Source: Deltaproteobacteria bacterium
GTDB lineage: Bacteria > Desulfobacterota > SM23-61
Length of the DNA: 64,000 nucleotides
Direction: 5' to 3'
Assembly (NCBI GenBank): GCA_016875165.1
Contig: VGSF01000009.1
Span: 16,068-80,067, forward strand
In this document: piece after piece, positions 1 to 64,000 of the stretch
Position numbering within the stretch: position 1 is the first letter of the stretch
Layout: every line of letters begins with the position of its first letter
Program-made: the position numbers and the translations under genes
The notes under the pieces: generated by a model
Database searches by the model: none
What the model was told of the DNA's origin: nothing
The model's input: the letters and a program-made list of their open reading frames with translations, nothing else

Positions 1-1
1 G

Positions 2-133
2 CTGAAAGACGAAAGCCTCGAAGATTCCGAAAATCTCCCCTCTCCCGACCTGATCGCCGCCGAGATTGTTGAGAATTTAGAATCCGCCCTGGAACAGTTT
101 AGCGGCATTTATGAAAGCTTGGGTAATAAATGA
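2..133 (+). CDS. C-terminal end of a type I restriction-modification methyltransferase subunit (HsdM-like), truncated by window edge
   Basis: In-frame ...LPSPDLIAAEIVENLESALEQFSGIYESLGNK*; resembles HsdM C-termini (..AxEIVExLExALEQF..). Confidence 0.5.
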   Translation: MKDESLEDSENLPSPDLIAAEIVENLESALEQFSGIYESLGNK

Positions 134-337
134 GCAATACGGAAGTAGGGATCTGGCAAAGTCCAGGCAGAATAATTCTTGCCCCAAATTATTTAGATGT
201 CATTTAAATCTTTGGGCAGACTAAAAGGGGGCGGGCCACAGCTTGAGTTCTGAGCGGAAATTTATCGCAAGCCCTGCTTATTTGCGGCGTTTTCAATAGT
301 GATGATTAATGTTATAATTAAAATGAGGTGAAAATCA

Positions 338-1531
338 ATGAACAATAAAGAAAAAAGCCCATTCACCCCTGGCAGTCCGGTCCCCTATGAACTTTTTGTG
401 GGAAGGCAGAAACAGATCCGGGAGATCTTTCGTTATGTTGATCAAACCTCTATGGGAAAGCAGGATAATCTTTTTCTCATGGGGGATAGAGGGATAGGCA
501 AAAGCTCTATGGCTTCTTTTATTCGACATTTCGTCGCAACCCAGAAAAATTTTCTTGGGATTCATGTATTCTTAGGAAAGGTCTCTACCCTTGAAGAAAT
601 GGTTCGCCTCATCTTCGAACAACTGCTGAAAGAGGTTCATGGACAAACGTGGTTTGGTAATATTTCAGAGCTCTTTGGTAAATATATTAAGCAAATTGGA
701 CTATTCGGCATCTCCATTGGCTTTACCCCTCCCAAACAGGACCTGGAGGAATTAGTAAAGCGATTTCCTGAAGCCCTTTCCAATTTACTGAAAAAAATGA
801 AAGAACAAAGAAAAGGATTATTCATTGCTCTCGATGACATTAATGGGTTGGTAGAAAAGGTTGAATTTGCAAATTGGTACAAGAGTTTTGTGGATGAAGT
901 CGCAACCCATTATAACGAATTTCCGGTTTATATGATGCTCATCGGGCTTCCCGAAAAAAGGGAAATGCTATCGCATCTTCAGCCGTCTCTCATGCGAATC
1001 TTCAGGATTGTGGAAATTGATAAGCTTTCCAATGAAGAGGTCGGGCAATTTATTTCCCAGGCCTTTGAGAGCGTCAAAATGAAGATATCTCAAGAGGCCA
1101 TGGATCTCATGGTCAAATTTTCAAGTGGTTTGCCTGTTTTGATGCACGAAATTGGGGATGCCGTTTTTTGGATCGATTCTGACGGGACAGTGGACAGAGA
1201 AGATGCCCTTCAGGGTGTCTTATCAGCCGCCAAGCATGTCGGGGAGAAATATCTTGATCCCCAAATCTACAGGGTCATTCAGCGAAGCCAACGATACAAT
1301 TCTATTCTAAAAAAGATCGGGGCCCCGCTTTCCCGGAATTTTGTGAAGAAGGATATCGAAACCAGGTTGAATGAAAACGAGAGAAGGGTATTTCACAATT
1401 TTTTGCGAAGATTTAAGAAACTAGGCATCCTTGAGACCGATATCGAACATGGCTCTGGGGCTTATAGATTTGTGAACGAGATTTACCCGATTTATATTTG
1501 GATGCAGAGCCAAGAACCCAAACCCTCCTAA
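338..1531 (+). CDS. AAA+ ATPase (Orc1/Cdc6-like / archaeal-type ATPase)
   Basis: ORF 397 aa; FVGRQKQIREIF, Walker A GDRGIGKSS, Walker B-like GLFIALDDI; AGGTG-like SD upstream. Confidence 0.75.
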   Translation: MNNKEKSPFTPGSPVPYELFVGRQKQIREIFRYVDQTSMGKQDNLFLMGDRGIGKSSMASFIRHFVATQKNFLGIHVFLGKVSTLEEMVRLIFEQLLKEVHGQTWFGNISELFGKYIKQIGLFGISIGFTPPKQDLEELVKRFPEALSNLLKKMKEQRKGLFIALDDINGLVEKVEFANWYKSFVDEVATHYNEFPVYMMLIGLPEKREMLSHLQPSLMRIFRIVEIDKLSNEEVGQFISQAFESVKMKISQEAMDLMVKFSSGLPVLMHEIGDAVFWIDSDGTVDREDALQGVLSAAKHVGEKYLDPQIYRVIQRSQRYNSILKKIGAPLSRNFVKKDIETRLNENERRVFHNFLRRFKKLGILETDIEHGSGAYRFVNEIYPIYIWMQSQEPKPS

Positions 1532-1723
1532 AAACTTAAGCTGCCTTTTAAAAGGGCCTGGTCGCAACATGCAACAGATTTGATCCCTGAGATTCCTATT
1601 TCAAAATGTCCACAAGCAAGGATTTTTTCGGGCAAAAAAGCAAGTCGCAATCCGGTTTTAGGCAAGGTCATGGGAATCTTTGGCAATGGCCTATCACCGG
1701 CTTATAGGGTTGAGGTGTAAGAA

Positions 1724-1816
1724 ATGGCGAAAACTATATTTTTTCTGAGACAAAACGAAAAACTTTTTGGCGATTTTCGCGATTTGATTTTAGAAGCCCG
1801 CCAGGATGTAGCTTGA
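1724..1816 (+). pseudogene. Short remnant resembling the N-terminus of a DUF1016 (YhcG/PDDEXK) protein
   Basis: MAKTIFFLRQNEKLFGDFRDLILEARQDVA*; 'DLILEARQDVA' resembles the DUF1016 N-terminal helix; stops after 30 aa. Confidence 0.35.
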
Positions 1817-1890
1817 AATGAGAGCGGAGGCGGCGGTAAAACCATAATCCTAAGGCTAATGCAGGAGAAAAAATTATAAAAGGAGAGGAA

Positions 1891-2549
1891 ATGATCACTG
1901 AAGATCGTGTTAAGAATTTTTAAAGATTTAAAGAAGAGCAATTCCTTCTCCGTGAGCGTGTAGTCCTTGCCGGCCCGAACAATTCAGGAAAGTCTACACT
2001 CCTGCAAGCCATAGCAACCTGGAGGCTTGGACTTACAAAGTGGTGTGACCAACGAGCAAAATCTTCGGCAACAAGAAGAACAGGGGTTCCAATAACTCGG
2101 ACCGATTTTACCGCCCTTCCTCTGAGGGAGATGAACCTATCGTGGGAAGGAAGAAGTGTTGCTGGGGGAGGAAAAAAAGAGTCGAGGTTTATTGAAATTA
2201 TATTAGAGGGCAGTTCGAATGAGAGGGATTGGAAATGCGGTACGAAATTGAGAATTATTTACTCGTTCCCGAAGCAATAAAGCGCTATTTGGCATCCCTT
2301 CCTCTTTTTACATCAAAGGTTGATAAGGAATTTTGGAAGCAAGTTCCTTTAGGGACGGATTTATTTAGTGGCCATGTTTCCCTTGTAAGGGTGAAAGGAA
2401 GTGATGAATTCCTTGTTCCTCTCCTCACCGAAGCAGGTAAGCCCACGCCGAAGAAAGACCTATGCCTCATAGCAGCAACCATGAAGGCAGAAGAAATTCA
2501 TCCTGAAGTGAAGGAAAAACTTGATGAAATATCAAAAACCTTGGTTTGA
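1891..2549 (+). pseudogene. Decayed OLD/RecF-like AAA ATPase: internal stop plus internal deletion/frameshift
   Basis: Frame 1: MITEDRVKNF*RFKEEQFLLRERVVLAGPNNSGKSTLLQAIATWRLGLTKW...; C-terminal part in frame 3 (ORF 2229..2549) with EIENYLLVPEAIKRYL typical of OLD Toprim regions. Confidence 0.7.
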
Positions 2550-2839
2550 ACAATAAAGTCTGAAACCAAAAAAGAAGTTGATAAATAAAAAGGTTTTCCT
2601 TTCCCAGGAAAAGAAGGGGTGTAAAAAGGGGGCAACTATTAAAAGGCCTTAATAATCATTGACTATTTCCGTTCTATTTCGTAAGTTCATTGTATAGGAA
2701 CTTCCTTTTTCCAACTTTAGTCCGCCTTAGGCGGATTACTTTAGACGCTTGACACTTATCCTTAACTTTTTCTTAATCAGGCCTTTAAAAACGCTGTGAT
2801 CTCTGTGTTCTCTGTGTTCTCTGTGGCTAATTTATTTTT

Positions 2840-3391
2840 ATGGCTTATTTAAAAGGAAATCTTCACCTGCACACCATATTTTCCGATGGGTCTCAAACCC
2901 CGGAGGAAATGCTTACCATCTACCACGACCTGGGATACGACTTTGTCGGCTTCACGGATCATGACTATCTCATCCGTCCGCACTACTGGGAGGGCATTCC
3001 CGAAAGTAACGGCAGTCTTATCGTATTCAAAGGACTCGAGTTGGAATATCCACCCCTGCGCTACCAGCACATCGGGAAAATCCTGGGGGAAGAGGAAACC
3101 CTGTTCGTCTTCAACCACCCGCAGCAATACCGGCTTTCAGTCGCAGAAGTCAACCGGCAGATTGAATTGATTTCCCGGGACATGCCCATCCACTGCCTGG
3201 AGGTAACGGATAAAGGGGTTTATACGAAGGTGTATGACATCCCTGAAATTCCACTTCCGAAAATCGCTTCCGACGATGCGCACACCCCTGACCAATGCGG
3301 TATGGCCTGGATTGAAGTCCACAGCCGGCGGGAGAAAGATGCGATTCTCCGGGCTATTAAACAGGGGGATTTTAAGATCGGGCTGAAATAG
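2840..3391 (+). CDS. PHP domain metal-dependent phosphoesterase
   Basis: GNLHLHTIFSDGSQTPEEML..GYDFVGFTDHD and late DDAH motif. Confidence 0.85.
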   Translation: MAYLKGNLHLHTIFSDGSQTPEEMLTIYHDLGYDFVGFTDHDYLIRPHYWEGIPESNGSLIVFKGLELEYPPLRYQHIGKILGEEETLFVFNHPQQYRLSVAEVNRQIELISRDMPIHCLEVTDKGVYTKVYDIPEIPLPKIASDDAHTPDQCGMAWIEVHSRREKDAILRAIKQGDFKIGLK

Positions 3392-3455
3392 CCGTCAGCT
3401 TTCATCCGCGGGAAAAAATATTTGTGCTGAAAGCTGACCGCTGATGGCTATTTGT

Positions 3456-4064
3456 TCAGAGAAAAAAACTCACGTCCCCCTTGCCTTTGCGCAACACCTT
3501 GGGCATATCATCTGTCAGGTCAAGAACGCTGGAAGGTTCTGAGACCAGAATCCCGCCATCGATCACCACATCCAGCGTATGCCCCAGCTTTTTCTCTATC
3601 TCCGCCGGATCATACAAAACTTCTCCTGTGGTCAGCGTGGCGCTGGTGCTGATGATGGGATGCCCTAATTCCTTGACGATGGCCAGGCATATAGGATTGT
3701 TGGGAACCCGAATCCCCGCAGTCATCCGGCGGGTGAGCATAATCTTGGGAACCAGCTTGGTGCCTTCCAGGATGAAGGTGTATGGACCTGGCAGGAAGCG
3801 TCTCATCGTCTTATAGGCATAGTTGGAAACCTTGCCATAGAGGCTGATGGACTTCAGGTCGGCGCAAATGAAACTGAAGGGCCGGTTCTTCTCGCTTCGT
3901 TTGATCTGGTAGATGCGTTCAATGCCTTTTTTATTATAGAGCGAACAGCCCAGCCCATAAACCGTATCGGTGGGGTAAGCAATGACTCCTCCATCTTTCA
4001 ATATTTTAACTGCTTGGCCAATCAGCCGTGGTTGAGGATTTTGGGGGTTCATCCGCATCAGCAT
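3456..4064 (-). CDS. L-threonylcarbamoyladenylate synthase (Sua5/YciO/YrdC family)
   Basis: GGVIAYPTDTVYGLGCS, KRSEKNRPFS, RVPNNPICLAI, ISTSAT motifs. Confidence 0.88.
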   Translation of the reverse strand: MLMRMNPQNPQPRLIGQAVKILKDGGVIAYPTDTVYGLGCSLYNKKGIERIYQIKRSEKNRPFSFICADLKSISLYGKVSNYAYKTMRRFLPGPYTFILEGTKLVPKIMLTRRMTAGIRVPNNPICLAIVKELGHPIISTSATLTTGEVLYDPAEIEKKLGHTLDVVIDGGILVSEPSSVLDLTDDMPKVLRKGKGDVSFFL

Positions 4065-4556
4065 ATTTACCCTCCTTCCTTAGATAAAATCTTCCTTACC
4101 CACGTTCAGCTCATCGAATGCCCGCATTCCACCTCTTATCCGGATAATGAAAATTAAACACCAATTTCAATAAAATGACAAGGATTGAATCCAAATTTCT
4201 TTCCACCCTCCAGTTTTTAGTTCGGGCCCAGGCTCTGGCCCAGAGGCGCTTCGCTCGGAAGAATAAGGCAGTAGTCTATCCATAGGAGAGGGCGGCCGGG
4301 TGTGATTTAAGTGGCTTTTTAAATAGGCTTATCAATCAACTCACCTTGCCGATCTCCTGGCCGCCTCCCTTTGCGGATGGCCAGAAGGGAATCTTAAGCA
4401 AGTCTGATCCCGGCCGATTCTTCCTTCTCTCAGCGCCCCCGGGCCAGAGCCACGATAAACTGGGGGATGGCAAGATTCATATTTTTCTTGCCCAAAATTT
4501 CCCATCCATGTTAGATTGAATTTCAAAATTTTTTAAAACTTGAGGTCGAATGGGAA

Positions 4557-4760
4557 ATGGGTAAGATCATCATCAACCGCGAGCGCTGCAAGGCATGCGC
4601 TTTTTGCGCTTCCGTCTGTCCTAAGAAATTGATCTTCTTCAGCCAGGAAGTTAACAGCCAGGGCTTTTACCCGGTGGAACTTCGGATGGAGGAGGAATGC
4701 ACTGGCTGCGCCCTTTGCGCAGAGACCTGCCCGGATGTGGCCATCGAAGTGTGGAGGTAG
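4557..4760 (+). CDS. 2-oxoacid:ferredoxin oxidoreductase, delta (4Fe-4S) subunit
   Basis: Two CxxCxxxCP clusters (CKACAFCASVCP, CTGCALCAETCP) directly upstream of alpha subunit. Confidence 0.85.
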   Translation: MGKIIINRERCKACAFCASVCPKKLIFFSQEVNSQGFYPVELRMEEECTGCALCAETCPDVAIEVWR

Positions 4761-4766
4761 GGCGCA

Positions 4767-5822
4767 GTGGAAAAAAGACTCTTTCTCCGCGGGAATCAAG
4801 CTCTGGCTATGGGCGCCATTAAAGCTGGCTGCCGCTTTTATTTCGGCTACCCCATAACACCCCAGAACGATATTCCTGAGTTTTTTTCGAAACAGATGGT
4901 AAAAGTGGAAGGGTGTTTCATCCAGGCCGAAAGCGAAGTGGCTTCTATCAACATGATTCTGGGCGCTGCCGCAGCCGGAGCCCGGGCCATGACCTCCTCT
5001 TCCAGCCCGGGCCTCTCTCTCATGCAGGAGGGCCTTTCTTATTTGGCCGGAAGCGAGCTTCCGGCTGTGGTCGCCAACATCAGTCGCAGCGGCCCTGGCC
5101 TGGGCGGGATCTCCACCTCCCAGGGAGATTACTTCCAGGCCACGCGCGGCGGCGGGCATGGAGATTACCGCACCCTCGTACTCGCCCCTTCTTCTGTGCA
5201 GGAGATGCATGATCTGACTCTCCTGGCCTTCGACCTGGCCGACAAATATCGTAACCCGGTAATTATTCTGGCCGATGCTGTTCTGGGACAAATTCAGGAG
5301 ACCATGGTGGATCGGCCATATCAACCCCTGGAACTTCCCCCGAAGGACTGGATTCTTGCCGGAGCTTCGGGAAGAGACCCCCGCCTGATCAAATCTCTCT
5401 ACCTTAAAGAAGGGGATATGGAAAGACACAACTGGAAACTCTTCGAGAAATACCAGCGGATGAAAAAGGAAGACGTCCGGTATGAAAATTCCCTGGAAGA
5501 AGAGGCCGAGTTGATAGTCGTGTCTTTCGGCACAGCCGCCCGCGTCGCCAAAAGCGCCATCCGCCTGGCCCGGGCCGAGGGCCTCAAGGTCGGTCTTTTC
5601 CGGCCGATTACCCTGTTTCCCTTCCCTGAAAAAGCCCTGTTCGACCTTTCCCAGCGGGTGAAACGCTTCTTAACCATCGAGATAAACACCGGACAAATGG
5701 TCGAGGACGTAAAACTGTCCGTGGCCCGTGACGCCGATGTCCATTTCTATGGCCATGCCCCGGGTTCTCCCCCGGTCCCCGAGGAACTTTTAAATGCTAT
5801 TAAAAAGGTTGTATCAGTTTAG
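4767..5822 (+). CDS. 2-oxoacid:ferredoxin oxidoreductase, alpha subunit
   Basis: GNQALAMGAIKAGCRFYFGYPITPQNDIPEF; TSSSSPGLSLMQEGLSYLAGSELP. Confidence 0.9.
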   Translation: MEKRLFLRGNQALAMGAIKAGCRFYFGYPITPQNDIPEFFSKQMVKVEGCFIQAESEVASINMILGAAAAGARAMTSSSSPGLSLMQEGLSYLAGSELPAVVANISRSGPGLGGISTSQGDYFQATRGGGHGDYRTLVLAPSSVQEMHDLTLLAFDLADKYRNPVIILADAVLGQIQETMVDRPYQPLELPPKDWILAGASGRDPRLIKSLYLKEGDMERHNWKLFEKYQRMKKEDVRYENSLEEEAELIVVSFGTAARVAKSAIRLARAEGLKVGLFRPITLFPFPEKALFDLSQRVKRFLTIEINTGQMVEDVKLSVARDADVHFYGHAPGSPPVPEELLNAIKKVVSV

Positions 5823-5855
5823 AATTTTGAAAAAATGGCGGCAACGTCTCTGTTT

Positions 5856-6025
5856 GGGTTCGGGGGCTAACCCGGAACGCGCCGGAAGCATCGGTTGGGC
5901 TTCCTCTTGTCTCCGAGGATGAAAGCTTGTTTCCTCCGAAGGAGGCGGGGATTATTTTCCCCGCCCCATTCACGGAGAAATAAGCGCCTTATGATTCCAA
6001 GCGGGCCGGTCTGGCCCCCGAACCC
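5856..6025. repeat. Palindromic insert with 12-nt terminal inverted repeats between the alpha and beta subunit genes
   Basis: GGGTTCGGGGGC at 5856-5867 and its exact reverse complement GCCCCCGAACCC at 6014-6025; inner hairpin GGCGGGGA-TTATTT-TCCCCGCC at 5944-5965. Confidence 0.55.
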
Positions 6026-6101
6026 TGGAATCCCTTGGCCCTGGTAACAGGCCTTTCTTCAAAGAACTAAAGTATTACAAAAAGTTTATTGAGGCTTTAC
6101 C

Positions 6102-6854
6102 ATGAAGCAAGTGTTCAAACGCCCCCGGAGTCTTAAAGATGTCTCCTTTCATTTTTGCCCCGGCTGTCACCACGGGACAATTCACCGTTTGGTTGCCGAG
6201 GCCATCGACTATTACGATCTGCGCGAGAGAACCATCGGCGTTGCCGGCGTGGGTTGCTCGGTATTCGTTTATGAGTATTTCGACATAGACGTGGCCGAAG
6301 CGCCCCATGGCCGGGCTCCGGCAGTAGCTACCGGCCTGAAACGCGCTCTTCCCGACCGGGTCGTTTTTACTTATCAGGGCGACGGAGATCTGGCTTCCAT
6401 AGGAATGTCCGAGATTGTGCATACGGCCAACCGGGGAGAAAACGTTACTGTTATTTTTGTGAACAACACGGTTTACGGCATGACCGGCGGACAGATGGCT
6501 CCCACCACCTTGCTGGGACAGCCTACCACCACCTCCCCCTATGGCCGCGACTTTGTCCAAAATGGCTATCCGATCCGTATGGCTGAAATGATTGCCAACC
6601 TTGAAGGAGCATCCTTTTCCGCCCGGGTGGCTTTGAACACACCGGCCAATTTAATGAAAGCCAAAAAGACCGTGCGGCGGGCTTTCGAGATGCAGATGAA
6701 TAATCTGGGGTTCACTTTCGTGGAGCTTCTCGCTGCCTGTCCGACGAACTGGGGCATGAATTCCCTCAAGGCTAACGAAAGGGTGGAGAAAGAACTTATC
6801 CCTTATTTCCCTTTAGGAACTTTCAAGGAAAAGAAGGAACCCGACCACCTGTAA
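6102..6854 (+). CDS. 2-oxoacid:ferredoxin oxidoreductase, beta subunit (TPP-binding)
   Basis: FCPGCHHG..., GVGCSVF, APHGRAPAVATGLKRALP, YQGDGDLASIG..NNTVYGMTGGQMAPTT. Confidence 0.92.
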   Translation: MKQVFKRPRSLKDVSFHFCPGCHHGTIHRLVAEAIDYYDLRERTIGVAGVGCSVFVYEYFDIDVAEAPHGRAPAVATGLKRALPDRVVFTYQGDGDLASIGMSEIVHTANRGENVTVIFVNNTVYGMTGGQMAPTTLLGQPTTTSPYGRDFVQNGYPIRMAEMIANLEGASFSARVALNTPANLMKAKKTVRRAFEMQMNNLGFTFVELLAACPTNWGMNSLKANERVEKELIPYFPLGTFKEKKEPDHL

Positions 6855-6918
6855 AAAACAGGGTTCAAGGAAAATATTTTTTCATTTGAATCCTTGAACC
6901 CTTTATTTGGAGTTTTTA

Positions 6919-7473
6919 ATGTACCATGAAATCATCATGAGTGGAGTTGGCGGCCAGGGAATCATGGTTATCGGTAGCCTTCTGGCTCAAGCCGCCTTCC
7001 TGGAAAATTTGAACGTTACGTACACCCCCATTTACGGCGTAGAGAAGCGCGGGGGCCATGCGGACTGCACTGTCGTCATCTCCTCCGAAGAAATAGGGTC
7101 TCCCATTGTTGACTCTCCCCAATCCTGCATCATCATGAGCAGGCCTTCTCTTGTTAAATACGGCCCCAGGGTTAAGCCCGGCGGATTTCTCCTGCTGAAC
7201 AGTTCTTTTGTGGACCCCCAGGAAGTAACGCGAAAAGACCTGGACATTCTCTCTATCCCGGCTCTGGAGATCGCCCAAACCCTGGGCAATGACCGGCTTA
7301 GCAATATGGTGATCATCGGCGCTTTTGTGGAAAAAATTAGGGTGGTGAGTCTGGACACCCTGGCCGCCGCCCTCTCTCAGATTTTCGAAGAACATTACCA
7401 TCGCTTGCTCCCGGCCAATGCCGCAGCCATAAGCAAGGGCGCTGAATATGTAAGAAATTCCGTTCCCCAATGA
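6919..7473 (+). CDS. 2-oxoacid:ferredoxin oxidoreductase, gamma subunit
   Basis: EIIMSGVGGQGIMVIGSLLAQAAF...TYTPIYGVEKRGGHADCTVVIS. Confidence 0.92.
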   Translation: MYHEIIMSGVGGQGIMVIGSLLAQAAFLENLNVTYTPIYGVEKRGGHADCTVVISSEEIGSPIVDSPQSCIIMSRPSLVKYGPRVKPGGFLLLNSSFVDPQEVTRKDLDILSIPALEIAQTLGNDRLSNMVIIGAFVEKIRVVSLDTLAAALSQIFEEHYHRLLPANAAAISKGAEYVRNSVPQ

Positions 7474-7538
7474 TTCAGCCTACGGGTGTTTTCTAATTTT
7501 CTCATGAACCATAGACCACTTGAATCATCGAACTTTTT

Positions 7539-8393
7539 ATGATGGAACTTCAAGAACACATTCTGGCGCGAGCGAAACCTTATGTAGCTCCCAATAATCA
7601 GACGTTTCGCACCATCTCCTTGCCCGACCGGGATGCCCTTGCCGCAACACTCGGCCTCGCCAAAAGAAACGTGGAAATATCCGCTCTGGAGGCGGGGGTT
7701 GTCCCGCAGCGTTATCTGCGCAATATGGGATCGCTTAAAATATCCGGGCAGCTTAGGCTTCTTAAAGCCAGGGCGCTGCTCATCGGGGCAGGAGGATTAG
7801 GGGGAACCATTGCCCAGCTTTTGGCCAGGATGGGCCTGGGAATCCTAACTATTGCCGACGGAGACTCCTTCAGCGAAGATAACTTGAACCGTCAGGCTTT
7901 TGCTAAGGAATCAAACGTGGGAACAAGCAAAGTCCAGGTAGCCAGGTCCGTAATTCTCTCGATCAACGCCGCCACGGAAGTGGAAATCTATGATGGGTTT
8001 GTGGGGGAAAAAGAATTTCTTTCGCTTTTAAAAGGGGCGGACGCGGCCATTGATGCCCTGGATAATATGCCCACTCGATTCCTTTTGGAAAAAGCTTGCA
8101 AAGAATTGCAGGTCCCCCTGGTTCACGGAGCAGTTGCTGGATTCAGCGGGCAGGTCACAACCACCTACCCCGAAGACGTCGGTTTCCGCGCTTTTTATGG
8201 AGATCCCCAGAGCATACCGGAAAAGGGGATCGAGGTGGAGCTGGGAAATTTAGCCGGGATCGTATCCGCCATAGCTTCCCTGCAGGTCCAGGAGGTGGTA
8301 AAAATCATCACCGGCCTGGGGCGACCGCTCCGTAACCGCCTCCTGTTCCTCGACTCCCTTAACGGCTCAGCCGAGATTATCTCCCTGAAGTAA
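7539..8393 (+). CDS. ThiF/MoeB/HesA-family E1-like adenylyltransferase
   Basis: ALLIGAGGLGGTIAQLLARMGLGILTIADGDSFSEDNLNRQ; DALDNMPTRFLLEKAC. Canonical CxxC zinc pairs not seen. Confidence 0.85.
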   Translation: MMELQEHILARAKPYVAPNNQTFRTISLPDRDALAATLGLAKRNVEISALEAGVVPQRYLRNMGSLKISGQLRLLKARALLIGAGGLGGTIAQLLARMGLGILTIADGDSFSEDNLNRQAFAKESNVGTSKVQVARSVILSINAATEVEIYDGFVGEKEFLSLLKGADAAIDALDNMPTRFLLEKACKELQVPLVHGAVAGFSGQVTTTYPEDVGFRAFYGDPQSIPEKGIEVELGNLAGIVSAIASLQVQEVVKIITGLGRPLRNRLLFLDSLNGSAEIISLK

Positions 8394-8523
8394 CTCAATT
8401 CCTTTTCTTTCCCTTTTTTCATTCACGGATCGGCAACGCTCCTTAAAAAGTAAAGGAGGACGCGATTAATTAAAGCTTGACTCCCCTGCCGTTCCTTTAT
8501 ATTCTCTCCTCTGTTGGTATTTT

Positions 8524-8669
8524 TGATGATCTCGTTAAAAATCCTTTTTGCCCCTTTTTGGTCATTCCCGTGAAAGCGGGAATCCAGTATTTTCAATCAG
8601 TTCTGTCCGCTTCAGGCGGACTGCTTTCGCAGGAGTGACGGGTTTTCCGCCTTTTTACAAAACCATCAT
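8524..8669. repeat. Degenerate copy of TGATG..TCGTAAAAAGTC palindromic element
   Basis: TGATGATCTCGTTAAAAATCC ... CTTTTTACAAAACCATCA with CATTCC..GGAATCCAGT core. Confidence 0.5.
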
Positions 8670-8723
8670 TTTTGAATGAAATGAACGCTTTAACTCGGCG
8701 TGTCATGACCACGGAGGAAATGG

Positions 8724-9695
8724 ATGGACGACAGCAAGTTACCAAATCCGAATTTATTCGACGATCCCCCCCCTCCGCCCAAACTCCGCAGGCAGCCGCT
8801 GCCCTCGAGTTCGCCGAAGCCGCCAGAGGAGGATCCAAACGCCCCGGAAAGGGTGCGCCGGATTATGGCCAGCGTGAGTTACCGCCGGGCGGATTGTGAC
8901 CTGGAATTCCTCCAGCGGGATGAACTCAGGTCTACCCGTTTGCAGCTTGAATTCTTGAAACCCGAACTAATTTTGCTGGAGCATGGAGTTTGTGACACAA
9001 TCGTAGTTTTCGGAGGCACGCGCATCGTTGAGCCGGCTGCGGCCCGGCTCAAAGTAGAACATGCCCGAAAGGCCCTGGAGCAAAATCCCCAAGACCCCAG
9101 CCTTAAAAACCGGTTGACGGTTTGCCAACGGATCCTGGCCAAGAGTCACTACTACGAAGTAGCCAGAGAGTTCGGGCAGATCGTAGGGCGGACCGGGCCA
9201 CAATCATCAGGTTGCCGGCTTATTGTGGTCACGGGGGGCGGGGCGGGACTTATGGAGGCAGCTAACCGCGGCGCTTACGAAGTCGGCGCCAAGTCAGCGG
9301 GCTTGAACATCGTTCTCCCTGATGAGCAGTTCCCGAATCCCTATATCACGCCAGAGCTTTGTTTTCAGTTCCGTTACTTTGGGCTGCGCAAGATGCACTT
9401 CATGATGCGGGCCAAGGCGTTTGTTGCTTTCCCTGGCGGATACGGAACTCTCGATGAGCTGTTTGAAGCGCTCTGCCTGATTCAAACACGCAAAATTAAA
9501 CCTTTGCCGGTGATCCTCGTCGGCGAGCAGTATTGGCGCCGGGTATTTGACGTTGATTTTCTCGCTGCCGAAGGAACCATTGATCCGGAGGATGTTGAAC
9601 TTTTTTGTTTCGCGGAGACTGCTGAACAAATCTGGAAATTTATCTGTGATTGGTACGAAAAAAACGGCGAACGGCTCGTCCCGTTTGAGCCTTGA
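8724..9695 (+). CDS. LOG-family / TIGR00730-type Rossmann-fold protein
   Basis: VVTGGGAGLMEAANRGA and FPGGYGTLDELFEAL signature. Confidence 0.85.
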   Translation: MDDSKLPNPNLFDDPPPPPKLRRQPLPSSSPKPPEEDPNAPERVRRIMASVSYRRADCDLEFLQRDELRSTRLQLEFLKPELILLEHGVCDTIVVFGGTRIVEPAAARLKVEHARKALEQNPQDPSLKNRLTVCQRILAKSHYYEVAREFGQIVGRTGPQSSGCRLIVVTGGGAGLMEAANRGAYEVGAKSAGLNIVLPDEQFPNPYITPELCFQFRYFGLRKMHFMMRAKAFVAFPGGYGTLDELFEALCLIQTRKIKPLPVILVGEQYWRRVFDVDFLAAEGTIDPEDVELFCFAETAEQIWKFICDWYEKNGERLVPFEP

Positions 9696-9818
9696 ACCCT
9701 GAAAGGGGAAGAAATCATCCCGGAACTTTCAGGCCGGTCGCACCAAAGCAGAAAGCCTTACCCCTCTATTTTACAGCTCGATCCGACAAAGTAAGCACCA
9801 CATATTACCTACCAATTA

Positions 9819-9953
9819 TGATGTTCTCGTAAAAAGTCTGAAAATGCCCTTTTCCGTCATTCCGGCGGAAGCCGGAATCCAGTATTTTCAAATGCTTATA
9901 AATACCCTGGACTCCGGTTTTCACCGGAGTGACGACTTTTTACGAGATGATCA
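9819..9953. repeat. Palindromic MITE/REP-like element, subtype A
   Basis: TGATGTTCTCGTAAAAAGTC...GACTTTTTACGAGATGATCA termini; CATTCCGGC..GGAATCCAG..CTGGACTCCGGTTTTCACCGGAGTGACG core. Confidence 0.8.
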
Positions 9954-10020
9954 ATTATAACCAGGCCCCCAAAAACAGAAACAGGCCCGCAGTAAGTTGA
10001 GGACCTGTTAGCTGTTAGCT

Positions 10021-10107
10021 TGGTGCCGAAGAGGGGACTCGAACCCCTACGTGGCAACCCACACTAAACCCTGAATCTAGCGCGTCTACCAATTCCGCCA
10101 CTTCGGC
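10021..10107 (-). tRNA. tRNA-Leu (anticodon CAG), CCA encoded
   Basis: Reverse complement GCCGAAGTGGCGGAATTGGTAGACGCGCTAGATTCAGGGTTTAG...GGTTCGAACCCCTCTTCGGCACCA; acceptor GCCGAAG/CTTCGGC, long variable arm, loop TTCAGGG. Confidence 0.95.
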
Positions 10108-10415
10108 ATGATGGAGAAAATATTTAATACAAAACTACTGTTAAATCACCCCTTTGTCAAGATTTTTTTCCAAATCACCGAAAATCATACGCCAGAATGA
10201 TTAAGGAGTTTTTTTATGGCCCTTCTTCTTTTTACTTTTTTCGTAACAGTTTAGCCATTTGAAAGGCTGTCAAATCCCCCTTTTTCAAAGGGGGAAAAGG
10301 CTGAATCTTTTATCGAATTCCAATAAAAAACCTCTCCTCCCTTTGCCAGAGCCTGCCTGCGGTAGGCAGGGGAGGGCGGGAGGAATTTCTGGGAAGGCCT
10401 TCTCAAAAAACTAAA

Positions 10416-12107
10416 TTGTTACATTTTTTTGTTTTGCAGGTTGACAGATTTATTCCCTTTGGTTATCATATAGTCCGTTTCGTTAAGTTTGGTGTGAAAG
10501 GGTTTCCTCTGAAGAAAGGTTTTCTTTTCCTTATTGTCCTAATATGCCTGTCTGGTTGCGGTGGACTGCCCTTGCGGGTCAGTGAACCTATCGCCAATGC
10601 CCCACTTCCCCAGCCTCAACGGACCTTATTCCAGCCACCTGCTGAGGAGTTTGATATAAACCTCTTAGAAACGCTGTGGAGCGCTCCGGACCCTTCCATC
10701 CCTGACCAGTTCACTTTCCCCACAGATATAGAAGTAGAATCTGTTGTGGCCGCCATCTATCCAGTATTCCAGGATGATCTTGCCTTAACTCTCCCCGTAG
10801 AAAAAACTCCGGCCCAGGAACAGGGGCAAATTTCTCCTTCTACGAATCTTGATACAATAGCTGCGCCCAAGGCAGAGACCTCGTCTTTACCGGAAGAGAA
10901 AATGACGGTCTCTACCGGACCGAAGATCGCCAAGGCCGGGAAAGTTTCTAAGTCCGGCTTCAAACAAGAACATTCGCCGGTCCCAGAAAAACCCACAGAA
11001 GGAATCTTTTCAGAAACCTTTTCTTTTCATCTGCAATCTGATCCCTGGGAAGAAACTTTCCCGTTACCAAATATTCTTGACCGTCTGCCGGAAGACTTCT
11101 TCCTCCAGCCGTCCTCTTTGACGGGAGGGAATATAGAAATGCCAGACAGAACCGCAAATTTTTCGTCGGCCATCTTCCCTTCCCTGTTAAACGATAAAGT
11201 GGAGGAGTTCATCTCCTTCTTCCAGAATAAAGCCGGGACGTTCTTCTCCAAGGCCCTGGCTCGCTCCCAGGTTTACGAAGACCTGATGAAAAAAATCTTC
11301 CGGGAGAAAAACCTGCCTGAAGAGCTCTTCTACTTAGCGCTGATCGAGAGCGGCTACAATCCCCATGCTCTCTCCCGGGCTAAAGCCGGCGGCATCTGGC
11401 AATTTATAAATAAGACGGCCAAGCGCTTTGGACTCAAGGTGGACAAGTGGGTTGACGAACGCCGCGACCCGGAAAAGGCCACTTACGCCGCAGCTGAATA
11501 TCTCAAAACCCTTTACGAAATGTTCAACTGTTGGGATCTGGCCACGGCCAGCTATAACGCCGGTGAAGGAAAGGTCTCGCGGGCCATGAAAAAAGCCAAA
11601 AGTCAGGACTTCTGGGAAATCTCCCAGCACCGCTATCTAAAGCGGGAGACGAAAAGGTACGTTCCTATGTTCCTGGCCGCGGTAACCATCGCCAGGGAGC
11701 CGCATAAATACGGCTTCTCAAACATTTCTTACCATCCTCCTCTGCTTTACGAAAAAGTGTTGGTTCCTCCGGCCACTAATCTGGCCTGGATCGCCAAGGC
11801 TGCCGATACAGACCTTGCCGAGATTCTCGCTCTCAACCCGGCTCTAAAAAGGGGTATAACCCCACCGGATTCTTCCCAGTTTGAAATTAAGCTTCCGCCG
11901 GGAAAGAAGGCGGTTTTCGAGAAAACCCTTTTATCTCCAGGTAAGTCTGCCGCGCTCAAAGGCCAGAAACACCGCGTCAAGCCCGGAGAGACTTTAGCGA
12001 GCATTGCCAAAAGATACCGGGTAACCCTCAAAGACCTCTGCGAGGTAAATTCCGTTTCACCCCAGGCTAAAATTAAACCCGGGATAACGCTTTTGCTCCC
12101 TCCGTAG
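10416..12107 (+). CDS. MltD-like membrane-bound lytic murein transglycosylase with LysM; lipoprotein
   Basis: Lipobox LICLSGCG; FYLALIESGYNPHALSRAKAGGIWQFINKTAKRFGL; C-terminal LysM HRVKPGETLASIAKRYRVTLKDLCEVN. True start probably nearer 10490-10500. Confidence 0.88.
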   Translation: MLHFFVLQVDRFIPFGYHIVRFVKFGVKGFPLKKGFLFLIVLICLSGCGGLPLRVSEPIANAPLPQPQRTLFQPPAEEFDINLLETLWSAPDPSIPDQFTFPTDIEVESVVAAIYPVFQDDLALTLPVEKTPAQEQGQISPSTNLDTIAAPKAETSSLPEEKMTVSTGPKIAKAGKVSKSGFKQEHSPVPEKPTEGIFSETFSFHLQSDPWEETFPLPNILDRLPEDFFLQPSSLTGGNIEMPDRTANFSSAIFPSLLNDKVEEFISFFQNKAGTFFSKALARSQVYEDLMKKIFREKNLPEELFYLALIESGYNPHALSRAKAGGIWQFINKTAKRFGLKVDKWVDERRDPEKATYAAAEYLKTLYEMFNCWDLATASYNAGEGKVSRAMKKAKSQDFWEISQHRYLKRETKRYVPMFLAAVTIAREPHKYGFSNISYHPPLLYEKVLVPPATNLAWIAKAADTDLAEILALNPALKRGITPPDSSQFEIKLPPGKKAVFEKTLLSPGKSAALKGQKHRVKPGETLASIAKRYRVTLKDLCEVNSVSPQAKIKPGITLLLPP

Positions 12108-12144
12108 AGACTTTCACAAAAACACTCGAAATCTTCTTTGCCCC

Positions 12145-13512
12145 ATGATCCATCTCGAAGAAGCCATCCATCGAATTCTCGAACAGATTACCTGTTTAGG
12201 ACTGGAGCGTCTTAGCCTCCAGCAAGCTTTAGGTCGGGTTCTGGGGGAAGATATCCCGGCCCCCCGGAACATTCCTCCCTGGGACAACTCGGCTATGGAC
12301 GGATATGCTGTACGGTGGCGGGATCTTCGGGCGGCTTCCCCGGGAAAACCCGTTGTCCTAAAAGTTCTGGCCGACTTGCCGGCCGGGAGGACTTTTAAGG
12401 GGCGCTTGGGGCCAGGAGAAGCTCTGCGCATCATGACGGGCGCTCCCCTGCCCCGCAGCGCGGATACCGTGGTCCAGGTCGAGTCAACAGAGAGATCCGG
12501 CTCCAATGTAAAAATTTTTGCGGGTCCCGGAAAGGGGAAAAATATCCGTCTTGCCGGAGAAGATGTTAAGACCGGTGATTTAGTCCTGGCCAAGGGGACT
12601 GTTTTGCAGCCGGCCCACATTGGCATGCTGGCTTCCTTCCAGCGTTCTGTCGTTTATGTTTACCAGCAACCCCGGGTGGCCATTCTGGCCACCGGCGACG
12701 AACTCCTGGAAATCGACGAGCCCTTAAAAGAGGGGAAAATTGTTAACAGCAACAGCTATACCATAACGGCTCAGGTTGCCGCTTGCGGCGGCCTCCCCAT
12801 CCAGCTGGGCATCGCCAAAGACCGCATGGAAGACCTTTTGTCCAAGATTCAACAGGGATTGGTTGCCGACCTTCTGGTAACGTCCGGGGGTGTGTCAGTA
12901 GGCGATTACGACCTGGTCAAGGAAATGCTTAAAAAATTAGGAAAGATAAATTTTTGGAAAGTGGCCATGCGGCCCGGTCAACCCTTAGCCTTCGGGTTAA
13001 TATCCGGAAAACCCCTGTTCGGCTTGCCGGGAAATCCTGTTTCCTCGATGGTTTCTTTCGAACAATTTGTCCGCCCAGCCATTCTTAAAATGTCCGGCCA
13101 CCAGAACCTCTTCCGTCCCACGCTAAAGGCTTGCCTTAGGGAAGACCTTGAGAAGAAAGCGGGTCTCGTTCATTTCATCCGTTGCCGTTTGTCCCGCGAA
13201 GGGGAAAAAATTTATGCCTCCACCACCGGCGAGCAGGGTTCGGGGATTCTTTCCTCTATGGTCAAAGCCCAGGGGCTCATAGTCCTTCCCCGGGACCTTG
13301 CCCGGGTGCGCGCGGGTGAAGAAGTGCAAATCATCCTTCTTGACCCGATGTTTTTTCACTCTCCTCTCCCTTCTTACCTTTCTCTGCCTGGCGGTAGGCA
13401 AAAAAGAGTTGATCTCTTGGCCGCTTTGGGGTATAAAAGAAGATCGGTTGCTCCTTGCTCTTTTGCCCACGGCGAATTGGCTATCGAACCCAAAAGGAGG
13501 AAAAAGACTTGA
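12145..13512 (+). CDS. moeA: Molybdopterin molybdenumtransferase MoeA
   Basis: PPWDNSAMDGYAVR, GEALRIMTGAPLPRSADTVVQVE, TSGGVSVGDYDLVKE, GLPGNPVSSMVSFEQFV. Confidence 0.93.
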   Translation: MIHLEEAIHRILEQITCLGLERLSLQQALGRVLGEDIPAPRNIPPWDNSAMDGYAVRWRDLRAASPGKPVVLKVLADLPAGRTFKGRLGPGEALRIMTGAPLPRSADTVVQVESTERSGSNVKIFAGPGKGKNIRLAGEDVKTGDLVLAKGTVLQPAHIGMLASFQRSVVYVYQQPRVAILATGDELLEIDEPLKEGKIVNSNSYTITAQVAACGGLPIQLGIAKDRMEDLLSKIQQGLVADLLVTSGGVSVGDYDLVKEMLKKLGKINFWKVAMRPGQPLAFGLISGKPLFGLPGNPVSSMVSFEQFVRPAILKMSGHQNLFRPTLKACLREDLEKKAGLVHFIRCRLSREGEKIYASTTGEQGSGILSSMVKAQGLIVLPRDLARVRAGEEVQIILLDPMFFHSPLPSYLSLPGGRQKRVDLLAALGYKRRSVAPCSFAHGELAIEPKRRKKT

Positions 13513-13940
13513 GACGTTACGAAACCATCTTCATTACCCACCCGGAACTTTCCGAAGAAGGCCTTGCCGAGCTTAAGGAAAAATTGCGTTCCATCATAAA
13601 CGGCTTGAAGGGGGATTTCGTCAAGCTGGAAGATTGGGGCCTGAAGAAGTTGGGCTATGCGATCCGCAAAAACACCCGCGGCCATTATTTCCTGCTTGAC
13701 TATCTTGCTGCCACAGAATTGGTCCGCGAAATTGAAAGAACCCTTCGCCTGAACGATCGGGTCCTCAAATTCCAAACCGTCAGGATCAGCAGCCAGATAT
13801 CCCCCGAAGCTGCCCAGGCCCTAAAAGAAGCGGCCCTGGCTGAAGGGACTATCAAGGCCGCGGAGCGCCCCCCGCTCTCCCAAGAACCCCCGAGGGAAGA
13901 TTCTGAGAAAGAGGTGGCCGAGGAAGGAGAAGAAAAATGA
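13509..13940 (+). CDS. rpsF: 30S ribosomal protein S6 (TTG start, overlaps moeA stop)
   Basis: [19 protein letters not shown]...[21 protein letters not shown]; acidic C-terminal tail; syntenic with rpsR/rplI. Confidence 0.93.
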
Positions 13941-14185
13941 AACCCCAGACAATTAAAAAGAAAAGGCCTTTCCAGCGGCGGAAAGTCTGCGTATTCTGTG
14001 CCGACAGCGGGATGAAGATTGTTTACAAGGACGTTAAAACCCTGAACCACTTCATCTCCGAGCGGGGTAAGATTCTTCCCCGCAGGATATCCGGAAATTG
14101 CGCCAAGCACCAGAGGGATCTTACGGCCGAGATCAAAAAAGCCCGGAACATCGCTCTCATGCCCTTTTCGATCGTTAGCTCGTAA
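13937..14185 (+). CDS. rpsR: 30S ribosomal protein S18
   Basis: [18 protein letters not shown]...[48 protein letters not shown]. Confidence 0.95.
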
Positions 14186-14337
14186 AGACCCCGCCTGCGG
14201 CGGATTTCTCTTTCTTGCCTTTGCTCGCCCGTGCTGGGCCTTTTTAAAAACCTTTTCCCGAAATCCTTCGGGACATTCTGATTTAGGAGAAGATGCCGGC
14301 CGCTTCCCCGGGAACGGCTCATTCTCTGGAGGATTTT

Positions 14338-14802
14338 ATGAAAGTCATCCTAATTGAAAACGTCGCTTCTCTGGGAAAGGCTGGAGAGGTCGTTCAGGTC
14401 TCTGTTGGCTATGGGCGAAATTACCTCATACCTAAAAAATTGGCGCTTGAGGCGTCTCCTGCCAATATGCTCCTGCTGGAACGCCAGCGGGAAACTTTTC
14501 TGAAAAAAGCCGGCAAAGAAAAAGGCAAGGCCCAAGATTTAGCTTTGAAGATAGAGTCTTTCTTCTTCACCCTGGCCCGGCCGGCAGGTGAGAGTAATAA
14601 GCTTTTCGGCTCGGTTACAACCATGGATATACAAAAATTATTGAGTGACAATGGGATCGTAGTGGACCGGCGGAAGATTATTTTGGCGAATCCGATCAAG
14701 ACCTTGGGCAGCTTCCTCGTTCCGGTGAAATTGCATCCGGAAGTTACGGCTCACCTTAAAATAGGTGTCGAGCCGGTGGCCGCGGACAAAGCGATTTCTT
14801 AG
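14338..14802 (+). CDS. rplI: 50S ribosomal protein L9
   Basis: MKVILIENVASLGKAGEVVQVSVGYGRNYLIPKKLALEAS. Confidence 0.95.
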   Translation: MKVILIENVASLGKAGEVVQVSVGYGRNYLIPKKLALEASPANMLLLERQRETFLKKAGKEKGKAQDLALKIESFFFTLARPAGESNKLFGSVTTMDIQKLLSDNGIVVDRRKIILANPIKTLGSFLVPVKLHPEVTAHLKIGVEPVAADKAIS

Positions 14803-14833
14803 TAAATCTTTAGCCTTTCAGGGGAACAAAAAG

Positions 14834-16180
14834 ATGGACCTTCTGGCCCAACGCCTTCCACCTCAAAGCCTCGAGGCCGAGGTCTCTGTCCTGGGGGGTG
14901 TGTTGCTGGAAAACGAGGCCTTGAATCGCGTTCTGGAGGTCGTCCGCGAGGGTGATTTCTACCGTGAATCCCACCGCAAGATCTTCTCGGCCATGGTGAA
15001 TCTATATGAGCGCAATGAGCCGGCAGACCTGATTACTCTTTCCGAAACCCTGAAAAAAAAGGGGTCCTTAGAAGAAATCGGGGGCCTGGACTACCTGAAT
15101 TTTCTGGCAAACAGCATTCCCACCGCGGCTAATATCGCCTATTACGCTAAAATCATCAAAGAAAAGTCCATTCTCCGCAAGCTCATCAACCGGGCTACGG
15201 AAATTGTCAGTCTAGGTTATTCCAACTCCAGCGACGTGGATGAATTCCTGGACCAGGCTGAGCGTTTGATCTTTGAAATTTCCGAGGACCGGGTCCGCCC
15301 TTCCTTCTATCCCATTAAAGACATCATTAAGTCCAGCTTTAAAACAATCGAAAGGTTATACGAGAAACACCAGCTGATCACTGGAGTTCCTACGGGCTTT
15401 ACCAAATTGGACGAATTGACTTCCGGTCTCCAGCCTTCTGACCTGATCATCGTCGCCGGCCGCCCTTCCATGGGCAAGACGGCCCTCGCCCTTAACATCA
15501 CGCAGCATGCCGCTATCGAAGGGGGAATTCCTTCGGTGATCTTCTCCCTGGAAATGGCCAAAGAACAACTGGCCCTGCGCATGCTTTGCTCCGAAGCCAA
15601 AGTGGATGCTCATCGCCTGCGCGGCGGATTTCTTGGCGAGGCGGACTGGCCCAGGCTCACCCGGGCCGCCGGCAGCCTTTCCGAGGCCCCTATTTTCATT
15701 GATGATACGCCTGGGATTACGGTTCTGGAAATGCGGGCGAAAGCCCGCCGTTTAAAAGCAGAACATAATTTAGGCCTGGTGGTCGTGGATTATATGCAGT
15801 TGATGCGCGGCCGTTCCGATTCTGAGACCAGAGAACAGGAGATTTCCGACATTTCCCGCTCCTTAAAATCTCTGGCCAAGGAACTGTCCCTGCCGGTCAT
15901 CGCTCTTTCTCAACTGAACCGCCGGGTTGAAGACCGCGGCGATAGACGCCCCCAATTAGCCGACCTTAGAGAATCGGGGGCTATTGAGCAGGATGCGGAC
16001 GTAATTATTTTTATCTATCGCGATGAGGTATATAACAAGTCCGATGATAACCCCAAAAGAGGGAAGGCCGAAATAATTATCGGCAAACAAAGGAATGGTC
16101 CAACCGACGTTTTCGAGCTGGCTTTCCTGGATAAATACACCTGTTTTGAAAACCTTTCTCCAATCCAAGAAGACCGATAA
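14834..16180 (+). CDS. dnaB: Replicative DNA helicase DnaB
   Basis: LPPQSLEAEVSVLGGVLLENEAL; GRPSMGKTALALNITQHAA; SQLNRRVEDRGDRRPQLADLRESGAIEQDADVI. Confidence 0.96.
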   Translation: MDLLAQRLPPQSLEAEVSVLGGVLLENEALNRVLEVVREGDFYRESHRKIFSAMVNLYERNEPADLITLSETLKKKGSLEEIGGLDYLNFLANSIPTAANIAYYAKIIKEKSILRKLINRATEIVSLGYSNSSDVDEFLDQAERLIFEISEDRVRPSFYPIKDIIKSSFKTIERLYEKHQLITGVPTGFTKLDELTSGLQPSDLIIVAGRPSMGKTALALNITQHAAIEGGIPSVIFSLEMAKEQLALRMLCSEAKVDAHRLRGGFLGEADWPRLTRAAGSLSEAPIFIDDTPGITVLEMRAKARRLKAEHNLGLVVVDYMQLMRGRSDSETREQEISDISRSLKSLAKELSLPVIALSQLNRRVEDRGDRRPQLADLRESGAIEQDADVIIFIYRDEVYNKSDDNPKRGKAEIIIGKQRNGPTDVFELAFLDKYTCFENLSPIQEDR

Positions 16181-16286
16181 CGCGGCCAACTAGTTGTTTT
16201 TATTTGGTTTGTATTTTGTTCACAGGTGTTTATAACTTTGTGTATACTTTGTTCCTTTGCGGAAAGAATTTGTTGAGGTGTTGCCC

Positions 16287-17627
16287 ATGCCTATGAAAGA
16301 AAACTGGAACAGGGTTCTTGCTGCCGTGAGCGAAAAGATTAGCCAGAAGTCTTTTGACATCTGGTTAAAACCTATTACCCTTATCAGCATGGGGCAGAAT
16401 ACCGTGGACCTGGAGGTTCCCAATAAGTTTTTTAAAGATTGGATATCCGAAAATTATCAAACTCTTATCAAAGACACTTTGTCCCAGATTACCAAAAACA
16501 ATTACACCATCCATTTTCATTTAAAAGAAGGTCTTGAGGATAAAGTGGTAAAGCCAAAGCCTTCCGAAAAAATTCCCCTTCCTAAGTCCGGCCAGCGGTC
16601 GGTCAGAGAAGATGGCCTTAACCCAAGCTATACCTTTGATGCCTTTGTCGTCGGTTCTTGTAATCAGTTCGCCCATGCGGCGGCCTTAGCCGTGGCCAAC
16701 TTTCCCGCAAAGAACTACAACCCTCTCTTCGTTTATGGAGGAGTGGGGCTTGGTAAAACACACCTAATTAACGCAATAGGAACACATGTCGTCCAGAACG
16801 ATCCAACCGCTAAGGTGTGTTATCTCTCTTCAGAAAAATTTACCAATGAATTAATTAATAGTTTGAAGTATGAAAAAATGTCGGATTTTCGAAACAAATA
16901 CCGTAGCAAAGATGTTCTTCTGGTGGATGACATTCAGTTTCTGGGCGGCAAAGAGAGGACCCAGGAAGAGTTTTTCCATACTTTTAATTCTCTATATGAC
17001 TCCCACAAGCAAATTGTCATAACAAGCGATAAGCTACCCAAAGAAATTCCAGGTTTAGAAGAGAGGTTGAGGTCCCGGATTAGTTGGGGATTAATCGCCG
17101 ATATCCAGCCGCCGGATATTGAAACCAAGGTGGCCATTTTATGCAAGAAAGCTGAAGGTTATAATCTTTCTCTTTCCAACGAGATCGGCCTTTTTTTGGC
17201 ATCGCATCTCGGCTCGAATATCCGGGAATTAGAGGGCGCGCTTACTCGCCTTAGGGCTTTTGCTTCCCTTACGGGAAAGGAGATTGATCTTTCCATGACA
17301 ACTGAAACGTTAAAAGATATACTTACCGATCGCCAGAAGATGCTTAGTATAGAAAACATTCAAAAAACTGTCGCTAATTTTTATAATATAAAGGTTTTAG
17401 ACTTAAAGTCTGCTAGAAAAATTAAACTTTTTACCCTTCCCAGACAAATTTCCATGTACCTCTGCCGTAATATGACCAAATCTTCTTTTCCAGAGATAGG
17501 AACAAAATTCGGAGGTAAGGATCATTCTACGGTTATTCATGCCTGTCGCAAGATTGAAAAAAAAATTATCGATGACCGGGATATTAAAAATGTCGTTGAA
17601 ACCATTAAAAATGAACTGCAAAAATAA
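16287..17627 (+). CDS. dnaA: Chromosomal replication initiator DnaA
   Basis: NPLFVYGGVGLGKTHLINAIG; LLVDDIQFLGGKERTQEEFFHTFN; FGGKDHSTVIHACRKIE DnaA-box-binding signature. Confidence 0.97.
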   Translation: MPMKENWNRVLAAVSEKISQKSFDIWLKPITLISMGQNTVDLEVPNKFFKDWISENYQTLIKDTLSQITKNNYTIHFHLKEGLEDKVVKPKPSEKIPLPKSGQRSVREDGLNPSYTFDAFVVGSCNQFAHAAALAVANFPAKNYNPLFVYGGVGLGKTHLINAIGTHVVQNDPTAKVCYLSSEKFTNELINSLKYEKMSDFRNKYRSKDVLLVDDIQFLGGKERTQEEFFHTFNSLYDSHKQIVITSDKLPKEIPGLEERLRSRISWGLIADIQPPDIETKVAILCKKAEGYNLSLSNEIGLFLASHLGSNIRELEGALTRLRAFASLTGKEIDLSMTTETLKDILTDRQKMLSIENIQKTVANFYNIKVLDLKSARKIKLFTLPRQISMYLCRNMTKSSFPEIGTKFGGKDHSTVIHACRKIEKKIIDDRDIKNVVETIKNELQK

Positions 17628-17850
17628 GTTAGTTGCCTGTGGATGGAAAGTGGATTGCATGACGCTATAACTCTCTTGTTTTTTTTTGTGCTTTTTTCCA
17701 CAGGTTCTCTTTTATAAATGCACATCCCTTTTTAACTTAAACGTGTTGAAATTTAAAAATTTTTTGTTTATTATCTTTATTTGCACAGGAACTACTAATA
17801 CTACTAATAATTTCTATTAAAATATATTAATATTAGTATGGAGAGAAAAT
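17628..17850. promoter_or_regulatory. oriC: Candidate oriC (dnaA-dnaN intergenic) with DnaA-box-like sites and a DnaA-trio-like tract
   Basis: TGTGGATGG (17638-17646), TTTTCCACA (17694-17702), TTTGCACAGGAA then CTACTAATACTACTAATAATT (~17792-17812), followed by AT-rich DNA. Confidence 0.65.
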
Positions 17851-18966
17851 ATGGAATTCAATATTAACAAGGATGAATTTGTCAAAGGCCTTTTCCGGGT
17901 TCAGAATATTGTGGAAAAGAAAGTAACAATGCCCATACTTTTAAATGTTTTACTCGATGCCCAGGGGAAGGATTTATCCATAACAGCAACCAATTTAGAA
18001 GTAGGTTTAAAAGGGGTTCATCCGGCAGAAATTATTAAGGATGGAAAGGCAACCCTATCAGCCAAAAAACTTTATGAGGTAATAAAAGAACTTCCTGAAA
18101 AAAAAATTTCCCTAAAATTGAAAGAGAACCAGTGGGTAGAAATTTTTAGTGGAAAGTCTCTTTTTAATATTATGGGACTTTCTGCGGATTCATTCCCCTC
18201 TCTCCCTGTTTTTGAAGAAGATGATTTTATTGGGGCTGATTTAGTTGTTTTTAAAGAAATGATTGAAAAAACGTTTTTCGCCGTATCTTCCGACGAAACC
18301 CGCCAGAATCTAACCGGTGTGTTTTTTTTGCAAAAAAGAGAAGGAGAAGAAAAAACTCTTAAAATGGTAGCCACGGATGGGTACCGTCTTTCTATGATAG
18401 ACCGCCCACTAAACACGGAAGTAAAAGGTTTGGAAAAAGGCATATTGCTTCCCAAAAGAGGCCTGGCGGAATTATCTAAATTATTAGACGAAGGTGGAGA
18501 GAAGATTTGGATAAAATTGAAAAACAACAATTTCATAGTTAAAAAAGAAGGAGTCGTTTTAATAATGCGTCTTCTGGATTCTGAATTTCCCGACTATCGG
18601 CAAGTAATACCCCTTAAAACAAAAAAACATATTCGCATTAAGAGAACGCAGTTTATGGAATCCCTGAAGAGAGTATCAATTCTTTCCAGCGAGAAAACAA
18701 AGGGAGTTAAATTTCATTTCAGTAAGGACACCTTAGAACTAACCGCCTACAATCCAGATCTCGGAGAAGCCAAAGAAGAAATTACGGTAGAGTATAAAGG
18801 GGAAGATTTAACGGTAGGATTTAACGCCAGGTTCATTTTAGAAAATTTAAACATATTAAATTCAGATGATGTTCTTTTGGATTTAGAAGATGGAATAAGC
18901 CCATCAATCATAAGGCCAGATAATGACGAAAAGCATACCTGCGTAGTTATGCCCATGAGGATTTAG
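17851..18966 (+). CDS. dnaN: DNA polymerase III beta clamp
   Basis: MEFNINKDEFVKGLFRVQNIVEKKVTMPILLNVLLDA...; C-terminal VVMPMRI. Confidence 0.95.
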   Translation: MEFNINKDEFVKGLFRVQNIVEKKVTMPILLNVLLDAQGKDLSITATNLEVGLKGVHPAEIIKDGKATLSAKKLYEVIKELPEKKISLKLKENQWVEIFSGKSLFNIMGLSADSFPSLPVFEEDDFIGADLVVFKEMIEKTFFAVSSDETRQNLTGVFFLQKREGEEKTLKMVATDGYRLSMIDRPLNTEVKGLEKGILLPKRGLAELSKLLDEGGEKIWIKLKNNNFIVKKEGVVLIMRLLDSEFPDYRQVIPLKTKKHIRIKRTQFMESLKRVSILSSEKTKGVKFHFSKDTLELTAYNPDLGEAKEEITVEYKGEDLTVGFNARFILENLNILNSDDVLLDLEDGISPSIIRPDNDEKHTCVVMPMRI

Positions 18967-21441
<2,475 letters not shown>

Positions 21442-21482
21442 AAATAATTCCAAAATACAAAAAAAGAATTAGAAAGAGTTCT

Positions 21483-23987
21483 ATGCAAACGCAGAACTTT
21501 CAGAATCGCCTACCCGTAAAAATAGAAGAGGAAATGCAGAAGTCTTACATGGACTATGCCATGTCCGTAATCATTGGCCGCGCCCTGCCGGATGTGCGGG
21601 ATGGGCTAAAGCCCGTCCACCGCAGGGTGCTTTATGCCATGCATGACCTGGCCAATGACTGGAATAAGCCGTTCAAGAAATCTGCCAGAGTCGTCGGGGA
21701 TGTCATCGGAAAATACCATCCTCACGGGGACATGGCTGTTTATGACGCCCTGGTGCGCATGGCCCAGGAATTTTCCCTGCGATACCCGCTGATCAGCGGG
21801 CAGGGGAATTTCGGATCGATCGATGGAGACCCGCCAGCAGCCATGCGTTATACGGAAGTGCGCATGGCCCGCCTGGCCAGCGAGCTCCTGGCGGACATCG
21901 AGAAGAACACGGTGGACTTTGTCCCCAACTATGATGGGTCGGCGATGGAGCCGGCCATTCTCCCGGCGCGTTTCCCTAACCTTTTAGTCAATGGCTCCTC
22001 GGGGATCGCCGTGGGAATGACCACCAACATTCCCCCCCACAACCTTAAGGAAATCATCGAGGGCACCATAGCCATCATCAACAACCCGGACATTTCACCT
22101 GAAGGACTGTTGGGAATCATCCCCGGGCCGGACTTTCCCACGGCCGGGTTCATCCTGGGCCGTTCCGGCATTAGGGATGCCTATCTCTCTGGGAAAGGGA
22201 TGATCCAACTTCGAGCCCGAGCCCTGATCGAACGCCAAAAGAGGACAGAGCGGGAGGCCGTGGTTGTAACAGAGCTTCCTTATCAGGTGAATAAGGCCAA
22301 ACTTATGGAAAGGATCGCCGAACTCGTTCAAGAAAAAAAGATCGAGGGGATATCCGACCTTAGGGACGAATCAGACCGGGAAGGAATGCGCATCGTCATC
22401 GAGCTAAAAAGGGATGCCGTGGCCCAGGTGGTTCTTAATCAGCTCTTCAAGCATACGCAGATGCAGATTACTTTCGGCATCCTCCTCCTCTCTGTTGTCC
22501 ACGGACAGCCGCAGACGCTCAACATCAAAGAGATGATCCAGCAGTTCATCAACCACCGCAAGGAAGTGGTTACCCGCCGGAGCCAGTTTGAATTAGGAAA
22601 GGCCGAGTCCCAGGCGCACATTCTGGAAGGCCTGAAGATAGCCTTAGACAACCTCGACCGGGTCATCTCGCTCATTCGTTCTTCCAAAAATCCCAAAGAG
22701 GCCAAGGAAGGACTGATGGCGAAATTCTCACTCTCCGAAGCGCAAGCCACAGCCATTCTGGAAATGCGCCTGCAGCGCCTTACCAACCTGGAACGGGAAA
22801 AGATCAACGAGGAATACCGGGAACTCATCAAACTAATCGCCCGCCTTAAGGAAATTCTTAGCAACGAGCGCCTCCTCTTGAACCTCATCGTCGAAGAGCT
22901 TAAGGAGATCAAAGAGCGATACGGAGACGAAAGGCGCACGCAGATCATCGAGGAAGCGCAGGAGATCAACCTGGAGGACCTGATCGTGGAAGAGGATATG
23001 GTGGTGACCATCAGCCATTCCGGGTATATCAAGCGGAATGCCATCAGCCTCTACCGCAGCCAGAGGCGGGGAGGCCGGGGCAAGATGGGCATGACCACCA
23101 AAGAGGAGGATTTTGTCGAGCATCTCTTCGTCGCCTCCACCCACAGTTATATCTTGTTTTTCACGGACGCCGGCAAAGTGTTCTGGTTGAAAGTTCACGA
23201 AGTCCCCCAGGGCGGCCGCATGTCCCGGGGGAAGGCGATCGTCAATTTGCTGAACATCTCCGGAGAAGAGAAGATAACCGCCATCATGCCTGCACGGGTC
23301 TTCGAGCCGGGGAAGTACGTGATCATGACCACGAAGAACGGAGTGGTCAAGAAGACCGACCTGATGTCCTACAGCAATCCCCGCACCGGCGGAATAATTG
23401 CCCTGAACCTCGACCAGGGAGACGAGTTAATCTCGGCCGGCCTTACGGACGGAACGAAGGAGATTCTGCTGAGTTCCCGCGAGGGCAAATCCATTCGGTT
23501 TTCCGAGGAAGAAACCAGGGCCATCGGCCGCACGGCCCGCGGGGTGAAAGGGATCACTTTAAGCAAGCAAGACGCCCTGGTTTCCATGGACATCATCACC
23601 CCGGGCGCCCAGGGAGCCTCCATTCTTTCGGTCACGGAAAACGGTTTTGGCAAGCGCACACCAGTTGAAGAGTATCCTCTGCAGAACCGGGGAGGCAAGG
23701 GAGTTATAACCATCAAGACTACCCAGCGAAATGGCAAATTGGTGGGCGTCCAGCAGATCACCGAACAGGACGACGCCATGCTGATTACGGACAAGGGAAA
23801 AATCATTCGCATGCGGGGTGAAGAAATTTCGGTCATCGGGCGGAACACCCAGGGGGTAAAGCTGATCGAATTAGAGCCCGGAGAGAGGGTAATGGCAGTC
23901 ACCCGCCTGGCCGAGAGAGAGGATGAGCCGGAAATCCAGGAGGCGGAGGAAAGCCCCGAAGAAAACACGGGAGAGGAAAATATTTGA
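21483..23987 (+). CDS. gyrA: DNA gyrase subunit A
   Basis: [53 protein letters not shown]; GyrA box RRGGRGK. Confidence 0.97.
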
Positions 23988-23990
23988 TCC

Positions 23991-25019
23991 ATGGCCGGGG
24001 GCCGCACAGAAGCAGAAAGAATCAGCGTTATTGGCGCCGGAAGCTGGGGTACCACCCTGGCCAACCTCCTGGCCGAAAAAGGCCAGCCCGTAGATCTCTG
24101 GGTTTTTGAAGAAGAACTGTTTCTGGCCATGCAAGAAAAAAGGGAGAATGAAGTCTTCCTCCCCGGGATTCCCCTTTCTCATAGCATTCACCTGACCCAT
24201 TCCCTGGAAGAAGCCTGCCGGGGAAAAAGCATCCTGGTTTGCGCCGTGCCCTCACATGCCGTGCGGGAAGTGTTTGGCCAAAGCCGGCCTTACCTCCGGG
24301 AAAGGGTCTTGATTGTTAGCGCCACCAAAGGGCTTGAGGAAGAAACTTGCCGAACAGTATCGCGGATTTTAAGAGAAGCCCTCGGTGAGACCAGGGCCGA
24401 GATCGCCTGCCTATCCGGGCCAAGTTTTGCCAAAGAAGTCTCCAGCAAATTTCCGACGGCTGTCACTGTGGCATCGGCCAGCCCCGAGGCTGCGCGCAAA
24501 ACACAGCTTCTTTTGGGCAGGCCTTACTTCCGGATCTACACAAGCTCCGACCTGCTTGGAGTGGAAATAGGGGGGGCCAGCAAGAACGTCATGGCCATTG
24601 CAGCCGGGGCATCGGACGGCTTAGGTTTTGGGCACAGCACCCGCGCGGCCTTGATCACCCGCGGCCTGGCCGAGATGACCCGGCTGGGGGTCAAGATGGG
24701 AGCGGATGCGCGAACTTTTTTCGGCCTGGCCGGCCTGGGAGACCTGGTCCTTACCTGTACGGGAAATTTAAGCCGCAATCGCAGCGTCGGCTTGGAATTA
24801 GGGAAAGGGCGGTCGATTAAGGAGATTTTGCAGGGAATGAAGATGGTTGCCGAGGGCATCCGCACCACCAAAGCCCTTCGCGAATTAGCCAGGAAGCTTA
24901 ACGTGGAAATGCCCATTACGGAGAAAGTCTATGAGCTTCTTTACGAGGGCAAAGCCCCGCGGGAAGCCGTAAGCGAGTTGATGTCCCGGGACCCCCGAGC
25001 AGAGCAGGAAGGGTTGTAG
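23991..25019 (+). CDS. gpsA: Glycerol-3-phosphate dehydrogenase [NAD(P)+]
   Basis: ISVIGAGSWGTTLANLLAEKG; ATKGLE; SGPSFAKEV; EIGGASKNVMAIAAGASDGLGFG. Confidence 0.95.
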   Translation: MAGGRTEAERISVIGAGSWGTTLANLLAEKGQPVDLWVFEEELFLAMQEKRENEVFLPGIPLSHSIHLTHSLEEACRGKSILVCAVPSHAVREVFGQSRPYLRERVLIVSATKGLEEETCRTVSRILREALGETRAEIACLSGPSFAKEVSSKFPTAVTVASASPEAARKTQLLLGRPYFRIYTSSDLLGVEIGGASKNVMAIAAGASDGLGFGHSTRAALITRGLAEMTRLGVKMGADARTFFGLAGLGDLVLTCTGNLSRNRSVGLELGKGRSIKEILQGMKMVAEGIRTTKALRELARKLNVEMPITEKVYELLYEGKAPREAVSELMSRDPRAEQEGL

Positions 25020-25076
25020 AAACCACCAAGAAGGAAAGAGGGAAGGATAGAACGGTGGAATCGTGCTGAAGGTTGT

Positions 25077-25739
25077 CTACTTCCCCGCTGGAGCATGGAG
25101 GGCAGGAAGCTCAGCCAAGAGGCGCTCAACCAATCTTTTTTCTAAATTCTTTGCCGCCTGGCTCGGCCCCAAAATCTTTCCTTCGGCCATCCAGAGCACC
25201 GACCCCTTTTCCAGCTCCAGGACCCGAAACATCAGACTGATCTGACAGGACCCCTGATGATAGGTCGGTAGAGCGCGGTACTCATAGCGCCCCCCCTCCC
25301 AGACCTCAAAGGCTTCTCCGCGAACGTAGGGTTTCTGCAGGGAATAGCGCAGAAGGGCGCCTGTAATCAGAAGCTTGACTTGCAGGCGTTCTTTGATCTT
25401 AATAAGGGAGGATGGATTGGAGAGCAAATCTTGAGGGGTTAAGCCTAATTCCTCGAGGGCCGCAGAAACTTCTCCAGGGGGGATCAATTTGTAACCTTTG
25501 GCCAATAAAACCGTGTAGGTAAAGGAATTCAGATCTGCACCGGACTCAGGATAACCGGAAGCATCTGGAATTGGAAGAATAGCCGCGGGTTGAAAATCTT
25601 TAAAGTTAACCTCCCGGAAAACGGTCTTGTCCGCATTAAGTTTGTAAAAGCAACCGGCAAGGTAGAGACAACTGATCAAAACCACGAAATAGAGAAAGAA
25701 GACTTTTCTTTGTGGCGCGAACAAGATCTTGCTCCTCAA
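25077..25739 (-). CDS. Lipoprotein, putative (GNA1162/DUF799-like)
   Basis: Signal FFLYFVVLISCLYLAGC lipobox; VLLAKGYKLIPPGEV. Confidence 0.55.
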   Translation of the reverse strand: MRSKILFAPQRKVFFLYFVVLISCLYLAGCFYKLNADKTVFREVNFKDFQPAAILPIPDASGYPESGADLNSFTYTVLLAKGYKLIPPGEVSAALEELGLTPQDLLSNPSSLIKIKERLQVKLLITGALLRYSLQKPYVRGEAFEVWEGGRYEYRALPTYHQGSCQISLMFRVLELEKGSVLWMAEGKILGPSQAAKNLEKRLVERLLAELPALHAPAGK

Positions 25740-25814
25740 GGGAGAATTCGTTAAAATGACATATTTCTATTACACCTTAGAAAAGAACCACTGTCAAGGG
25801 AGGCGGAAGGTAAA

Positions 25815-26177
25815 ATGCCCATCTATGAATATCTCTGTCAGGATTGCCGGCGGGTTTCCAGTTTTATCGTTCTCAATATAAAAACCCCTTTCCATCCTGA
25901 ATGCAAAAAGTGCCATGGCAACAAGATGACCAAACTTATTTCCCGGGTGGCCCGGGTGCGTTCTGAAGAGAGCCGCCTGGAGTCCTTGGCTGATCCGAGT
26001 AAGTTAGGCGGGCTCGACGAGAACGATCCGGCGAGCATGGCCCGCTTTATGAAACGGATGGGCAAGGAGTTAGGAGAGGACATGGGAGAAGATTTTGATT
26101 CAATGATAGAAGAAGCCATGGAGGAGGAAAGCAAAAGCAAAGGGGAAGGTTCGAAGGATTCAGAAGCAGATTTTTAG
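25815..26177 (+). CDS. FmdB-family zinc-ribbon protein
   Basis: MPIYEYLCQDCRRVSSF...PECKKCHGNKMTKLISRV. Confidence 0.85.
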   Translation: MPIYEYLCQDCRRVSSFIVLNIKTPFHPECKKCHGNKMTKLISRVARVRSEESRLESLADPSKLGGLDENDPASMARFMKRMGKELGEDMGEDFDSMIEEAMEEESKSKGEGSKDSEADF

Positions 26178-26312
26178 TTTCCACTCCTAATAAACCAGCA
26201 AAAAGCCCTCAAAATTTTCTTGACAAAACTTTTTTCTTTATCCATATTGCCACAAGAGATTCTTTGCTCCATTGTCCCCCAAGATCGACGATTTATAAAA
26301 ACAGTATCAGTT

Positions 26313-26504
26313 GAGCCTCTTGCAAAAGTATTTTTTTGTGGTTCGACAAGCTTGTCCTGAGCGAACCGTTCACCCTTCGAGAACCTCAGGGCGAACGGTG
26401 AGTCGAAGGGCTCACCACGAACGGAAAAACTAAATAAATTCAACCTAAGCCCGTTCACCCTGAGCCTGTCGAAGGGTAAATTACGGACTTTTGCAAGAGG
26501 CTCA
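26313..26504. repeat. Palindromic element with GAGCCTCTTGCAAAAG / CTTTTGCAAGAGGCTC termini
   Basis: Terminal inverted repeats; internal GAACGGTTCACCCTTCG... hairpins; second copy at 30433-30563 in opposite internal orientation. Confidence 0.75.
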
Positions 26505-26607
26505 GGGGTATTATCAATTCCGTGGCTGGGATTGGGAGACGGGCCGGCCAACCAGAGAGAAACTCTTAGAGCTGGAACTTAACCAGGTGGCCGCCGAGAT
26601 GTATCCT

Positions 26608-26743
26608 TGATGGCTTCGTAAAAAGTCTCTTAGATCGTCACCCCGGCGAAAGCCGGGGCCCAGAACATCTTGAAATAACTGGATTCCGGCATCCGCCGGA
26701 ATGACGGAAAAGGGCATTTTCAGACTTTTTACGAAATCATCAA
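26608..26743. repeat. Palindromic MITE/REP-like element, subtype A-like
   Basis: TGATGGCTTCGTAAAAAGTCT...AGACTTTTTACGAAATCATCA. Confidence 0.75.
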
Positions 26744-26805
26744 TGGGTTGGAACTCAAGATTTCCAGTTTTGGGTTTAAAATTAAAGAAAGGGGGGAGTC
26801 GTAAG

Positions 26806-27954
26806 ATGACCAAAAGAGTGGCCATTGTTGGCGTAGGAACAACCGGGTTTCGCGCGACCACTCCGGATGTCTCCTACCGGGAGTTGACCTACGAAGCAGC
26901 AACCAAAGCTTACTTTGAAGCGGGCATTGAGCCCAAAGAGGTGGATGCCTTTGTCGCTACCTCTGAAGATTTCCTCGAGGGGTATAGTATTTCTGATGAA
27001 TATTCACCTGATCAATTAGGGGCGGTCCTAAAACCCATTTATACCATTCCGGGAGACTTTATTCACTCTCTGGCCTGCGCCCAGATGATGATCCTGTCCG
27101 GAATTGGGGACATCATGGTGGTTCAAGGGATGTCCAAGGCATCGAACATGTTGACCATCTCCGAAATGGTCTCTTTTGCCATGGACCCCATATATAACCG
27201 GCCATTAAAAGAAAGCCCGCATGTCGTGGCCGGGATGGAAATGGCCCGCTTCCTGTACGAGACCGGGACAACGCGGGAGCAATGCGCCAAAGTGGTGGTG
27301 AAGAACAAAAGGAATGCTTTATCCAACCCGCTGGCCGGCCATGGGGTTCTCATCGACGCCAACTATGTTCTCAAATCCGAAACGGTCTCCTTCCCGTTGA
27401 CCAGGATGGACATCAGTCCTCATTCTGATGGAGCCGTGGTGCTCGTCCTGGCAGAAGAAAAAAGGGCCAAAGCCCTCTCCGACAAACCCATCTGGATCCG
27501 AGGGATCGGCTGGTGCTCGGACACGCCCGGCCTGGAAACCCGGAACTGGGGGGAAGCCATCTACGCCCAGATGGCCGCCGAGATGGCCTACAAGATGGCT
27601 GGAATTCGTTATCCGCGCAAGGAGATTGACTTTGCGGAAGTTAATGACGAGTTCTCCTATAAAGAACTCCAGCATCTGGAAGCAATGAGAATCTGTAAAA
27701 AAGGAGAAGCCGGGCCTCTTACCGAGATGGGGGGAACGGAGATCAACGGGGAAATTGCGGTCAATCCCTCCGGAGGGTGCCTCGGAGTGGGAAACCTCTT
27801 TGAGCTAAACGGAGGACAAAAGGTCCTGGAAGTTGTCAGACAGCTTAGAGGGGAAGCCGGGAAGAATCAACTGAAAAACGTAACCACCGGGCTGGCTCAG
27901 AGTTGGCGGGGTATCCCGACGACTACCGGGACAGTGGTGATCCTGAGCAATTAA
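26806..27954 (+). CDS. Thiolase-fold protein (SCP-x/acetyl-CoA acetyltransferase-like), atypical active site
   Basis: MTKRVAIVGVGTTGFRA..SYRELTYEAATKAYFEAGI; NPSGGCLGVGNLFELNGGQKVLEVVRQLRGEAG. Confidence 0.8.
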   Translation: MTKRVAIVGVGTTGFRATTPDVSYRELTYEAATKAYFEAGIEPKEVDAFVATSEDFLEGYSISDEYSPDQLGAVLKPIYTIPGDFIHSLACAQMMILSGIGDIMVVQGMSKASNMLTISEMVSFAMDPIYNRPLKESPHVVAGMEMARFLYETGTTREQCAKVVVKNKRNALSNPLAGHGVLIDANYVLKSETVSFPLTRMDISPHSDGAVVLVLAEEKRAKALSDKPIWIRGIGWCSDTPGLETRNWGEAIYAQMAAEMAYKMAGIRYPRKEIDFAEVNDEFSYKELQHLEAMRICKKGEAGPLTEMGGTEINGEIAVNPSGGCLGVGNLFELNGGQKVLEVVRQLRGEAGKNQLKNVTTGLAQSWRGIPTTTGTVVILSN

Positions 27955-27967
27955 GGAGGTGAAAAGC

Positions 27968-29125
27968 ATGAGAAGAGTAGCCATTGTCGGAGCAGGACTG
28001 ACCAAATTTTATCGCAATACCCAGGAAACGCCCAAAGAGCTGGCTTATGAGGCCACCAAAATGGCCCTGGATTCCTGCGAGATGACACTTTCGGACATAA
28101 ATTGTGTCGTCCATGGAACGGCCCCAGATGCATTCGATGGGGTTCATATGAAAGGGGAATATCTCTCCGATGCCTCAGGGGGATTGCGCAAGCCTTACAT
28201 GCGGCACTTTGTTGGCGGGGGCACAGGGGTTTTTTCGCCGATCCACGGCTGGTTCCATGTGGCCTCGGGGATGTTCGATACCTGTCTGGTGGTTTGCGAA
28301 GAGAAGATGTCTGCGGCCTATCCTCATCCTGCCGGGGCCTTCTTAACGATCTTTGACCACACAACAGAGCAACCACTTTACCCCACTTTGATCTACATCT
28401 TTGCCATTGAAATGAATCGTTTTATGACCACTCACGGTTATCGCAAAGAAGACATCGCCCTGGTGGCCGTTAAAAATAAAAAGAATGCCATGAACCATCC
28501 ATCAGCTCAGTTGCCCGGGGAAATCACTGTCCAGGATGTTCTCAATTCAGAAATCATGGCCTGGCCGGTGAACCGGCTGGACATCAGCCCGACGAGCGAC
28601 GGGGCGGCCGCAATCCTCCTGGCTTCGGAAGACGTAGCCCGGAGAATTACGGAGAAACCGATCTGGATGGACGGTGTGGGCTTTTGTCTGGACACCGCCT
28701 ACTGGTGCACCCGGGACCTTTATTACCCGGATTATCTGGAAGTAGCCGCCCGCCAGGCATATAAGATGGCCGGGATCAAAGAACCCTCCAAGGAGATCCA
28801 TGTGGCCGAGCCTTATGATCCCTTCACTTATAAAGAACTCCACCATATCGAAGGATTAATGCTGGCGCCGCGGGGAAAATCCGTTCAGATGCTGGTGGAT
28901 GGGGCGTTTAACAGGGATGGAAACCTACCAACCTCTCCTTCAGGAGGACTTCTGGGCGTGGGCAATCCCATTGCGGCCGCAGGTCTGATGAAGATCATCG
29001 AGATCTATCTGCAATTAAAAGGGGAAGCGGGTAAACGGCAGATTCCGGGGAAGCCTACTTGCGGCGTGGCCAATGCCTGGGGAGACCTGATGCAGGTTGG
29101 AACCGTGGTCGTTATGAGAAGCTAA
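27968..29125 (+). CDS. Thiolase-fold protein, atypical active site (second)
   Basis: MRRVAIVGAGLTKFYRNTQETPKELAYEATKMALDS; SPSGGLLGVGNPIAAAGLMKIIEIYLQLKGEAG. Confidence 0.8.
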   Translation: MRRVAIVGAGLTKFYRNTQETPKELAYEATKMALDSCEMTLSDINCVVHGTAPDAFDGVHMKGEYLSDASGGLRKPYMRHFVGGGTGVFSPIHGWFHVASGMFDTCLVVCEEKMSAAYPHPAGAFLTIFDHTTEQPLYPTLIYIFAIEMNRFMTTHGYRKEDIALVAVKNKKNAMNHPSAQLPGEITVQDVLNSEIMAWPVNRLDISPTSDGAAAILLASEDVARRITEKPIWMDGVGFCLDTAYWCTRDLYYPDYLEVAARQAYKMAGIKEPSKEIHVAEPYDPFTYKELHHIEGLMLAPRGKSVQMLVDGAFNRDGNLPTSPSGGLLGVGNPIAAAGLMKIIEIYLQLKGEAGKRQIPGKPTCGVANAWGDLMQVGTVVVMRS

Positions 29126-29140
29126 GGAGGAGGTGAATAT

Positions 29141-29671
29141 ATGGAAATTACGGAAAAGATGGTGGAAAAAACGGCGACGAAGCTGAGCGCCGAGGAGATT
29201 TTAGGGGGGAAGGTTCTCTCTGTGAAGTGGGAGCCTAAATTAAAATATGCCTGGGACAATGGCCCAGCCATCGGAAGGTACCTGGCAGAACTGAAAAATG
29301 GAAAGATCATTGCCAAGAAGTGCGACAAGTGTCACCGCATCATGCTTCCGCCCAGAATGTTTTGCGAGCTCTGCTGGGTCCCGACAGGGGAATGGGTCTA
29401 TGTCCAGGATACAGGCATTGTAAATACCTGGATCGTGGGTTATGTGGACTGGAAGGCAACGCGCCTTGACATCAAAGGAGGCGTCCGGCCCATTACCCCT
29501 GGCATCATCGAAATTGATGGAGCCTCAAAAGGCATGGGCATTCTCCATCATTTAGGCGAGGTGGATCCCTGGAAGATCTATCGGGGCATGAAAGTAAAGG
29601 CAGTCTGGAAACCACCCGAGGAAAGAACCGGGGCGATTACCGACATTAAATATTTTAAGCCAATAGATTGA
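29141..29671 (+). CDS. DUF35 OB-fold/zinc-ribbon (ChsH2/BbsA-type) thiolase partner
   Basis: CDKCHRIMLPPRMFCELCW; GIVNTWIVGYVDW; pairs with thiolase-fold genes. Confidence 0.82.
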   Translation: MEITEKMVEKTATKLSAEEILGGKVLSVKWEPKLKYAWDNGPAIGRYLAELKNGKIIAKKCDKCHRIMLPPRMFCELCWVPTGEWVYVQDTGIVNTWIVGYVDWKATRLDIKGGVRPITPGIIEIDGASKGMGILHHLGEVDPWKIYRGMKVKAVWKPPEERTGAITDIKYFKPID

Positions 29672-29749
29672 GGCGCAAGGTTTGAGGCGCAAGGCATAAG
29701 GCAAAAATTAAAGCCTTCAATCTCTAACCTCAAACCTCCAACCTTGAAG

Positions 29750-29929
29750 AACTCGTAAAAAGTCCGAAAGCTCCTTTTCCCGTCATTCCGGCCCCGATTT
29801 TCATCGGGATAAACTCCAGCCGGAATTAAGTTATTTCAAGGAGTTATCAAACCACTGGACTCCGGTTTTCACCCCCGGATTACAACATTCCGGGGCAGGC
29901 TTAGTGACGACTTTTTACGAGGCCATCAA
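29750..29929. repeat. Palindromic MITE/REP-like element, subtype A (expanded)
   Basis: ACTCGTAAAAAGTCCG...GACGACTTTTTACGAGGCCATCAA between the two DUF35 genes. Confidence 0.7.
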
Positions 29930-29955
29930 CCTTGAAACGATATGGAGGTGAATTT

Positions 29956-30432
29956 ATGGCGTTGATCGAACGATTTCAGAAGACGACGGATATCACAAAA
30001 TGGCACGGGCAGATCCCGATGAGCTACATTTATACCGTCGGCCGGGCCGGGGAAAAATTTTTCCGCGAGATCATAAATGGAAAAATTTTCGGGGCGAGAT
30101 GCGACTCCTGCAAAATCACCTACGTCCCTCCCAGAACCTATTGTGAAAAGTGTTTTGCCAGGCTGGAAGATCATTATACGGAAGTCGGGACCAAAGGAAC
30201 CGTTCATACCTTCACTCAATCCTACGAGGCCTATGACGGAGCAAAGAAAGAAACCCCGTCGATAGTGGCCGTCATCCGCATCGACGGTACGGAGGGGGGC
30301 TTCATCCATTGGCTGGGAGAGATTGATTTTGAGAAGGTTTACATCGGCATGCCGGTGGAGGCGGTCTTAAAACCCAAGAAGGAAAGAGAAGGGAGCATCC
30401 TGGACATCAAATATTTTAAACCCGTTATATAG
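29956..30432 (+). CDS. DUF35 OB-fold/zinc-ribbon protein (second)
   Basis: CDSCKITYVPPRTYCEKCF; GTVHTFTQSYEAYDG; ILDIKYFKPV like the first DUF35. Confidence 0.82.
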   Translation: MALIERFQKTTDITKWHGQIPMSYIYTVGRAGEKFFREIINGKIFGARCDSCKITYVPPRTYCEKCFARLEDHYTEVGTKGTVHTFTQSYEAYDGAKKETPSIVAVIRIDGTEGGFIHWLGEIDFEKVYIGMPVEAVLKPKKEREGSILDIKYFKPVI

Positions 30433-30563
30433 GAGGCTCTTGCAAAAGACCGCAATTTACCCTTCGACAGGCTCAGGGTGAACGGGCTTAGGCTGAAATT
30501 ATTTAGTTTTTCCGTTCGTGGTGAGCTTGTCGAACCACAAAAAAAACTTTTGCAAGAGGCTCA
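30433..30563. repeat. Palindromic element, GAGGCTCTTGCAAAAG termini (second copy)
   Basis: GAGGCTCTTGCAAAAG ... CTTTTGCAAGAGGCTC; abuts stop codon of the preceding DUF35 gene. Confidence 0.75.
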
Positions 30564-30709
30564 ATGGTATTTTGGAATCGTTCTAATAGTGCCTACCCAG
30601 AAATTCCGGATTTTCCCTACATTCCATTTAATCCCCCGCTCCTATTCCGCGACCCCCCAACCCCTTTTTTGATAAAGGGAGTTGGGGTTTTTTGTTCCGG
30701 GATGGCGCT

Positions 30710-30843
30710 AATTCAATTGTATAGGAATTTGCTTTTTTATCCCCCTCCCCCCATCCCCCTCCCGCCAGGGGAGGGGAGATACTGGGGGATCCAAAATTCC
30801 CTCCCCCTGGATGGGGGAGGGTTAGGGTGGGGGTGTTAATAAC
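30710..30843. repeat. G/C-homopolymer-rich repeat copy 1
   Basis: TTGTATAGGAATTTGCTTTTTTATCCCCCTCCCCCCATCCCCCTCCCGCCAGGGGAGGGG...CCCTCCCCCTGGATGGGGGAGGGTTAGGGTGGGGGTGTTAATAACTTG. Confidence 0.85.
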
Positions 30844-30875
30844 TTGATTGTATAGGAAAAATCTTTTTTCAACTT

Positions 30876-31030
30876 TGATGGATTCGTAAAAAGTCCTGTT
30901 CCTGTCATTGCGAGAAGTTCCGCATTGGCGAGACGACGAAGCAATCTTGTCTTTTCGGGCACTTTTAAAAACGAGATTGCTTCGCTGGCGCTCGCAATGA
31001 CCCTTTCGCTACTTTTTACGAGATCATCAA
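30876..31030. repeat. Palindromic MITE/REP-like element, subtype B
   Basis: TGATGGATTCGTAAAAAGTCCTG..CATTGCGAGAAGTTCCGCATTGGCG..GCTCGCAATGACC..ACTTTTTACGAGATCATCA. Confidence 0.8.
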
Positions 31031-31100
31031 CTTTAGTCCGCTTCTTAATAATGGTTTTAAAAGCTCTGCGGTCTCTGTGCCCTCTGTGGCAAAAATCAAT

Positions 31101-32435
31101 TTAATCTATAAAAGAGGCGAAATAGGTAACGGCGCCCGGAAACAGGATGCAGAGAAATAATCCAACCAGCATGAGGGCGATAAAAGGGACAACGCCCTTG
31201 TAAACATCCGCGGTAGTAACGCCTGGAGGAGCGACCCCTTTCAGATAGAAAAGGGCATAGCCAAAGGGAGGGGTCAAAAAGGAGTTCTGTAAATTGACGG
31301 CTAATAATACGACAAACCAGAGTTGATCGAAACCCAGTTTCTCGGCAATCGGCAGAAAGACAGGGAAAGTAATATAGATAATGCCGATCCAATCAATCAG
31401 CGCCCCCAGGAAAAAAACAATTAACATCATGATGGCCAAGATAAGCCACTTGTTCCCCATCCCCAGGGTGAAGATAAGGTCGGTCAGCACCTGGCCGCCC
31501 CCCACGCCCATAAATACGCCGGTAAAACAGGAAGCGCCGACAAGGACCATCATTACCATGGAAACGGTCCTGCCGGTGGAGAGGACAGTATCCTTGAACA
31601 TTTTCCAGCTAAAACGCCGGTATCCAATGGCCATTAGAAGGGCGACGAAAGCACCCACTCCGGAGGCTTCAGTAGGAGTAGCAATACCGGAAAAAATAGT
31701 TCCCAATACGCCGATGATCAGCAAAACCGGGGGTACAAGAGAGATGGCGGCCATGGATAATCTTTTCTTCACCGGCACAGCGGCTCTCTCTTCCATGGAT
31801 AAGGGCGGCCCCAGCTCGGGCCTGCGACCGCATACGAAAGCGATGTAGCCGATGTATAAGCAAGAAAGGATGACCCCCGGGACAATGCCTCCGAGAAACA
31901 GTTTGCCGACCGACAACCCGGTCTGATCGGCCATCAAAACCAGCATGATGCTGGGAGGGATGAGGATGCCGAGGGTTCCTCCGGCACAGATCGTTCCACA
32001 AGTTAAACTTTTATCATAGCCGTACTTAAGCATCATGGGCATGGCCAAAAGGGCCATGGTAACCACCGAGGCCCCGACAACTCCGGTGCAGGCCGCAAAC
32101 ACCGTACACACCACCACAACGGCCATGGCCACGCCACCCCTTATGGGACCCAAAAGATAGCGCAGGGATTCGAACAACCCATCGGCCACCCCCGATCTCT
32201 CTAAAAGGTTAGCCATAAAAATAAACATGGGGATTGCTGCCAGAATTAGATTATCCATCAGGCCGACGATGCGGTTGGCAAACATGGAGAAAGCAGAAAA
32301 TCCCCAGCCCAATAGGCCAAAGATTACCGCCAGCCCCCCCAGGATAAAGGCCAGCGGGTGCCCCATGAAAAGCCCGACCAGGACACCGGCAAACATCAAA
32401 AAGGTAAGCAGTTCGGGACTGAATTCTGGCATCAA
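31101..32435 (-). CDS. TRAP transporter large permease (DctM)
   Basis: LLTFLMFAGVLVGLFMGHPLAFILGGLAVIFGLLG; TPTEASGVGAFVALLMAIGYRR. Confidence 0.92.
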   Translation of the reverse strand: MMPEFSPELLTFLMFAGVLVGLFMGHPLAFILGGLAVIFGLLGWGFSAFSMFANRIVGLMDNLILAAIPMFIFMANLLERSGVADGLFESLRYLLGPIRGGVAMAVVVVCTVFAACTGVVGASVVTMALLAMPMMLKYGYDKSLTCGTICAGGTLGILIPPSIMLVLMADQTGLSVGKLFLGGIVPGVILSCLYIGYIAFVCGRRPELGPPLSMEERAAVPVKKRLSMAAISLVPPVLLIIGVLGTIFSGIATPTEASGVGAFVALLMAIGYRRFSWKMFKDTVLSTGRTVSMVMMVLVGASCFTGVFMGVGGGQVLTDLIFTLGMGNKWLILAIMMLIVFFLGALIDWIGIIYITFPVFLPIAEKLGFDQLWFVVLLAVNLQNSFLTPPFGYALFYLKGVAPPGVTTADVYKGVVPFIALMLVGLFLCILFPGAVTYFASFID

Positions 32436-33037
32436 AGCTCCCTTCCCTTAGTTAAAAAGAACAGCCTGCGGTAAAAGATGGAAAACCCCTGGAGCAGCAG
32501 AAGCAGAGCAGCTATCGGGGTTACTGTTTTCATCCCCGGCAACACTAAGGGGAGCCTGGCAGTCAGGGTCTTTTCCCCGGTTGCCCAAGAGGCAACGGCA
32601 TTGTCAAAGCCTACATAAAGAAGAATAATGACAAAGGGGAAGAAGAAAAACAGGTAGGTGACCAGATCCAAAACCGCTTGCTTTTTGGGAGAAAAACGAA
32701 TGTAAATGATGTCAATGGCCACATGGCCTTTGTGGAGAAGGGTGTAAGCGGCTAAAATCATGAAGTGAAAGCCATAAAAAAAAGTGATAATTTCATAGGT
32801 CCACACATGAGGGGAGCCAAAAACCCTCCTGGTGATAACCTCATATACGATTATCCCCACAACAACGACCAGGGCCCACACTGCAAACCGCCCTGTCCAT
32901 TCGCTGATAGTATCAATAATATTTATTAGGGTTCGAATGGCCAATCCTCCTTTTTCAGCCCCAAGGCCCCATCTCTCTCCCGAGACTGTGTCGTAATTAG
33001 CCATTCGCCCTTCGACACGCTCAGGACGAATGGCCAA
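32432..33037 (-). CDS. TRAP transporter small permease (DctQ)
   Basis: VVVVGIIVYEVITRRVFGSPHVWTYEI..; overlaps dctM start; true start may be internal. Confidence 0.88.
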   Translation of the reverse strand: MAIRPERVEGRMANYDTVSGERWGLGAEKGGLAIRTLINIIDTISEWTGRFAVWALVVVVGIIVYEVITRRVFGSPHVWTYEIITFFYGFHFMILAAYTLLHKGHVAIDIIYIRFSPKKQAVLDLVTYLFFFFPFVIILLYVGFDNAVASWATGEKTLTARLPLVLPGMKTVTPIAALLLLLQGFSIFYRRLFFLTKGREL

Positions 33038-33149
33038 CTGAAATTTTTAACATGTCGTATTCCGTTCGTGGTGAGGTTCTCGAACCATGAACGGAAATAC
33101 AACACACTCTCTCCCCGGAGAAAGAAAGGGCCTAAAGGGGGAAAGCATA

Positions 33150-34232
33150 TCAATCAATCTTAGGATAAACCGTTGGGTTGCGCCCGAAAGCCCATTCTCC
33201 CTGCCAGTCGCGCACCGGGGCATACCCCTTGAAGTAAGCCATCATGGACCTGAGGATTTTCTTATACTCTGGATTCTTGGCCGCCTCCATTTCCATGAAT
33301 TTAACGGAAAATGCTTCCAGCTTGGCCAGATCTTCCTTGCTTAGCTTGGTGATGGTGGTGCCTTTCTTGATGAAGTTTTCTGTTCCGCCGATATCCAGCC
33401 AGTTCCAGTGCCCGTTGCTCCAGAGAACCGTAGCCTTGCCGGCCTCTTCCATAAGAACCTGCACATCCGGAGGCAATTTCTTCCAGGCATCCATATTGAT
33501 CATGATCCCGAGCAGCGAAGAAGGCTGGAACCAGCAGGGAACGCTCCAGAACTTGGTAACTTCCTGAAACTTCATTCCCCAGTCGCAGCTCACGTTGGAA
33601 AACTCCGCGCCATCGATCGTCCCCAATTTGAGGGCCATGTAAATTTCCCCGCCGGGGATCTTAACCGGCTTGGCCCCGAGTTGTTCAAGGATCCACATGG
33701 TCTGGGCGAGGGGGGTTCTTAAGGTCATGCCCTTATAATCGGCAAGGGAGCGGATTGGTTTATTGGTGCGGAACCCTGATTCCGACGGGGTCATTCCCGT
33801 GGGAATGTAATGGATATTGTATTTGGCAAAGAGCTCGCGCATCAAGGCCAGACCGCCGCCATGATAAACCCAGGTGAAGTAATCGCCCGGGGTCATCCAG
33901 AAATTGACCGAGCCAAGCAAGTCAAAGGCGGAGTTCTTTCCGGACCAGTAGCTGGGCCATTCAAAACCGGCTTCCAGGGCCCCCTTGGAAACAGCATCAA
34001 ACAGTTCAAAAGCCGGCACAATTTCACCAGCCGGGTGGTGAGACATGGTCATCCGCCCGCCGCTCATGTCGTTGACGATCTTTACGAAATAGCGGTCACT
34101 ATCGATTAAATTGATGGCCGGGGTCCAGGTGCTTCCCGCGCGCCATCTGAATTTGGCCTGGGCGAAGGCCGTGGTCGTCAAGGCCAGAGCCAGGACAAAA
34201 ACGAGAATAAAAACTAAAGATTTCCTTTTCAT
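33150..34232 (-). CDS. TRAP transporter solute-binding protein (DctP)
   Basis: Signal peptide; FRWRAGSTWTPAINLIDSDRYFVKIVNDMSGGRM; LRTPLAQTMWILEQLGAKPVKIPGGEIYMALKLGTIDGAEF. Confidence 0.92.
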   Translation of the reverse strand: MKRKSLVFILVFVLALALTTTAFAQAKFRWRAGSTWTPAINLIDSDRYFVKIVNDMSGGRMTMSHHPAGEIVPAFELFDAVSKGALEAGFEWPSYWSGKNSAFDLLGSVNFWMTPGDYFTWVYHGGGLALMRELFAKYNIHYIPTGMTPSESGFRTNKPIRSLADYKGMTLRTPLAQTMWILEQLGAKPVKIPGGEIYMALKLGTIDGAEFSNVSCDWGMKFQEVTKFWSVPCWFQPSSLLGIMINMDAWKKLPPDVQVLMEEAGKATVLWSNGHWNWLDIGGTENFIKKGTTITKLSKEDLAKLEAFSVKFMEMEAAKNPEYKKILRSMMAYFKGYAPVRDWQGEWAFGRNPTVYPKID

Positions 34233-34516
34233 AAATTCTCCTTCCCTTTAGAAAAACTTTTGGTTAATGGGTAAATCATTTTTTCCAAAGTAAATTCCTC
34301 CTGGCCATATTAGGCTTGAATATATCACCCCCTTTCCTCTTTAATTTTTTAAACCCTTTTACCACACCACTGGAGCCATGTCAACAGAAATAACCTGCGA
34401 ATCCCAAATTCGGCGTAGCCAGAACCAGAGGGTAACGATTGGAAATCAGAAATCCTGATATTGAAATCCAAAACAAGGCCAAAACACAAATCTCAAAAAC
34501 CCCAAACAGCCAAAGT

Positions 34517-34674
34517 TGATGATCTCGTAAAAAGTCGTAATTTGTGCTCTTTCGTCATTCCGGCCCCGATTTTCATCGGGATAAACTCCAGCCGGAATCC
34601 AGTCTTTTCAATATGTTCCGACATCTCTGGACTCCGGTTTTCACCGGAGTGACGACTTTTTACGAAGTCATCAA
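34517..34674. repeat. Palindromic element, subtype A (tandem with next)
   Basis: TGATGATCTCGTAAAAAGTCG...CGACTTTTTACGAAGTCATCA. Confidence 0.8.
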
Positions 34675-34677
34675 AGT

Positions 34678-34832
34678 TGATGGATTCGTAAAAAGTCCTG
34701 TTCCTGTCATTGCGAGGAGTTCCGCATTGGCGGGACGGCGAAGCAATCTTGTCTTTTCGGGCACTTTTAAAAACGAGATTGCTTCGCTTCCGCTCGCAAT
34801 GACCCTTTCGCGACTTTTTACGAGATCATCAA
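34678..34832. repeat. Palindromic element, subtype B (tandem with previous)
   Basis: TGATGGATTCGTAAAAAGTCC...CGACTTTTTACGAGATCATCA with GCGAGG..CGCTCGCAATGACC core. Confidence 0.8.
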
Positions 34833-35029
34833 AGTTTATTTTTTTGTTTTTGGAAAATTTGAATTTGTTTCGAGTAAGGGCGGCTCTCTGTGGCCGCCCG
34901 TAAAATGGGCAACCACGGGGGGTTGCCCCTACAATTTACGCGACTCGTTTAATTGCGGCTCTGCCGCGCTTTTCGCTTGAACCCTGGAACCCTCGAATCC
35001 CCGCCCCATTTTTTGTATTGTCGGGCATT

Positions 35030-35887
35030 TTAATAAGTTTTGACCATGCCGCCATCGAAAAGCAGATCTCCCCCGATCAAGTATTTTCCCAACCAGGAAA
35101 ACCCGATGGTGAACAAGTTGGCCACCTCAACAGGGGCCATCATTTCCTTGATTTGGGATCTGCCCATCATTACGTTTTTTACGACTTCTTCCTGAGAAAT
35201 CCCCCGCTGTTTGGCCTGGGCGGGGATTTGATTAAGGGCCAATGGTGTTTTTACGAAACCCGTGCTCACGCTGAAGGAGCGAATCATTCCCTCTCCTTCG
35301 GCGGCGATGGATTGGGTTAAGCCGCGAAGGCCGAACTTGGTGATGTTATAAACCGGCTTGTTTTTCGTAACGATATGGCCGTGTACAGAGCTCATGTTTC
35401 CAATGGCGCCGGCGCCATCATCGCTGGCCTTCATATGAGGAAGGCAGAGCTTGGCCAGGAAAAAAGGGGCGCGGAGCATGATTCGCAACATCAAATCGTA
35501 CATCTCCATGGGAAAATCTTCTATGGAGTTTATATGCTGCATTCCGGCAATGTTGGCCAAAAATTTTACTGTCCCAACTTTAGCGGCCTCCCGAACAATC
35601 TTTTCGATCTCTTGATCTTTGGTGAGATCGGCGCGGATGAAGACAACACGGCCGCCAAGTTTCCGGGCAATCTCCACGGTTTCCCGCCCTCGTTCTTCAT
35701 TGACATCCGTTCCGGCCACGGTAAGCCCGTTTGCGGCCAGGGTAATGGCCGTGGCCCTGCCCACTCCGCTGGCTGCCCCGGTTACGATGGCCACATTCGC
35801 GGGTTGAAAAGATTTGTCTTTAACGACAAGGATATCATCTTGCCGGATCACCGGCTCTTTTAAGTCAAAAAGTTGTTCTTTTTCCAT
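35030..35887 (-). CDS. Short-chain dehydrogenase/reductase
   Basis: VAIVTGAASGVGRATAITLAANG; NIAGMQ; YNITK active site. Confidence 0.9.
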   Translation of the reverse strand: MEKEQLFDLKEPVIRQDDILVVKDKSFQPANVAIVTGAASGVGRATAITLAANGLTVAGTDVNEERGRETVEIARKLGGRVVFIRADLTKDQEIEKIVREAAKVGTVKFLANIAGMQHINSIEDFPMEMYDLMLRIMLRAPFFLAKLCLPHMKASDDGAGAIGNMSSVHGHIVTKNKPVYNITKFGLRGLTQSIAAEGEGMIRSFSVSTGFVKTPLALNQIPAQAKQRGISQEEVVKNVMMGRSQIKEMMAPVEVANLFTIGFSWLGKYLIGGDLLFDGGMVKTY

Positions 35888-37526
35888 TATGAAGCTCCCC
35901 TTTCTTGGCTATATCCATTTTACGCAACTCCCGCCGCATGATTTTTCCCGTGGTGGTCATGGGGAGGTCTTTAACAAACTCGATCTCCCGCGGGTATTCG
36001 TGGGCGGCTAATCTGGTTTTGATAAAACTTTGAATTTCTTCCTTAAGGGCTGCGCTCGGGGTTATTTCTGGTTTTAAAACAATAAAGGCCTTAACGATCT
36101 CTCCCCGGACTTTATCCGGGCTGCCGATGACCGCGGCCATGGTCACGGCCGGATGTTTGATCAGGCAATCTTCGATCTCTGCCGGGCCGATCCTGTAGCC
36201 CGAACTGGTGATCAGGTCATCTTTTCTGCCGACAAACCAGAGGTATCCATCTTCATCCTTCCTGGCCAGATCTCCGGTCAAAGACCAGTCTCCGATAAAT
36301 TTATCTTTGGTCGCTTCCGGATTCCGCCAGTACTCTAAAAACATTACGGGGTCAGGCCGCTGAATGGCTACTTCGCCAACGGTTCCTGGAGGAACCACAT
36401 TCCCCTCTTCATCCACGACCTCTACCCGATGCCCGGGAATCGGTTTCCCCATAGAGCCGCGGCGGACGGCCATTATCTCGCCGCAGTTCCCCACCACTAA
36501 ATTCACTTCGGTCTGGCCGTAGAATTCGTTGATGGTCAAGCCCATCACTTCCTTCCCCCAGTCGAGGAGCTCTTCTCCCAGGGTCTCTCCGCCGCAGGCG
36601 ATCGTGCGCATATTGTAGTCATGGCGCTTCCTGGGCTCTTTGACCTGCCGCATCATCTTCAGGGCGGTGGGAGGCATAAAGGCATTGCGGATGCCGTATT
36701 TGGAGATGAAATAAAAGGCCTGTTCAGGGTCGAATTTTTTGGCCCGGTAAGCGACCACGGGAATCCCGTGATGCCAACTGGGCAGAAGGACGTCGATCAA
36801 TCCCCCGATCCAGGCCCAATCCGCCGGAGTCCAGTAGAGGTCATCATTTTTTGGGAAAAAATTATGGAAGAATTCCACGCCGGGAACATGGCCAAGCAAA
36901 ACTCGGTGGGCATGGAGAGCGCCTTTGGGTGGACCGGTTGTGCCGGAAGTATAGATAATAAGAGCCGGATCATCGGCTTTGGTCTGAACCGGCTCGAAAT
37001 AAGGAGACCCCTTTTCCACCGACTTCCAGAATTCCAAAACCCCTTCCTCAGGTTTTCCTTTAGTCAGGATGACGATTTTTAAATTAGGAAGTTTATCTTT
37101 GATTTGCAAAACCTTCTCCAGGTTGGCCGCATCGGTAATCACCGCCCTGGCCTCGCTGTTGCCCAGCCTGTATTCCAGGGCGTCCGGACCAAAGAGGGTG
37201 AAAAGGGGAATAGCGATGGCGCCGAGTTTGTAGATGGCGATGTGGGAAAGGGCGGTCTCCGGGCATTGGGGAAGGAGGATGCCAACCCGGTCACCTCGCT
37301 CAATTCCATAATCCTTAAGAGCGTTGGCCAGGCGGTTGGAAAGCCCCTTTAGATCCCAGAAAGTGAATTTTTCGGCCCTTCCGTCCTCATCTTCGTAGAT
37401 CAAAGCCAGACGATACCGCTCATCGGCCCACTTATCGCAGACGTCCACGCCGATGTTGTAGTATTCAGGAATGGGCCAGCGGAAACTTTTGTAAACCTCT
37501 TCATAGGTAGTCTTTTTTTCCAGCAT
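35865..37526 (-). CDS. AMP-dependent acyl-CoA synthetase (acetyl/medium-chain acyl-CoA ligase type)
   Basis: IIYTSGTTGPPKGALHAHRV; GWxGD-like WSLTGDLARKDEDGYLWFVGRKDDLITSSGYRIGPAEIE; PMTTTGKIMRRELR. Confidence 0.93.
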   Translation of the reverse strand: MLEKKTTYEEVYKSFRWPIPEYYNIGVDVCDKWADERYRLALIYEDEDGRAEKFTFWDLKGLSNRLANALKDYGIERGDRVGILLPQCPETALSHIAIYKLGAIAIPLFTLFGPDALEYRLGNSEARAVITDAANLEKVLQIKDKLPNLKIVILTKGKPEEGVLEFWKSVEKGSPYFEPVQTKADDPALIIYTSGTTGPPKGALHAHRVLLGHVPGVEFFHNFFPKNDDLYWTPADWAWIGGLIDVLLPSWHHGIPVVAYRAKKFDPEQAFYFISKYGIRNAFMPPTALKMMRQVKEPRKRHDYNMRTIACGGETLGEELLDWGKEVMGLTINEFYGQTEVNLVVGNCGEIMAVRRGSMGKPIPGHRVEVVDEEGNVVPPGTVGEVAIQRPDPVMFLEYWRNPEATKDKFIGDWSLTGDLARKDEDGYLWFVGRKDDLITSSGYRIGPAEIEDCLIKHPAVTMAAVIGSPDKVRGEIVKAFIVLKPEITPSAALKEEIQSFIKTRLAAHEYPREIEFVKDLPMTTTGKIMRRELRKMDIAKKGELHNGKRTTF

Positions 37527-37684
37527 AAGATCCCCCTTTAAGTCCTTTAAAAAAGAGTGAGAATGAATATCTCGCGCGGGGAGTTTGAGTTAATCGCTAT
37601 CATTTTCCTACCTTTTTGTCAATATTTAACGTTTCTTTAATCCAATATATTCTCTATCTCTCACATATAAAGCCCGATGAGAAG

Positions 37685-37841
37685 TGATGATCTCGTAAAA
37701 AGTCTGAAAATGCCCTTTTCCGTCATTCCGGCCCCGATTTTCATTGGGATAAACTCCAGCCGGAATCCAGTATTTTCAAATGCTTATAAATACCCTGGAC
37801 TCCGGTTTTCACCGGAGTGACGACTTTTTACGACATCATCA
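37685..37841. repeat. Palindromic element, subtype A
   Basis: TGATGATCTCGTAAAAAGTCTG...GACTTTTTACGACATCATCA. Confidence 0.8.
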
Positions 37842-37937
37842 TAAGCAGTTGTTTTGATAATTATTGGCAAGACACCATCCATTTTTTAATTGGACGAAAA
37901 AAGGACTTGGGCAGATTGAAATAATAATAAAAAGCCT

Positions 37938-38084
37938 TTAAGTTCATTGTTGTATAGGAATTTGCTTTTTTATCCCCCTCCCCCCATCCCCCTCCCGCCA
38001 GGGGAGGGGTGATACTTGGTGGGCTCTCGAATTCCCTCCCCCTGGATGGGGGAGGGTTAGGGTGGGGGTGTTAATAACTTGAAT
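37938..38084. repeat. G/C-homopolymer-rich repeat copy 2
   Basis: Near-identical to 30710-30843, including TTGTATAGGAATTTGCTTTTTTATCCCCC and GGGTTAGGGTGGGGGTGTTAATAACTTG. Confidence 0.85.
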
Positions 38085-38133
38085 TAATTGCATTTTAATA
38101 TTGCATACTATATATATCATATATCAATTTATA

Positions 38134-38162
38134 TTGACAACAGTATTATTCTGGAATATAAT
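38134..38162 (+). promoter_or_regulatory. Consensus sigma70-type promoter TTGACA-17-TATAAT upstream of XRE-helicase gene
   Basis: TTGACA 38134-38139, 17-nt spacer, TATAAT 38157-38162; ATG of the helicase at 38169. Confidence 0.8.
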
Positions 38163-38168
38163 AAGGCC

Positions 38169-41100
38169 ATGAATAGCGAAAAGATAAAAAGTATACGCTT
38201 AAAGCTCGGTTATTCACAGCAAGAATTCGCCGCCGCTCTTGGGGTATCCTTTGCAACAGTCAATCGTTGGGAAAATGGGAAGGCTAAACCGCAAAAGGAC
38301 CGCATTGGGAGGATGCAAGCACTTTTAAAACAAAATGAGCAAGAAAAAATGCAGCCCGAACCAGCCTTCAAGCAACTTCCACGATTAAACTTCGAAGGCG
38401 ACCCGGAAGCGATAAAGCTCGTGATAGATGCATACCGACTACAGAATGGGCATCTTTTTAATAAGGCTTTTGGCCTTGAGCTTTCTCGGGTTGTTCCCCT
38501 TCCTCATCAGAGAATTGCGGTCTATGAATATCTCCTTTCGCAAAACCCTCTCCGCTTTCTTCTCGCGGACGATGCCGGTGCTGGAAAGACCATTATGGCC
38601 GGTTTGTATATCCGTGAGATGATCAATCGCGGCCGGATATCACGAGTAGGTATTTTCTGCCCCGCAGGCTTAACCTGGAATTGGCGGAGAGAATTGAAGC
38701 ATTTTTTCGATCTCGATTTCCAGGTGCTCCGAAGCTCTGATTTTCAAAAGGGGGATCCATTATTCTCTTCTGACCATGCAGGCTTTATTATCAGTGTGGA
38801 TACGGCATCAACGGATTTTGTGAAAGAGCGATTAATGTCGCCCACAATGCCAGGGTTTGATCTCATTGTTTTCGATGAGGCACATAAACTGGCCTGGGGG
38901 GATCCCAAACGAAGAGACAGTCAGACCCGCCGCTACCGCCTGGCCGAAGCCCTTGGCCCTCGCACCAACCATATGCTTCTGCTGACGGCCACCCCGCACA
39001 TGGGCAAGCCTTTCCCATACTTTGCTCTTTGGCGCCTGCTGGACCCCAATGTATTCACCACTCTTGATGCCCTTCCATCCCTGGAAGCAGAAAAGCGCTC
39101 GAAATATTTTTTGCGTCGTTTAAAAGAGGAGATGGTGGATTATAAAGGACAACCCATCTACATGCCTCGTCTTTGTCAAACGATATCTTTTGAATTGAGC
39201 CCAGGGGAACAAAATTTTTATGAGGAAGCTTCAGCCTATTTGCGCTGGAGCTACGAAACCAGCATGACCCACAATAAAAATGCAGCGGCCATGGTCGTTG
39301 CAGTTTTGCAGCGTCGTCTCGCCAGTTCCACTTACGCCATGCTGGAGTCGCTCAAGCGGATACGGTCACGAATCATAGAGAACGATCTTCCTTCATCTCC
39401 GGCCGATTCCCTTCCTCTTGAAAAAATCATAGAACATTTTGATAGTAGCACTGCGGATGAAGGCGAACCTTCGGAGGACGGCCGGGAAAGCGACGAAAGT
39501 TTTGAAGATCAAGCACTCAATTTGAAAAAGCCGGCCACAAACCAGCAACGCGAGAAGGAATTGGAATCCTTGGAGCGGATCATTGAGCTTGGAGAAAATG
39601 TTCGCGCCACGCTCCAGGAAACGAAGTTTATCAAGTTGAGGGAGCTGATAGAATCAGCCGAATTTCAGAACGAAAAAATATTAATCTTCACCGAGCACCG
39701 GGACACCCTAAATTATTTGCGCCAGAGGTTTGAAGCACTGGGGTATACCGGCCAGATTGCTTCGATCCATGGAGGCATGGATGTTGAAGAGCGGGAACAA
39801 GAGCGGTTATTCTTTATGCCCCCCGAACTTCGCCCATTGGAGAGCGGCAAGAAAATGGATGACCGCAGTGCCCGCATCATGCTCGCCACAGATGCCGCAG
39901 GGGAAGGTATAAACCTGCAATTCGCCTGGCTCATGGTGAACTTCGATATCCCCTGGAACCCGGCCCGACTGGAACAAAGGATGGGGCGGCTGCACCGTTT
40001 CGGCCAGAAACATAGCGAAGTGAGAATCTTTAACCTGGTCGCTGAAAAGACGCGGGAAGGAGATGTGCTGGCCACCCTTCTTTCCAAGCTGGATGAAGCG
40101 AGAAAAGAATTGTGCAGCGACAAAGTTTTTGATGTAATCGGCCAGCAGCTCCAGGAAGTTTCGCTGCGGGATCTGTTGCGCGAAGCGTTATTTGAAACGC
40201 CCCCCTATACCGCCCAAAAAAAACTGGAATCCATCTTTGCCACCCAAAAATTGCGGGCTACGATTGAGGAGCAGAGAAAAACGGCATCAACGTATGGGGA
40301 TGTCGGCCGCCGCCTGGGGGAGCTCAACAATGAGGTCGATGCCGAAAGGTTTAATTGCCTGCTTCCGGCGTTTATTCAGAATTTTCTGGAAAAAGCGGCT
40401 CCCCGGTTGGGAATTCAATTGGAGGGAGACTTAAGCGAGACGGCCCGCTTTTCCGTGATGGGAAATGATGGGAATTGGCTGCGCCTGCTGGCTGATCGTT
40501 TTCCGGAGGGCCTGCCCGAATGCCTGACTGTCCGTCGAGAACCGGATTTACCCGATGTGAATACCGGTCAGTGCGCCTTTTTAAGGCCCGGCGAATTAAT
40601 TTTTGACGCCTTTTGTCAGGAGACGATCCGCCGATTTCAGGAAGATGTAACAAAAGGGGCGGTATTCTGTGACCCTGCGGCAGAAAAGCCGTATTACGCC
40701 GCGGTTTATCTCTGCCAGATTGGAGAGCCCTCCCGGGTTATAAAATCGGGAGCGAACGGCGGTATTTATAAACTTTTGGACCGGAAATTAATCGGCTTAA
40801 AATGGGATGAAACAGGGGATTTAAACCTCTGCCCCCCCAATCATTTGCTGGCGCTCCTGGCGGCTCCACGTTCTCTGATTTGGAAAGCAGGGAATCTCTT
40901 GCTCAACCCGGAAGATCAAGCAGTTAAGGCGGATGTTTATGCTCGCATGGTGGCCGAATCCAGCTATTTGCAGCAGATGCGGACAGCTCTTCAAGCAGAA
41001 ACGCAATCCCGCATGGACGATATCATGCGCGGTCTTGATTTTCGCAGCGGCGAATTGGCCGAGAAGAGAAGCGAGCTATCCCGACGGGTACGGGTGGGTG

Positions 41101-41657
41101 AGGCGACTGGGGCTGAAGAGCTTGAAAAGGTGAAAAAAGAGCAGGCTCAGCTTGAGGAGGAGAAAGCGGAAATCCTTTTATATGAGCAGAGAAGGTCGGA
41201 TCTTCTTGAAATCATCAAAATGGAGCGGCTTGCTATTGCCTTGATCATTCCGGATCCGAGCCCCGTAGCCCAGGAGACTTACGACAAAAATATCGAAGCA
41301 ATGGCCATGCGCATCGCCCGTAATTTTGAAGTGGATCGCTATAAAGCCCGAGTATTTGATGTTTCCTCGCCCCACCTTGCCAGAGGATATGATCTGGAGA
41401 GTCACCGGGCAAACGGCGAAAAGGTGGTGATTGAAGTAAAGGGCCGGGCCGGGCGCGGGCCGGTTCAGCTAACCGAGAATGAATGGCCAACAGCCGTAAA
41501 TGTGCGGGACCGCTATTGGCTTTATGTGGCCGTCGATTGCGCTACAAATCCCAGACTTTATCGTGTACAGGACCCGGCCTTTAAATTGGCGGTGAAAAGC
41601 CGGCAGAGTTTCACGATTAATATTGGAGAGGTGATTCGGGAGGCAGAACAGGATTAA
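38169..41657 (+). CDS. SNF2-family DEAH helicase with N-terminal XRE HTH and C-terminal DUF3883
   Basis: [99 protein letters not shown]; C-term [34 protein letters not shown]. Confidence 0.9.
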   Translation: [1162 protein letters not shown]

Positions 41658-41701
41658 AGAAAAAAGATTAAGGCGCAAGGCAAAAGGATAAAGGAGAAAA
41701 A

Positions 41702-42931
41702 ATGGGGAAGCAAACAAAGCTGGTTAAAGGAGGAGCTTTTCCTGCAATCCTGCCGGAAATTCGGTCCATGATCGAACAGTCCCGTGATCATGTAGCCTAT
41801 ACGGCCAACCTGTTTCTGGTCAATCTTTATTGGAATATCGGGCGAATTATCACCCAGGATATTCAGGCGAACGAAAGAAGGGCCGAGTATGGGGAGCAGC
41901 TCATAGAAGAATTGGCTAAGGAATTGGGGAAGGAATATGGATCAGGTTACTCAGCGAAGAATCTGTGGGATATGAAAAGATTCTTTGGCGCCTTTGAGAT
42001 TCTCCAGACAGTGTCTGGAGAATTCAGGGACGAGGTAATTCTCCGACCTCTAAGCGGGAAGGCCTTAGGATCTGGAAATGTGCAGCCACCGGCTGCAGAA
42101 TCACGTGTGCAGCGAATTCGTCAGACAGCGTCTAATCAATTTGAGAAAGACAAGATTCTCCAGACACTGTCTGGAGAATCCTCTGAGCGTCTTCGAATCG
42201 ACTTTGATAAGCATTTCCGCATTGGCTGGTCCCATTATCGCCTTCTTCTTGGTCAAAGTGATCCCCTCAAACGCAAATTTTATTTTGAACAATCCGCCTC
42301 CCAGCGATGGTCTGTCCGCGAACTCCACCGCCAGATTGATGGCGCCCTTTTCGAACGAGTAGCCCTCTCCCGCGATACCCGCAAGCTTGCCAGTCTCGAA
42401 AGACGAAAAAGTCCGAAAGAGGTAGTCCGATACGAGGACATTTTCAAGGATCCCTACCTTCTTGACTTCCTCGGCTTGAAAGGCGCTTATTCGGAGAAAG
42501 ATCTCGAAGCTGCGATTATCCATAACCTCGAACAGTTCCTGACAGAGCTGGGCAGTGATTTCTGCTTCATTGGCCGCCAGTACGCGATGCGGATTGATGA
42601 CGTGGATTATTTTCTTGATCTTCTCTTTTTCCACCGTGGATTAAGTTGTTTAGTGGCCATTGACCTGAAACTGGGTACCTTCACCGCAGCCGACAAGGGC
42701 CAGATGGACCTTTATCTTGCCTGGCTGAAAGAGCACGAATGGCGCGAGGGCGAAAATGAACCTATCGGTTTAGTTTTATGCAGCTCCAAAAAACGGCAGC
42801 ATGTCGAGTTGCTGCTACGCCATGGACCGCATAAAATGCAGGTCTCTGAATATTTGATGAAGTTGCCAGACAAGAGACTGCTCGAAGAAAGACTGCGAAT
42901 TTACAGTAGGCTGTTGAGAGGTGAGAATTAA
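41702..42931 (+). CDS. DUF1016 / YhcG-family PDDEXK nuclease
   Basis: IRSMIEQSRDHVAYTANLFLVNLYWNIGRIITQDI..RAEYGEQLIEELAKEL; WSVRELHRQIDGALFERVALS; FLDLLFFHRGLSCLVAIDLKLG. Confidence 0.88.
   Translation: MGKQTKLVKGGAFPAILPEIRSMIEQSRDHVAYTANLFLVNLYWNIGRIITQDIQANERRAEYGEQLIEELAKELGKEYGSGYSAKNLWDMKRFFGAFEILQTVSGEFRDEVILRPLSGKALGSGNVQPPAAESRVQRIRQTASNQFEKDKILQTLSGESSERLRIDFDKHFRIGWSHYRLLLGQSDPLKRKFYFEQSASQRWSVRELHRQIDGALFERVALSRDTRKLASLERRKSPKEVVRYEDIFKDPYLLDFLGLKGAYSEKDLEAAIIHNLEQFLTELGSDFCFIGRQYAMRIDDVDYFLDLLFFHRGLSCLVAIDLKLGTFTAADKGQMDLYLAWLKEHEWREGENEPIGLVLCSSKKRQHVELLLRHGPHKMQVSEYLMKLPDKRLLEERLRIYSRLLRGEN
41999..42193. repeat. Five tandem in-frame 39-bp units (13 aa each) carrying palindromes, inside DUF1016 gene
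   Basis: Units ILQTVSGEFRDEV / ILRPLSGKALGSG / NVQPPAAESRVQR / IRQTASNQFEKDK / ILQTLSGESSERL; ATTCTCCAGACA[G/C]TGTCTGGAGAAT in units 1 and 5. Confidence 0.8.
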
Positions 42932-43433
42932 GACGCGGAGACACGGGGACGCGGAGACGCGGAGACGCGGAGATTTTGATATGGAAAATATCAGATCATT
43001 TAAGGAACTGAAGGTTTGGAATAAGGCAATGGACCTTGCTATGGAAATATTTGAAATCACCAAAAAGTTTCCACCAGAAGAAAGGTATTCACTGACGGAT
43101 CAAATTCGGCGTTCTTCGAGATCCGTGCCGGCAAATATTGCCGAAGCATGGCGTAAAAGACGGTATCCGGCGGCATTTGTAAGCAAGCTTAATGATGCAG
43201 AGGGCGAGTCTGCCGAAACGCAAACGCATATTGAAATAGCAAGGCGCTGTGGGTATATTGAACCGGAAGCAGCTTTGAGGGTCGATAATTCATGCGAAGA
43301 GACCATGGCAATGCTCGTTTCAATGATTTCGAACCCCCATCAATGGACCATACGCCGTTCAACCAAGGTAAATGGAACGAAATCATGACTAAACCGTTCA
43401 ACGCGTCTCCATGTCTACGCGTCTCCGCGTCTT
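42930..43433. mobile_element. Putative S23 (four-helix-bundle) cassette bounded by imperfect inverted repeats
   Basis: AAGACGCGGAGACACGGGGACGCGGAGACGCG (from ~42930) vs reverse complement of 43401-43433 AAGACGCGGAGACGCGTAGACATGGAGACGCG: 27/32 matches by eye. Confidence 0.55.
42981..43388 (+). CDS. Four-helix bundle protein (S23/IVP family)
   Basis: SFKELKVWNKAMDLAMEIFEITKKFPPEERYSLTDQIRRSSRSVPANIAEAWRKRRYPAAFVSKLNDAEGESAETQTHIEIARRCGYI. Confidence 0.88.
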   Translation: MENIRSFKELKVWNKAMDLAMEIFEITKKFPPEERYSLTDQIRRSSRSVPANIAEAWRKRRYPAAFVSKLNDAEGESAETQTHIEIARRCGYIEPEAALRVDNSCEETMAMLVSMISNPHQWTIRRSTKVNGTKS

Positions 43434-46400
43434 CATCAGATTTCCCCCGTCTTATCGAAGTTGCCTTTCCTCTTAAGCAAGCCTCACTGGCCAGTGTGCA
43501 TGAGAAGAATGTGCGGCATGGGCATATTTCTACGCTTCATATTTGGCCGGCGAGGCGGCCTTTGGCGGCGTGCCGGGCGGCGCTTTTGGCCACATTGCTT
43601 CCCGATCCGGGCGATCCTGTTAAACGGCAAGCATTGCTGGAAAAGATCGGCGGAAGAGTCGTTTTCAAAAAGGTGAAAACCGTAAATGAAGAAGGCGCTA
43701 CCGTAACTGAAGAAAAGGAGACGCTCGAAAGGGGCGTGTTGGCTTGGGGGCAGGAGAATGATCCGGCAATGGATGAATTTCGCAAATTGATCCGGAAATA
43801 CTACGGCGATAAGGCGCCGAAGGTTCTGGATCCATTTGCCGGTGGGGGTGCAATTCCACTGGAGGCCATGCGCCTTGGCTGCGATGTTATCGCTTCTGAT
43901 ATCAACCCGGTGGCCTGGCTTATTTTAAAATGTACTCTTGATTACCCCCAACAATTTGCAGGCAAGAAATGGCCTTTGCCAGATTTTGTCAGGGACTGGC
44001 CGGATTTCATCGAGGATTTTCTGTCGGGAAAAATTAAGAAGCGAAGAGGAAAAAGGAAACCGCATTCTACCGATCCACAGCAACTCCAATTGCTTAACCT
44101 TCCCGACGCAGATTTGGCCTGGCATGTTCGGGCATGGGGACGATGGGTTCTGGAGAGAGCAAGGGCCGATCTCGCTGCCCGATATCCCATTATAGACGGC
44201 GAACCGACAGTGGCTTATCTCTGGGCGCGGACTGCCCGCGACAAAATTACGGCTGGGAAAATTCCTCTGCTCAAGACTTTTTGGCTATGCAAAAAGAAGG
44301 GGAAAAGAATTGCGCTGCTGCCGGTTCCCAAGGAGGATGGCTCCGTGGTCACTTTCAAATTATTACATGACGCCGATCTTACCAAGCCCCAGAAGATAAT
44401 TGATGATTATCCATTTCTGAAAAAGTGGGAAATCAAAGCCGATAAATTAAGCGACTTTCTGAACGCGGGCACGATGAACCGGGCTGGAGTGTGGAGCCCG
44501 TGCAGCGGCAGACCGAAATTGATTGCCTTAACCATGGATGATTTGCGACGCCAAGGACAGCAAGGACTTTTGGGAAACCAGATGACGGCGGTTGTCGTTG
44601 AAGCCACTGCGCCGGATGGCAAGAAAACCTTCAAACGTTATCGTTTGCCAATCGAAGAGGAAAGTAAGGCTGCGCAGGTTGAGATTGAAGACATGGAGGA
44701 TGTGTTTTCCGATATTCCCTTTGGAATACCTGACGAACCTTTGCCGCCGGTTGGCACGTTGGGTTTCCGTATTCCTCTCTACGGCTTTAAAAAATGGAGA
44801 GATATTTTTACATCGCGGCAGCTTTTGGCGTTGGGAACTTTTGTTAAACATACCCGCAAGGCCGTTCATGAAATCACGCGCAAAGATGAAAAGGTAGCCG
44901 AAGTTATTGGGGCTTATCTTTCGATGATTCTTGATCGGGTTGCAGACCGCGGCAGTACGATCTGTACATGGACTGTTGATTGGAACAAGATAAGAAATAC
45001 ATTTGGCCGATTTGCTCTTCCGATTACCTGGGATTTTGCCGAAAGCGTGACAACCGTTGAAACCTCCGGAGGGTATCCAGGGCAGATTGAGTTGGTTGCC
45101 CAATTCGTGGCGCATGCTTCAAAAATGGGCAATACAAACAGTCCCTTATTATCCGTCAAAAAGGAATCGGCCATTTCAATAGATGATAAAGGCATAGATT
45201 TTGTCGTTACTGATCCCCCTTACTATGATGCAATTCCTTATTCAGATTTAATGGATTTTTTCTACATCTGGCTTCGCCGAAACCAATACGGTTTCAGTCA
45301 GCAAATGGATGATGTTTTTCAATGGCCTTTGTCGCCGAAATGGAGTCATGAACAAAAGGATGGCGAGCTGATTGATGATGAATCAAGGTTCGGCGGTGAT
45401 AAAGGGGCTTCAAAGAAGTCATATGAAGATGGGATGGCCAGAGCTTTTCAAAAGATGTGCGAAGGGTTGAGTGCTGAGGGGCGAATTGTAATTGTTTTTG
45501 CCAATAAAGAGGTTGATGCTTGGGAAACCCTTATCGGGGCCTTGATCCGCGGTGGGGCGACCGTAACGGCAAGCTGGCCGATCCAAACCGAGATGCCCAA
45601 TCGCGTTCGCAATGTCGCAGCGGCAGCTCTTTCCACATCTGTCTGGATCGTCTGTCGCAAGCGGCTGAGCACAGCGGCGGCAGGATGGGATGCTAATGTC
45701 CTTGCCCGGATGAAGCAAATCCTTTTCGACCCCAGGGAAGTTCTTGGGGGTCGGAATATCCTGCAATATTATTTTGACCTTGGCATTCGGGGGCCGGACT
45801 TCATCTGGGCGGCATTAGGCCCGGCATTGGAGGCTTACAGCGCCCATCCTTTCGTGAAAAAGCAAGAGGGTGGGGTGATGACCGTCCCTGAATTTTTGAA
45901 AGAAGTTCGCAAGCTCGTGCTGCAATTTTCCCTTGGCGAACTTCCGGGTTTCCGGGATGTGCAGCGGGAAACACAAGGGCGGGGCGAGGCGATCGAACTT
46001 GATCCCGTAACGCAATATTATCTTTTGCACCGCGCCTATTTCGGCCTTGAACCTGCGCCTGCCGGGGCCTGCATCCTTTATGCGAACGCCTGCGGCAAGA
46101 ACGAGACGGAATTAAAATTAGTGTGGAACATCATCGAACAAGGCGGCAAATCCAAAAGGGGGCGGCCCACCAAGGAAGATTCCGAAATGGAAGAGGAGAG
46201 TGGGGGCGAAACAAAAGGCAACGAATACCGTCTTCTGGATTGGGCCGAACGGGTGAAAGATGACCGTCTTGGTGAAACCCGCGGGGGGAATCCTGCTCCT
46301 TTGATCGATCGTCTACATCGCCTGATGCTGCTTTTTAATCAAAACCGCACAGGTGAAGTTCAGCAGGCATTTGACGCCTGGGGGTTGTCCAGCGAACGAG

Positions 46401-46573
46401 CTTTCGGCCCTCTGCTCCAGGCAGTACGCGAGTTGGCCGTGCGGGATGAAAGGGATACGGAGAGGCGTCTGGTAGAAGCGCTGGCGACGCAGCTTAAAAT
46501 GAATCACCGAACAGTGATTGCGGAGAATGTGGTCCGGGATACGCCGCTTTTCGAATACGGGAAGGAAAAGTAA
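43385..46573 (+). CDS. DUF1156 (COG1743-type) adenine-specific DNA methyltransferase
   Basis: IEVAFPLKQASLASVHEKNVRHGHISTLHIWPARRPLAACRA; DPFAGGGAIPLEAMRLGCDVIASDINP; DPPYYDAIPYSDLMDFFYIWLRR. ATGA overlap with S23 stop. Confidence 0.9.
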   Translation: MTKPFNASPCLRVSASSSDFPRLIEVAFPLKQASLASVHEKNVRHGHISTLHIWPARRPLAACRAALLATLLPDPGDPVKRQALLEKIGGRVVFKKVKTVNEEGATVTEEKETLERGVLAWGQENDPAMDEFRKLIRKYYGDKAPKVLDPFAGGGAIPLEAMRLGCDVIASDINPVAWLILKCTLDYPQQFAGKKWPLPDFVRDWPDFIEDFLSGKIKKRRGKRKPHSTDPQQLQLLNLPDADLAWHVRAWGRWVLERARADLAARYPIIDGEPTVAYLWARTARDKITAGKIPLLKTFWLCKKKGKRIALLPVPKEDGSVVTFKLLHDADLTKPQKIIDDYPFLKKWEIKADKLSDFLNAGTMNRAGVWSPCSGRPKLIALTMDDLRRQGQQGLLGNQMTAVVVEATAPDGKKTFKRYRLPIEEESKAAQVEIEDMEDVFSDIPFGIPDEPLPPVGTLGFRIPLYGFKKWRDIFTSRQLLALGTFVKHTRKAVHEITRKDEKVAEVIGAYLSMILDRVADRGSTICTWTVDWNKIRNTFGRFALPITWDFAESVTTVETSGGYPGQIELVAQFVAHASKMGNTNSPLLSVKKESAISIDDKGIDFVVTDPPYYDAIPYSDLMDFFYIWLRRNQYGFSQQMDDVFQWPLSPKWSHEQKDGELIDDESRFGGDKGASKKSYEDGMARAFQKMCEGLSAEGRIVIVFANKEVDAWETLIGALIRGGATVTASWPIQTEMPNRVRNVAAAALSTSVWIVCRKRLSTAAAGWDANVLARMKQILFDPREVLGGRNILQYYFDLGIRGPDFIWAALGPALEAYSAHPFVKKQEGGVMTVPEFLKEVRKLVLQFSLGELPGFRDVQRETQGRGEAIELDPVTQYYLLHRAYFGLEPAPAGACILYANACGKNETELKLVWNIIEQGGKSKRGRPTKEDSEMEEESGGETKGNEYRLLDWAERVKDDRLGETRGGNPAPLIDRLHRLMLLFNQNRTGEVQQAFDAWGLSSERAFGPLLQAVRELAVRDERDTERRLVEALATQLKMNHRTVIAENVVRDTPLFEYGKEK

Positions 46574-46624
46574 TCTTCAAAAATCCCCCCCGCCCCCCTT
46601 TTCCAAGAGGGGAAAGGAGCTTTC

Positions 46625-49600
46625 ATGAGCAAAACATCTGTGATTCTGCCATGGAAAAAGACCTGCACCCTCAGGCCGGAAATCCGGGAACGAAAGCATA
46701 CTTCCAGCGATTTCGCCATTGACCTACAAAAGGTCATAAATGGAGGAACGGGGGCGAAACCTTATTATTGCGATCCGGAACAATTCTTTGCCACCACTTA
46801 CGCTACGCAGAATCTGAGGCAGCTATGCAAGGTTGTCCTCCGCAGGCTGGCTGACGCCGGGGGCGGGGAGCCTATCATAAATATCGCCCAAACCTTTGGC
46901 GGCGGCAAAACCCATACTTTGACTGCCCTGTATTACCTTACGACCCTGGAGGAAAAACTGCCCAAGAAGCAGACATCCGTGGGTATGATTCTGAACGATG
47001 CCCAGATCAAAAATCCACCTATAGCCAGAGTGGCCGCCGTTTCTTTCGACAAGGTGGATTGGAAGGTGGGCGGAGATGTGAAATCCCCCACAGGCGAGAT
47101 CCGCCAATTCCACATGCCCTGGAATTTGATTGCCTGGCAGCTCCTTGGCCAGAAAGGGCTGGATATTCTGCAGCGCGATGAGAGCCAGCCGGATTTTGAC
47201 ACTCCGCCGGCAGACACCCTATGGACAAAAATCCTGAATGCGGTCGAGATGTCGGGGCATGGGGCGTTGATCCTGATCGATGAATTCCTGATGTGGGCGC
47301 ATGATGCGGCTTCTCCTGATCCTGCCGGGGAACGAAAGGACCGGGGCCCGGTCTGGTATGACCGATTGAAGAACTTTTTCCAGAAGCTGGCCCAGGCTGT
47401 GGAGTCTTCCCGGCGTTCCTGTCTGGTCGTCTCCTTGCTGGCGACGGAACCGGCCAGAAACGATGAAGTCGGCAAAGCTATCCTCACGGCCTGCAACAGC
47501 GGCTTGAACCGGCAGGCATCCATTCAGTCTCCCGTGGAAAAGGACGACCTGGGCGAATTGCTCCGCCGCCGGCTCTTTGAAAAATATCCTGAGAGTGAAA
47601 CCGAGCGGCATAAGCATATCCTGGCCTTTTGGCATCGCTTGGAATCGGTAGATAGGATTCGAGCGAAGATGCCGGACGCGGAAGAGCGGCTGAAAAAATC
47701 CTATCCCTTCCACCCTGATCTTTTGGACCGGTTCTTTGGGAAATGGACAGACCTGGATCAGTTCCAGAGGACCCGAGGCGTTCTTCAGACCTTTGCCATG
47801 GCCTTGCGGGATGCCGAGACATGGGATGATTCCCCATTAATAGGCCCGCAGGTTTTTTTACCCGCACCTGCGCAGGATGGATTGAGCGAGGCCCTCCAAA
47901 AACTTGCGGAGAATGCCAAGGACTCGGACCGGGCGAGGAATCCCCAATGGCCGGCGAATTTAAAAACCGAGCTTCCCCGCGCTCTCGAAGCCCAAAAGGC
48001 GGAAGCAGCCACTTTAACCGGCCGGGAAATCGAAGCTGCTTGCATCGGTTCCTTTATTTATTCCCAGCCGATTGGGGAGCAAGCGGAATTGAGCGACCTG
48101 CGCTGGTTGTTAGGAGCGACCTGCGACATGCCCGCTGTGCTCAATAATGGTTTAAAAACCTGGGCAAAGGTATCCTGGTATCTGGAAGAATGCGAGGCCA
48201 CCGAGGCAGGAACCGACGTTCCCAAGTTCTGGCGGCTTGGGCCTAAGCCAAACCTTAACCAGTTGCACGATTCCTATAAAAGGCAGGCCATGAAACACGC
48301 CAGGAGCAAATTCGATGAATTGTCGGCAAAAAAATGCCCACCTTTATACGAGGGCATTGAAGAAGGGGTTATCGTGCACAAGCTGCCCCCTTCACCTGCG
48401 GATGTTGAAGATGACGGTCAATTCCGCTTAGTGGTTCTGGGAGCCGACTATGCGGGAAGCGCGGGCGATCCGCCGAATCCCAAGGCTGCAGAATTCTTGC
48501 GCACTCATTCATCTCCTGTGGACACACGCACCTATCAAAATATTTTGCTCATTGCAACGCCGAGCATTCCCGGTTTGCACCAGGCCGAGCAACATATTGC
48601 CGAATGGATGGCCTGGGGGGAAATCCGGGTATCCTCCCCATATAGGGAGATGGACTCTTTCCAACAGGCGACGGTAAAAAAACGGGAGAGAGAATCCCTT
48701 CAACAGGCCCAGACTTCCGTAAAGAATGCCTATGAACTTGTCATTTATCTGCACAAAGACGGGACAGCCCAAGCCCGAAAAATCACCATGGGGGCGCAAT
48801 CTCTTTTTGCGACCTTGCTTTTGGAAAAAGAATTGCGGTTGTTCAAGGAAAAAATCGATGCGCAAGCCATTATGCCTAATGGACTCTATCCTGTATGGCC
48901 TCCCGGTGCCCCTGATGTTGAAGTTCGCGACTTATATCAGGCCTTCGGCCAGGAACCTCGACTTCCTAAACTTCTGAGCCAGGGAACGGTTGTCAGGACT
49001 ATTGAAGATGCCGTGAAAAGGGGGGTCCTGGCTTTATGTTGTAAGAGACCCGACGGTTCCCAACAATGGTATTGGAAGAGCGATATCGATATGGCCGACT
49101 GGGTCAAACAGGGCGAAGCCTGGCTGCCGGAAAAAGCGACGCTGAATTCCTTGAGCCCCTTGGCCATATCTCCGGATTCGCTGCCGGGACTGTGGCCTGC
49201 TGAGGACACCGGTATAAAACTTGCCACTTTATGCTCATGGTTTGATGGCAAGCATACGTATGAAGAAAAATCGCATCCGGATTATCCCCCAGAAAAACGA
49301 CCTATTCCCAGGGTGGATTACAGGCAGGTGCATCAGGCGGTAAGTAAAGCGGTAGCCAATGGATCTATTTGGCTTGTTCTGGGGAATGACAGCGTGTTTC
49401 AAACCACACCCAGCGCAATTCAACTCGATCCCGATGCCGTATTGTTTCGTCCTCCTCAAGCGCTATCGGCAATTGATTTTCTTCCCAGCGCTTTACCTGG
49501 GGCCTGGTCGATTGAAGAGGAACCGAAAACAAAGGTGGAGATGCTCCATGCCAGATTAAAAGCCGCGCGCGGGAAACCATGGCCTGAAAAAATTTTCCTG

Positions 49601-49945
49601 GATGGCTTGAATGCAGCCATTGGCCAAGGATTTATCCACCGTATGTCCGGATCGGGGCCAATCGGTTCTTTAGCTCATGATGGAAAAGTTGGAGTTCAAA
49701 TTAAAAAGGAGCCCCTCACCCCACCGCCACCGGCGCCGGTATCCGGCCGTAAAATGACCAACACGGTCACCTTAAATGCCGCCGAAGTTCAAACGTTGGC
49801 GGAGGAAATCTCCCACATTACCAAGGCGTTAGCCGGCTGTGATCCTCAGGTTGAAGTCAGGATTAGTATTAAAGCGAAGCCCGGAAAAGATCTGGAGAAA
49901 GCCTCTGAAATACTTAAGAAGGTTAAACCAAAATGGGGTTTCTGA
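46625..49945 (+). CDS. DUF499 (COG1483-type) AAA+ ATPase
   Basis: IINIAQTFGGGKTHTLTALYYL; ALILIDEFLMWAHDAA; C-terminal KAKPGKDLEKASEILKKVKP. Confidence 0.88.
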   Translation: MSKTSVILPWKKTCTLRPEIRERKHTSSDFAIDLQKVINGGTGAKPYYCDPEQFFATTYATQNLRQLCKVVLRRLADAGGGEPIINIAQTFGGGKTHTLTALYYLTTLEEKLPKKQTSVGMILNDAQIKNPPIARVAAVSFDKVDWKVGGDVKSPTGEIRQFHMPWNLIAWQLLGQKGLDILQRDESQPDFDTPPADTLWTKILNAVEMSGHGALILIDEFLMWAHDAASPDPAGERKDRGPVWYDRLKNFFQKLAQAVESSRRSCLVVSLLATEPARNDEVGKAILTACNSGLNRQASIQSPVEKDDLGELLRRRLFEKYPESETERHKHILAFWHRLESVDRIRAKMPDAEERLKKSYPFHPDLLDRFFGKWTDLDQFQRTRGVLQTFAMALRDAETWDDSPLIGPQVFLPAPAQDGLSEALQKLAENAKDSDRARNPQWPANLKTELPRALEAQKAEAATLTGREIEAACIGSFIYSQPIGEQAELSDLRWLLGATCDMPAVLNNGLKTWAKVSWYLEECEATEAGTDVPKFWRLGPKPNLNQLHDSYKRQAMKHARSKFDELSAKKCPPLYEGIEEGVIVHKLPPSPADVEDDGQFRLVVLGADYAGSAGDPPNPKAAEFLRTHSSPVDTRTYQNILLIATPSIPGLHQAEQHIAEWMAWGEIRVSSPYREMDSFQQATVKKRERESLQQAQTSVKNAYELVIYLHKDGTAQARKITMGAQSLFATLLLEKELRLFKEKIDAQAIMPNGLYPVWPPGAPDVEVRDLYQAFGQEPRLPKLLSQGTVVRTIEDAVKRGVLALCCKRPDGSQQWYWKSDIDMADWVKQGEAWLPEKATLNSLSPLAISPDSLPGLWPAEDTGIKLATLCSWFDGKHTYEEKSHPDYPPEKRPIPRVDYRQVHQAVSKAVANGSIWLVLGNDSVFQTTPSAIQLDPDAVLFRPPQALSAIDFLPSALPGAWSIEEEPKTKVEMLHARLKAARGKPWPEKIFLDGLNAAIGQGFIHRMSGSGPIGSLAHDGKVGVQIKKEPLTPPPPAPVSGRKMTNTVTLNAAEVQTLAEEISHITKALAGCDPQVEVRISIKAKPGKDLEKASEILKKVKPKWGF

Positions 49946-49985
49946 TCGTCGCTTGAAATGTCTTAAAAGAGGAATGGAGAGGGCT

Positions 49986-50843
49986 TTACTCTTTCTCTTC
50001 CTGAAGTTCCTTTAGCTGCGGGTAATGCTCCAGCATGATTTCCGGGATCTTCACCCCCTTTTCCTTCAGCTTGACTTTGATCTCCAGAGCGTTACAGATG
50101 GCTTTGCCACGGTAGTGGTTGTTGGTGATAACGTACATTTCTTCGGCATCTTTAGCTATCTGGCGTATTCTTTCGGTCAGTTCGAAAAGTTCAAATTCAT
50201 TGTACAGGTAGTCGTAACGAGCATCCCGTCCCGCTCCTTCCCGGAACCACTCCTTAACATTCCTTCCGTGCAGACGCAAATAGCCGATTCTGCCGGTCAC
50301 TTTTTTGGTCGGGCCGATGGAGTAAGAGACCTGGGGTTGATCTACATTGCAGAACCCCACCTGGATTTCCCGCAGGAATTGGTAAGCTGAACCTCGATCC
50401 CAGGAGGCATGGCGGACTTCCAGCACCAGAGGGTATTCCCTGAACTTTTCCGAAAGCTTTTTCAAATATCCCTGGTTTTCTTCGGTGTTGTGGAAAGAGT
50501 AAGGGAACTGCAGAAGCAAAGCCCCCAGGCGTTGATTTTCTACCAGAGATTCCAGGCTGCTTTTGAATGTCTTTTCATCCGCCAAGGTTAAGGACTGGCG
50601 CTCATGGGTAAAGTTGCGGAAAAGCTTGGCCGTGAATTTGAAGCGAGGGTTGGAGTGAACGCGCTTGACCCAGCTATTAGTCATCTGGGGAGTGGGAGGG
50701 CGGTAAAAGGTGTTGTTTAGCTCGATGACATCGAAGAATTCGGCCAGATAGGCGAGGGGATCGAACTTAGATCCCTTTTTAGGGGGATAAACGATTCCTT
50801 CCCAATCTTCATATGACCAGCCGGCCGGTCCGACACGAATCAT
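49986..50843 (-). CDS. DUF72 (YecE-like) protein
   Basis: IRVGPAGWSYEDWEGIVYPP...LAEFFDVIELNNTFYRPP; YLRLHGRN. Confidence 0.88.
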   Translation of the reverse strand: MIRVGPAGWSYEDWEGIVYPPKKGSKFDPLAYLAEFFDVIELNNTFYRPPTPQMTNSWVKRVHSNPRFKFTAKLFRNFTHERQSLTLADEKTFKSSLESLVENQRLGALLLQFPYSFHNTEENQGYLKKLSEKFREYPLVLEVRHASWDRGSAYQFLREIQVGFCNVDQPQVSYSIGPTKKVTGRIGYLRLHGRNVKEWFREGAGRDARYDYLYNEFELFELTERIRQIAKDAEEMYVITNNHYRGKAICNALEIKVKLKEKGVKIPEIMLEHYPQLKELQEEKE

Positions 50844-50916
50844 ATTATCCTGCCACAGAGGTCACAGAGCACACGGAGATAGGCGCTAAGCGCTTATAAC
50901 GGAGATCTTAAAAAAG

Positions 50917-51321
50917 TTAGGGTTTGAAAGCCCTTAGTTTCAGCTCCTTAATGGGTCTGTAGTGCCTAACATTAGTCGTGCAGAGGGCGAGTCCAATTTC
51001 GGTAGCGGTGGCTGCGATTATAGCGTCGCCGGCCCGGAGCCCATGAGAGAGAGAATATTCCTCAATATATATGGCCGCCCTGTGGCCAATATTTTCACTC
51101 AAGGGAAGAATCTGAAAACTGAATTCATGCAAGAAGTCCAGGGTGTATTCGTGTTGTCGTTTTTCTCTCGCCCCCTGGAGCAGCTCCATGTAGGTCAGCA
51201 CGGAAATACACCGCTCTGCTTCCTTTTCGACCAACGCTGCCGCCCGAGGGTTACCTCTTTGGATCCAAATGAGGACGTCGGTATCAAAGAGCACGGTATC
51301 GATCTCCTCTGAGATCAGCAA
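50917..51321 (-). CDS. PIN-domain ribonuclease toxin (VapC-like)
   Basis: VLFDTDVLIWIQRGNPRA...SLSHGLRAGDAIIAATATEIGLALCTTNVRHYRPI. Confidence 0.88.
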   Translation of the reverse strand: MLISEEIDTVLFDTDVLIWIQRGNPRAAALVEKEAERCISVLTYMELLQGAREKRQHEYTLDFLHEFSFQILPLSENIGHRAAIYIEEYSLSHGLRAGDAIIAATATEIGLALCTTNVRHYRPIKELKLRAFKP

Positions 51322-51520
51322 TCACCTCCTGTACCTTCCTCTTTGATGGGACCATGTTGAAGAAGGGGTGATCGGATATCCGTCTGGAGCTCCCAGAGAT
51401 TTTAGGTTTAATAACCCCTTTCACTTTGCCGTGATACAGGATGGTCACCTCCTCATTACGATCGATGGCCTTAAGAATCTCGTTCATCCGATAACGCAGG
51501 TCTACAATCGATGCTTTCAT
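51284..51520 (-). CDS. Antitoxin (Phd/YefM-like), partner of the PIN toxin
   Basis: MKASIVDLRYRMNEILKAIDRNEEVTILYHGKVKGVIKP; overlaps toxin start. Confidence 0.78.
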   Translation of the reverse strand: MKASIVDLRYRMNEILKAIDRNEEVTILYHGKVKGVIKPKISGSSRRISDHPFFNMVPSKRKVQEVIADLRGDRYRAL

Positions 51521-51589
51521 AATCCACCTCTAATATGTATATTTGCATTATGCAGATTTTAAAAGGGTCTGTCAAGAGAATTGAAGAAA

Positions 51590-51790
51590 TTTTCCTAACT
51601 TCTTCGGTGGTGAGGAACTCGATGGGGTTGGACACAGAGACGCGCGGCAGGTCGGGGTGGCGATGGAGGACGGCGTCAAAAATCAGGGATGCAAGCATCG
51701 TGCTGTCCTTGCCGCCGCTGAACCCCACCAGCCATGGGCGGTTGTCCCCCAAGTAAAGACGGCAAAGGAGGCCTCGAATAGAGGCTGTTA
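51590..51790 (-). pseudogene. Fragment of a DndC-like PAPS reductase/sulfurtransferase
   Basis: Minus strand VTASIRGLLCRLYLGDNRPWLVGFSGGKDSTMLASLIFDAVLHRHPDLPRVSVSNPIEFLTTEEVRK; PP-loop SGGKDST then truncation. Confidence 0.65.
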
Positions 51791-51807
51791 CGATAAAGAA
51801 CGAAAAT

Positions 51808-51973
51808 TGATGGATTCGTAAAAAGTCCTGTCCCTGTCATTGCGAGGAGTTCCGCATTGACGGGAAGACGAAGCAATCCCGTACTTTCAAGGACTTATAA
51901 AAACGAGATTGCTTCGTCACGCCCAAGGCGTGACTCGCAATGACCATTTCGCGACTTTTTACGAGATCATCAA
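51808..51973. repeat. Palindromic element, subtype B
   Basis: TGATGGATTCGTAAAAAGTCCTG..CATTGCGAGGAGTTCCGCATTGACGG..GACTTTTTACGAGATCATCA directly beside the DndC-like fragment. Confidence 0.8.
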
Positions 51974-52281
51974 AATTAAGTCCTAAAAAATAATTTCAGG
52001 GAAAAGAACCGTCAATTTCCAATGTGTTATGGTTTTTGCCCATAAATTTTTGGATTTAGATTAGAGTAATTTATCGTGCTCATCAAAAATCTGGATCATT
52101 TTATGGAAATTAAAAGGAAATTTGTTTTTATCGTAACAGTCTCTATTAAGCACATTTTAATTTTATCTGTGGTTATCTGTTTCCTGAAATTTCTTTTTTA
52201 AGATCTTTCTTTATATCTCTGCGATCTCTGCGGTGAATAATTTTTGGTTGCGGCTCTACCGCGCTCTGCGCTAAATAAGCC

Positions 52282-53304
52282 CTAAAAAGAAAATTTATAG
52301 GTGGCCATGAATCCTCCGGAAGGCAGGGGGGCAACGAGCAGTTTATTTTCTTCGGCCCTTAACCAATCAGGGGCCCAAGATTGCGTCTTAAGATATCGAT
52401 ATCCCTGGTATAGAGCAATCGCAGTCATGGAAATCGCATATACGTCAGCCGTTGTTTTATTGGAGTAATGCTCGATACCCGTGATATCTCCCTGATACCG
52501 ATTTCCGTTTTTTTGGTTGGAAATGTGGAAAATCCAGTAGTCCAGAGAATATAAAATGGGATTTATGATATTCCAAGCCATCAAGCCACGCACGTAAGCG
52601 TCATTTTTGTCTACTTTTTTCGTTTGCAGAATGACCTCTGAGGCAGCAGCCTGGGATATCAAACCGGACGAATATAGGGCCACCCCTTTGGCATCACTTC
52701 CGGCATTTTCAGTAAATCCGATGGGCTGATTATAGGTTCCCACCTTCCAGCTCATGTGAATATCCGTCACTCCGGCAACAAGGGCGTGAGCCCCTTCATG
52801 AATTAACATGGATGTAACCAAACCGGCGGAAAACTTAAGGACGGAAACATAAGTCAGAGATTGTTCTTCGCCCCTGGCCAAGGTCGGCTTCCCGAAAAAG
52901 GCCAGGAACAAGGAGACACCCAATAGATACGCCGTTTTCTTCACAATTGTTGTAGTTGCAAAATGCCTAAGACCTGTCTTGAGCAAAGATATCTCAATCA
53001 CGCAAGTTCTTTTCCGTTTGTTCAAAGCTTCACCCCCGGTTGATATAAGAGTCATATAAAAGAGCAAAGAACAAGCCATATCTCTGAAATTTTTAAGTAA
53101 TGAATTATAATGATCTTTTAAAAAGTCGTTTCCAATTCCCGCCGAAAAAGTGGAAGAGAAATTCACTTTTTTCCTCATTCTTTTCACCCGGTGCAAAATC
53201 CTTCCTTTTTGATCCGGAAGACCTTTCAGATTAGTGGAAGGTGTCATGGGGGTCGGCGAGTCCGGTTCGGAGTCCAGGCTAAAATCTCCGAAGATTTGGG
53301 TCAC
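52282..53304 (-). CDS. Uncharacterised membrane protein with HEGAH (HExxH) motif
   Basis: KFSAGLVTSMLIHEGAHALVAGVTDIHMSW; several hydrophobic segments; true start may be internal (e.g. MACSLLF.. or later). Confidence 0.5.
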   Translation of the reverse strand: MTQIFGDFSLDSEPDSPTPMTPSTNLKGLPDQKGRILHRVKRMRKKVNFSSTFSAGIGNDFLKDHYNSLLKNFRDMACSLLFYMTLISTGGEALNKRKRTCVIEISLLKTGLRHFATTTIVKKTAYLLGVSLFLAFFGKPTLARGEEQSLTYVSVLKFSAGLVTSMLIHEGAHALVAGVTDIHMSWKVGTYNQPIGFTENAGSDAKGVALYSSGLISQAAASEVILQTKKVDKNDAYVRGLMAWNIINPILYSLDYWIFHISNQKNGNRYQGDITGIEHYSNKTTADVYAISMTAIALYQGYRYLKTQSWAPDWLRAEENKLLVAPLPSGGFMATYKFSF

Positions 53305-53477
53305 AAGCCTGCCGCCGTCATTCTTCCGCGCTAAGTTCTTTAGTGCATGGCGTACAGGGCGAAGCGCCCCCGGGCCCTAACTAAAAACTGGGGAGGGTGG
53401 CCAGATTACTCTACAGTTGACAAGCCAAGATTCATGGGAGAATATAAAGCAAAAAGGGATTCTGGCGAGGGGGAAAT

Positions 53478-55073
53478 TTGCTAAAAAAGCATGATAAATT
53501 TGCCATGGCCGAGGCGGTTCGGGCCGCCTACCAGGCCGGAGAAAATGATGATGAAACTCTGGAACCGAGGGTTCTGGTGGGCCGGGACGGCCAACCCATC
53601 GGCCGGTTCCGGGACGGGGATTATGTCATCTTCTACAACCTCCGGGGAGAGCGGGAAGTGGAACTTTGCCAGAGCCTCTTGGATAAGGACTTCACCCATT
53701 TTCTGGTGGAACGAAATCTGCGACTGAATATGGTAACCATGATTCCTTACCATAAGAGTCTTAATGTAAAGATCGCTTTCTCCCCCGAAGAAGAAATTCA
53801 CGATACTTTGAGCGAAACCCTGAGCCGGCACGGATTGCGCCAGGTCAAAATTTGCGAATCGGAAAAAGCCATCCACGTAAGCTATTTTCTCAACGGCAAA
53901 ATCCGCGAGCCCTTCCCCGGCGAAGCAAGAATCGTTGTGCCCACCCCCAGGGATGTTCCTTATCTGGACCAGAAGCCCGAATTGAATGCGGCCGGGGTGG
54001 CCGAGGCAGTCATCCAGAAATTGGAAGATCGGGAAGTCGATTTTTTATTCGCCAATTTTGCCAATATTGACGTGGTCGGACATTTCGAGAATGAAGGCGC
54101 CATTAAAAAGGCCGTGGAAGCCGTGGATACCAACCTGGAGCGCTGCCTTGAGGCTGCCCGCAAAGCCGGAGTGATCGCCATTATTACCGCCGACCATGGA
54201 ACAGTGGAAAAGTGGCATTATCCAGACGGAACAATCGATACTGGCCATACCAACAGTCCTGTTCCCTTCATCCTTGTCGATCCGGATGAGGATGAACGCT
54301 TTTCCTGGAAGATCAGAGAGGATGGAGAGCTATCAGATTTGGCGCCGACTATCCTGCAAATCCTTGGTTTGCCCCAACCTGCGGCCATGACCGGACGGAG
54401 CCTTCTGAGACACCGGCCGCTGAGAAAGAAAAACAGAGTTCTCGTCCTCCTTCTTGATGGCTGGGGATTTCGCCCGGATAAGCAGGGGAATTTGATCGCC
54501 AGCGCCTATACCCCTGTGATGAATGATCTGCAGGCGAGATATCCTTTTACCACGCTAAAGGCTTCCGGAGAAGCGGTGGGCCTTCCGGAAGGAACCGTGG
54601 GCAATTCAGAAGCCGGACACCTGCACATCGGCGCCGGGCGGAAAATCTATTCCGACCGCCTGCGCGTTGACCAGGCCATCCAGGATGGATTTTTCTTTGG
54701 AAATGAAGCCTTCCTTTGGGCCATGAGGGGGGCCAAAGCAGAGGGGAAGAACCTCCATCTCTTAGGGATAGTTTCTTTTTTCAGCTCCCATGGATCTGTA
54801 ACCCACCTGCAGGCCTTATTAAAATTGGCCAAACAGGAAGGGGTGGAAAGACTCTTTCTGCATGCCATGCTGGGGCGGCGGGGTGAACGCAAAGAGAGCG
54901 GAGCTAACTACATCGATCTGGTCGAAAAGGAAATGGAAAAGCTCGGCGTGGGCCGGGTGGCCTCGGTCATCGGCCGCTACTGGTCCTTAGACCGGGAAGA
55001 AAACTGGGACCGCATTGAGAAGACCTACCGCATGCTCATCTACGGCGAAGGGAATTGCGTTTGGGAAAGATAG
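53478..55073 (+). CDS. Circularly permuted 2,3-bisphosphoglycerate-independent phosphoglycerate mutase-like protein
   Basis: First ~310 aa match the iPGM C-terminal portion (AAYQAGENDDETLEPRVL..GDYVIFYNLRGER..GLRQVKICESEKAIHVSYFLNG..VVGHFENEGA..TADHG..HTNSPVPF..LSDLAPTILQILGLPQPAAMTGRSLL); the rest match its N-terminal portion (VLLLDGWGFRPDKQGNLIASA..ASGEAVGLPEGTVGNSEAGHLHIGAGR..GRYWSLDREENWDRIEKTYRMLIYGEG). Confidence 0.88.
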   Translation: MLKKHDKFAMAEAVRAAYQAGENDDETLEPRVLVGRDGQPIGRFRDGDYVIFYNLRGEREVELCQSLLDKDFTHFLVERNLRLNMVTMIPYHKSLNVKIAFSPEEEIHDTLSETLSRHGLRQVKICESEKAIHVSYFLNGKIREPFPGEARIVVPTPRDVPYLDQKPELNAAGVAEAVIQKLEDREVDFLFANFANIDVVGHFENEGAIKKAVEAVDTNLERCLEAARKAGVIAIITADHGTVEKWHYPDGTIDTGHTNSPVPFILVDPDEDERFSWKIREDGELSDLAPTILQILGLPQPAAMTGRSLLRHRPLRKKNRVLVLLLDGWGFRPDKQGNLIASAYTPVMNDLQARYPFTTLKASGEAVGLPEGTVGNSEAGHLHIGAGRKIYSDRLRVDQAIQDGFFFGNEAFLWAMRGAKAEGKNLHLLGIVSFFSSHGSVTHLQALLKLAKQEGVERLFLHAMLGRRGERKESGANYIDLVEKEMEKLGVGRVASVIGRYWSLDREENWDRIEKTYRMLIYGEGNCVWER

Positions 55074-55159
55074 GGGCCTGGCGGCGCGAAAAATAATTGA
55101 CAAAACGAAGATCGGCTGGTAAAAAATCAATTCAGGCTTTTCAAAGAAAGGAGACGGCA

Positions 55160-55597
55160 ATGCCCAAAATTCTGATGATACAGGGAAGCAACATGAATCT
55201 GTTAGGGATTCGCCAGCCGGAGATCTACGGGACGACCACAGCCGCCGAGCTGGATAAGATGATGAACGGTTACGCGAAAGCCAAAGGATTTGATCTGGAT
55301 ATCTTCTACACAAACTCCGAGGGAGAGTGCATTGATCGCATCATCAAAGCCTACCATGACAAAGTGGACGTTTTGGTGATGAACCCGGGAGGGTTCACTT
55401 ACGCCGCCTATTCCATCCGGGACACGATCAAAGGGGTTAAGATGCCTTACGTGGAAGTTCACCTTTCCAATCATTATGAACGGGGAATCCATTCGGTAAT
55501 TGCCCCGGCAGCCCAAGGCGTCATCATGGGCCTGGGAATCCAGGTTTATTTCATGGGCCTGGATGCCGCCTTGTATTTAGCTGCCAAGAAAAAATAG
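55160..55597 (+). CDS. Type II 3-dehydroquinate dehydratase-like protein (divergent)
   Basis: ILMIQGSNMNLLGIRQPEIYG; YTNSEGECIDRIIKA; MNPGGFTYAAYSIRD; VEVHLSNHYERGIHSVIAPAAQG. Confidence 0.82.
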   Translation: MPKILMIQGSNMNLLGIRQPEIYGTTTAAELDKMMNGYAKAKGFDLDIFYTNSEGECIDRIIKAYHDKVDVLVMNPGGFTYAAYSIRDTIKGVKMPYVEVHLSNHYERGIHSVIAPAAQGVIMGLGIQVYFMGLDAALYLAAKKK

Positions 55598-55697
55598 CTT
55601 TTTCGTCGCGCGATCCATTTCGTTCGGCAATAATCCAATTATCTCATACTAAAATTTCTCGAAAAACCACACCCAACAAAAGGAAAGGGGCATACAG

Positions 55698-56096
55698 ATG
55701 GGAACATATCATCGTTGGGAAGATTTTCCACAAAGAACGGTCAGTTATCTCGCCGGACGGCCGAATTCTGAGGGGATCCAGATCCGGATTTTGTCAGCTG
55801 AGCGGATAATGTTGACTCAGATTGTCGTCCGGGGAGGAGGAACCGTTCCCCGGCATCGACATGAAGCGGAGCAGATCATTCTGCTCCAGAAAGGGGAAGC
55901 CAGAGTGACCACAGGCCGAGAGTCGCCTCGAGTCCTGAGAGCGGGAGATATCTGGATTGTTCCTTCGAATACCATGCATGGGGTTGAATACCTCGGGGAT
56001 GTAGATGCCTTGGAGATCGTCAGTCCTCCCCGAATGGATAACTTTATCGGCTACACCATCAAACATACCTTCTTTGAAAAGGAAGAAGAAAAATAA
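55698..56096 (+). CDS. Small cupin-domain protein
   Basis: RGGGTVPRHRHEAEQIILLQKGEARVTTGRESPRVLRAGDIWIVPSNTMHGVEYLGD. Confidence 0.85.
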   Translation: MGTYHRWEDFPQRTVSYLAGRPNSEGIQIRILSAERIMLTQIVVRGGGTVPRHRHEAEQIILLQKGEARVTTGRESPRVLRAGDIWIVPSNTMHGVEYLGDVDALEIVSPPRMDNFIGYTIKHTFFEKEEEK

Positions 56097-56438
56097 GGAA
56101 CTCTTCCGTGAGTGGACCGGCAGCGTTCCAGCTAGTAGAGCGATTCCAAAATACAATTATAAACCATAAACGGTAGCCGCAGTCCCGCCAACGGCGGGAT
56201 TAGCCTGCGAAAATGGCGCAACCTGAAGGTTGCGGCTACAAACAGGGTTTTCGTTTCCTCCCCAGCGATGATCAAACTTCGTTCTTTACCCACCGAAGGT
56301 TCCGAGAGGATTTTTTAAAGCTTTTCAGGAATAGAAATGCGAAAATTTTTGGGATGACTGAGAAATCGACTCATGGTTGAATCGAACCCAGGTTACTTCC
56401 TGGCCAAAGGCTCCTATCGGCCCGGTACAGTCATGGAT

Positions 56439-57065
56439 TTAGAATGAGCTCCCCTTTTTCCACCTTGGGTTGTTGGCTAAGAAGGTCTCCCCATTTCGTT
56501 CAACAAGAATCTTGGCAAACCCGGTCTTTTCAATATCGCCATAATTATGACCGGCATCACCTGGATACACAGCAAAAAAGATAAAAGGTGTATTGCCTGT
56601 GTTCACCATCCGGTGTCCCCAGAAAGGGGGGATATAGGCCAAAACTCCCGGGCGGATATCGAGCGAGGCGAAAATTCCATCCCCAGTTTGCATCAAAAGG
56701 CAGCCTCTCCCTTCTAAGCCCAAATAAACCTCGGAAGTGTGGGCAAGTTTATGATAGTGCCCTTTGGTCATATAATACTCTTGGCCTACTTTCCCCGGGT
56801 TTATCGAGGTCATCGCAATCTGAAGGTGCCCAGGTTCTTCCGGCAGGACTTTTTCGCTAAAAGAATAAATGAGCGGATCTCCGCTTTCTAAAATCCTACG
56901 TTCTGATTCCGTATCAAGAAACATCCCTTTCATATTGCTGAGCTTCCGAATATTAGTTCGATCGTTTGGCTTTAGGTCACCCGACTTAAAATCAATGTTC
57001 ATCAAGAAAGGGTTCATCAGCATTCTTTTTCCTCCGGCAATTGATTTCTTCTCTTTTTTGGACAA
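56439..57065 (-). CDS. Cupin-type glucose-6-phosphate isomerase family protein
   Basis: YYMTKGHYHKLAHTSEVYLGLEGRGCLLMQ...YIPPFWGHRMVNTGNTPFIFFAVYPGDAGHNYGDIEKTGF. Confidence 0.87.
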   Translation of the reverse strand: MSKKEKKSIAGGKRMLMNPFLMNIDFKSGDLKPNDRTNIRKLSNMKGMFLDTESERRILESGDPLIYSFSEKVLPEEPGHLQIAMTSINPGKVGQEYYMTKGHYHKLAHTSEVYLGLEGRGCLLMQTGDGIFASLDIRPGVLAYIPPFWGHRMVNTGNTPFIFFAVYPGDAGHNYGDIEKTGFAKILVERNGETFLANNPRWKKGSSF

Positions 57066-57809
57066 AAGGATTCCTTGCTCACTTCTTGGGCAAAGACTCC
57101 CTCTGGTCTATAATTTCTTTCTTATATTATCTTAGAGTTTAGCTGAACGGATAATTTCAAGGCTTAAATAAGCCGGTTCTGAAAACAACTACCTTGCCGG
57201 CTCAGTCCTGCGAGCGCACTGGGCGCTCATTACAAATAACTGTATTTATTTGTAATTTACTCGGCACGACATCAGGTTTGAATTTTATTGCCCTAATTTA
57301 AAAAAAATGGCGAGAGCAATGAAAAAAAGCTTGACAATAAAAAATAAATCGATAAAATTTTTAAAAAAAGGAAAATTCCTTCATTTTAAAATTAGAAGGA
57401 AAAAATTTCCTAAACATAATTAATTAACTTTTAGGGGGTACATAAGTAATTAACCGGCGCCGTTTTACATTCGAGGTTCTTGAAAAACTCAAAAAACCAG
57501 ATTGCCGCGCTTCGCTCGCAATGACGATTTCCCTTAATTTATAGTCATTGTAAGGAGGGACGACGAATCAATCTCGCCTTATCTAACACTTTTGCAAGAG
57601 GCTCATTTTTATAATATTCGAATAAACCGGTGCTTCAAAAACCTAAGTATTCATAACATTCCTACATAGCCTTAACAACGTCATAAAAGTTCATGTTTTA
57701 AGAGCTTTCGTGAACTTATCGAAACTTTTGGCCAGATGCTTTGGGGTTTACTCCAGGGAGTATCGCCCTTTAAAGTTTTCTTGAACCTCATTTTGAATAA
57801 GGCTTTTTT

Positions 57810-58700
57810 ATGAAAAATATTTCACCCCGCCATTTTCAGCAATTCAAAAGGAATGCAGAACCTTCCACGTTAATTAAAATTCGGGGGGCCTACTCAACCT
57901 TTCAAAAAGCTGAGCAGCGCATCGCCAACGTTATTTCCAAAAATCCTGAAGAGATCATCAGTCTTTCGATCACCGAGCTTGCGGAAAAAAGCGAAACCAG
58001 TGAATCATCGATCGTACGATTTTGCAAGTCCATTGGCTATAAAGGGTATTACGAACTCAAGATCGCCTTGGCCAGAGAGTTGGTCGTCAGTCCGCAGCAA
58101 ATCTATGAAGAGATCGGCCCAAAAGATGCTATTGCTTCGGTTAAACACAAAGTATTTAATTCCACCATTTTAGCCCTCCAGGAAACGATAAAAATCCTTA
58201 ATGACCGAGAATTAGAGAAAGCCGTGGAGGCGATCTGTAAGGCCGACTTGCTTGTTTTCTATGGAATGGCCGCTTCAGCGGCGGTTGCTCTCGACTCCTC
58301 CCATAAATTTCTGCGCATTAATATCCGTTCCGTTTCCTACTCTGATTCCCATATGCAGGCGATTTCAGCGAGTTTACTAAGAAAGCAGGATGTAGCGTTG
58401 GGGATCTCCCATTCGGGAAGCAGCAAAGATGTGGTGGAAGCTCTCCGGATTGCCCGTCAAAGCGGAGCAACGACGATTTGTCTCACCCATCATACGAAGA
58501 GCCCCATCACCAAAGTCGCCGATATCAAGCTTTTTACTGCCGCCCGGGAAACCGCCCTCCGGAGCGATGCCATGACCTCAAGGATTGCTCAACTCGCTAT
58601 TCTGGATGTACTTTACGTAAGTGTAGCCCTGAAGAGGTATGACGCTTCTCTCAAGAGTATTGAGCGGACCAAGGAGGCGTTAGTAGAAAAAAAATACTAA
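57810..58700 (+). CDS. RpiR-family transcriptional regulator (HTH + SIS)
   Basis: SITELAEKSETSESSIVRFCKSIGYKGYYELKIALA; SIS ALGISHSGSSKDVVEALRIARQSGATTICLT. Confidence 0.9.
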   Translation: MKNISPRHFQQFKRNAEPSTLIKIRGAYSTFQKAEQRIANVISKNPEEIISLSITELAEKSETSESSIVRFCKSIGYKGYYELKIALARELVVSPQQIYEEIGPKDAIASVKHKVFNSTILALQETIKILNDRELEKAVEAICKADLLVFYGMAASAAVALDSSHKFLRINIRSVSYSDSHMQAISASLLRKQDVALGISHSGSSKDVVEALRIARQSGATTICLTHHTKSPITKVADIKLFTAARETALRSDAMTSRIAQLAILDVLYVSVALKRYDASLKSIERTKEALVEKKY

Positions 58701-58783
58701 CAGAAGCCAGAAAAGGGGCGCGTGAATTGGGGAAATATGACAAAGAATCTCGAGAGCGGCAGAAAACAAAACCATCAATAATT

Positions 58784-58994
58784 TTTTGGGATATTCGATG
58801 CAGAACAACACCCCTATGAAGGGAGATGAGAAAGGAGGAAGAAGGATGAAGAATTCGGAGAAAAACAAGAAATTTTCTGGGACAGGGGGAAAGATGGTAT
58901 CCCGGCGGGGTTTCCTAAAGGGAGTAGGAGCTTTAGGGTTGGGCCTGGCCGCGGCATCGTCGCTCGGGAAAGTTGCTTCGGCTCAACCCAAGGC
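58784..58994. repeat. Direct repeat copy 1: 5' leader + TAT signal region of SBP gene
   Basis: Near-identical (about 4-5 mismatches by eye) to 60554-60764, then abrupt divergence. Confidence 0.88.
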
Positions 58995-60225
58995 GCCGAT
59001 GAAACTGGCGTTCTGGACCTGGGAGAACCCGCAGCAGCGGCCCTACCAGCACAAGCGAATCCAGCAGTACATGCAGCAGTTCCCGAACATCTCTGTGGAG
59101 TTCCAGTACTTCACGTTCAGCGACCTCGGCAAGAAGGTAAGCGTCGGGTACGCGACCGGGACCGCGCCCGACGGCTTCGCCACAGGTGACTGGCTAATGC
59201 CTACGTGGCTGGCCCGCAAGCTGATCGCGCCGCTCGACGTGGGCCTCCTCGGCTACTCCTCGCTCAACGCCTTCCGCAAGGACCACGCCGACGCCTTTCT
59301 CGCGAGCTCGATCCACGAGGGCAAGGTGTATGGCTACCCGATGTGGTTCTACGGGCTTCAGAACTACGTCAACACTAAGCAGTTCAAGGAGGTCGGGATC
59401 GACCCGGTCAAGGACGAGCCCAAGACCTGGGACGAGCTCGGCGAGGCCGCCAAGCGTCTGACAATCAAGAAGGGCGACAAGTTCGATCGCCAAGGGTTCA
59501 AGTTCGCAATGCACGCCGCCACGTGGACAATGGTGCAGTTCAACCCGATCCTGCTCCAGGTCGGCGGGCAGTGGTTCGACAAGAGCGGCAAGTGCACGGT
59601 CAACAACGCCGCCGGCGTGAAGGCCATGCAGATCCGGGCGTCGATCGCCAAGAAGTACGGTGCCGAAGACCCGGCCGACTCGCTAGCGACGCCACCGATC
59701 CCGTGGATGGACTGGCTGCGGGAGCGCTGTTCGATGTTCAGCTCGGTCCCGCTCGGCTCGGCGGCGATCAAGCCGATCAACCCGGCGATGGAGAGCGAGG
59801 GCTACTACAAGGCCTACCTGATGCCGGGCGTCACCGCCGACAAGCGGTATTCCACCTGCTACGGCTTCAACCTGGTTATCAACGCCCATGCGCCCAAGGA
59901 AAAGCAGGAGGTCCTCCATCACATGTACCGGTATATGATGAGCGACCTGGTGGACTGCTGGCGGGCGACCGCGCCGTTCACGCTGGCCCGGAAGAGCGGG
60001 TGGACCGATCACCCCGATGTCAAGAACGCCTCGAACATCGACGCCATCATCCAGTCGAAGGACACCGGGGTGTTCCTGCCGCGCTCGCCGGTCTATAACG
60101 AGCTGGCCGACGCGATGCACAGCGCGGTGCAGAAGGTCCTGCTGGCCAACGTCGACCCCAAGCAGGCGCTCGACGAAGCAGCGGCCCAGGTCGACCTCGC
60201 CACCGCCGGGTTCAAGAAGAGCTAA
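58846..60225 (+). CDS. ABC sugar transporter substrate-binding protein, TAT signal; high-GC mature domain (chimeric)
   Basis: SRRGFLKGVGALGLGLAAASSLGKVASA TAT signal; SD AGGAGGAAGAAGG before ATG 58846; codon third positions overwhelmingly G/C from ~58995. Confidence 0.88.
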   Translation: MKNSEKNKKFSGTGGKMVSRRGFLKGVGALGLGLAAASSLGKVASAQPKAPMKLAFWTWENPQQRPYQHKRIQQYMQQFPNISVEFQYFTFSDLGKKVSVGYATGTAPDGFATGDWLMPTWLARKLIAPLDVGLLGYSSLNAFRKDHADAFLASSIHEGKVYGYPMWFYGLQNYVNTKQFKEVGIDPVKDEPKTWDELGEAAKRLTIKKGDKFDRQGFKFAMHAATWTMVQFNPILLQVGGQWFDKSGKCTVNNAAGVKAMQIRASIAKKYGAEDPADSLATPPIPWMDWLRERCSMFSSVPLGSAAIKPINPAMESEGYYKAYLMPGVTADKRYSTCYGFNLVINAHAPKEKQEVLHHMYRYMMSDLVDCWRATAPFTLARKSGWTDHPDVKNASNIDAIIQSKDTGVFLPRSPVYNELADAMHSAVQKVLLANVDPKQALDEAAAQVDLATAGFKKS

Positions 60226-60288
60226 ACGGCCCTGGACGAACCCGTTCCCGAGATCGATCGGGCGACTGGGGAGTTCAAGCGGGCGTAG
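60226..60288 (+). pseudogene. In-frame relic of a second SBP C-terminal tail immediately after the stop of SBP1
   Basis: TALDEPVPEIDRATGEFKRA* directly follows TAA; compare SBP1 tail QALDEAAAQVDLATAGFKKS*. Confidence 0.5.
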
Positions 60289-60553
60289 TGGATCCGGCCC
60301 GGGCGCCTGGGCCCCCGATCGCGGGGGAGGCCATCAGACCCGGACCCAGACGCTCACGGTCGGCTTGGCGCTGCCGTGACTGCGCCTGAGCTACTGCCTG
60401 CGCATCCGCGCCGGGGCGTCGACTTCGTCCTGCCCGCGAATTCCGGGGGCGGTAAACGGTGGCAGGAGCAGATAACATTGGGAATCAATTGGATTTCGGG
60501 TTGTATGTTTCCGCCTTTGTATACTTATCATTTGATGAGTTGTCAAGATAAAA

Positions 60554-60764
60554 TTTTGGGATATTCGATGCAGAACAACACCCCTATGAAGGGAGATGAG
60601 AAAGGAGGAAGAAGGATGAGGAATTCGGAGAAAAACAAGAAATTTTCTGGGACAGGGGGAAAGATGATATCCCGGCGGGGTTTCCTAAAGGGAGTAGGAG
60701 CTTTAGGGTTGGGCCTGGCCGCGGCATCGTCGCTCGGAAAAGTTGCTTCGGCTCAGCCCAAGGG
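60554..60764. repeat. Direct repeat copy 2: 5' leader + TAT signal region of SBP gene
   Basis: TTTTGGGATATTCGATGCAGAACAACACCCCTATGAAGGG... shared with 58784-58994. Confidence 0.88.
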
Positions 60765-62001
60765 CCCAGTAAAACTATCCTTATGGACATGGGAAAACCC
60801 GCAGCAACGTCCTTGGATCCACAAACGCGTGAAAATGTTCATGGAGAAAAATAAGGGTGTTCAGGTCGACTTCCAGTGGTTTACATTTACCGACCTGGGG
60901 AAGAAAGTTTCTGTTGGTTATGCAACCGGTACAGCGCCGGAAGGATTTTCAACCGGGACTTGGCTCATGCCGACTTGGTTAACCCGGAATATGATTGCTC
61001 CGATGGATGTCAAAAAATTAGGTTATTCCTCGCTGCAAGCCTTCATCGACGATTATCCGAAGGCTTTTATCGCAAGTGCGGTAAAAGGGGGTAAAGTTTA
61101 TGGGTATCCCATATATTTCTATGGGTTTATAAATTACCTGAACACTAATCATTTTAAGGAAGCGGGGCTTGACCCCGTAAGAGATCAACCGAAGACTTGG
61201 GAAGAGTTAGGTGAGGTCGCAAAAAAACTCGCCATTAAGAAGGGGACTAAGTTTGAACGACAGGGTTTCAAGTTTGCTATGCACGCAGCCATGTGGACCA
61301 TGGTTCAGTTCAATCCCATCCTTCATCAATGTGGAGGAAGCTGGTTTGATAAGGACGGGAAATGTACGCTAAATAGCCAAGCTGGTGTTAGAGCTATGAC
61401 GATCCGTGCATCCATTATTCGGAAATATGGCGCAGAGGACCCGGCAGACACGATCGCCACCTCCCCCTTGCCTATGATGGATTTTCTGAAGGAAAAGACC
61501 GCTATGTTCAGCACCCACCAGATCCCACCGGCCGCGGTCAAGTCGCAAAACGAAAAAATGGCAGCAGAGGAATATTATCGACCGGTACAGATGCCGGGAG
61601 TTGATCCCAACAAGCGGTATCCTTCGGCGTATGGGTTTAACTTTGTGATAAATGTTAATGCCTCCAAAGAAAAGCAGGAAGTCCTCCATGACCTTTATCA
61701 GTTCATCATGAGCGACTTGATAGACTGCTGGAAGGATACGCAACCATTCACTCCGGCTCGGAAAAGCGGATGGGCTGATGATCCTCAGGTTAAGGGCTTT
61801 CCGCATCTGGATGAGATTATAAAGGCTCGGGATAATGGAGTATTCCTTCCTGAGACGCCTATCTATAACGAATTAGCCGATATTATCCATCAGGCAGTCC
61901 AGAGGGTGACGTTGGATAATGCGGATATCAAGAGAACTTTGGATGAAGCGGCGGCTCAGGTGGACAAAGCAAGCGAGGAGTTTAAAACCAAGAAATCATA
62001 G
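60616..62001 (+). CDS. ABC sugar transporter substrate-binding protein, TAT signal (native composition)
   Basis: SRRGFLKGVGALGLGL; SLWTWENPQQRPWIHKRVKMFME; homologous to preceding SBP. Confidence 0.9.
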   Translation: MRNSEKNKKFSGTGGKMISRRGFLKGVGALGLGLAAASSLGKVASAQPKGPVKLSLWTWENPQQRPWIHKRVKMFMEKNKGVQVDFQWFTFTDLGKKVSVGYATGTAPEGFSTGTWLMPTWLTRNMIAPMDVKKLGYSSLQAFIDDYPKAFIASAVKGGKVYGYPIYFYGFINYLNTNHFKEAGLDPVRDQPKTWEELGEVAKKLAIKKGTKFERQGFKFAMHAAMWTMVQFNPILHQCGGSWFDKDGKCTLNSQAGVRAMTIRASIIRKYGAEDPADTIATSPLPMMDFLKEKTAMFSTHQIPPAAVKSQNEKMAAEEYYRPVQMPGVDPNKRYPSAYGFNFVINVNASKEKQEVLHDLYQFIMSDLIDCWKDTQPFTPARKSGWADDPQVKGFPHLDEIIKARDNGVFLPETPIYNELADIIHQAVQRVTLDNADIKRTLDEAAAQVDKASEEFKTKKS

Positions 62002-62011
62002 AGGTGAAGCG

Positions 62012-62926
62012 TTGATTACCATAGGGCGATCTCAAGTCTCCATATCTCCGTGGAAGTTAAGTTATGGTTCCCGAATTCAATTCTGGGGTATTCTCTTCAT
62101 CCTCCCGACGATACTTTTCTTCATGGTTTTTAAATATGGACCAATGGGTTGGGCCATTTATCTGAGTTTCACTGGATACGATATCGTTACCGAACCCAAA
62201 TACATCGGCTTGAATAACTACATCAGCATTTTTCAAGATCCGATGTTTCTCCAGGCCCTCAACAATACCTTGGTCTATATCGTCGGTTCCACGATTGCGA
62301 TTACCGTTTTAGGACTTGGGCTTGCCCTAATCATCAATACGGGAATTCGGGGCGCCCGTTTTTTTATGAGCAGCATGTTTTTGACCAACATCATGCCAAT
62401 CCTGGCAGTCTGCTTGGTGTGGCGATTTCTTTTTCACCCCCATGGTTTGGTCAATCAATTGTTGGCCCCCTTTGGCTTGGGGCGGATTGATTGGCTCACT
62501 AATTCGAACTTGGCCTTGCCGGCCATTATCATCGTTACCGCCTGGCGCTTTGCGCCCTATTTTATGGTCGTCTTTCTCGCCGGCCTCCTGGCGGTCCCCA
62601 AAGAGATTTACGAAGCGGCCGACATCGACGGGGCGACGTGGGTCTCACGGTTCTTCCGGATTACGCTCCCGATGATCTCCCCCATTGTTTTTTTTGTTAT
62701 CGTTGTTTCGGCCCTGCTATGTGCGCGCATATTTTTGATGCCGTTCATTATTACTGGCGGTGGACCTGGAGGAGCAACGCGGGTCTTATCCATGCTCATC
62801 TATGAAACCGGATTCTCTTACTTAAAAATGGGTCGGGCAGCGGCCATTTCTGTTGTCCTTTTTCTCATTATGATGTGTTTTACGATTATTCAAATTCGCC
62901 TCTTTTCGAAAGGTGAGGAGCATTAA
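62012..62926 (+). CDS. ABC sugar transporter permease (MalF/UgpA type)
   Basis: ILFILPTILFFMVFKYGPMGWAIYLSFTGYD; EAADIDGATWVSRFFRITLPMISP EAA motif. Confidence 0.92.
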   Translation: MITIGRSQVSISPWKLSYGSRIQFWGILFILPTILFFMVFKYGPMGWAIYLSFTGYDIVTEPKYIGLNNYISIFQDPMFLQALNNTLVYIVGSTIAITVLGLGLALIINTGIRGARFFMSSMFLTNIMPILAVCLVWRFLFHPHGLVNQLLAPFGLGRIDWLTNSNLALPAIIIVTAWRFAPYFMVVFLAGLLAVPKEIYEAADIDGATWVSRFFRITLPMISPIVFFVIVVSALLCARIFLMPFIITGGGPGGATRVLSMLIYETGFSYLKMGRAAAISVVLFLIMMCFTIIQIRLFSKGEEH

Positions 62927-63763
62927 ATGAGGAAACAATTGTCTTTCTTCTGGAGTTTCGAATGGCTGGGAATGTTGCCCCTGGCGGCTTTAACCTTCTT
63001 GATTATTTTGCCTATCATCTGGATGCTCTCCACATCCTTTCAGAGTGGAGAAAAGATGTTTCAATTAACTACGGAATGGATTCCCACCGTTTTACACCCG
63101 GAAAATTATCCCAATGCCCTTTCCCGAGGCGCCTTTCCTCGTTTTTTTCTAAATAGCTTCATTGTCTCGGCTACCGTAATGTTGGGAAACTTGGTTTTCT
63201 GTACTTTGGCCGGATACGGGCTCGCGAAATATCGCATCCGGGGGGACAAGATCATATTATTGCTGATCCTGAGCACCTTAATGCTGCCGATGGAAGTAAC
63301 TTTGGTTCCCACCTTTTTGATCATCCGCAAATTAGATTGGCTTAATACCTATCAGGGAATTTTTGCGCCTCTTCTCGTGGATGCCTTTGGGGTTTTTTTA
63401 ATGCGGCAATTCATTCTTAAGATTCCAACAGACTATCTGGAAGCTGCCCGGATTGATGGCGCCGGGGAGTTCAAAATCTTCTGGAAAATTATTCTTCCCC
63501 AGTGCAAACCGGCTATTGCCACGATGGCTATCTTTTCTTTCCGAGACAGCTGGGATCAGTTTATCTGGCCCTTGGTAGTTGTTTCAGTCGATGAATATCG
63601 AACCTACCCCTTGGGCCTGGTCCGCTTTGGCGAGGATTATGGAAATCCCCCTACCGAGCAAATGGCCATTGCGGTTCTGGCGACGATTCCTGTATTTCTT
63701 GTTTTCTGGATCCTGCAAAGGAGTCTGCGTACTGGATTCACGATGAGCGGGCTTAAAGGATAA
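62927..63763 (+). CDS. ABC sugar transporter permease (MalG/UgpE type)
   Basis: PIIWMLSTSFQSGEKMF; EAARIDGAGEFKIFWKIILPQCKPAIATMAIFSF. Confidence 0.93.
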   Translation: MRKQLSFFWSFEWLGMLPLAALTFLIILPIIWMLSTSFQSGEKMFQLTTEWIPTVLHPENYPNALSRGAFPRFFLNSFIVSATVMLGNLVFCTLAGYGLAKYRIRGDKIILLLILSTLMLPMEVTLVPTFLIIRKLDWLNTYQGIFAPLLVDAFGVFLMRQFILKIPTDYLEAARIDGAGEFKIFWKIILPQCKPAIATMAIFSFRDSWDQFIWPLVVVSVDEYRTYPLGLVRFGEDYGNPPTEQMAIAVLATIPVFLVFWILQRSLRTGFTMSGLKG

Positions 63764-63765
63764 AT

Positions 63766-63915
63766 ATGTCTAAGAAGGGAAGGTTGGGGATCTCAGAGAA
63801 GGAGGTGAACTTAGGGAGAAGCAAAGGAAAGAGAGAGGAAATGACAGAAGAAGAGGCAATCAATGCACACCATGATATTGTCAAAAGTTTTATGAAAAAT
63901 AGGGGGGAGATATGA
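63766..63915 (+). CDS. Small hypothetical ORF (49 aa)
   Basis: MSKKGRLGISEKEVNLGRSKGKREEMTEEEAINAHHDIVKSFMKNRGEI*, 2 nt after the permease stop. Confidence 0.25.
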   Translation: MSKKGRLGISEKEVNLGRSKGKREEMTEEEAINAHHDIVKSFMKNRGEI

Positions 63916-64000
63916 GAATCGGAAAACGTGGTGGATTTTGGGGAGGGCGGAAGTTACCCACAGCCCCTCCGCTCTCCTGCTCCTGAAGGGCGTCGCTCCG

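Follow-up and report, generated by a model that had tools for sequence, protein, structure and literature searches.

A palindrome embedded in the coding sequence of a DUF1016 (YhcG) nuclease gene is probably the binding site of the protein encoded by the very gene that carries it, and the gene in the window (the whole 64,000-nucleotide stretch of DNA analyzed here) has multiplied that site. A palindrome fixed in place and in codon phase, and constrained at the level of DNA, is family-wide in DUF1016, and there is co-variation between the bases of its half-site and residues of three helices, the equivalents of the ones by which ParB and Noc contact parS and NBS. On the combined strength of the co-variation and the predicted fold, a dimer of the protein would very probably bind the palindrome of its own gene through a ParB-like domain, giving the gene a built-in address.

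The window gene and its five-unit array

The gene (positions 41702 to 42931, forward strand) encodes a protein of 409 amino acids with a predicted ParB-like DNA-binding domain and a predicted PD-(D/E)XK nuclease domain. Its sole Pfam matches are DUF1016_N (3.7e-39) and YhcG_C (8.6e-51), both over the curated cutoff, and it matches the PADLOC class PDC-S02 (3e-117); judged by both Pfam domains, it is a plain DUF1016/YhcG member. The YhcG_C domain, assigned by Pfam and fold comparison to residues 246 to 396 (42437 to 42889, forward strand), has a predicted nuclease motif in which D306 and D321-L-K323 match conserved positions.

Within the open reading frame, the linker is encoded by an array of five 39-nt units of 13 amino acids each (41999 to 42193, forward strand), and the sequence-only reading that had described them is exact in both coordinates and frame (5 × 39 nt). 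Of the 12 pairs possible in a 25-nt palindrome, units 1 to 5 form 12, 4, 9, 8, and 12, the chance level being 3 of 12 (P = 4e-4 for ≥9 pairs and 6e-8 for 12). The palindrome reported as near-perfect in units 1 and 5 is perfect in both (12/12 pairs). Site 1, the 25-nt ATTCTCCAGACAGTGTCTGGAGAAT, lies at 41999 to 42023, and site 5, the 27-nt GATTCTCCAGACACTGTCTGGAGAATC, at 42154 to 42180; both are predicted binding sites and have no strand, as is also the case for the weaker palindromes between them. Unit 3 does contain the palindrome of its own that had been noticed (core TGCAGCCACCGGCTGCA at 42081 to 42097), but this is degenerate over 25 nt (42077 to 42101; 9/12 pairs), and unit 4 holds a degenerate version, as described (42116 to 42140; 8/12 pairs). 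Unit 2 is nonpalindromic (4/12 pairs, with 3 expected) and retains only its start, ATTCTCC.

The palindromes of units 1 and 5 rank second and third in the 64-kb window, behind a 42-nt hairpin at 34655 to 34696. The encoded amino acids do not dictate them, because the palindrome score of the gene, 12.75, was reached in none of 60 synonymous-codon shuffles (5.2 ± 1.3). A scan of the whole 5.33-Mb genome, allowing ≤3 mismatches, located the palindrome at two places only, both in the window gene, so that the suggested search for further genomic copies found none beyond these. Modeling of the loop, also suggested, predicts disorder, residues 103 to 160 being mostly below pLDDT 50 in the AlphaFold2 model, and the unit number differs among the nearest relatives (about 2 in L160, 5 in the window gene, and about 7 in L068). 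The description of the array as a palindromic repeat colonizing a flexible loop is therefore apt with regard to the in-frame units, the predicted disorder of the loop, its location between two conserved blocks, and the variable unit number. It is not supported with regard to a foreign element, as the palindrome is native to the family, has a fixed phase and place, and follows in its sequence the DNA-contacting residues. What is peculiar to the window gene is the local multiplication of a native site, which is extreme and partly decayed, with two units intact.

A palindrome shared by the DUF1016 family

Unbiased sets were assembled by taking DUF1016 genes by Pfam match alone (61 + 39 = 100); these sets represent one phylum, and carriers elsewhere were found via the palindrome, except for the Escherichia coli, plasmid, and phage genes. 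A clear palindrome (score of ≥7) was present in 51 of 61 and 34 of 39 genes, i.e., 85 of 100, and about 15% had none (score of <7); a phage WO relative scored 5.25. Among the 61 genes, the best palindrome of the linker had a mean score of 9.4, compared to 5.8 for the best one in the rest of the gene and 4.2 once the codons were shuffled synonymously (Wilcoxon test, 1e-11), and 47 genes exceeded all 60 of their shuffles. In every one of 101 genes, the center falls on codon position 1, and in all 39 short-linker genes it lies exactly 33 nt ahead of the same anchor. Across phyla, the palindrome is located in the codons of the linker that joins two parts of the predicted DNA-binding domain, both of them DNA-contacting. 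Many genes contain two to four palindromes, with 39 nt as the commonest spacing.

The palindromes themselves differ greatly from gene to gene (e.g., CTCGCACCACTGGTGCGAG, GTGCCACAGGCTGTGGCAC, and CTCTACGCACTGCGTAGAG), but their arms pair at 92 to 100% at positions 2 to 9, with several pair types per position. Mismatches at these positions comprise 3 GT/TG and 10 AC/CA, and this lack of a G-U preference indicates that the constraint is on double-stranded DNA. Selection thus appears, from these sequences, to act on DNA at the palindrome.

Copies of a gene's own palindrome in its flanks are rare among 100 full-length genes, with one clear case of a promoter copy (L172). The idea that the palindromes are general gene boundaries, for which a copy 16 nt past the yhcG stop codon in E. 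coli might have spoken, was rejected on this rarity. Coresident DUF1016 paralogues do not share a site (0/28 pairs).

A predicted ParB/Noc-type DNA-binding domain

The region around the palindrome is predicted to form a ParB/Noc-type DNA-binding domain. In AlphaFold2 models, helices 83 to 95, 120 to 133, and 137 to 145 (L045 protein numbering) succeed one another as they do in the DNA-binding domain of ParB. Structural comparison matched model residues 36 to 154 to the DNA-binding domains of Noc (Z score of 8.8), Noc-NBS (8.6), Myxococcus xanthus ParB (8.2), and Spo0J with parS (7.7), the Noc and ParB matches extending over about 100 residues, and residues 196 to 316 to EndoMS/NucS (9.4) and Hjc (7.7). 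The model of the window protein matched ParB with a Z score of 8.8 (3.0 Å over 101 residues in the range 35 to 219), skipping the five-unit insert; ParB fold matches with Z scores of 8 to 9 are middling. At the sequence level, HTH_ParB was matched at 8e-4 in the nearest relative, which is under the curated cutoff, and at 0.044 in the window fragment, and a sequence search of the PDB with one protein found no relative, the alignment giving chance-level matches only. The window protein had no Pfam match to ParB_N, the N-terminal CTPase domain, at an E value of ≤1e-3, and its N terminus is modeled as long helices; it would therefore be a relative of the DNA-binding domain of ParB only and not a ParB.

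ParB contacts parS through recognition helix α4 (R173-guanine), α6 (residue 201), and α8 (PMC7383237). Our own alignment of the motifs LSxGHAR and LSWSHY equates column 146 with ParB residue 201 and places columns 92 to 96 on α4 and columns 174 to 179 on α8. By this alignment, the co-varying columns described below map to the three helices with which ParB is known to contact DNA, and the ParB family had not been used to find them.

In the window protein, the putative equivalent of α4 is the modeled helix 85 to 97 (codons at 41954 to 41992, forward strand), which is assigned also by co-variation with bases −5 to −9 and in which K86, W89, and D90 correspond to columns 92, 95, and 96. The modeled helix 176 to 183 (WSHYRLLL; 42227 to 42250, forward strand), supported by co-variation and by the ParB contacts (PMC7383237), contains S177, which is column 146 and is aligned with the ParB specificity residue. 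The putative equivalent of α8, again from the model and co-variation, is helix 205 to 213 (VRELHRQI; 42314 to 42340, forward strand), with V205, R206, and R210 as columns 174, 175, and 179.

Co-variation between residues and bases

After correction for overall protein distance, palindrome distance tracks columns of about 91 to 110 and 156 to 195, in addition to the palindrome's own codons. With the same correction, the catalytic core shows no consistent co-variation with the palindrome. When the N-terminal region was taken in its entirety, co-variation proved weak, the signal being concentrated in defined helices.

A residue-base code was drawn from 86 genes. At base −7, G occurs with R92 (24/27) and C with Q92 (16/16), C also being mostly the base that accompanies S92. 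T at base −8 accompanies W, Y, or F95 (43/43), and at base −9, C accompanies W95 (26/27) and G accompanies K95. On the inner side, C at base −2 is found with R175 (50/50), and base −3 is C with R, K, or Q174 (27/28), G with T, A, or S174 (8/8), and A with V, I, L, F, or Y174.

A further comparison used 56 independent sister pairs from 113 nonredundant genes, drawn by distance rather than by full phylogeny. Among about 320 columns, the top column was 92 for base −7 (both change in 29 pairs and the base alone in none; P = 2e-8), 95 for both −8 and −9, 146 for −3 (P = 3e-8), and 175 for −2 (P = 4e-5). The code was also applied to 37 unseen genes and compared with 500 shuffles. Correct predictions were made in 27 of 34 cases for −7/92 (shuffled, 15.3; maximum, 24), 31 of 36 for −3/174 (16.2; maximum, 22), and 25 of 37 for −5/96 (15.0; maximum, 24). 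The results for −8 (12/12) and −9 (8/9) were both level with the best shuffle, and the −2 rules performed no better than shuffled data, being uninformative because base −2 is nearly always C in these genes. Statistically, specificity would be set by residues of the α4, α6, and α8 type, represented by columns 92/95/96, 146, and 174/175.

Alleles of E. coli yhcG

E. coli K-12 yhcG contains three in-frame palindromes, and its 20-kb locus contains two more, 16 nt past the gltD stop codon and 16 nt past the yhcG stop codon. Two allele types differ as the code predicts: one combines the helix SAKNLRQM (K92/R95) with the first site ATTCGCCAGAC, and the other combines STRNLWQF (R92/W95) with ATTGTGCAGAC, so that K92R goes with C→G at −7 and R95W with G→T at −8. 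Sites 2 and 3 of K-12 yhcG deviate from the outer-base rules. Between alleles L261 and L262, the second site has changed on its two arms in a matched way, and in O157:H7 alleles an in-frame 78-nt deletion has removed sites 2 and 3 and kept site 1.

In E. coli B C2566 (L249, 8001 to 8802), yhcG ends exactly at the 3′ edge of the third palindrome, and the remainder, to just beyond the downstream palindrome, is swapped for about 470 bp containing a 101-amino-acid open reading frame with no Pfam match; this truncated form occurred in 10 of 60 evenly sampled yhcG matches. In E. coli O25:H16, an IS1 abuts sequence that begins inside palindrome 3. Such breakpoints were not accepted as proof of self-cleavage, since insertion sequence elements are involved. 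The palindrome after gltD in K-12 (L248, 5633 to 5657) lies where the variable gltF-yhcF island has its left end, and the strains examined that lack the island also lack that palindrome.

Deletion of yhcG is synthetic lethal with dnaB, dnaN, and parE hypomorphs (PMC2672614). This single reported yhcG phenotype hints at a role for YhcG in replication and gains a concrete hypothesis from the predicted self-addressing.

The palindrome in other genomes

The exact 23-mer of the palindrome, TTCTCCAGACANTGTCTGGAGAA, was found in 34 stretches in 257 Gb of other genomes (85,000 species genomes), with about 0.015 expected by chance. Its carriers are Proteobacteria, Acidobacteria, Bacteroidota, Latescibacterota, Planctomycetota, and an archaeon, and the matches lie mostly inside DUF1016 genes, at the same place, where they are translated as ILQT[LV]SGE. 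Copies per genome are mostly one or two in the 34 other carriers. A less strict pattern, ATTNNNCAGNCNNNGNCTGNNNAAT, in which 14 bases are fixed, was run blind on 395 genomes of the phylum; its matches are mostly complementary at the free positions (e.g., ATTCGGCAGGCAGTGCCTGCCGAAT and ATTCAACAGACAGTGTCTGTTGAAT), and 20 of the 32 sites beyond the window's own genome are in DUF1016 genes.

Solo palindromes also occur in genomes without a detected YhcG_C domain (G066, G070, G071, G075, G081, and G087). These look partly like gene remnants, and self-limitation, as discussed below, does not explain them. In three Latescibacterota stretches (L043, L056, and L137), DUF1016 remnants consist of a few codons and one or more palindromes, end at the palindrome, and are followed by an unrelated open reading frame (MMLDTSAVEIDKSG... 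in L043 and L056). Hymenobacter sp. H14-R3 (L064/L144), again without a detected YhcG_C domain, has three different near-perfect palindromes spaced 36 to 37 nt apart in noncoding DNA. Two species belonging to a single genus have a DUF1016-type palindrome about 50 nt upstream of genes judged by eye to be Fic-like (L103, 2588; L104, 2534; L106, 2410), placed as an operator might be.

Proposed function and alternative explanations

The preferred sites are predicted to be ATTCGCCAGACNNNGTCTGGCGAAT for E. coli K-12 YhcG and ATTCTCCAGACANTGTCTGGAGAAT for the window protein, in whose gene the site would have been multiplied into the five 39-nt units, two of which would still be intact. What the binding achieves is less certain, and we consider it plausible, with some reserve, that its main use is self-limitation. 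Bound protein would block elongation of its own transcript, and a potentially harmful nuclease would be kept scarce and parked at its own locus. Because promoter copies are rare, repression would need such an intragenic roadblock. The PD-(D/E)XK domain would act only under another condition, such as a second site, structured or replicating DNA, or incoming DNA with the same site. More tentatively, DUF1016 genes may be self-addressed nuclease genes in which the gene and its sole site are inseparable and co-evolve, forming portable, mutually orthogonal units for self-limitation and the exclusion of same-allele DNA.

Binding to its own palindrome could alternatively serve attack, the protein cutting incoming or sister DNA with the same site for exclusion or allele drive. 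Targets would be kin plasmids, phages, and islands with the same DUF1016 allele, so that gene and target travel together. This is conceivable, although we judge it unlikely. DUF1016 genes are found on plasmids (451 records), phages, and viral contigs, often overlap a site-specific integrase, and have defense-like neighborhoods; PADLOC lists the family as a defense candidate; the sites of coresident paralogues all differ; and both the truncated yhcG of E. coli B and the IS1 junction of O25:H16 lie at palindrome 3. Against these points, the resident copy must remain uncut and neither a protecting modification nor an inhibitor was found, and the E. coli breakpoints involve insertion sequence elements. 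On plasmids of Klebsiella, Citrobacter, and Pseudomonas (L264, L266, and L267), the DUF1016 gene overlaps the upstream site-specific integrase gene by 4 nt, which suggests an operon.

In line with the sequence-only reading of a repeat colonizing a loop, the palindrome could be a mobile element of the Rickettsia palindromic element or REP type in a permissive loop, with the protein as a merely tolerant host. Such an element would fit the palindromes that occur singly or in clusters away from intact DUF1016 genes (L062, L064, L046, and others) and the variable unit number, but the palindrome has one copy per genome as a rule, its position and codon phase are fixed, most blind matches in the phylum lie within DUF1016 genes, and the palindrome follows the protein's own contact residues, which is unexpected of an indifferent host; the explanation is very unlikely. 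For the window's genome, REP-like proliferation is ruled out by the restriction of the palindrome to two in-gene sites. Perfect stems of 11 to 17 pairs would fold well in RNA, and the conserved entity might be an mRNA hairpin acting in translation control, in processing, or as protein-bound RNA. This is highly improbable and was rejected on the absent G-U preference; moreover, most centers are of 1 nt and the palindromes are exact, the form expected of a dimer site, and residues pair with bases in the arginine/lysine-guanine manner seen in ParB and other proteins that read DNA (PMC7383237). Finally, functionless palindromes might maintain themselves by template switching or quasipalindrome correction during replication, a process that would yield the matched two-arm change between alleles L261 and L262. 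As it leaves unexplained both why a single position of a single family should be affected throughout and why the palindrome co-varies with codons 30 to 200 nt away, this is extremely improbable.

Comparison with known systems

If the palindrome is the protein's own binding site, the closest parallel is ParB/Noc with parS/NBS (Pfam HTH_ParB; Jalal et al. 2020, PMC7383237), with which DUF1016 shares the predicted DNA-binding fold, the order of the three DNA-contacting helices, a palindromic site read by a dimer, an arginine-guanine type of code, and, by our alignment, a specificity residue equivalent to ParB 201. DUF1016 differs in its PD-(D/E)XK nuclease domain, in the lack of a detected N-terminal CTPase, and in the size of its site (about 25 bp, compared to 16 bp). 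Nearly every member, moreover, carries the site within the codons for its DNA-binding domain, with a sequence that varies between genes. The Bacillus subtilis spo0J gene also contains a parS site.

Rickettsia palindromic elements (PMC4316617) are likewise in-frame palindromes within protein genes, but they are dispersed over many genes in multiple copies, whereas the DUF1016 palindrome is confined to a single family, in which it holds a single position and codon phase and varies with its host protein. The many copies typical of these elements and of REP-like repeats are not seen in the window's genome, with its two sites in a single gene.

In RAYT/REP (REPIN) systems, a nuclease gene is paired with palindromes that vary between lineages, as in DUF1016. 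RAYTs, however, are HUH transposases whose REPs lie outside the gene in many copies, whereas DUF1016 proteins are of the PD-(D/E)XK type and have a palindrome inside the open reading frame and usually no other copy; no HUH (Y1) transposase domain is among the Pfam matches of the window protein. Homing endonucleases share the physical linkage of gene and recognition site, but there the gene splits its site, which is whole only in the empty allele, in contrast to the intact palindromes within DUF1016 open reading frames.

YhcG/DUF1016 proteins are predicted nucleases (COG4804) whose nuclease domain was earlier linked to Holliday junction resolvases (Kosinski et al. 2005, PMC1189080). The open-access literature searched assigns no fold to the N-terminal domain and describes no embedded palindrome or DNA target, and none of the open-access papers was found to have reported palindromes in DUF1016 genes. 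A large and poorly understood nuclease family, with E. coli K-12 yhcG at one end of its range and archaea, plasmids, and phages at the other, thus gains a likely DNA-binding fold, a residue-base code, and, for almost every member, a predicted target that can be read from its own gene. A coding sequence that must specify a portion of a DNA reader while serving as the target of that reader would be an unusual case, and more than a hundred natural protein/site pairs become available for studying the evolution of DNA recognition.

Other features of the window

The DUF1016 gene lies in a defense-like locus (38088 to 46573), flanked by an HTH/SNF2/NO-VEIN-C helicase gene (HmaA/DrmD-like) and a DUF1156 adenine-methylase-like gene (HmaB-like). 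Between the DUF1016 gene and the methylase gene, a 23S rRNA intervening-sequence protein (Pfam 23S_rRNA_IVP) is encoded at 42921 to 43388, and short repeats of the GGAGACGC type occur at about 42930 to 42972, right ahead of this gene. Other palindromes in the window are ACTCCGGTTTTCACCGGAGT, present three times (9911, 34631, and 37799), and CCCTCCCCCTGGATGGGGGAGGG, present twice (30799 and 38034); these and the 42-nt hairpin are unrelated in sequence to the DUF1016 site.

Follow-up and report, generated by a model that had tools for sequence, protein, structure and literature searches.

S23 genes between inverted arrays of short tandem units: a probable small mobile cassette, hairpin-bounded and outside ribosomal RNA

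To our knowledge no role has so far been described for the S23 proteins, although a structure has been available for some twenty years, and the heptamer arrays repeatedly described in bacteria have, as far as we know, never been given a cause. The 23S rRNA of Coxiella, Leptospira and Brucella contains intervening sequences (IVSs) in which an S23 ORF lies between complementary ends and which RNase III excises from the transcript, the cut ends not being rejoined (PMC4990558). The Xanthomonas S23 protein XCC0516 is a homopentamer that forms a pentameric toroid (PMC4990558), and the homology of S23 to Avd, a protein of diversity-generating retroelements (DGRs), has previously been noted (PMC10053308). 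Intergenic heptamer arrays are known from Xanthomonas (GGGAATC) and Nostoc; those of Xanthomonas include about 70 inverted pairs, have a mode of about four units, and were reported not to be associated in general with mobile elements (PMC4692102). Tandem 7-nt arrays of TAACTGA occur in Beggiatoaceae and others (PMC4679880), and the P6b stem-loop of the Nostoc trnL intron contains class I and class II 7-nt repeats that have been replaced as a block between lineages (PMC4476775). Term searches of PMC4692102 and PMC4679880 returned no mention of S23, and among open-access papers searched by the family's database terms, which four papers contain, none was seen that links S23 to repeats.

The S23 gene described here lies in a 64,000-nucleotide stretch of a deltaproteobacterial contig (the window), between a DUF1016 gene and hmaB and not in a 23S rRNA helix. 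The gene (42981..43388, plus strand) encodes a four-helix-bundle protein of 135 aa. It is preceded by a 5' arm (42931..42973, plus strand), recognized from the sequence, of about five tandem octamers (AGACGCGG AGACACGG GGACGCGG AGACGCGG AGACGCGG AGA), and followed by a 3' arm (43402..43436, plus strand), recognized from the sequence and the RNA fold, in which the octamer array is reverse-complemented. The unit of the 5' arm is GACGCGGA, and its reverse complement is found 3' of the S23 gene. Four octamer copies stand in register with a spacing of 8 within 42931-42973, and their complement occupies 43398-43437; taken as an inverted repeat, the arms (42927-42961 and 43402-43436) are 35 nt long with 83% complementarity. 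Array, S23 gene and complementary array together make up a unit of approximately 0.5 kb between the DUF1016 and DUF1156 genes. The inverted repeat that the earlier note had described from the DUF1016 stop codon to just inside the DUF1156 gene, enclosing S23, is confirmed at that place.

As RNA, 42926-43437 gives a fold of z = -5.6 in which one arm pairs with the other, so that the S23 ORF is enclosed by a stem of complementary borders, as in an IVS. The last octamer of the 5' arm provides a Shine-Dalgarno-like GGAG approximately 9 nt before the ATG of S23 at 42981, and the TGA stop (43386-43388) overlaps the next ATG as ATGA. No DNA- or RNA-moving enzyme is encoded within the cassette, and the 64-kb window holds no other paired arrays without S23 (orphans) beside the S23 locus. 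Perfect inverted repeats without tandem structure occur elsewhere in the window at 34516-34537 / 34811-34832 (22 nt) and 26312-26329 / 26487-26504 (18 nt), each with a few hundred bases between the arms. A perfect 26-nt inverted repeat (GATTCTCCAGACAGTGTCTGGAGAAT; 41998-42023 / 42155-42180, 131 nt apart) lies within the DUF1016 frame, as though a small palindromic element had been absorbed there in frame.

PADLOC profiles identify the surrounding island (38088-49945) as an Hma defence system consisting of HmaA, HmaB and HmaC. The first is a SNF2 helicase (38088..41657, plus strand; PADLOC and orthologous island), the second a DUF1156 DNA methyltransferase (43385..46573, plus strand; ORF, orthologue alignment and PADLOC), and the third an ATPase (46625-49945; PADLOC). 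Between hmaA and hmaB sits the DUF1016/YhcG nuclease gene (41702..42931, plus strand; ORF and profile, PDC-S02 in PADLOC), the stop codon of which touches the 5' arm. In genome G145 (locus L180) the hmaB orthologue, with 84% identity in the part that aligns, comes directly after hmaA (stop TAA, G, then ATG) with no S23, no arms and no DUF1016 gene, and loci L181 and L182 have the same hmaA-hmaB order. Since hmaA is directly followed by hmaB in the orthologous islands, the window has both an extra DUF1016 gene and the S23 cassette. The comparison of orthologous islands proposed in the earlier note therefore yields an Hma island without S23 and its arms; a DUF1016-hmaB junction missing only S23 was not found in the orthologous Hma islands compared, because the DUF1016 gene is missing from the orthologous island too. 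The similarity of the window hmaB to its orthologues restarts at 43439. Its start codon at 43385, which overlaps the stop of S23, falls within the cassette, and the 3' arm is consequently read in frame as codons (NASPCLRVSAS). The hmaB paralogue in the window's own genome (L095) begins MTDIPRLIE and has no comparable insert.

The window protein is a clear member of the S23 (23S_rRNA_IVP) family, matching PF05635 with E = 1.8e-36 (125 bits against a cut-off of 33.8) and TIGR02436 with 119 bits (cut-off 24). The structure predicted for the monomer has a pLDDT of 93.6, and this model, compared as a monomer and not as an assembly, agrees with two S23 proteins of solved structure, 2gsc (Z 20.4, rmsd 1.2) and 2rld (Z 17.7). 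Against Avd in the DGR ribonucleoprotein it reaches a Z of approximately 15, and against unrelated helical bundles at most 13. The protein scores 24.8 bits with the Avd equivalog profile, below the 80-bit cut-off, and none of the five genes inspected at the S23 locus encodes a reverse transcriptase. A profile search of phage records returned two weak S23 matches only.

The host genome contains 15 S23-profile matches, 11 of them above the cut-off. A search of this genome with GACGCGGAGACGCGG gave six matches, four at the window locus and two others with one mismatch each, and the GACGCGG unit is virtually restricted to the window locus. Nearly all other host S23 copies have a degenerate tandem array of their own on one side and the complement of that array on the other, with units such as TTGAATTT, ATCAGAG, GCAGAAG, GGTCAAT, AGACATT and AATTCCA. 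A search for further GACGCGG-flanked S23 genes, suggested in the earlier note, therefore fails for the sequence, as the unit occurs virtually only at the window locus despite 15 S23 matches, and succeeds for the architecture, as the other copies are bounded by inverted arrays of other units. One host S23 gene (L009) has GGTTTGTCT arrays on both sides that run in the same direction and are not inverted. Two loci (L013 and L014, ~1501-1710) have weak S23-like domains within longer ORFs (205 and 342 aa). Arrays of the GATCGGTC / GTCCGACC type flank these ORFs, in inverted orientation at L014, and the ORFs may represent a fused or derived offshoot of the S23 element.

How often S23 genes are flanked by such arms was determined in two sets of loci. 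The first contained 71 non-redundant S23 loci from the host genome and phylum relatives, picked by profile alone. The second contained 76 S23 loci from a genome-wide scan of many phyla, which used one query and is therefore biased to near relatives of the window protein (52-72% identity). For each locus the downstream flank was reverse-complemented and aligned to the 300-nt upstream flank, with swapped flank pairs, 120 control genes at the same loci and 1634 random placements as controls. In the first set the median score was 18.5 for own pairs compared with 9.0 for swapped pairs; 62 of the 71 loci exceeded the 95% level of the swaps, 46 exceeded the 99% level, and in 40 the locus's own partner ranked first of 71. 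The second set gave 19.3 against 9.5. A score of at least 16 was reached by 70.7% of the 147 S23 loci, compared with 2 of 120 control genes (1.7%) and 9 of 1634 random placements with the same geometry as the window locus (0.55%); the window locus itself scores 20, which together with its RNA fold sets its arms apart from chance. Approximately 29% of the 147 loci have no scoring arm pair.

Both arms are tandem, with a period of 7 in most of the phylum set, 8 in the S23 subfamily to which the window copy belongs, or 9. When the period of each arm reaches significance, it is common to the two in 37 of 41 and 43 of 43 cases in the two sets. The number of units per arm has a mode of 4-6 with a long tail up to 25. 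The 5' arm is G-rich on the S23 coding strand at 122 of 131 loci, so the polarity of the arms is fixed, and a purine-rich Shine-Dalgarno-like motif stands just before the S23 start in 53 of 85 arm-bearing loci.

The type of arm follows the lineage of the S23 gene. Placed on the S23 tree, the period changes 17 times, compared with 40.7 in shuffles (shuffle minimum 34); in the similarity-independent subset of the tree the effect is weak (12 changes compared with 15.1). Closely related S23 genes are scattered across many phyla. The unit sequence varies between loci, and tree neighbours from different phyla have units in common: the window S23 groups with copies from Verrucomicrobia and Planctomycetes that likewise carry GACGCGGA. 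The fraction of pairs with an arm similarity of at least 16 is 0% below 40% S23 identity and 87% above 80%. The arms are complementary to each other and not to the arms of unrelated copies. Complementarity between a copy's own arms is steady at 15-21 across all divergences, while that to the arm of the nearest relative drops to 8-10, which indicates that the two arms change together. The number of units in an array shifts fast between close relatives.

Movement of the element can be followed in dispersed copies and at orthologous sites. Two copies in genome G017 (L024 and L049) lie at unrelated places with unrelated flanks and share 86% identity across 441 nt; the homology begins and stops at the outer arm edges, giving the sharp ends typical of an insertion sequence (IS) or MITE. 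Target-site duplications, which the earlier note proposed to look for, are visible neither at these two copies nor at the window cassette, for which there is no empty site clean at base resolution to compare. In the Nostoc group, a site between genes read by eye as polyamine-transporter genes (pot) carries a cassette in all eight genomes, in three types that cut across the relationships of the flanks. Between G297 and G298 the flanks at this site are 98.5% and 95.7% identical, the S23 genes are 75.9% identical, and both arms are switched. Homologous recombination of the ordinary kind could also account for a block replacement like this one at a single site.

Other sites in this group show intermediate states. 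At L239 the cassette is complete in four genomes; in G298 the two arms enclose a gutted S23, in G303 they enclose other sequence, and G306 and G307 have nothing, their element-free site consisting of a diverged 74-nt spacer. The L243 site carries an S23 cassette with octamer arms in two genomes and, in six, a short hairpin that has heptamer arms and no S23; as the arms changed along with S23, they arrived with the gene. At L238 S23 is present or absent within a resident hairpin, two relatives having the hairpin without S23, and direct array copies also flank it. None of the sites compared provides a fully clean one-step insertion at base resolution or a target duplication. We rejected L228 as a clean empty site, given that a Uma2-like gene (named by eye from sequence) is found there in relatives, and a pair of identical S23 copies from Calothrix plasmids as evidence that the cassette itself transposes, given that the gene order they share extends further and includes an integrase. 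S23 genes at L328/L329 (Calothrix brevissima plasmids) and L330/L331 lie within a conjugation region or beside an integrase of phage type, with conserved order, and these cyanobacterial plasmid genes are possibly domesticated copies.

Judged by these comparisons, the element is present, absent, internally deleted or block-swapped at orthologous sites and is dispersed within a genome, and the existence of the cassette and its mobility are well supported. The phenomenon reaches far beyond the window locus, and S23 cassettes look like a widespread, largely undescribed kind of small mobile DNA. The proposal of small mobile S23 cassettes bounded by inverted repeats, made in the earlier note, is borne out in kind by the frequency of arms (71% compared with 1.7%), by dispersed copies that end at the arms, and by sites with and without the element. 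It has to be revised in that the ends are not a conventional shared terminal inverted repeat; they are tandem arrays of 7-9-nt units that differ from copy to copy. We favor, with a probability of about 0.62, the reading that the 0.5-kb unit in the window represents a widespread mobile cassette, IVS-like and hairpin-bounded, that lies outside rRNA and whose Avd-like S23 pentamer probably acts on its own arms.

It is also conceivable that the arrays are slippage repeats of the host and that S23 was inserted or kept at sites with inverted arrays, the arms being the landing site. The GTCATTT arrays of the Nostoc group (counted in G297, G298, G303 and G305-G308) fit this picture, with 165-540 pattern matches per genome compared with at most 6 for the reversed control; at 22 of 24 sampled loci the array is single-armed with no S23, and arrays therefore also exist on their own. 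The earlier note's alternative of general intergenic debris is excluded for the pairing of arms, but single-armed arrays of the same units do litter these genomes without S23. The octamer-armed cassette at L243, where six relatives have an S23-less heptamer hairpin, and the empty hairpin at L238 likewise fit a landing site. However, the arms at L243 changed together with S23, and an inverted partner was seen only at the two sampled GTCATTT loci that have S23. In addition, the unit type tracks the S23 lineage across phyla, dispersed copies comprise arms and gene as one block between unrelated flanks, and GACGCGG is virtually absent elsewhere in the window genome. On balance we consider pre-existing landing sites unlikely.

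Much the same evidence bears on two further explanations. Presence and absence, block replacement at orthologous sites, dispersed copies, and close relatives over many phyla are difficult to reconcile with an ordinary, vertically inherited gene whose hairpin would terminate transcription or switch translation of S23 and the adjoining genes, and locus-specific tandem units would be superfluous for a regulatory hairpin. This explanation, which we consider decidedly improbable, would account for the strength of the hairpin, for the Shine-Dalgarno-like motifs (within the arm in the window), for the several sites between gene ends, and for some plasmid S23 genes in conserved operons. Even less probable, in our estimation, is that inverted arrays arise around whichever gene is tolerated, through repeated local array expansion and repair by inversion, S23 being merely small and tolerated; the fast shifts in unit number agree with such a process, while the near absence of arms at other genes of the same loci (2 of 120), the fixed polarity and the link between unit type and S23 lineage do not.

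Under the favored reading of a mobile cassette, insertion would take place at gene ends or other tolerated spots. The transcript would fold into a long hairpin that makes the insertion tolerable and could be trimmed, as RNase III does with the insertions in rRNA. The Avd-related pentameric S23 ring probably recognizes its own array, perhaps with one unit per subunit, and would either aid the movement of an RNA or cDNA copy or maintain the hairpin. That the ring reads its own array is suggested by co-segregation and polarity, both seen in sequence comparisons. The broad unit counts (mode 4-6, tail to 25) weaken the idea of one unit per subunit, which is only suggestive. In the window, the cassette would have landed between the DUF1016 gene and the hmaB start of the Hma operon and supplied a new hmaB start codon, by which we propose that the operon remains translatable.

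A more far-reaching version is tentative and, we think, rather doubtful as a whole. It holds that S23 cassettes form a mobile-element class of their own across bacterial phyla, in which a pentameric Avd-like ring reads 7-9-nt units one per subunit, lineage and unit co-evolving. The ring would move the hairpin, possibly via RNA and a borrowed reverse transcriptase, and the cassettes would seed the heptamer arrays of cyanobacteria and Xanthomonas, the rRNA hairpins, and perhaps intron stems. The tie between S23 and arrays offers the S23 protein a candidate ligand, its own array, and offers heptamer arrays a candidate gene; it predicts that each S23 protein prefers its own arm.

Of the systems described to date, the IVSs of 23S rRNA are those that the cassette resembles in having an ORF of the same family, a unit of approximately 430-600 nt with complementary borders that form a stem, a sporadic occurrence, and a location where an extra hairpin is tolerated. 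By analogy the cassette may function like a 23S rRNA IVS. It differs in lying outside rRNA, in its tandem 7-9-nt arms with a locus-specific unit, and in having many dispersed copies per genome. With classical IS elements and MITEs it shares dispersed copies and, at L024/L049, sharp ends; unlike those elements, its copies have no terminal repeat sequence in common, and the units differ within one genome. Avd has the same fold and a pentameric ring, although the window protein misses the Avd equivalog cut-off and lacks a neighbouring reverse transcriptase within the five genes.

The described heptamer arrays resemble the cassette arms, being intergenic and made of tandem 7-nt units, the period of most arms in the phylum set. 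In contrast to those arrays, the inverted pairs found here accompany S23 genes, and the window's subfamily has a period of 8. Xanthomonas encodes the S23 protein XCC0516, a candidate link to its heptamer arrays. The P6b element of the Nostoc trnL intron also has complementary 7-nt repeats in a hairpin that is swapped as a block, although it is a stem-loop within an intron and not an S23 cassette, and a common origin with the S23 hairpins is only a lead. The comparison extends the rRNA intervening sequences to what would be a genome-wide family of small mobile hairpins.

Follow-up and report, generated by a model that had tools for sequence, protein, structure and literature searches.

A widespread, circularly permuted family related to cofactor-independent phosphoglycerate mutase, probably acting on a different substrate

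The stretch of DNA analysed here (the window, 64,000 nucleotides from a Deltaproteobacteria bacterium) carries at 53478-55073, on the forward strand, a gene related to cofactor-independent phosphoglycerate mutase (iPGM) that encodes 531 amino acids in a single unbroken frame. The TTG start codon at 53478 is plausible because it is preceded by GAGGGGG. Met10 is aligned with a methionine in 40 of 52 relatives; most of those shown have (F/Y)(P)-like residues ahead of it, suggesting that Met10 is probably an internal residue.

In canonical iPGMs the chain runs from the start of the phosphatase domain through an inserted transferase domain to the rest of the phosphatase domain. The window protein departs from this order. 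An initial annotation of the locus had read it as a C-terminal part followed by an N-terminal part, and all of our comparisons agree (canonical residues are numbered as in the B. stearothermophilus enzyme, PDB 1EJJ). With phmmer, residues 12-310 match residues 218-509 of the 1EJJ chain (211 bits) and residues 318-526 match residues 3-211 (200 bits, ungapped); both matches are strong, do not overlap and stand in the reverse of the canonical order. The HMM alignments, to which the initial annotation had pointed as a check, are likewise non-canonical: Pfam places Metalloenzyme at 99-299 and iPGM_N at 397-526, and the NCBIfam matches stand in reversed order too. The canonical C-terminal part (1EJJ ∼213-509), comprising the end of the transferase domain and most of the phosphatase domain, thus occupies residues 6-310 (53493-54407), and the canonical N-terminal part (1EJJ 3-211) occupies residues 318-526 (54429-55055). 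The old C terminus is connected to the old N terminus, both within the phosphatase domain, by a linker of about 8 residues (RHRPLRKKN, residues 311-319, 54408-54434, delimited by phmmer and the family alignment), and the new termini fall in a transferase-domain loop, around residues 211-217. GC and GC3 are similar between the two halves of the gene.

The same permuted order was found in about 81 distinct full-length loci, gathered from relatives of the host and from a scan of GTDB genomes followed by ORF extraction, with 52-94% identity to the window protein; the 94% identical protein is its orthologue in the same genus. These loci form 85 full-length rows in our alignment, four pairs being one locus fetched twice, and a few further permuted loci are cut by contig ends. 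Since the order recurs in so many loci from many assemblies and projects, chance and mis-assembly are excluded, including the join inside the ORF that the initial annotation had raised as a concern. The spacing from MTG to DGWG, across the linker, is 22-31 amino acids in 84 of 85 rows while the linker sequence varies, and the C-terminal tail past GEG is usually 4-10 residues long, as expected for surface loops.

By record title, the hosts belong to Deltaproteobacteria/Thermodesulfobacteriota (Desulfobacterota, many of them Syntrophales), Chloroflexota, Aminicenantes, Zixibacteria, Armatimonadota, Gemmatimonadota, WOR-3, Stahlbacteria, TA06 and Fibrobacterota; one locus, from an Undinarchaeal MAG, may result from a binning error. 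Every locus named in the GTDB scan comes from a MAG or an uncultured bin. The distribution is patchy: in the host's phylum about 15 of 297 genomes have the gene, truncated in two of them, and in a Chloroflexota group 2 of 151 have it, counting the centre genome. The permuted iPGM is a widespread family and not a one-off, a breadth that the initial annotation did not foresee. No relative of the permuted protein was found in the viral contigs searched.

For a tree, the permuted proteins were put back into canonical order and aligned with canonical iPGMs, 20 of bacterial type and 8 more distant (plant/trypanosomatid-like). The permuted sequences group in a single clade with a support of 100 on a long stem of 1.13 changes per site (a quick tree, with SH-aLRT support only). 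On these sequence comparisons the permutation is real, ancient, conserved and of one origin. Tandem duplication followed by trimming is the usual model for circular permutation and a possible route here, on which the tree is silent. Neither a tandem intermediate nor a canonical-order protein with the permuted signature was found among the 297 and 151 genomes, where two-half matches are near 40-52% identity.

The catalytic machinery is preserved almost in full. Nine contacts to 2PG/3PG are described for the B. stearothermophilus enzyme, S62, H123, R153, D154, R185, R191, R261, R264 and K336 (PMC3886921), and the metal ligands are given for the C. elegans enzyme (PMC5382265). The nucleophile S62 and all metal ligands (D12, D403, H407, D444, H445 and H462) are present in 85 of 85 rows. 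In the window protein the ligands correspond to Asp327 (54456-54458), the DVVGH segment at residues 198-202 (54069-54083, holding D403 and H407), Asp239-His240 (54192-54197) and His257 (54246-54248), and the phosphoserine nucleophile corresponds to Ser377 (54606-54608), all on the forward strand, as are the segments that follow. Eight of the nine substrate contacts are kept in at least 84 of 85 rows, the exceptions being alignment gaps; among them, K336 (Lys130, 53865-53867) is found in all 85. The ninth, D154, is Gly in 85/85 permuted rows versus Asp in 28/28 canonical ones.

This loss lies in one of several segments that distinguish the family. The LDGRD-type segment, found in all 28 canonical proteins, is with its following residue replaced by LGRRGE (residues 465-470, 54870-54887; GRRGE is invariant in the family), in which R153 is kept and D151, G152 and D154 have become G, R and G, respectively. 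In the DGGVHSH segment, an invariant SSHG stands in place of GVHS (residues 436-439, 54783-54794), with His438 corresponding to H123. The canonical R(A/P)DRA is replaced by RGERE (residues 56-60, 53643-53657), again invariant and retaining R261 and R264. Further block changes convert DMVGHTG to DVxGHxEN, DHGNAEEM to DHGTVEKW, and TAHT to TGHT. The altered DGGVHSH and LDGRD segments (here FSSHGSV and LGRRGE) had been remarked on in the window protein before, and prove to be invariant or nearly so across the family. That these changes are so strict, and occur together close to the substrate pocket, suggests that selection has favoured a different specificity and speaks against decay.

Structure prediction gives the protein an iPGM fold. 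An AlphaFold2 model computed with 52 family members as input has a mean pLDDT of 89.5 and a pTM of 0.84, and iPGMs account for all of its best 22 PDB matches, in line with the earlier suggestion of a probably folded enzyme. These 22 matches have query-normalised TM scores of 0.38-0.48 over about 230-330 columns; such partial coverage by a sequential aligner is as expected of a permuted chain.

Profile scores probably explain how the family stayed hidden under an ordinary 'GpmI' annotation. The window protein scores 476.1 bits against TIGR01307, above the equivalog cut-off of 330.65, in two reversed stretches, and 52 of 52 aligned members match this profile with E ≤ 1e-20, so the permuted proteins are probably annotated as GpmI. 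Against the GpmI/iPGM profile NF003897 it reaches 390 bits, below the curated cut-off of 862, and against the ApgM profile TIGR00306 it reaches 40.2 bits, below the cut-off of 320. We found no description of a permuted phosphoglycerate mutase in openly licensed PMC papers, although it may have been noticed elsewhere.

No shared operon or pathway emerged from the gene neighbourhoods compared across permuted loci. A macro-domain gene lies 3' of the permuted gene on the same strand, mostly at 4-30 bp, in 18 loci of mainly Syntrophales type (L062:7594-8124, PF01661, E 2e-45, and its counterparts in the 17 others); upstream in these loci, mostly on the opposite strand, are genes read from the sequence as PCMT-like and LysM-like. 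In four Chloroflexota loci a histidine phosphatase adjoins the permuted gene. Neither pattern points to a substrate. In the window, the gene directly downstream (55160-55597, forward strand) encodes a type II dehydroquinate dehydratase-like protein which, at 133 bits, falls below the AroQ equivalog cut-off of 169.85 and may have a non-shikimate role. The genes around it, for a cupin, a GPI-type cupin, RpiR and an ABC binding protein, form a sugar-uptake context. A sugar operon that includes the permuted gene was considered from these neighbours and rejected, the context being absent even at the same-genus locus (L031). Elsewhere in the window, four genes in one row at 38088-49945 (forward strand) form a probable Hma-type anti-phage system: an HmaA helicase (E 5e-144), a PDC-S02 nuclease-like protein, an HmaB methylase (E 5e-108) and an HmaC ATPase (E 7e-72). 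A 93-residue fragment at 51471-51752 (reverse strand) matches the beginning of DndC-like proteins (E 2e-9) and is probably a defence-gene remnant.

A conventional phosphoglycerate mutase (PGM) is encoded beside the permuted gene in 36 of 40 host genomes. A genuine ApgM, scoring over the TIGR00306 cut-off and distinct from the TIGR02535 'proposed homoserine kinase' type, occurs in 24 of them, and in one further genome the ApgM is divided between two frames; 8 show a long match to canonical iPGM, and 4 carry a dPGM, one of these together with an iPGM. The host of the window has its ApgM at G000:C107, over the NF003160 equivalog cut-off. A second PGM occurs in only 5-8 of 38 relatives with a canonical iPGM: two have an ApgM-like match below the cut-off and three a near-full-length dPGM, and the upper figure includes partial histidine-phosphatase matches. 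For this difference Fisher's test gives p ≤ 5e-10, uncorrected for shared ancestry. Of six further permuted hosts, four (G191, G238, G322 and G339) have ApgM and/or dPGM, one (G260) has neither of these two types, to which this search was confined, and one (G302) appears to duplicate a counted genome, having the same coordinates as G109. The permuted protein is thus normally an addition, and is probably not the glycolytic mutase. Four of the 40 hosts (G004, G110, G111 and G124) showed no other PGM, which is a counterpoint to a changed substrate, though all four assemblies are drafts and may be incomplete. ApgM relatives of the TIGR02535 type, such as that at G000:C5:12507-13703 (L111) in the host, occur in nearly all surveyed relatives and can be mistaken for PGMs.

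We therefore consider it probable that the protein is an enzyme of the alkaline phosphatase superfamily, derived from iPGM by one ancient permutation, that carries out iPGM-like phosphotransfer on a substrate other than glycolytic 2PG/3PG. The architecture is new, the chemistry is probably that of iPGM and the substrate is probably different. Our favoured candidate activity is a metal/phosphoserine phosphotransferase or mutase acting on another small phosphorylated hydroxy acid. With this acid held in the Arg/His/Lys pocket, its phosphate would move to the metal-bound Ser377 and from there back to a different hydroxyl, or on to another acceptor. The absence of Asp154 and the reshaped loops around it make a relative of phosphoglycerate the probable substrate; however, with eight of the nine contacts in place, the enzyme may still accept 2PG/3PG. 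The changed substrate that the initial annotation had allowed for thus gains support from the invariant loss of Asp154 and the separate PGM of most hosts.

It is also possible, if unlikely, that the protein is a true 2PG/3PG mutase, an isozyme for some conditions or for gluconeogenesis, in which the permutation and the loss of Asp154 are tolerated. Such an isozyme would accord with the full set of metal ligands and the eight contacts, with a TIGR01307 score above the equivalog cut-off, with the four hosts lacking another PGM, and with the lack of co-occurrence with a strong bacterial-type iPGM in the phylum survey; it sits poorly with another PGM in 36 of 40 hosts and with group-specific changes that are invariant and clustered in the substrate-binding loops. 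Conservation of the full set of transferase-domain arginines, which a plain phosphatase would not need, makes it rather improbable that the enzyme acts on small acids as a phosphatase (or phosphonate/sulfate-ester hydrolase), the phosphoserine being made and then hydrolysed because a residue that places or activates the substrate hydroxyl has been lost, as might be read from the invariant Asp154-to-Gly change, the hydrolases among superfamily members and the histidine phosphatase neighbour in the four Chloroflexota loci. An artefact of assembly or a decaying pseudogene, for which the draft state of the host assembly (234 contigs) is the sole argument, is already refuted by the intact order and strict conservation across the distinct loci.

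Circular permutation is seldom found in nature among central metabolic enzymes, and the permuted iPGM is an ancient, conserved and widespread case. With one domain cut open and the termini of the other fused, it offers a clean way to examine what a two-domain hinge enzyme can tolerate. Should the substrate prove different, many genes of uncultured anaerobes are wrongly annotated as 'GpmI', among them cases in which such a gene would count as the glycolytic mutase of a genome-based metabolic model. The chances seem to us about even that all of this holds together, namely that an unrecognised family, derived from one ancient iPGM permutation and spread over many phyla, performs phosphoryl transfer on a new substrate while annotated as GpmI.

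Among known systems, other substrates have precedents within the PGM superfamily in two types named by NCBIfam, the PhpG-type phosphonoformyl transferase and the TIGR02535 'proposed homoserine kinase'; these are ApgM-type and unpermuted, and the window protein has no NCBIfam match to either. ApgM itself, the archaeal-type PGM (TIGR00306) that accompanies the permuted gene in most hosts, shares the superfamily and the chemistry, but is shorter, canonical in order and similar only weakly and locally (38-40 bits). The closest relative is GpmI (TIGR01307; PF06415 and PF01676; PDB 1EJJ). Each half of the permuted proteins is about 40-45% identical to it, and they retain both of its domains, Ser62, the full set of metal ligands and eight of its nine substrate contacts. 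They differ from GpmI in the reversed halves, in Gly at position 154, in usually having another PGM alongside, and in invariant motifs of their own (SSHG, LGRRGE, RGERE and DVxGH).
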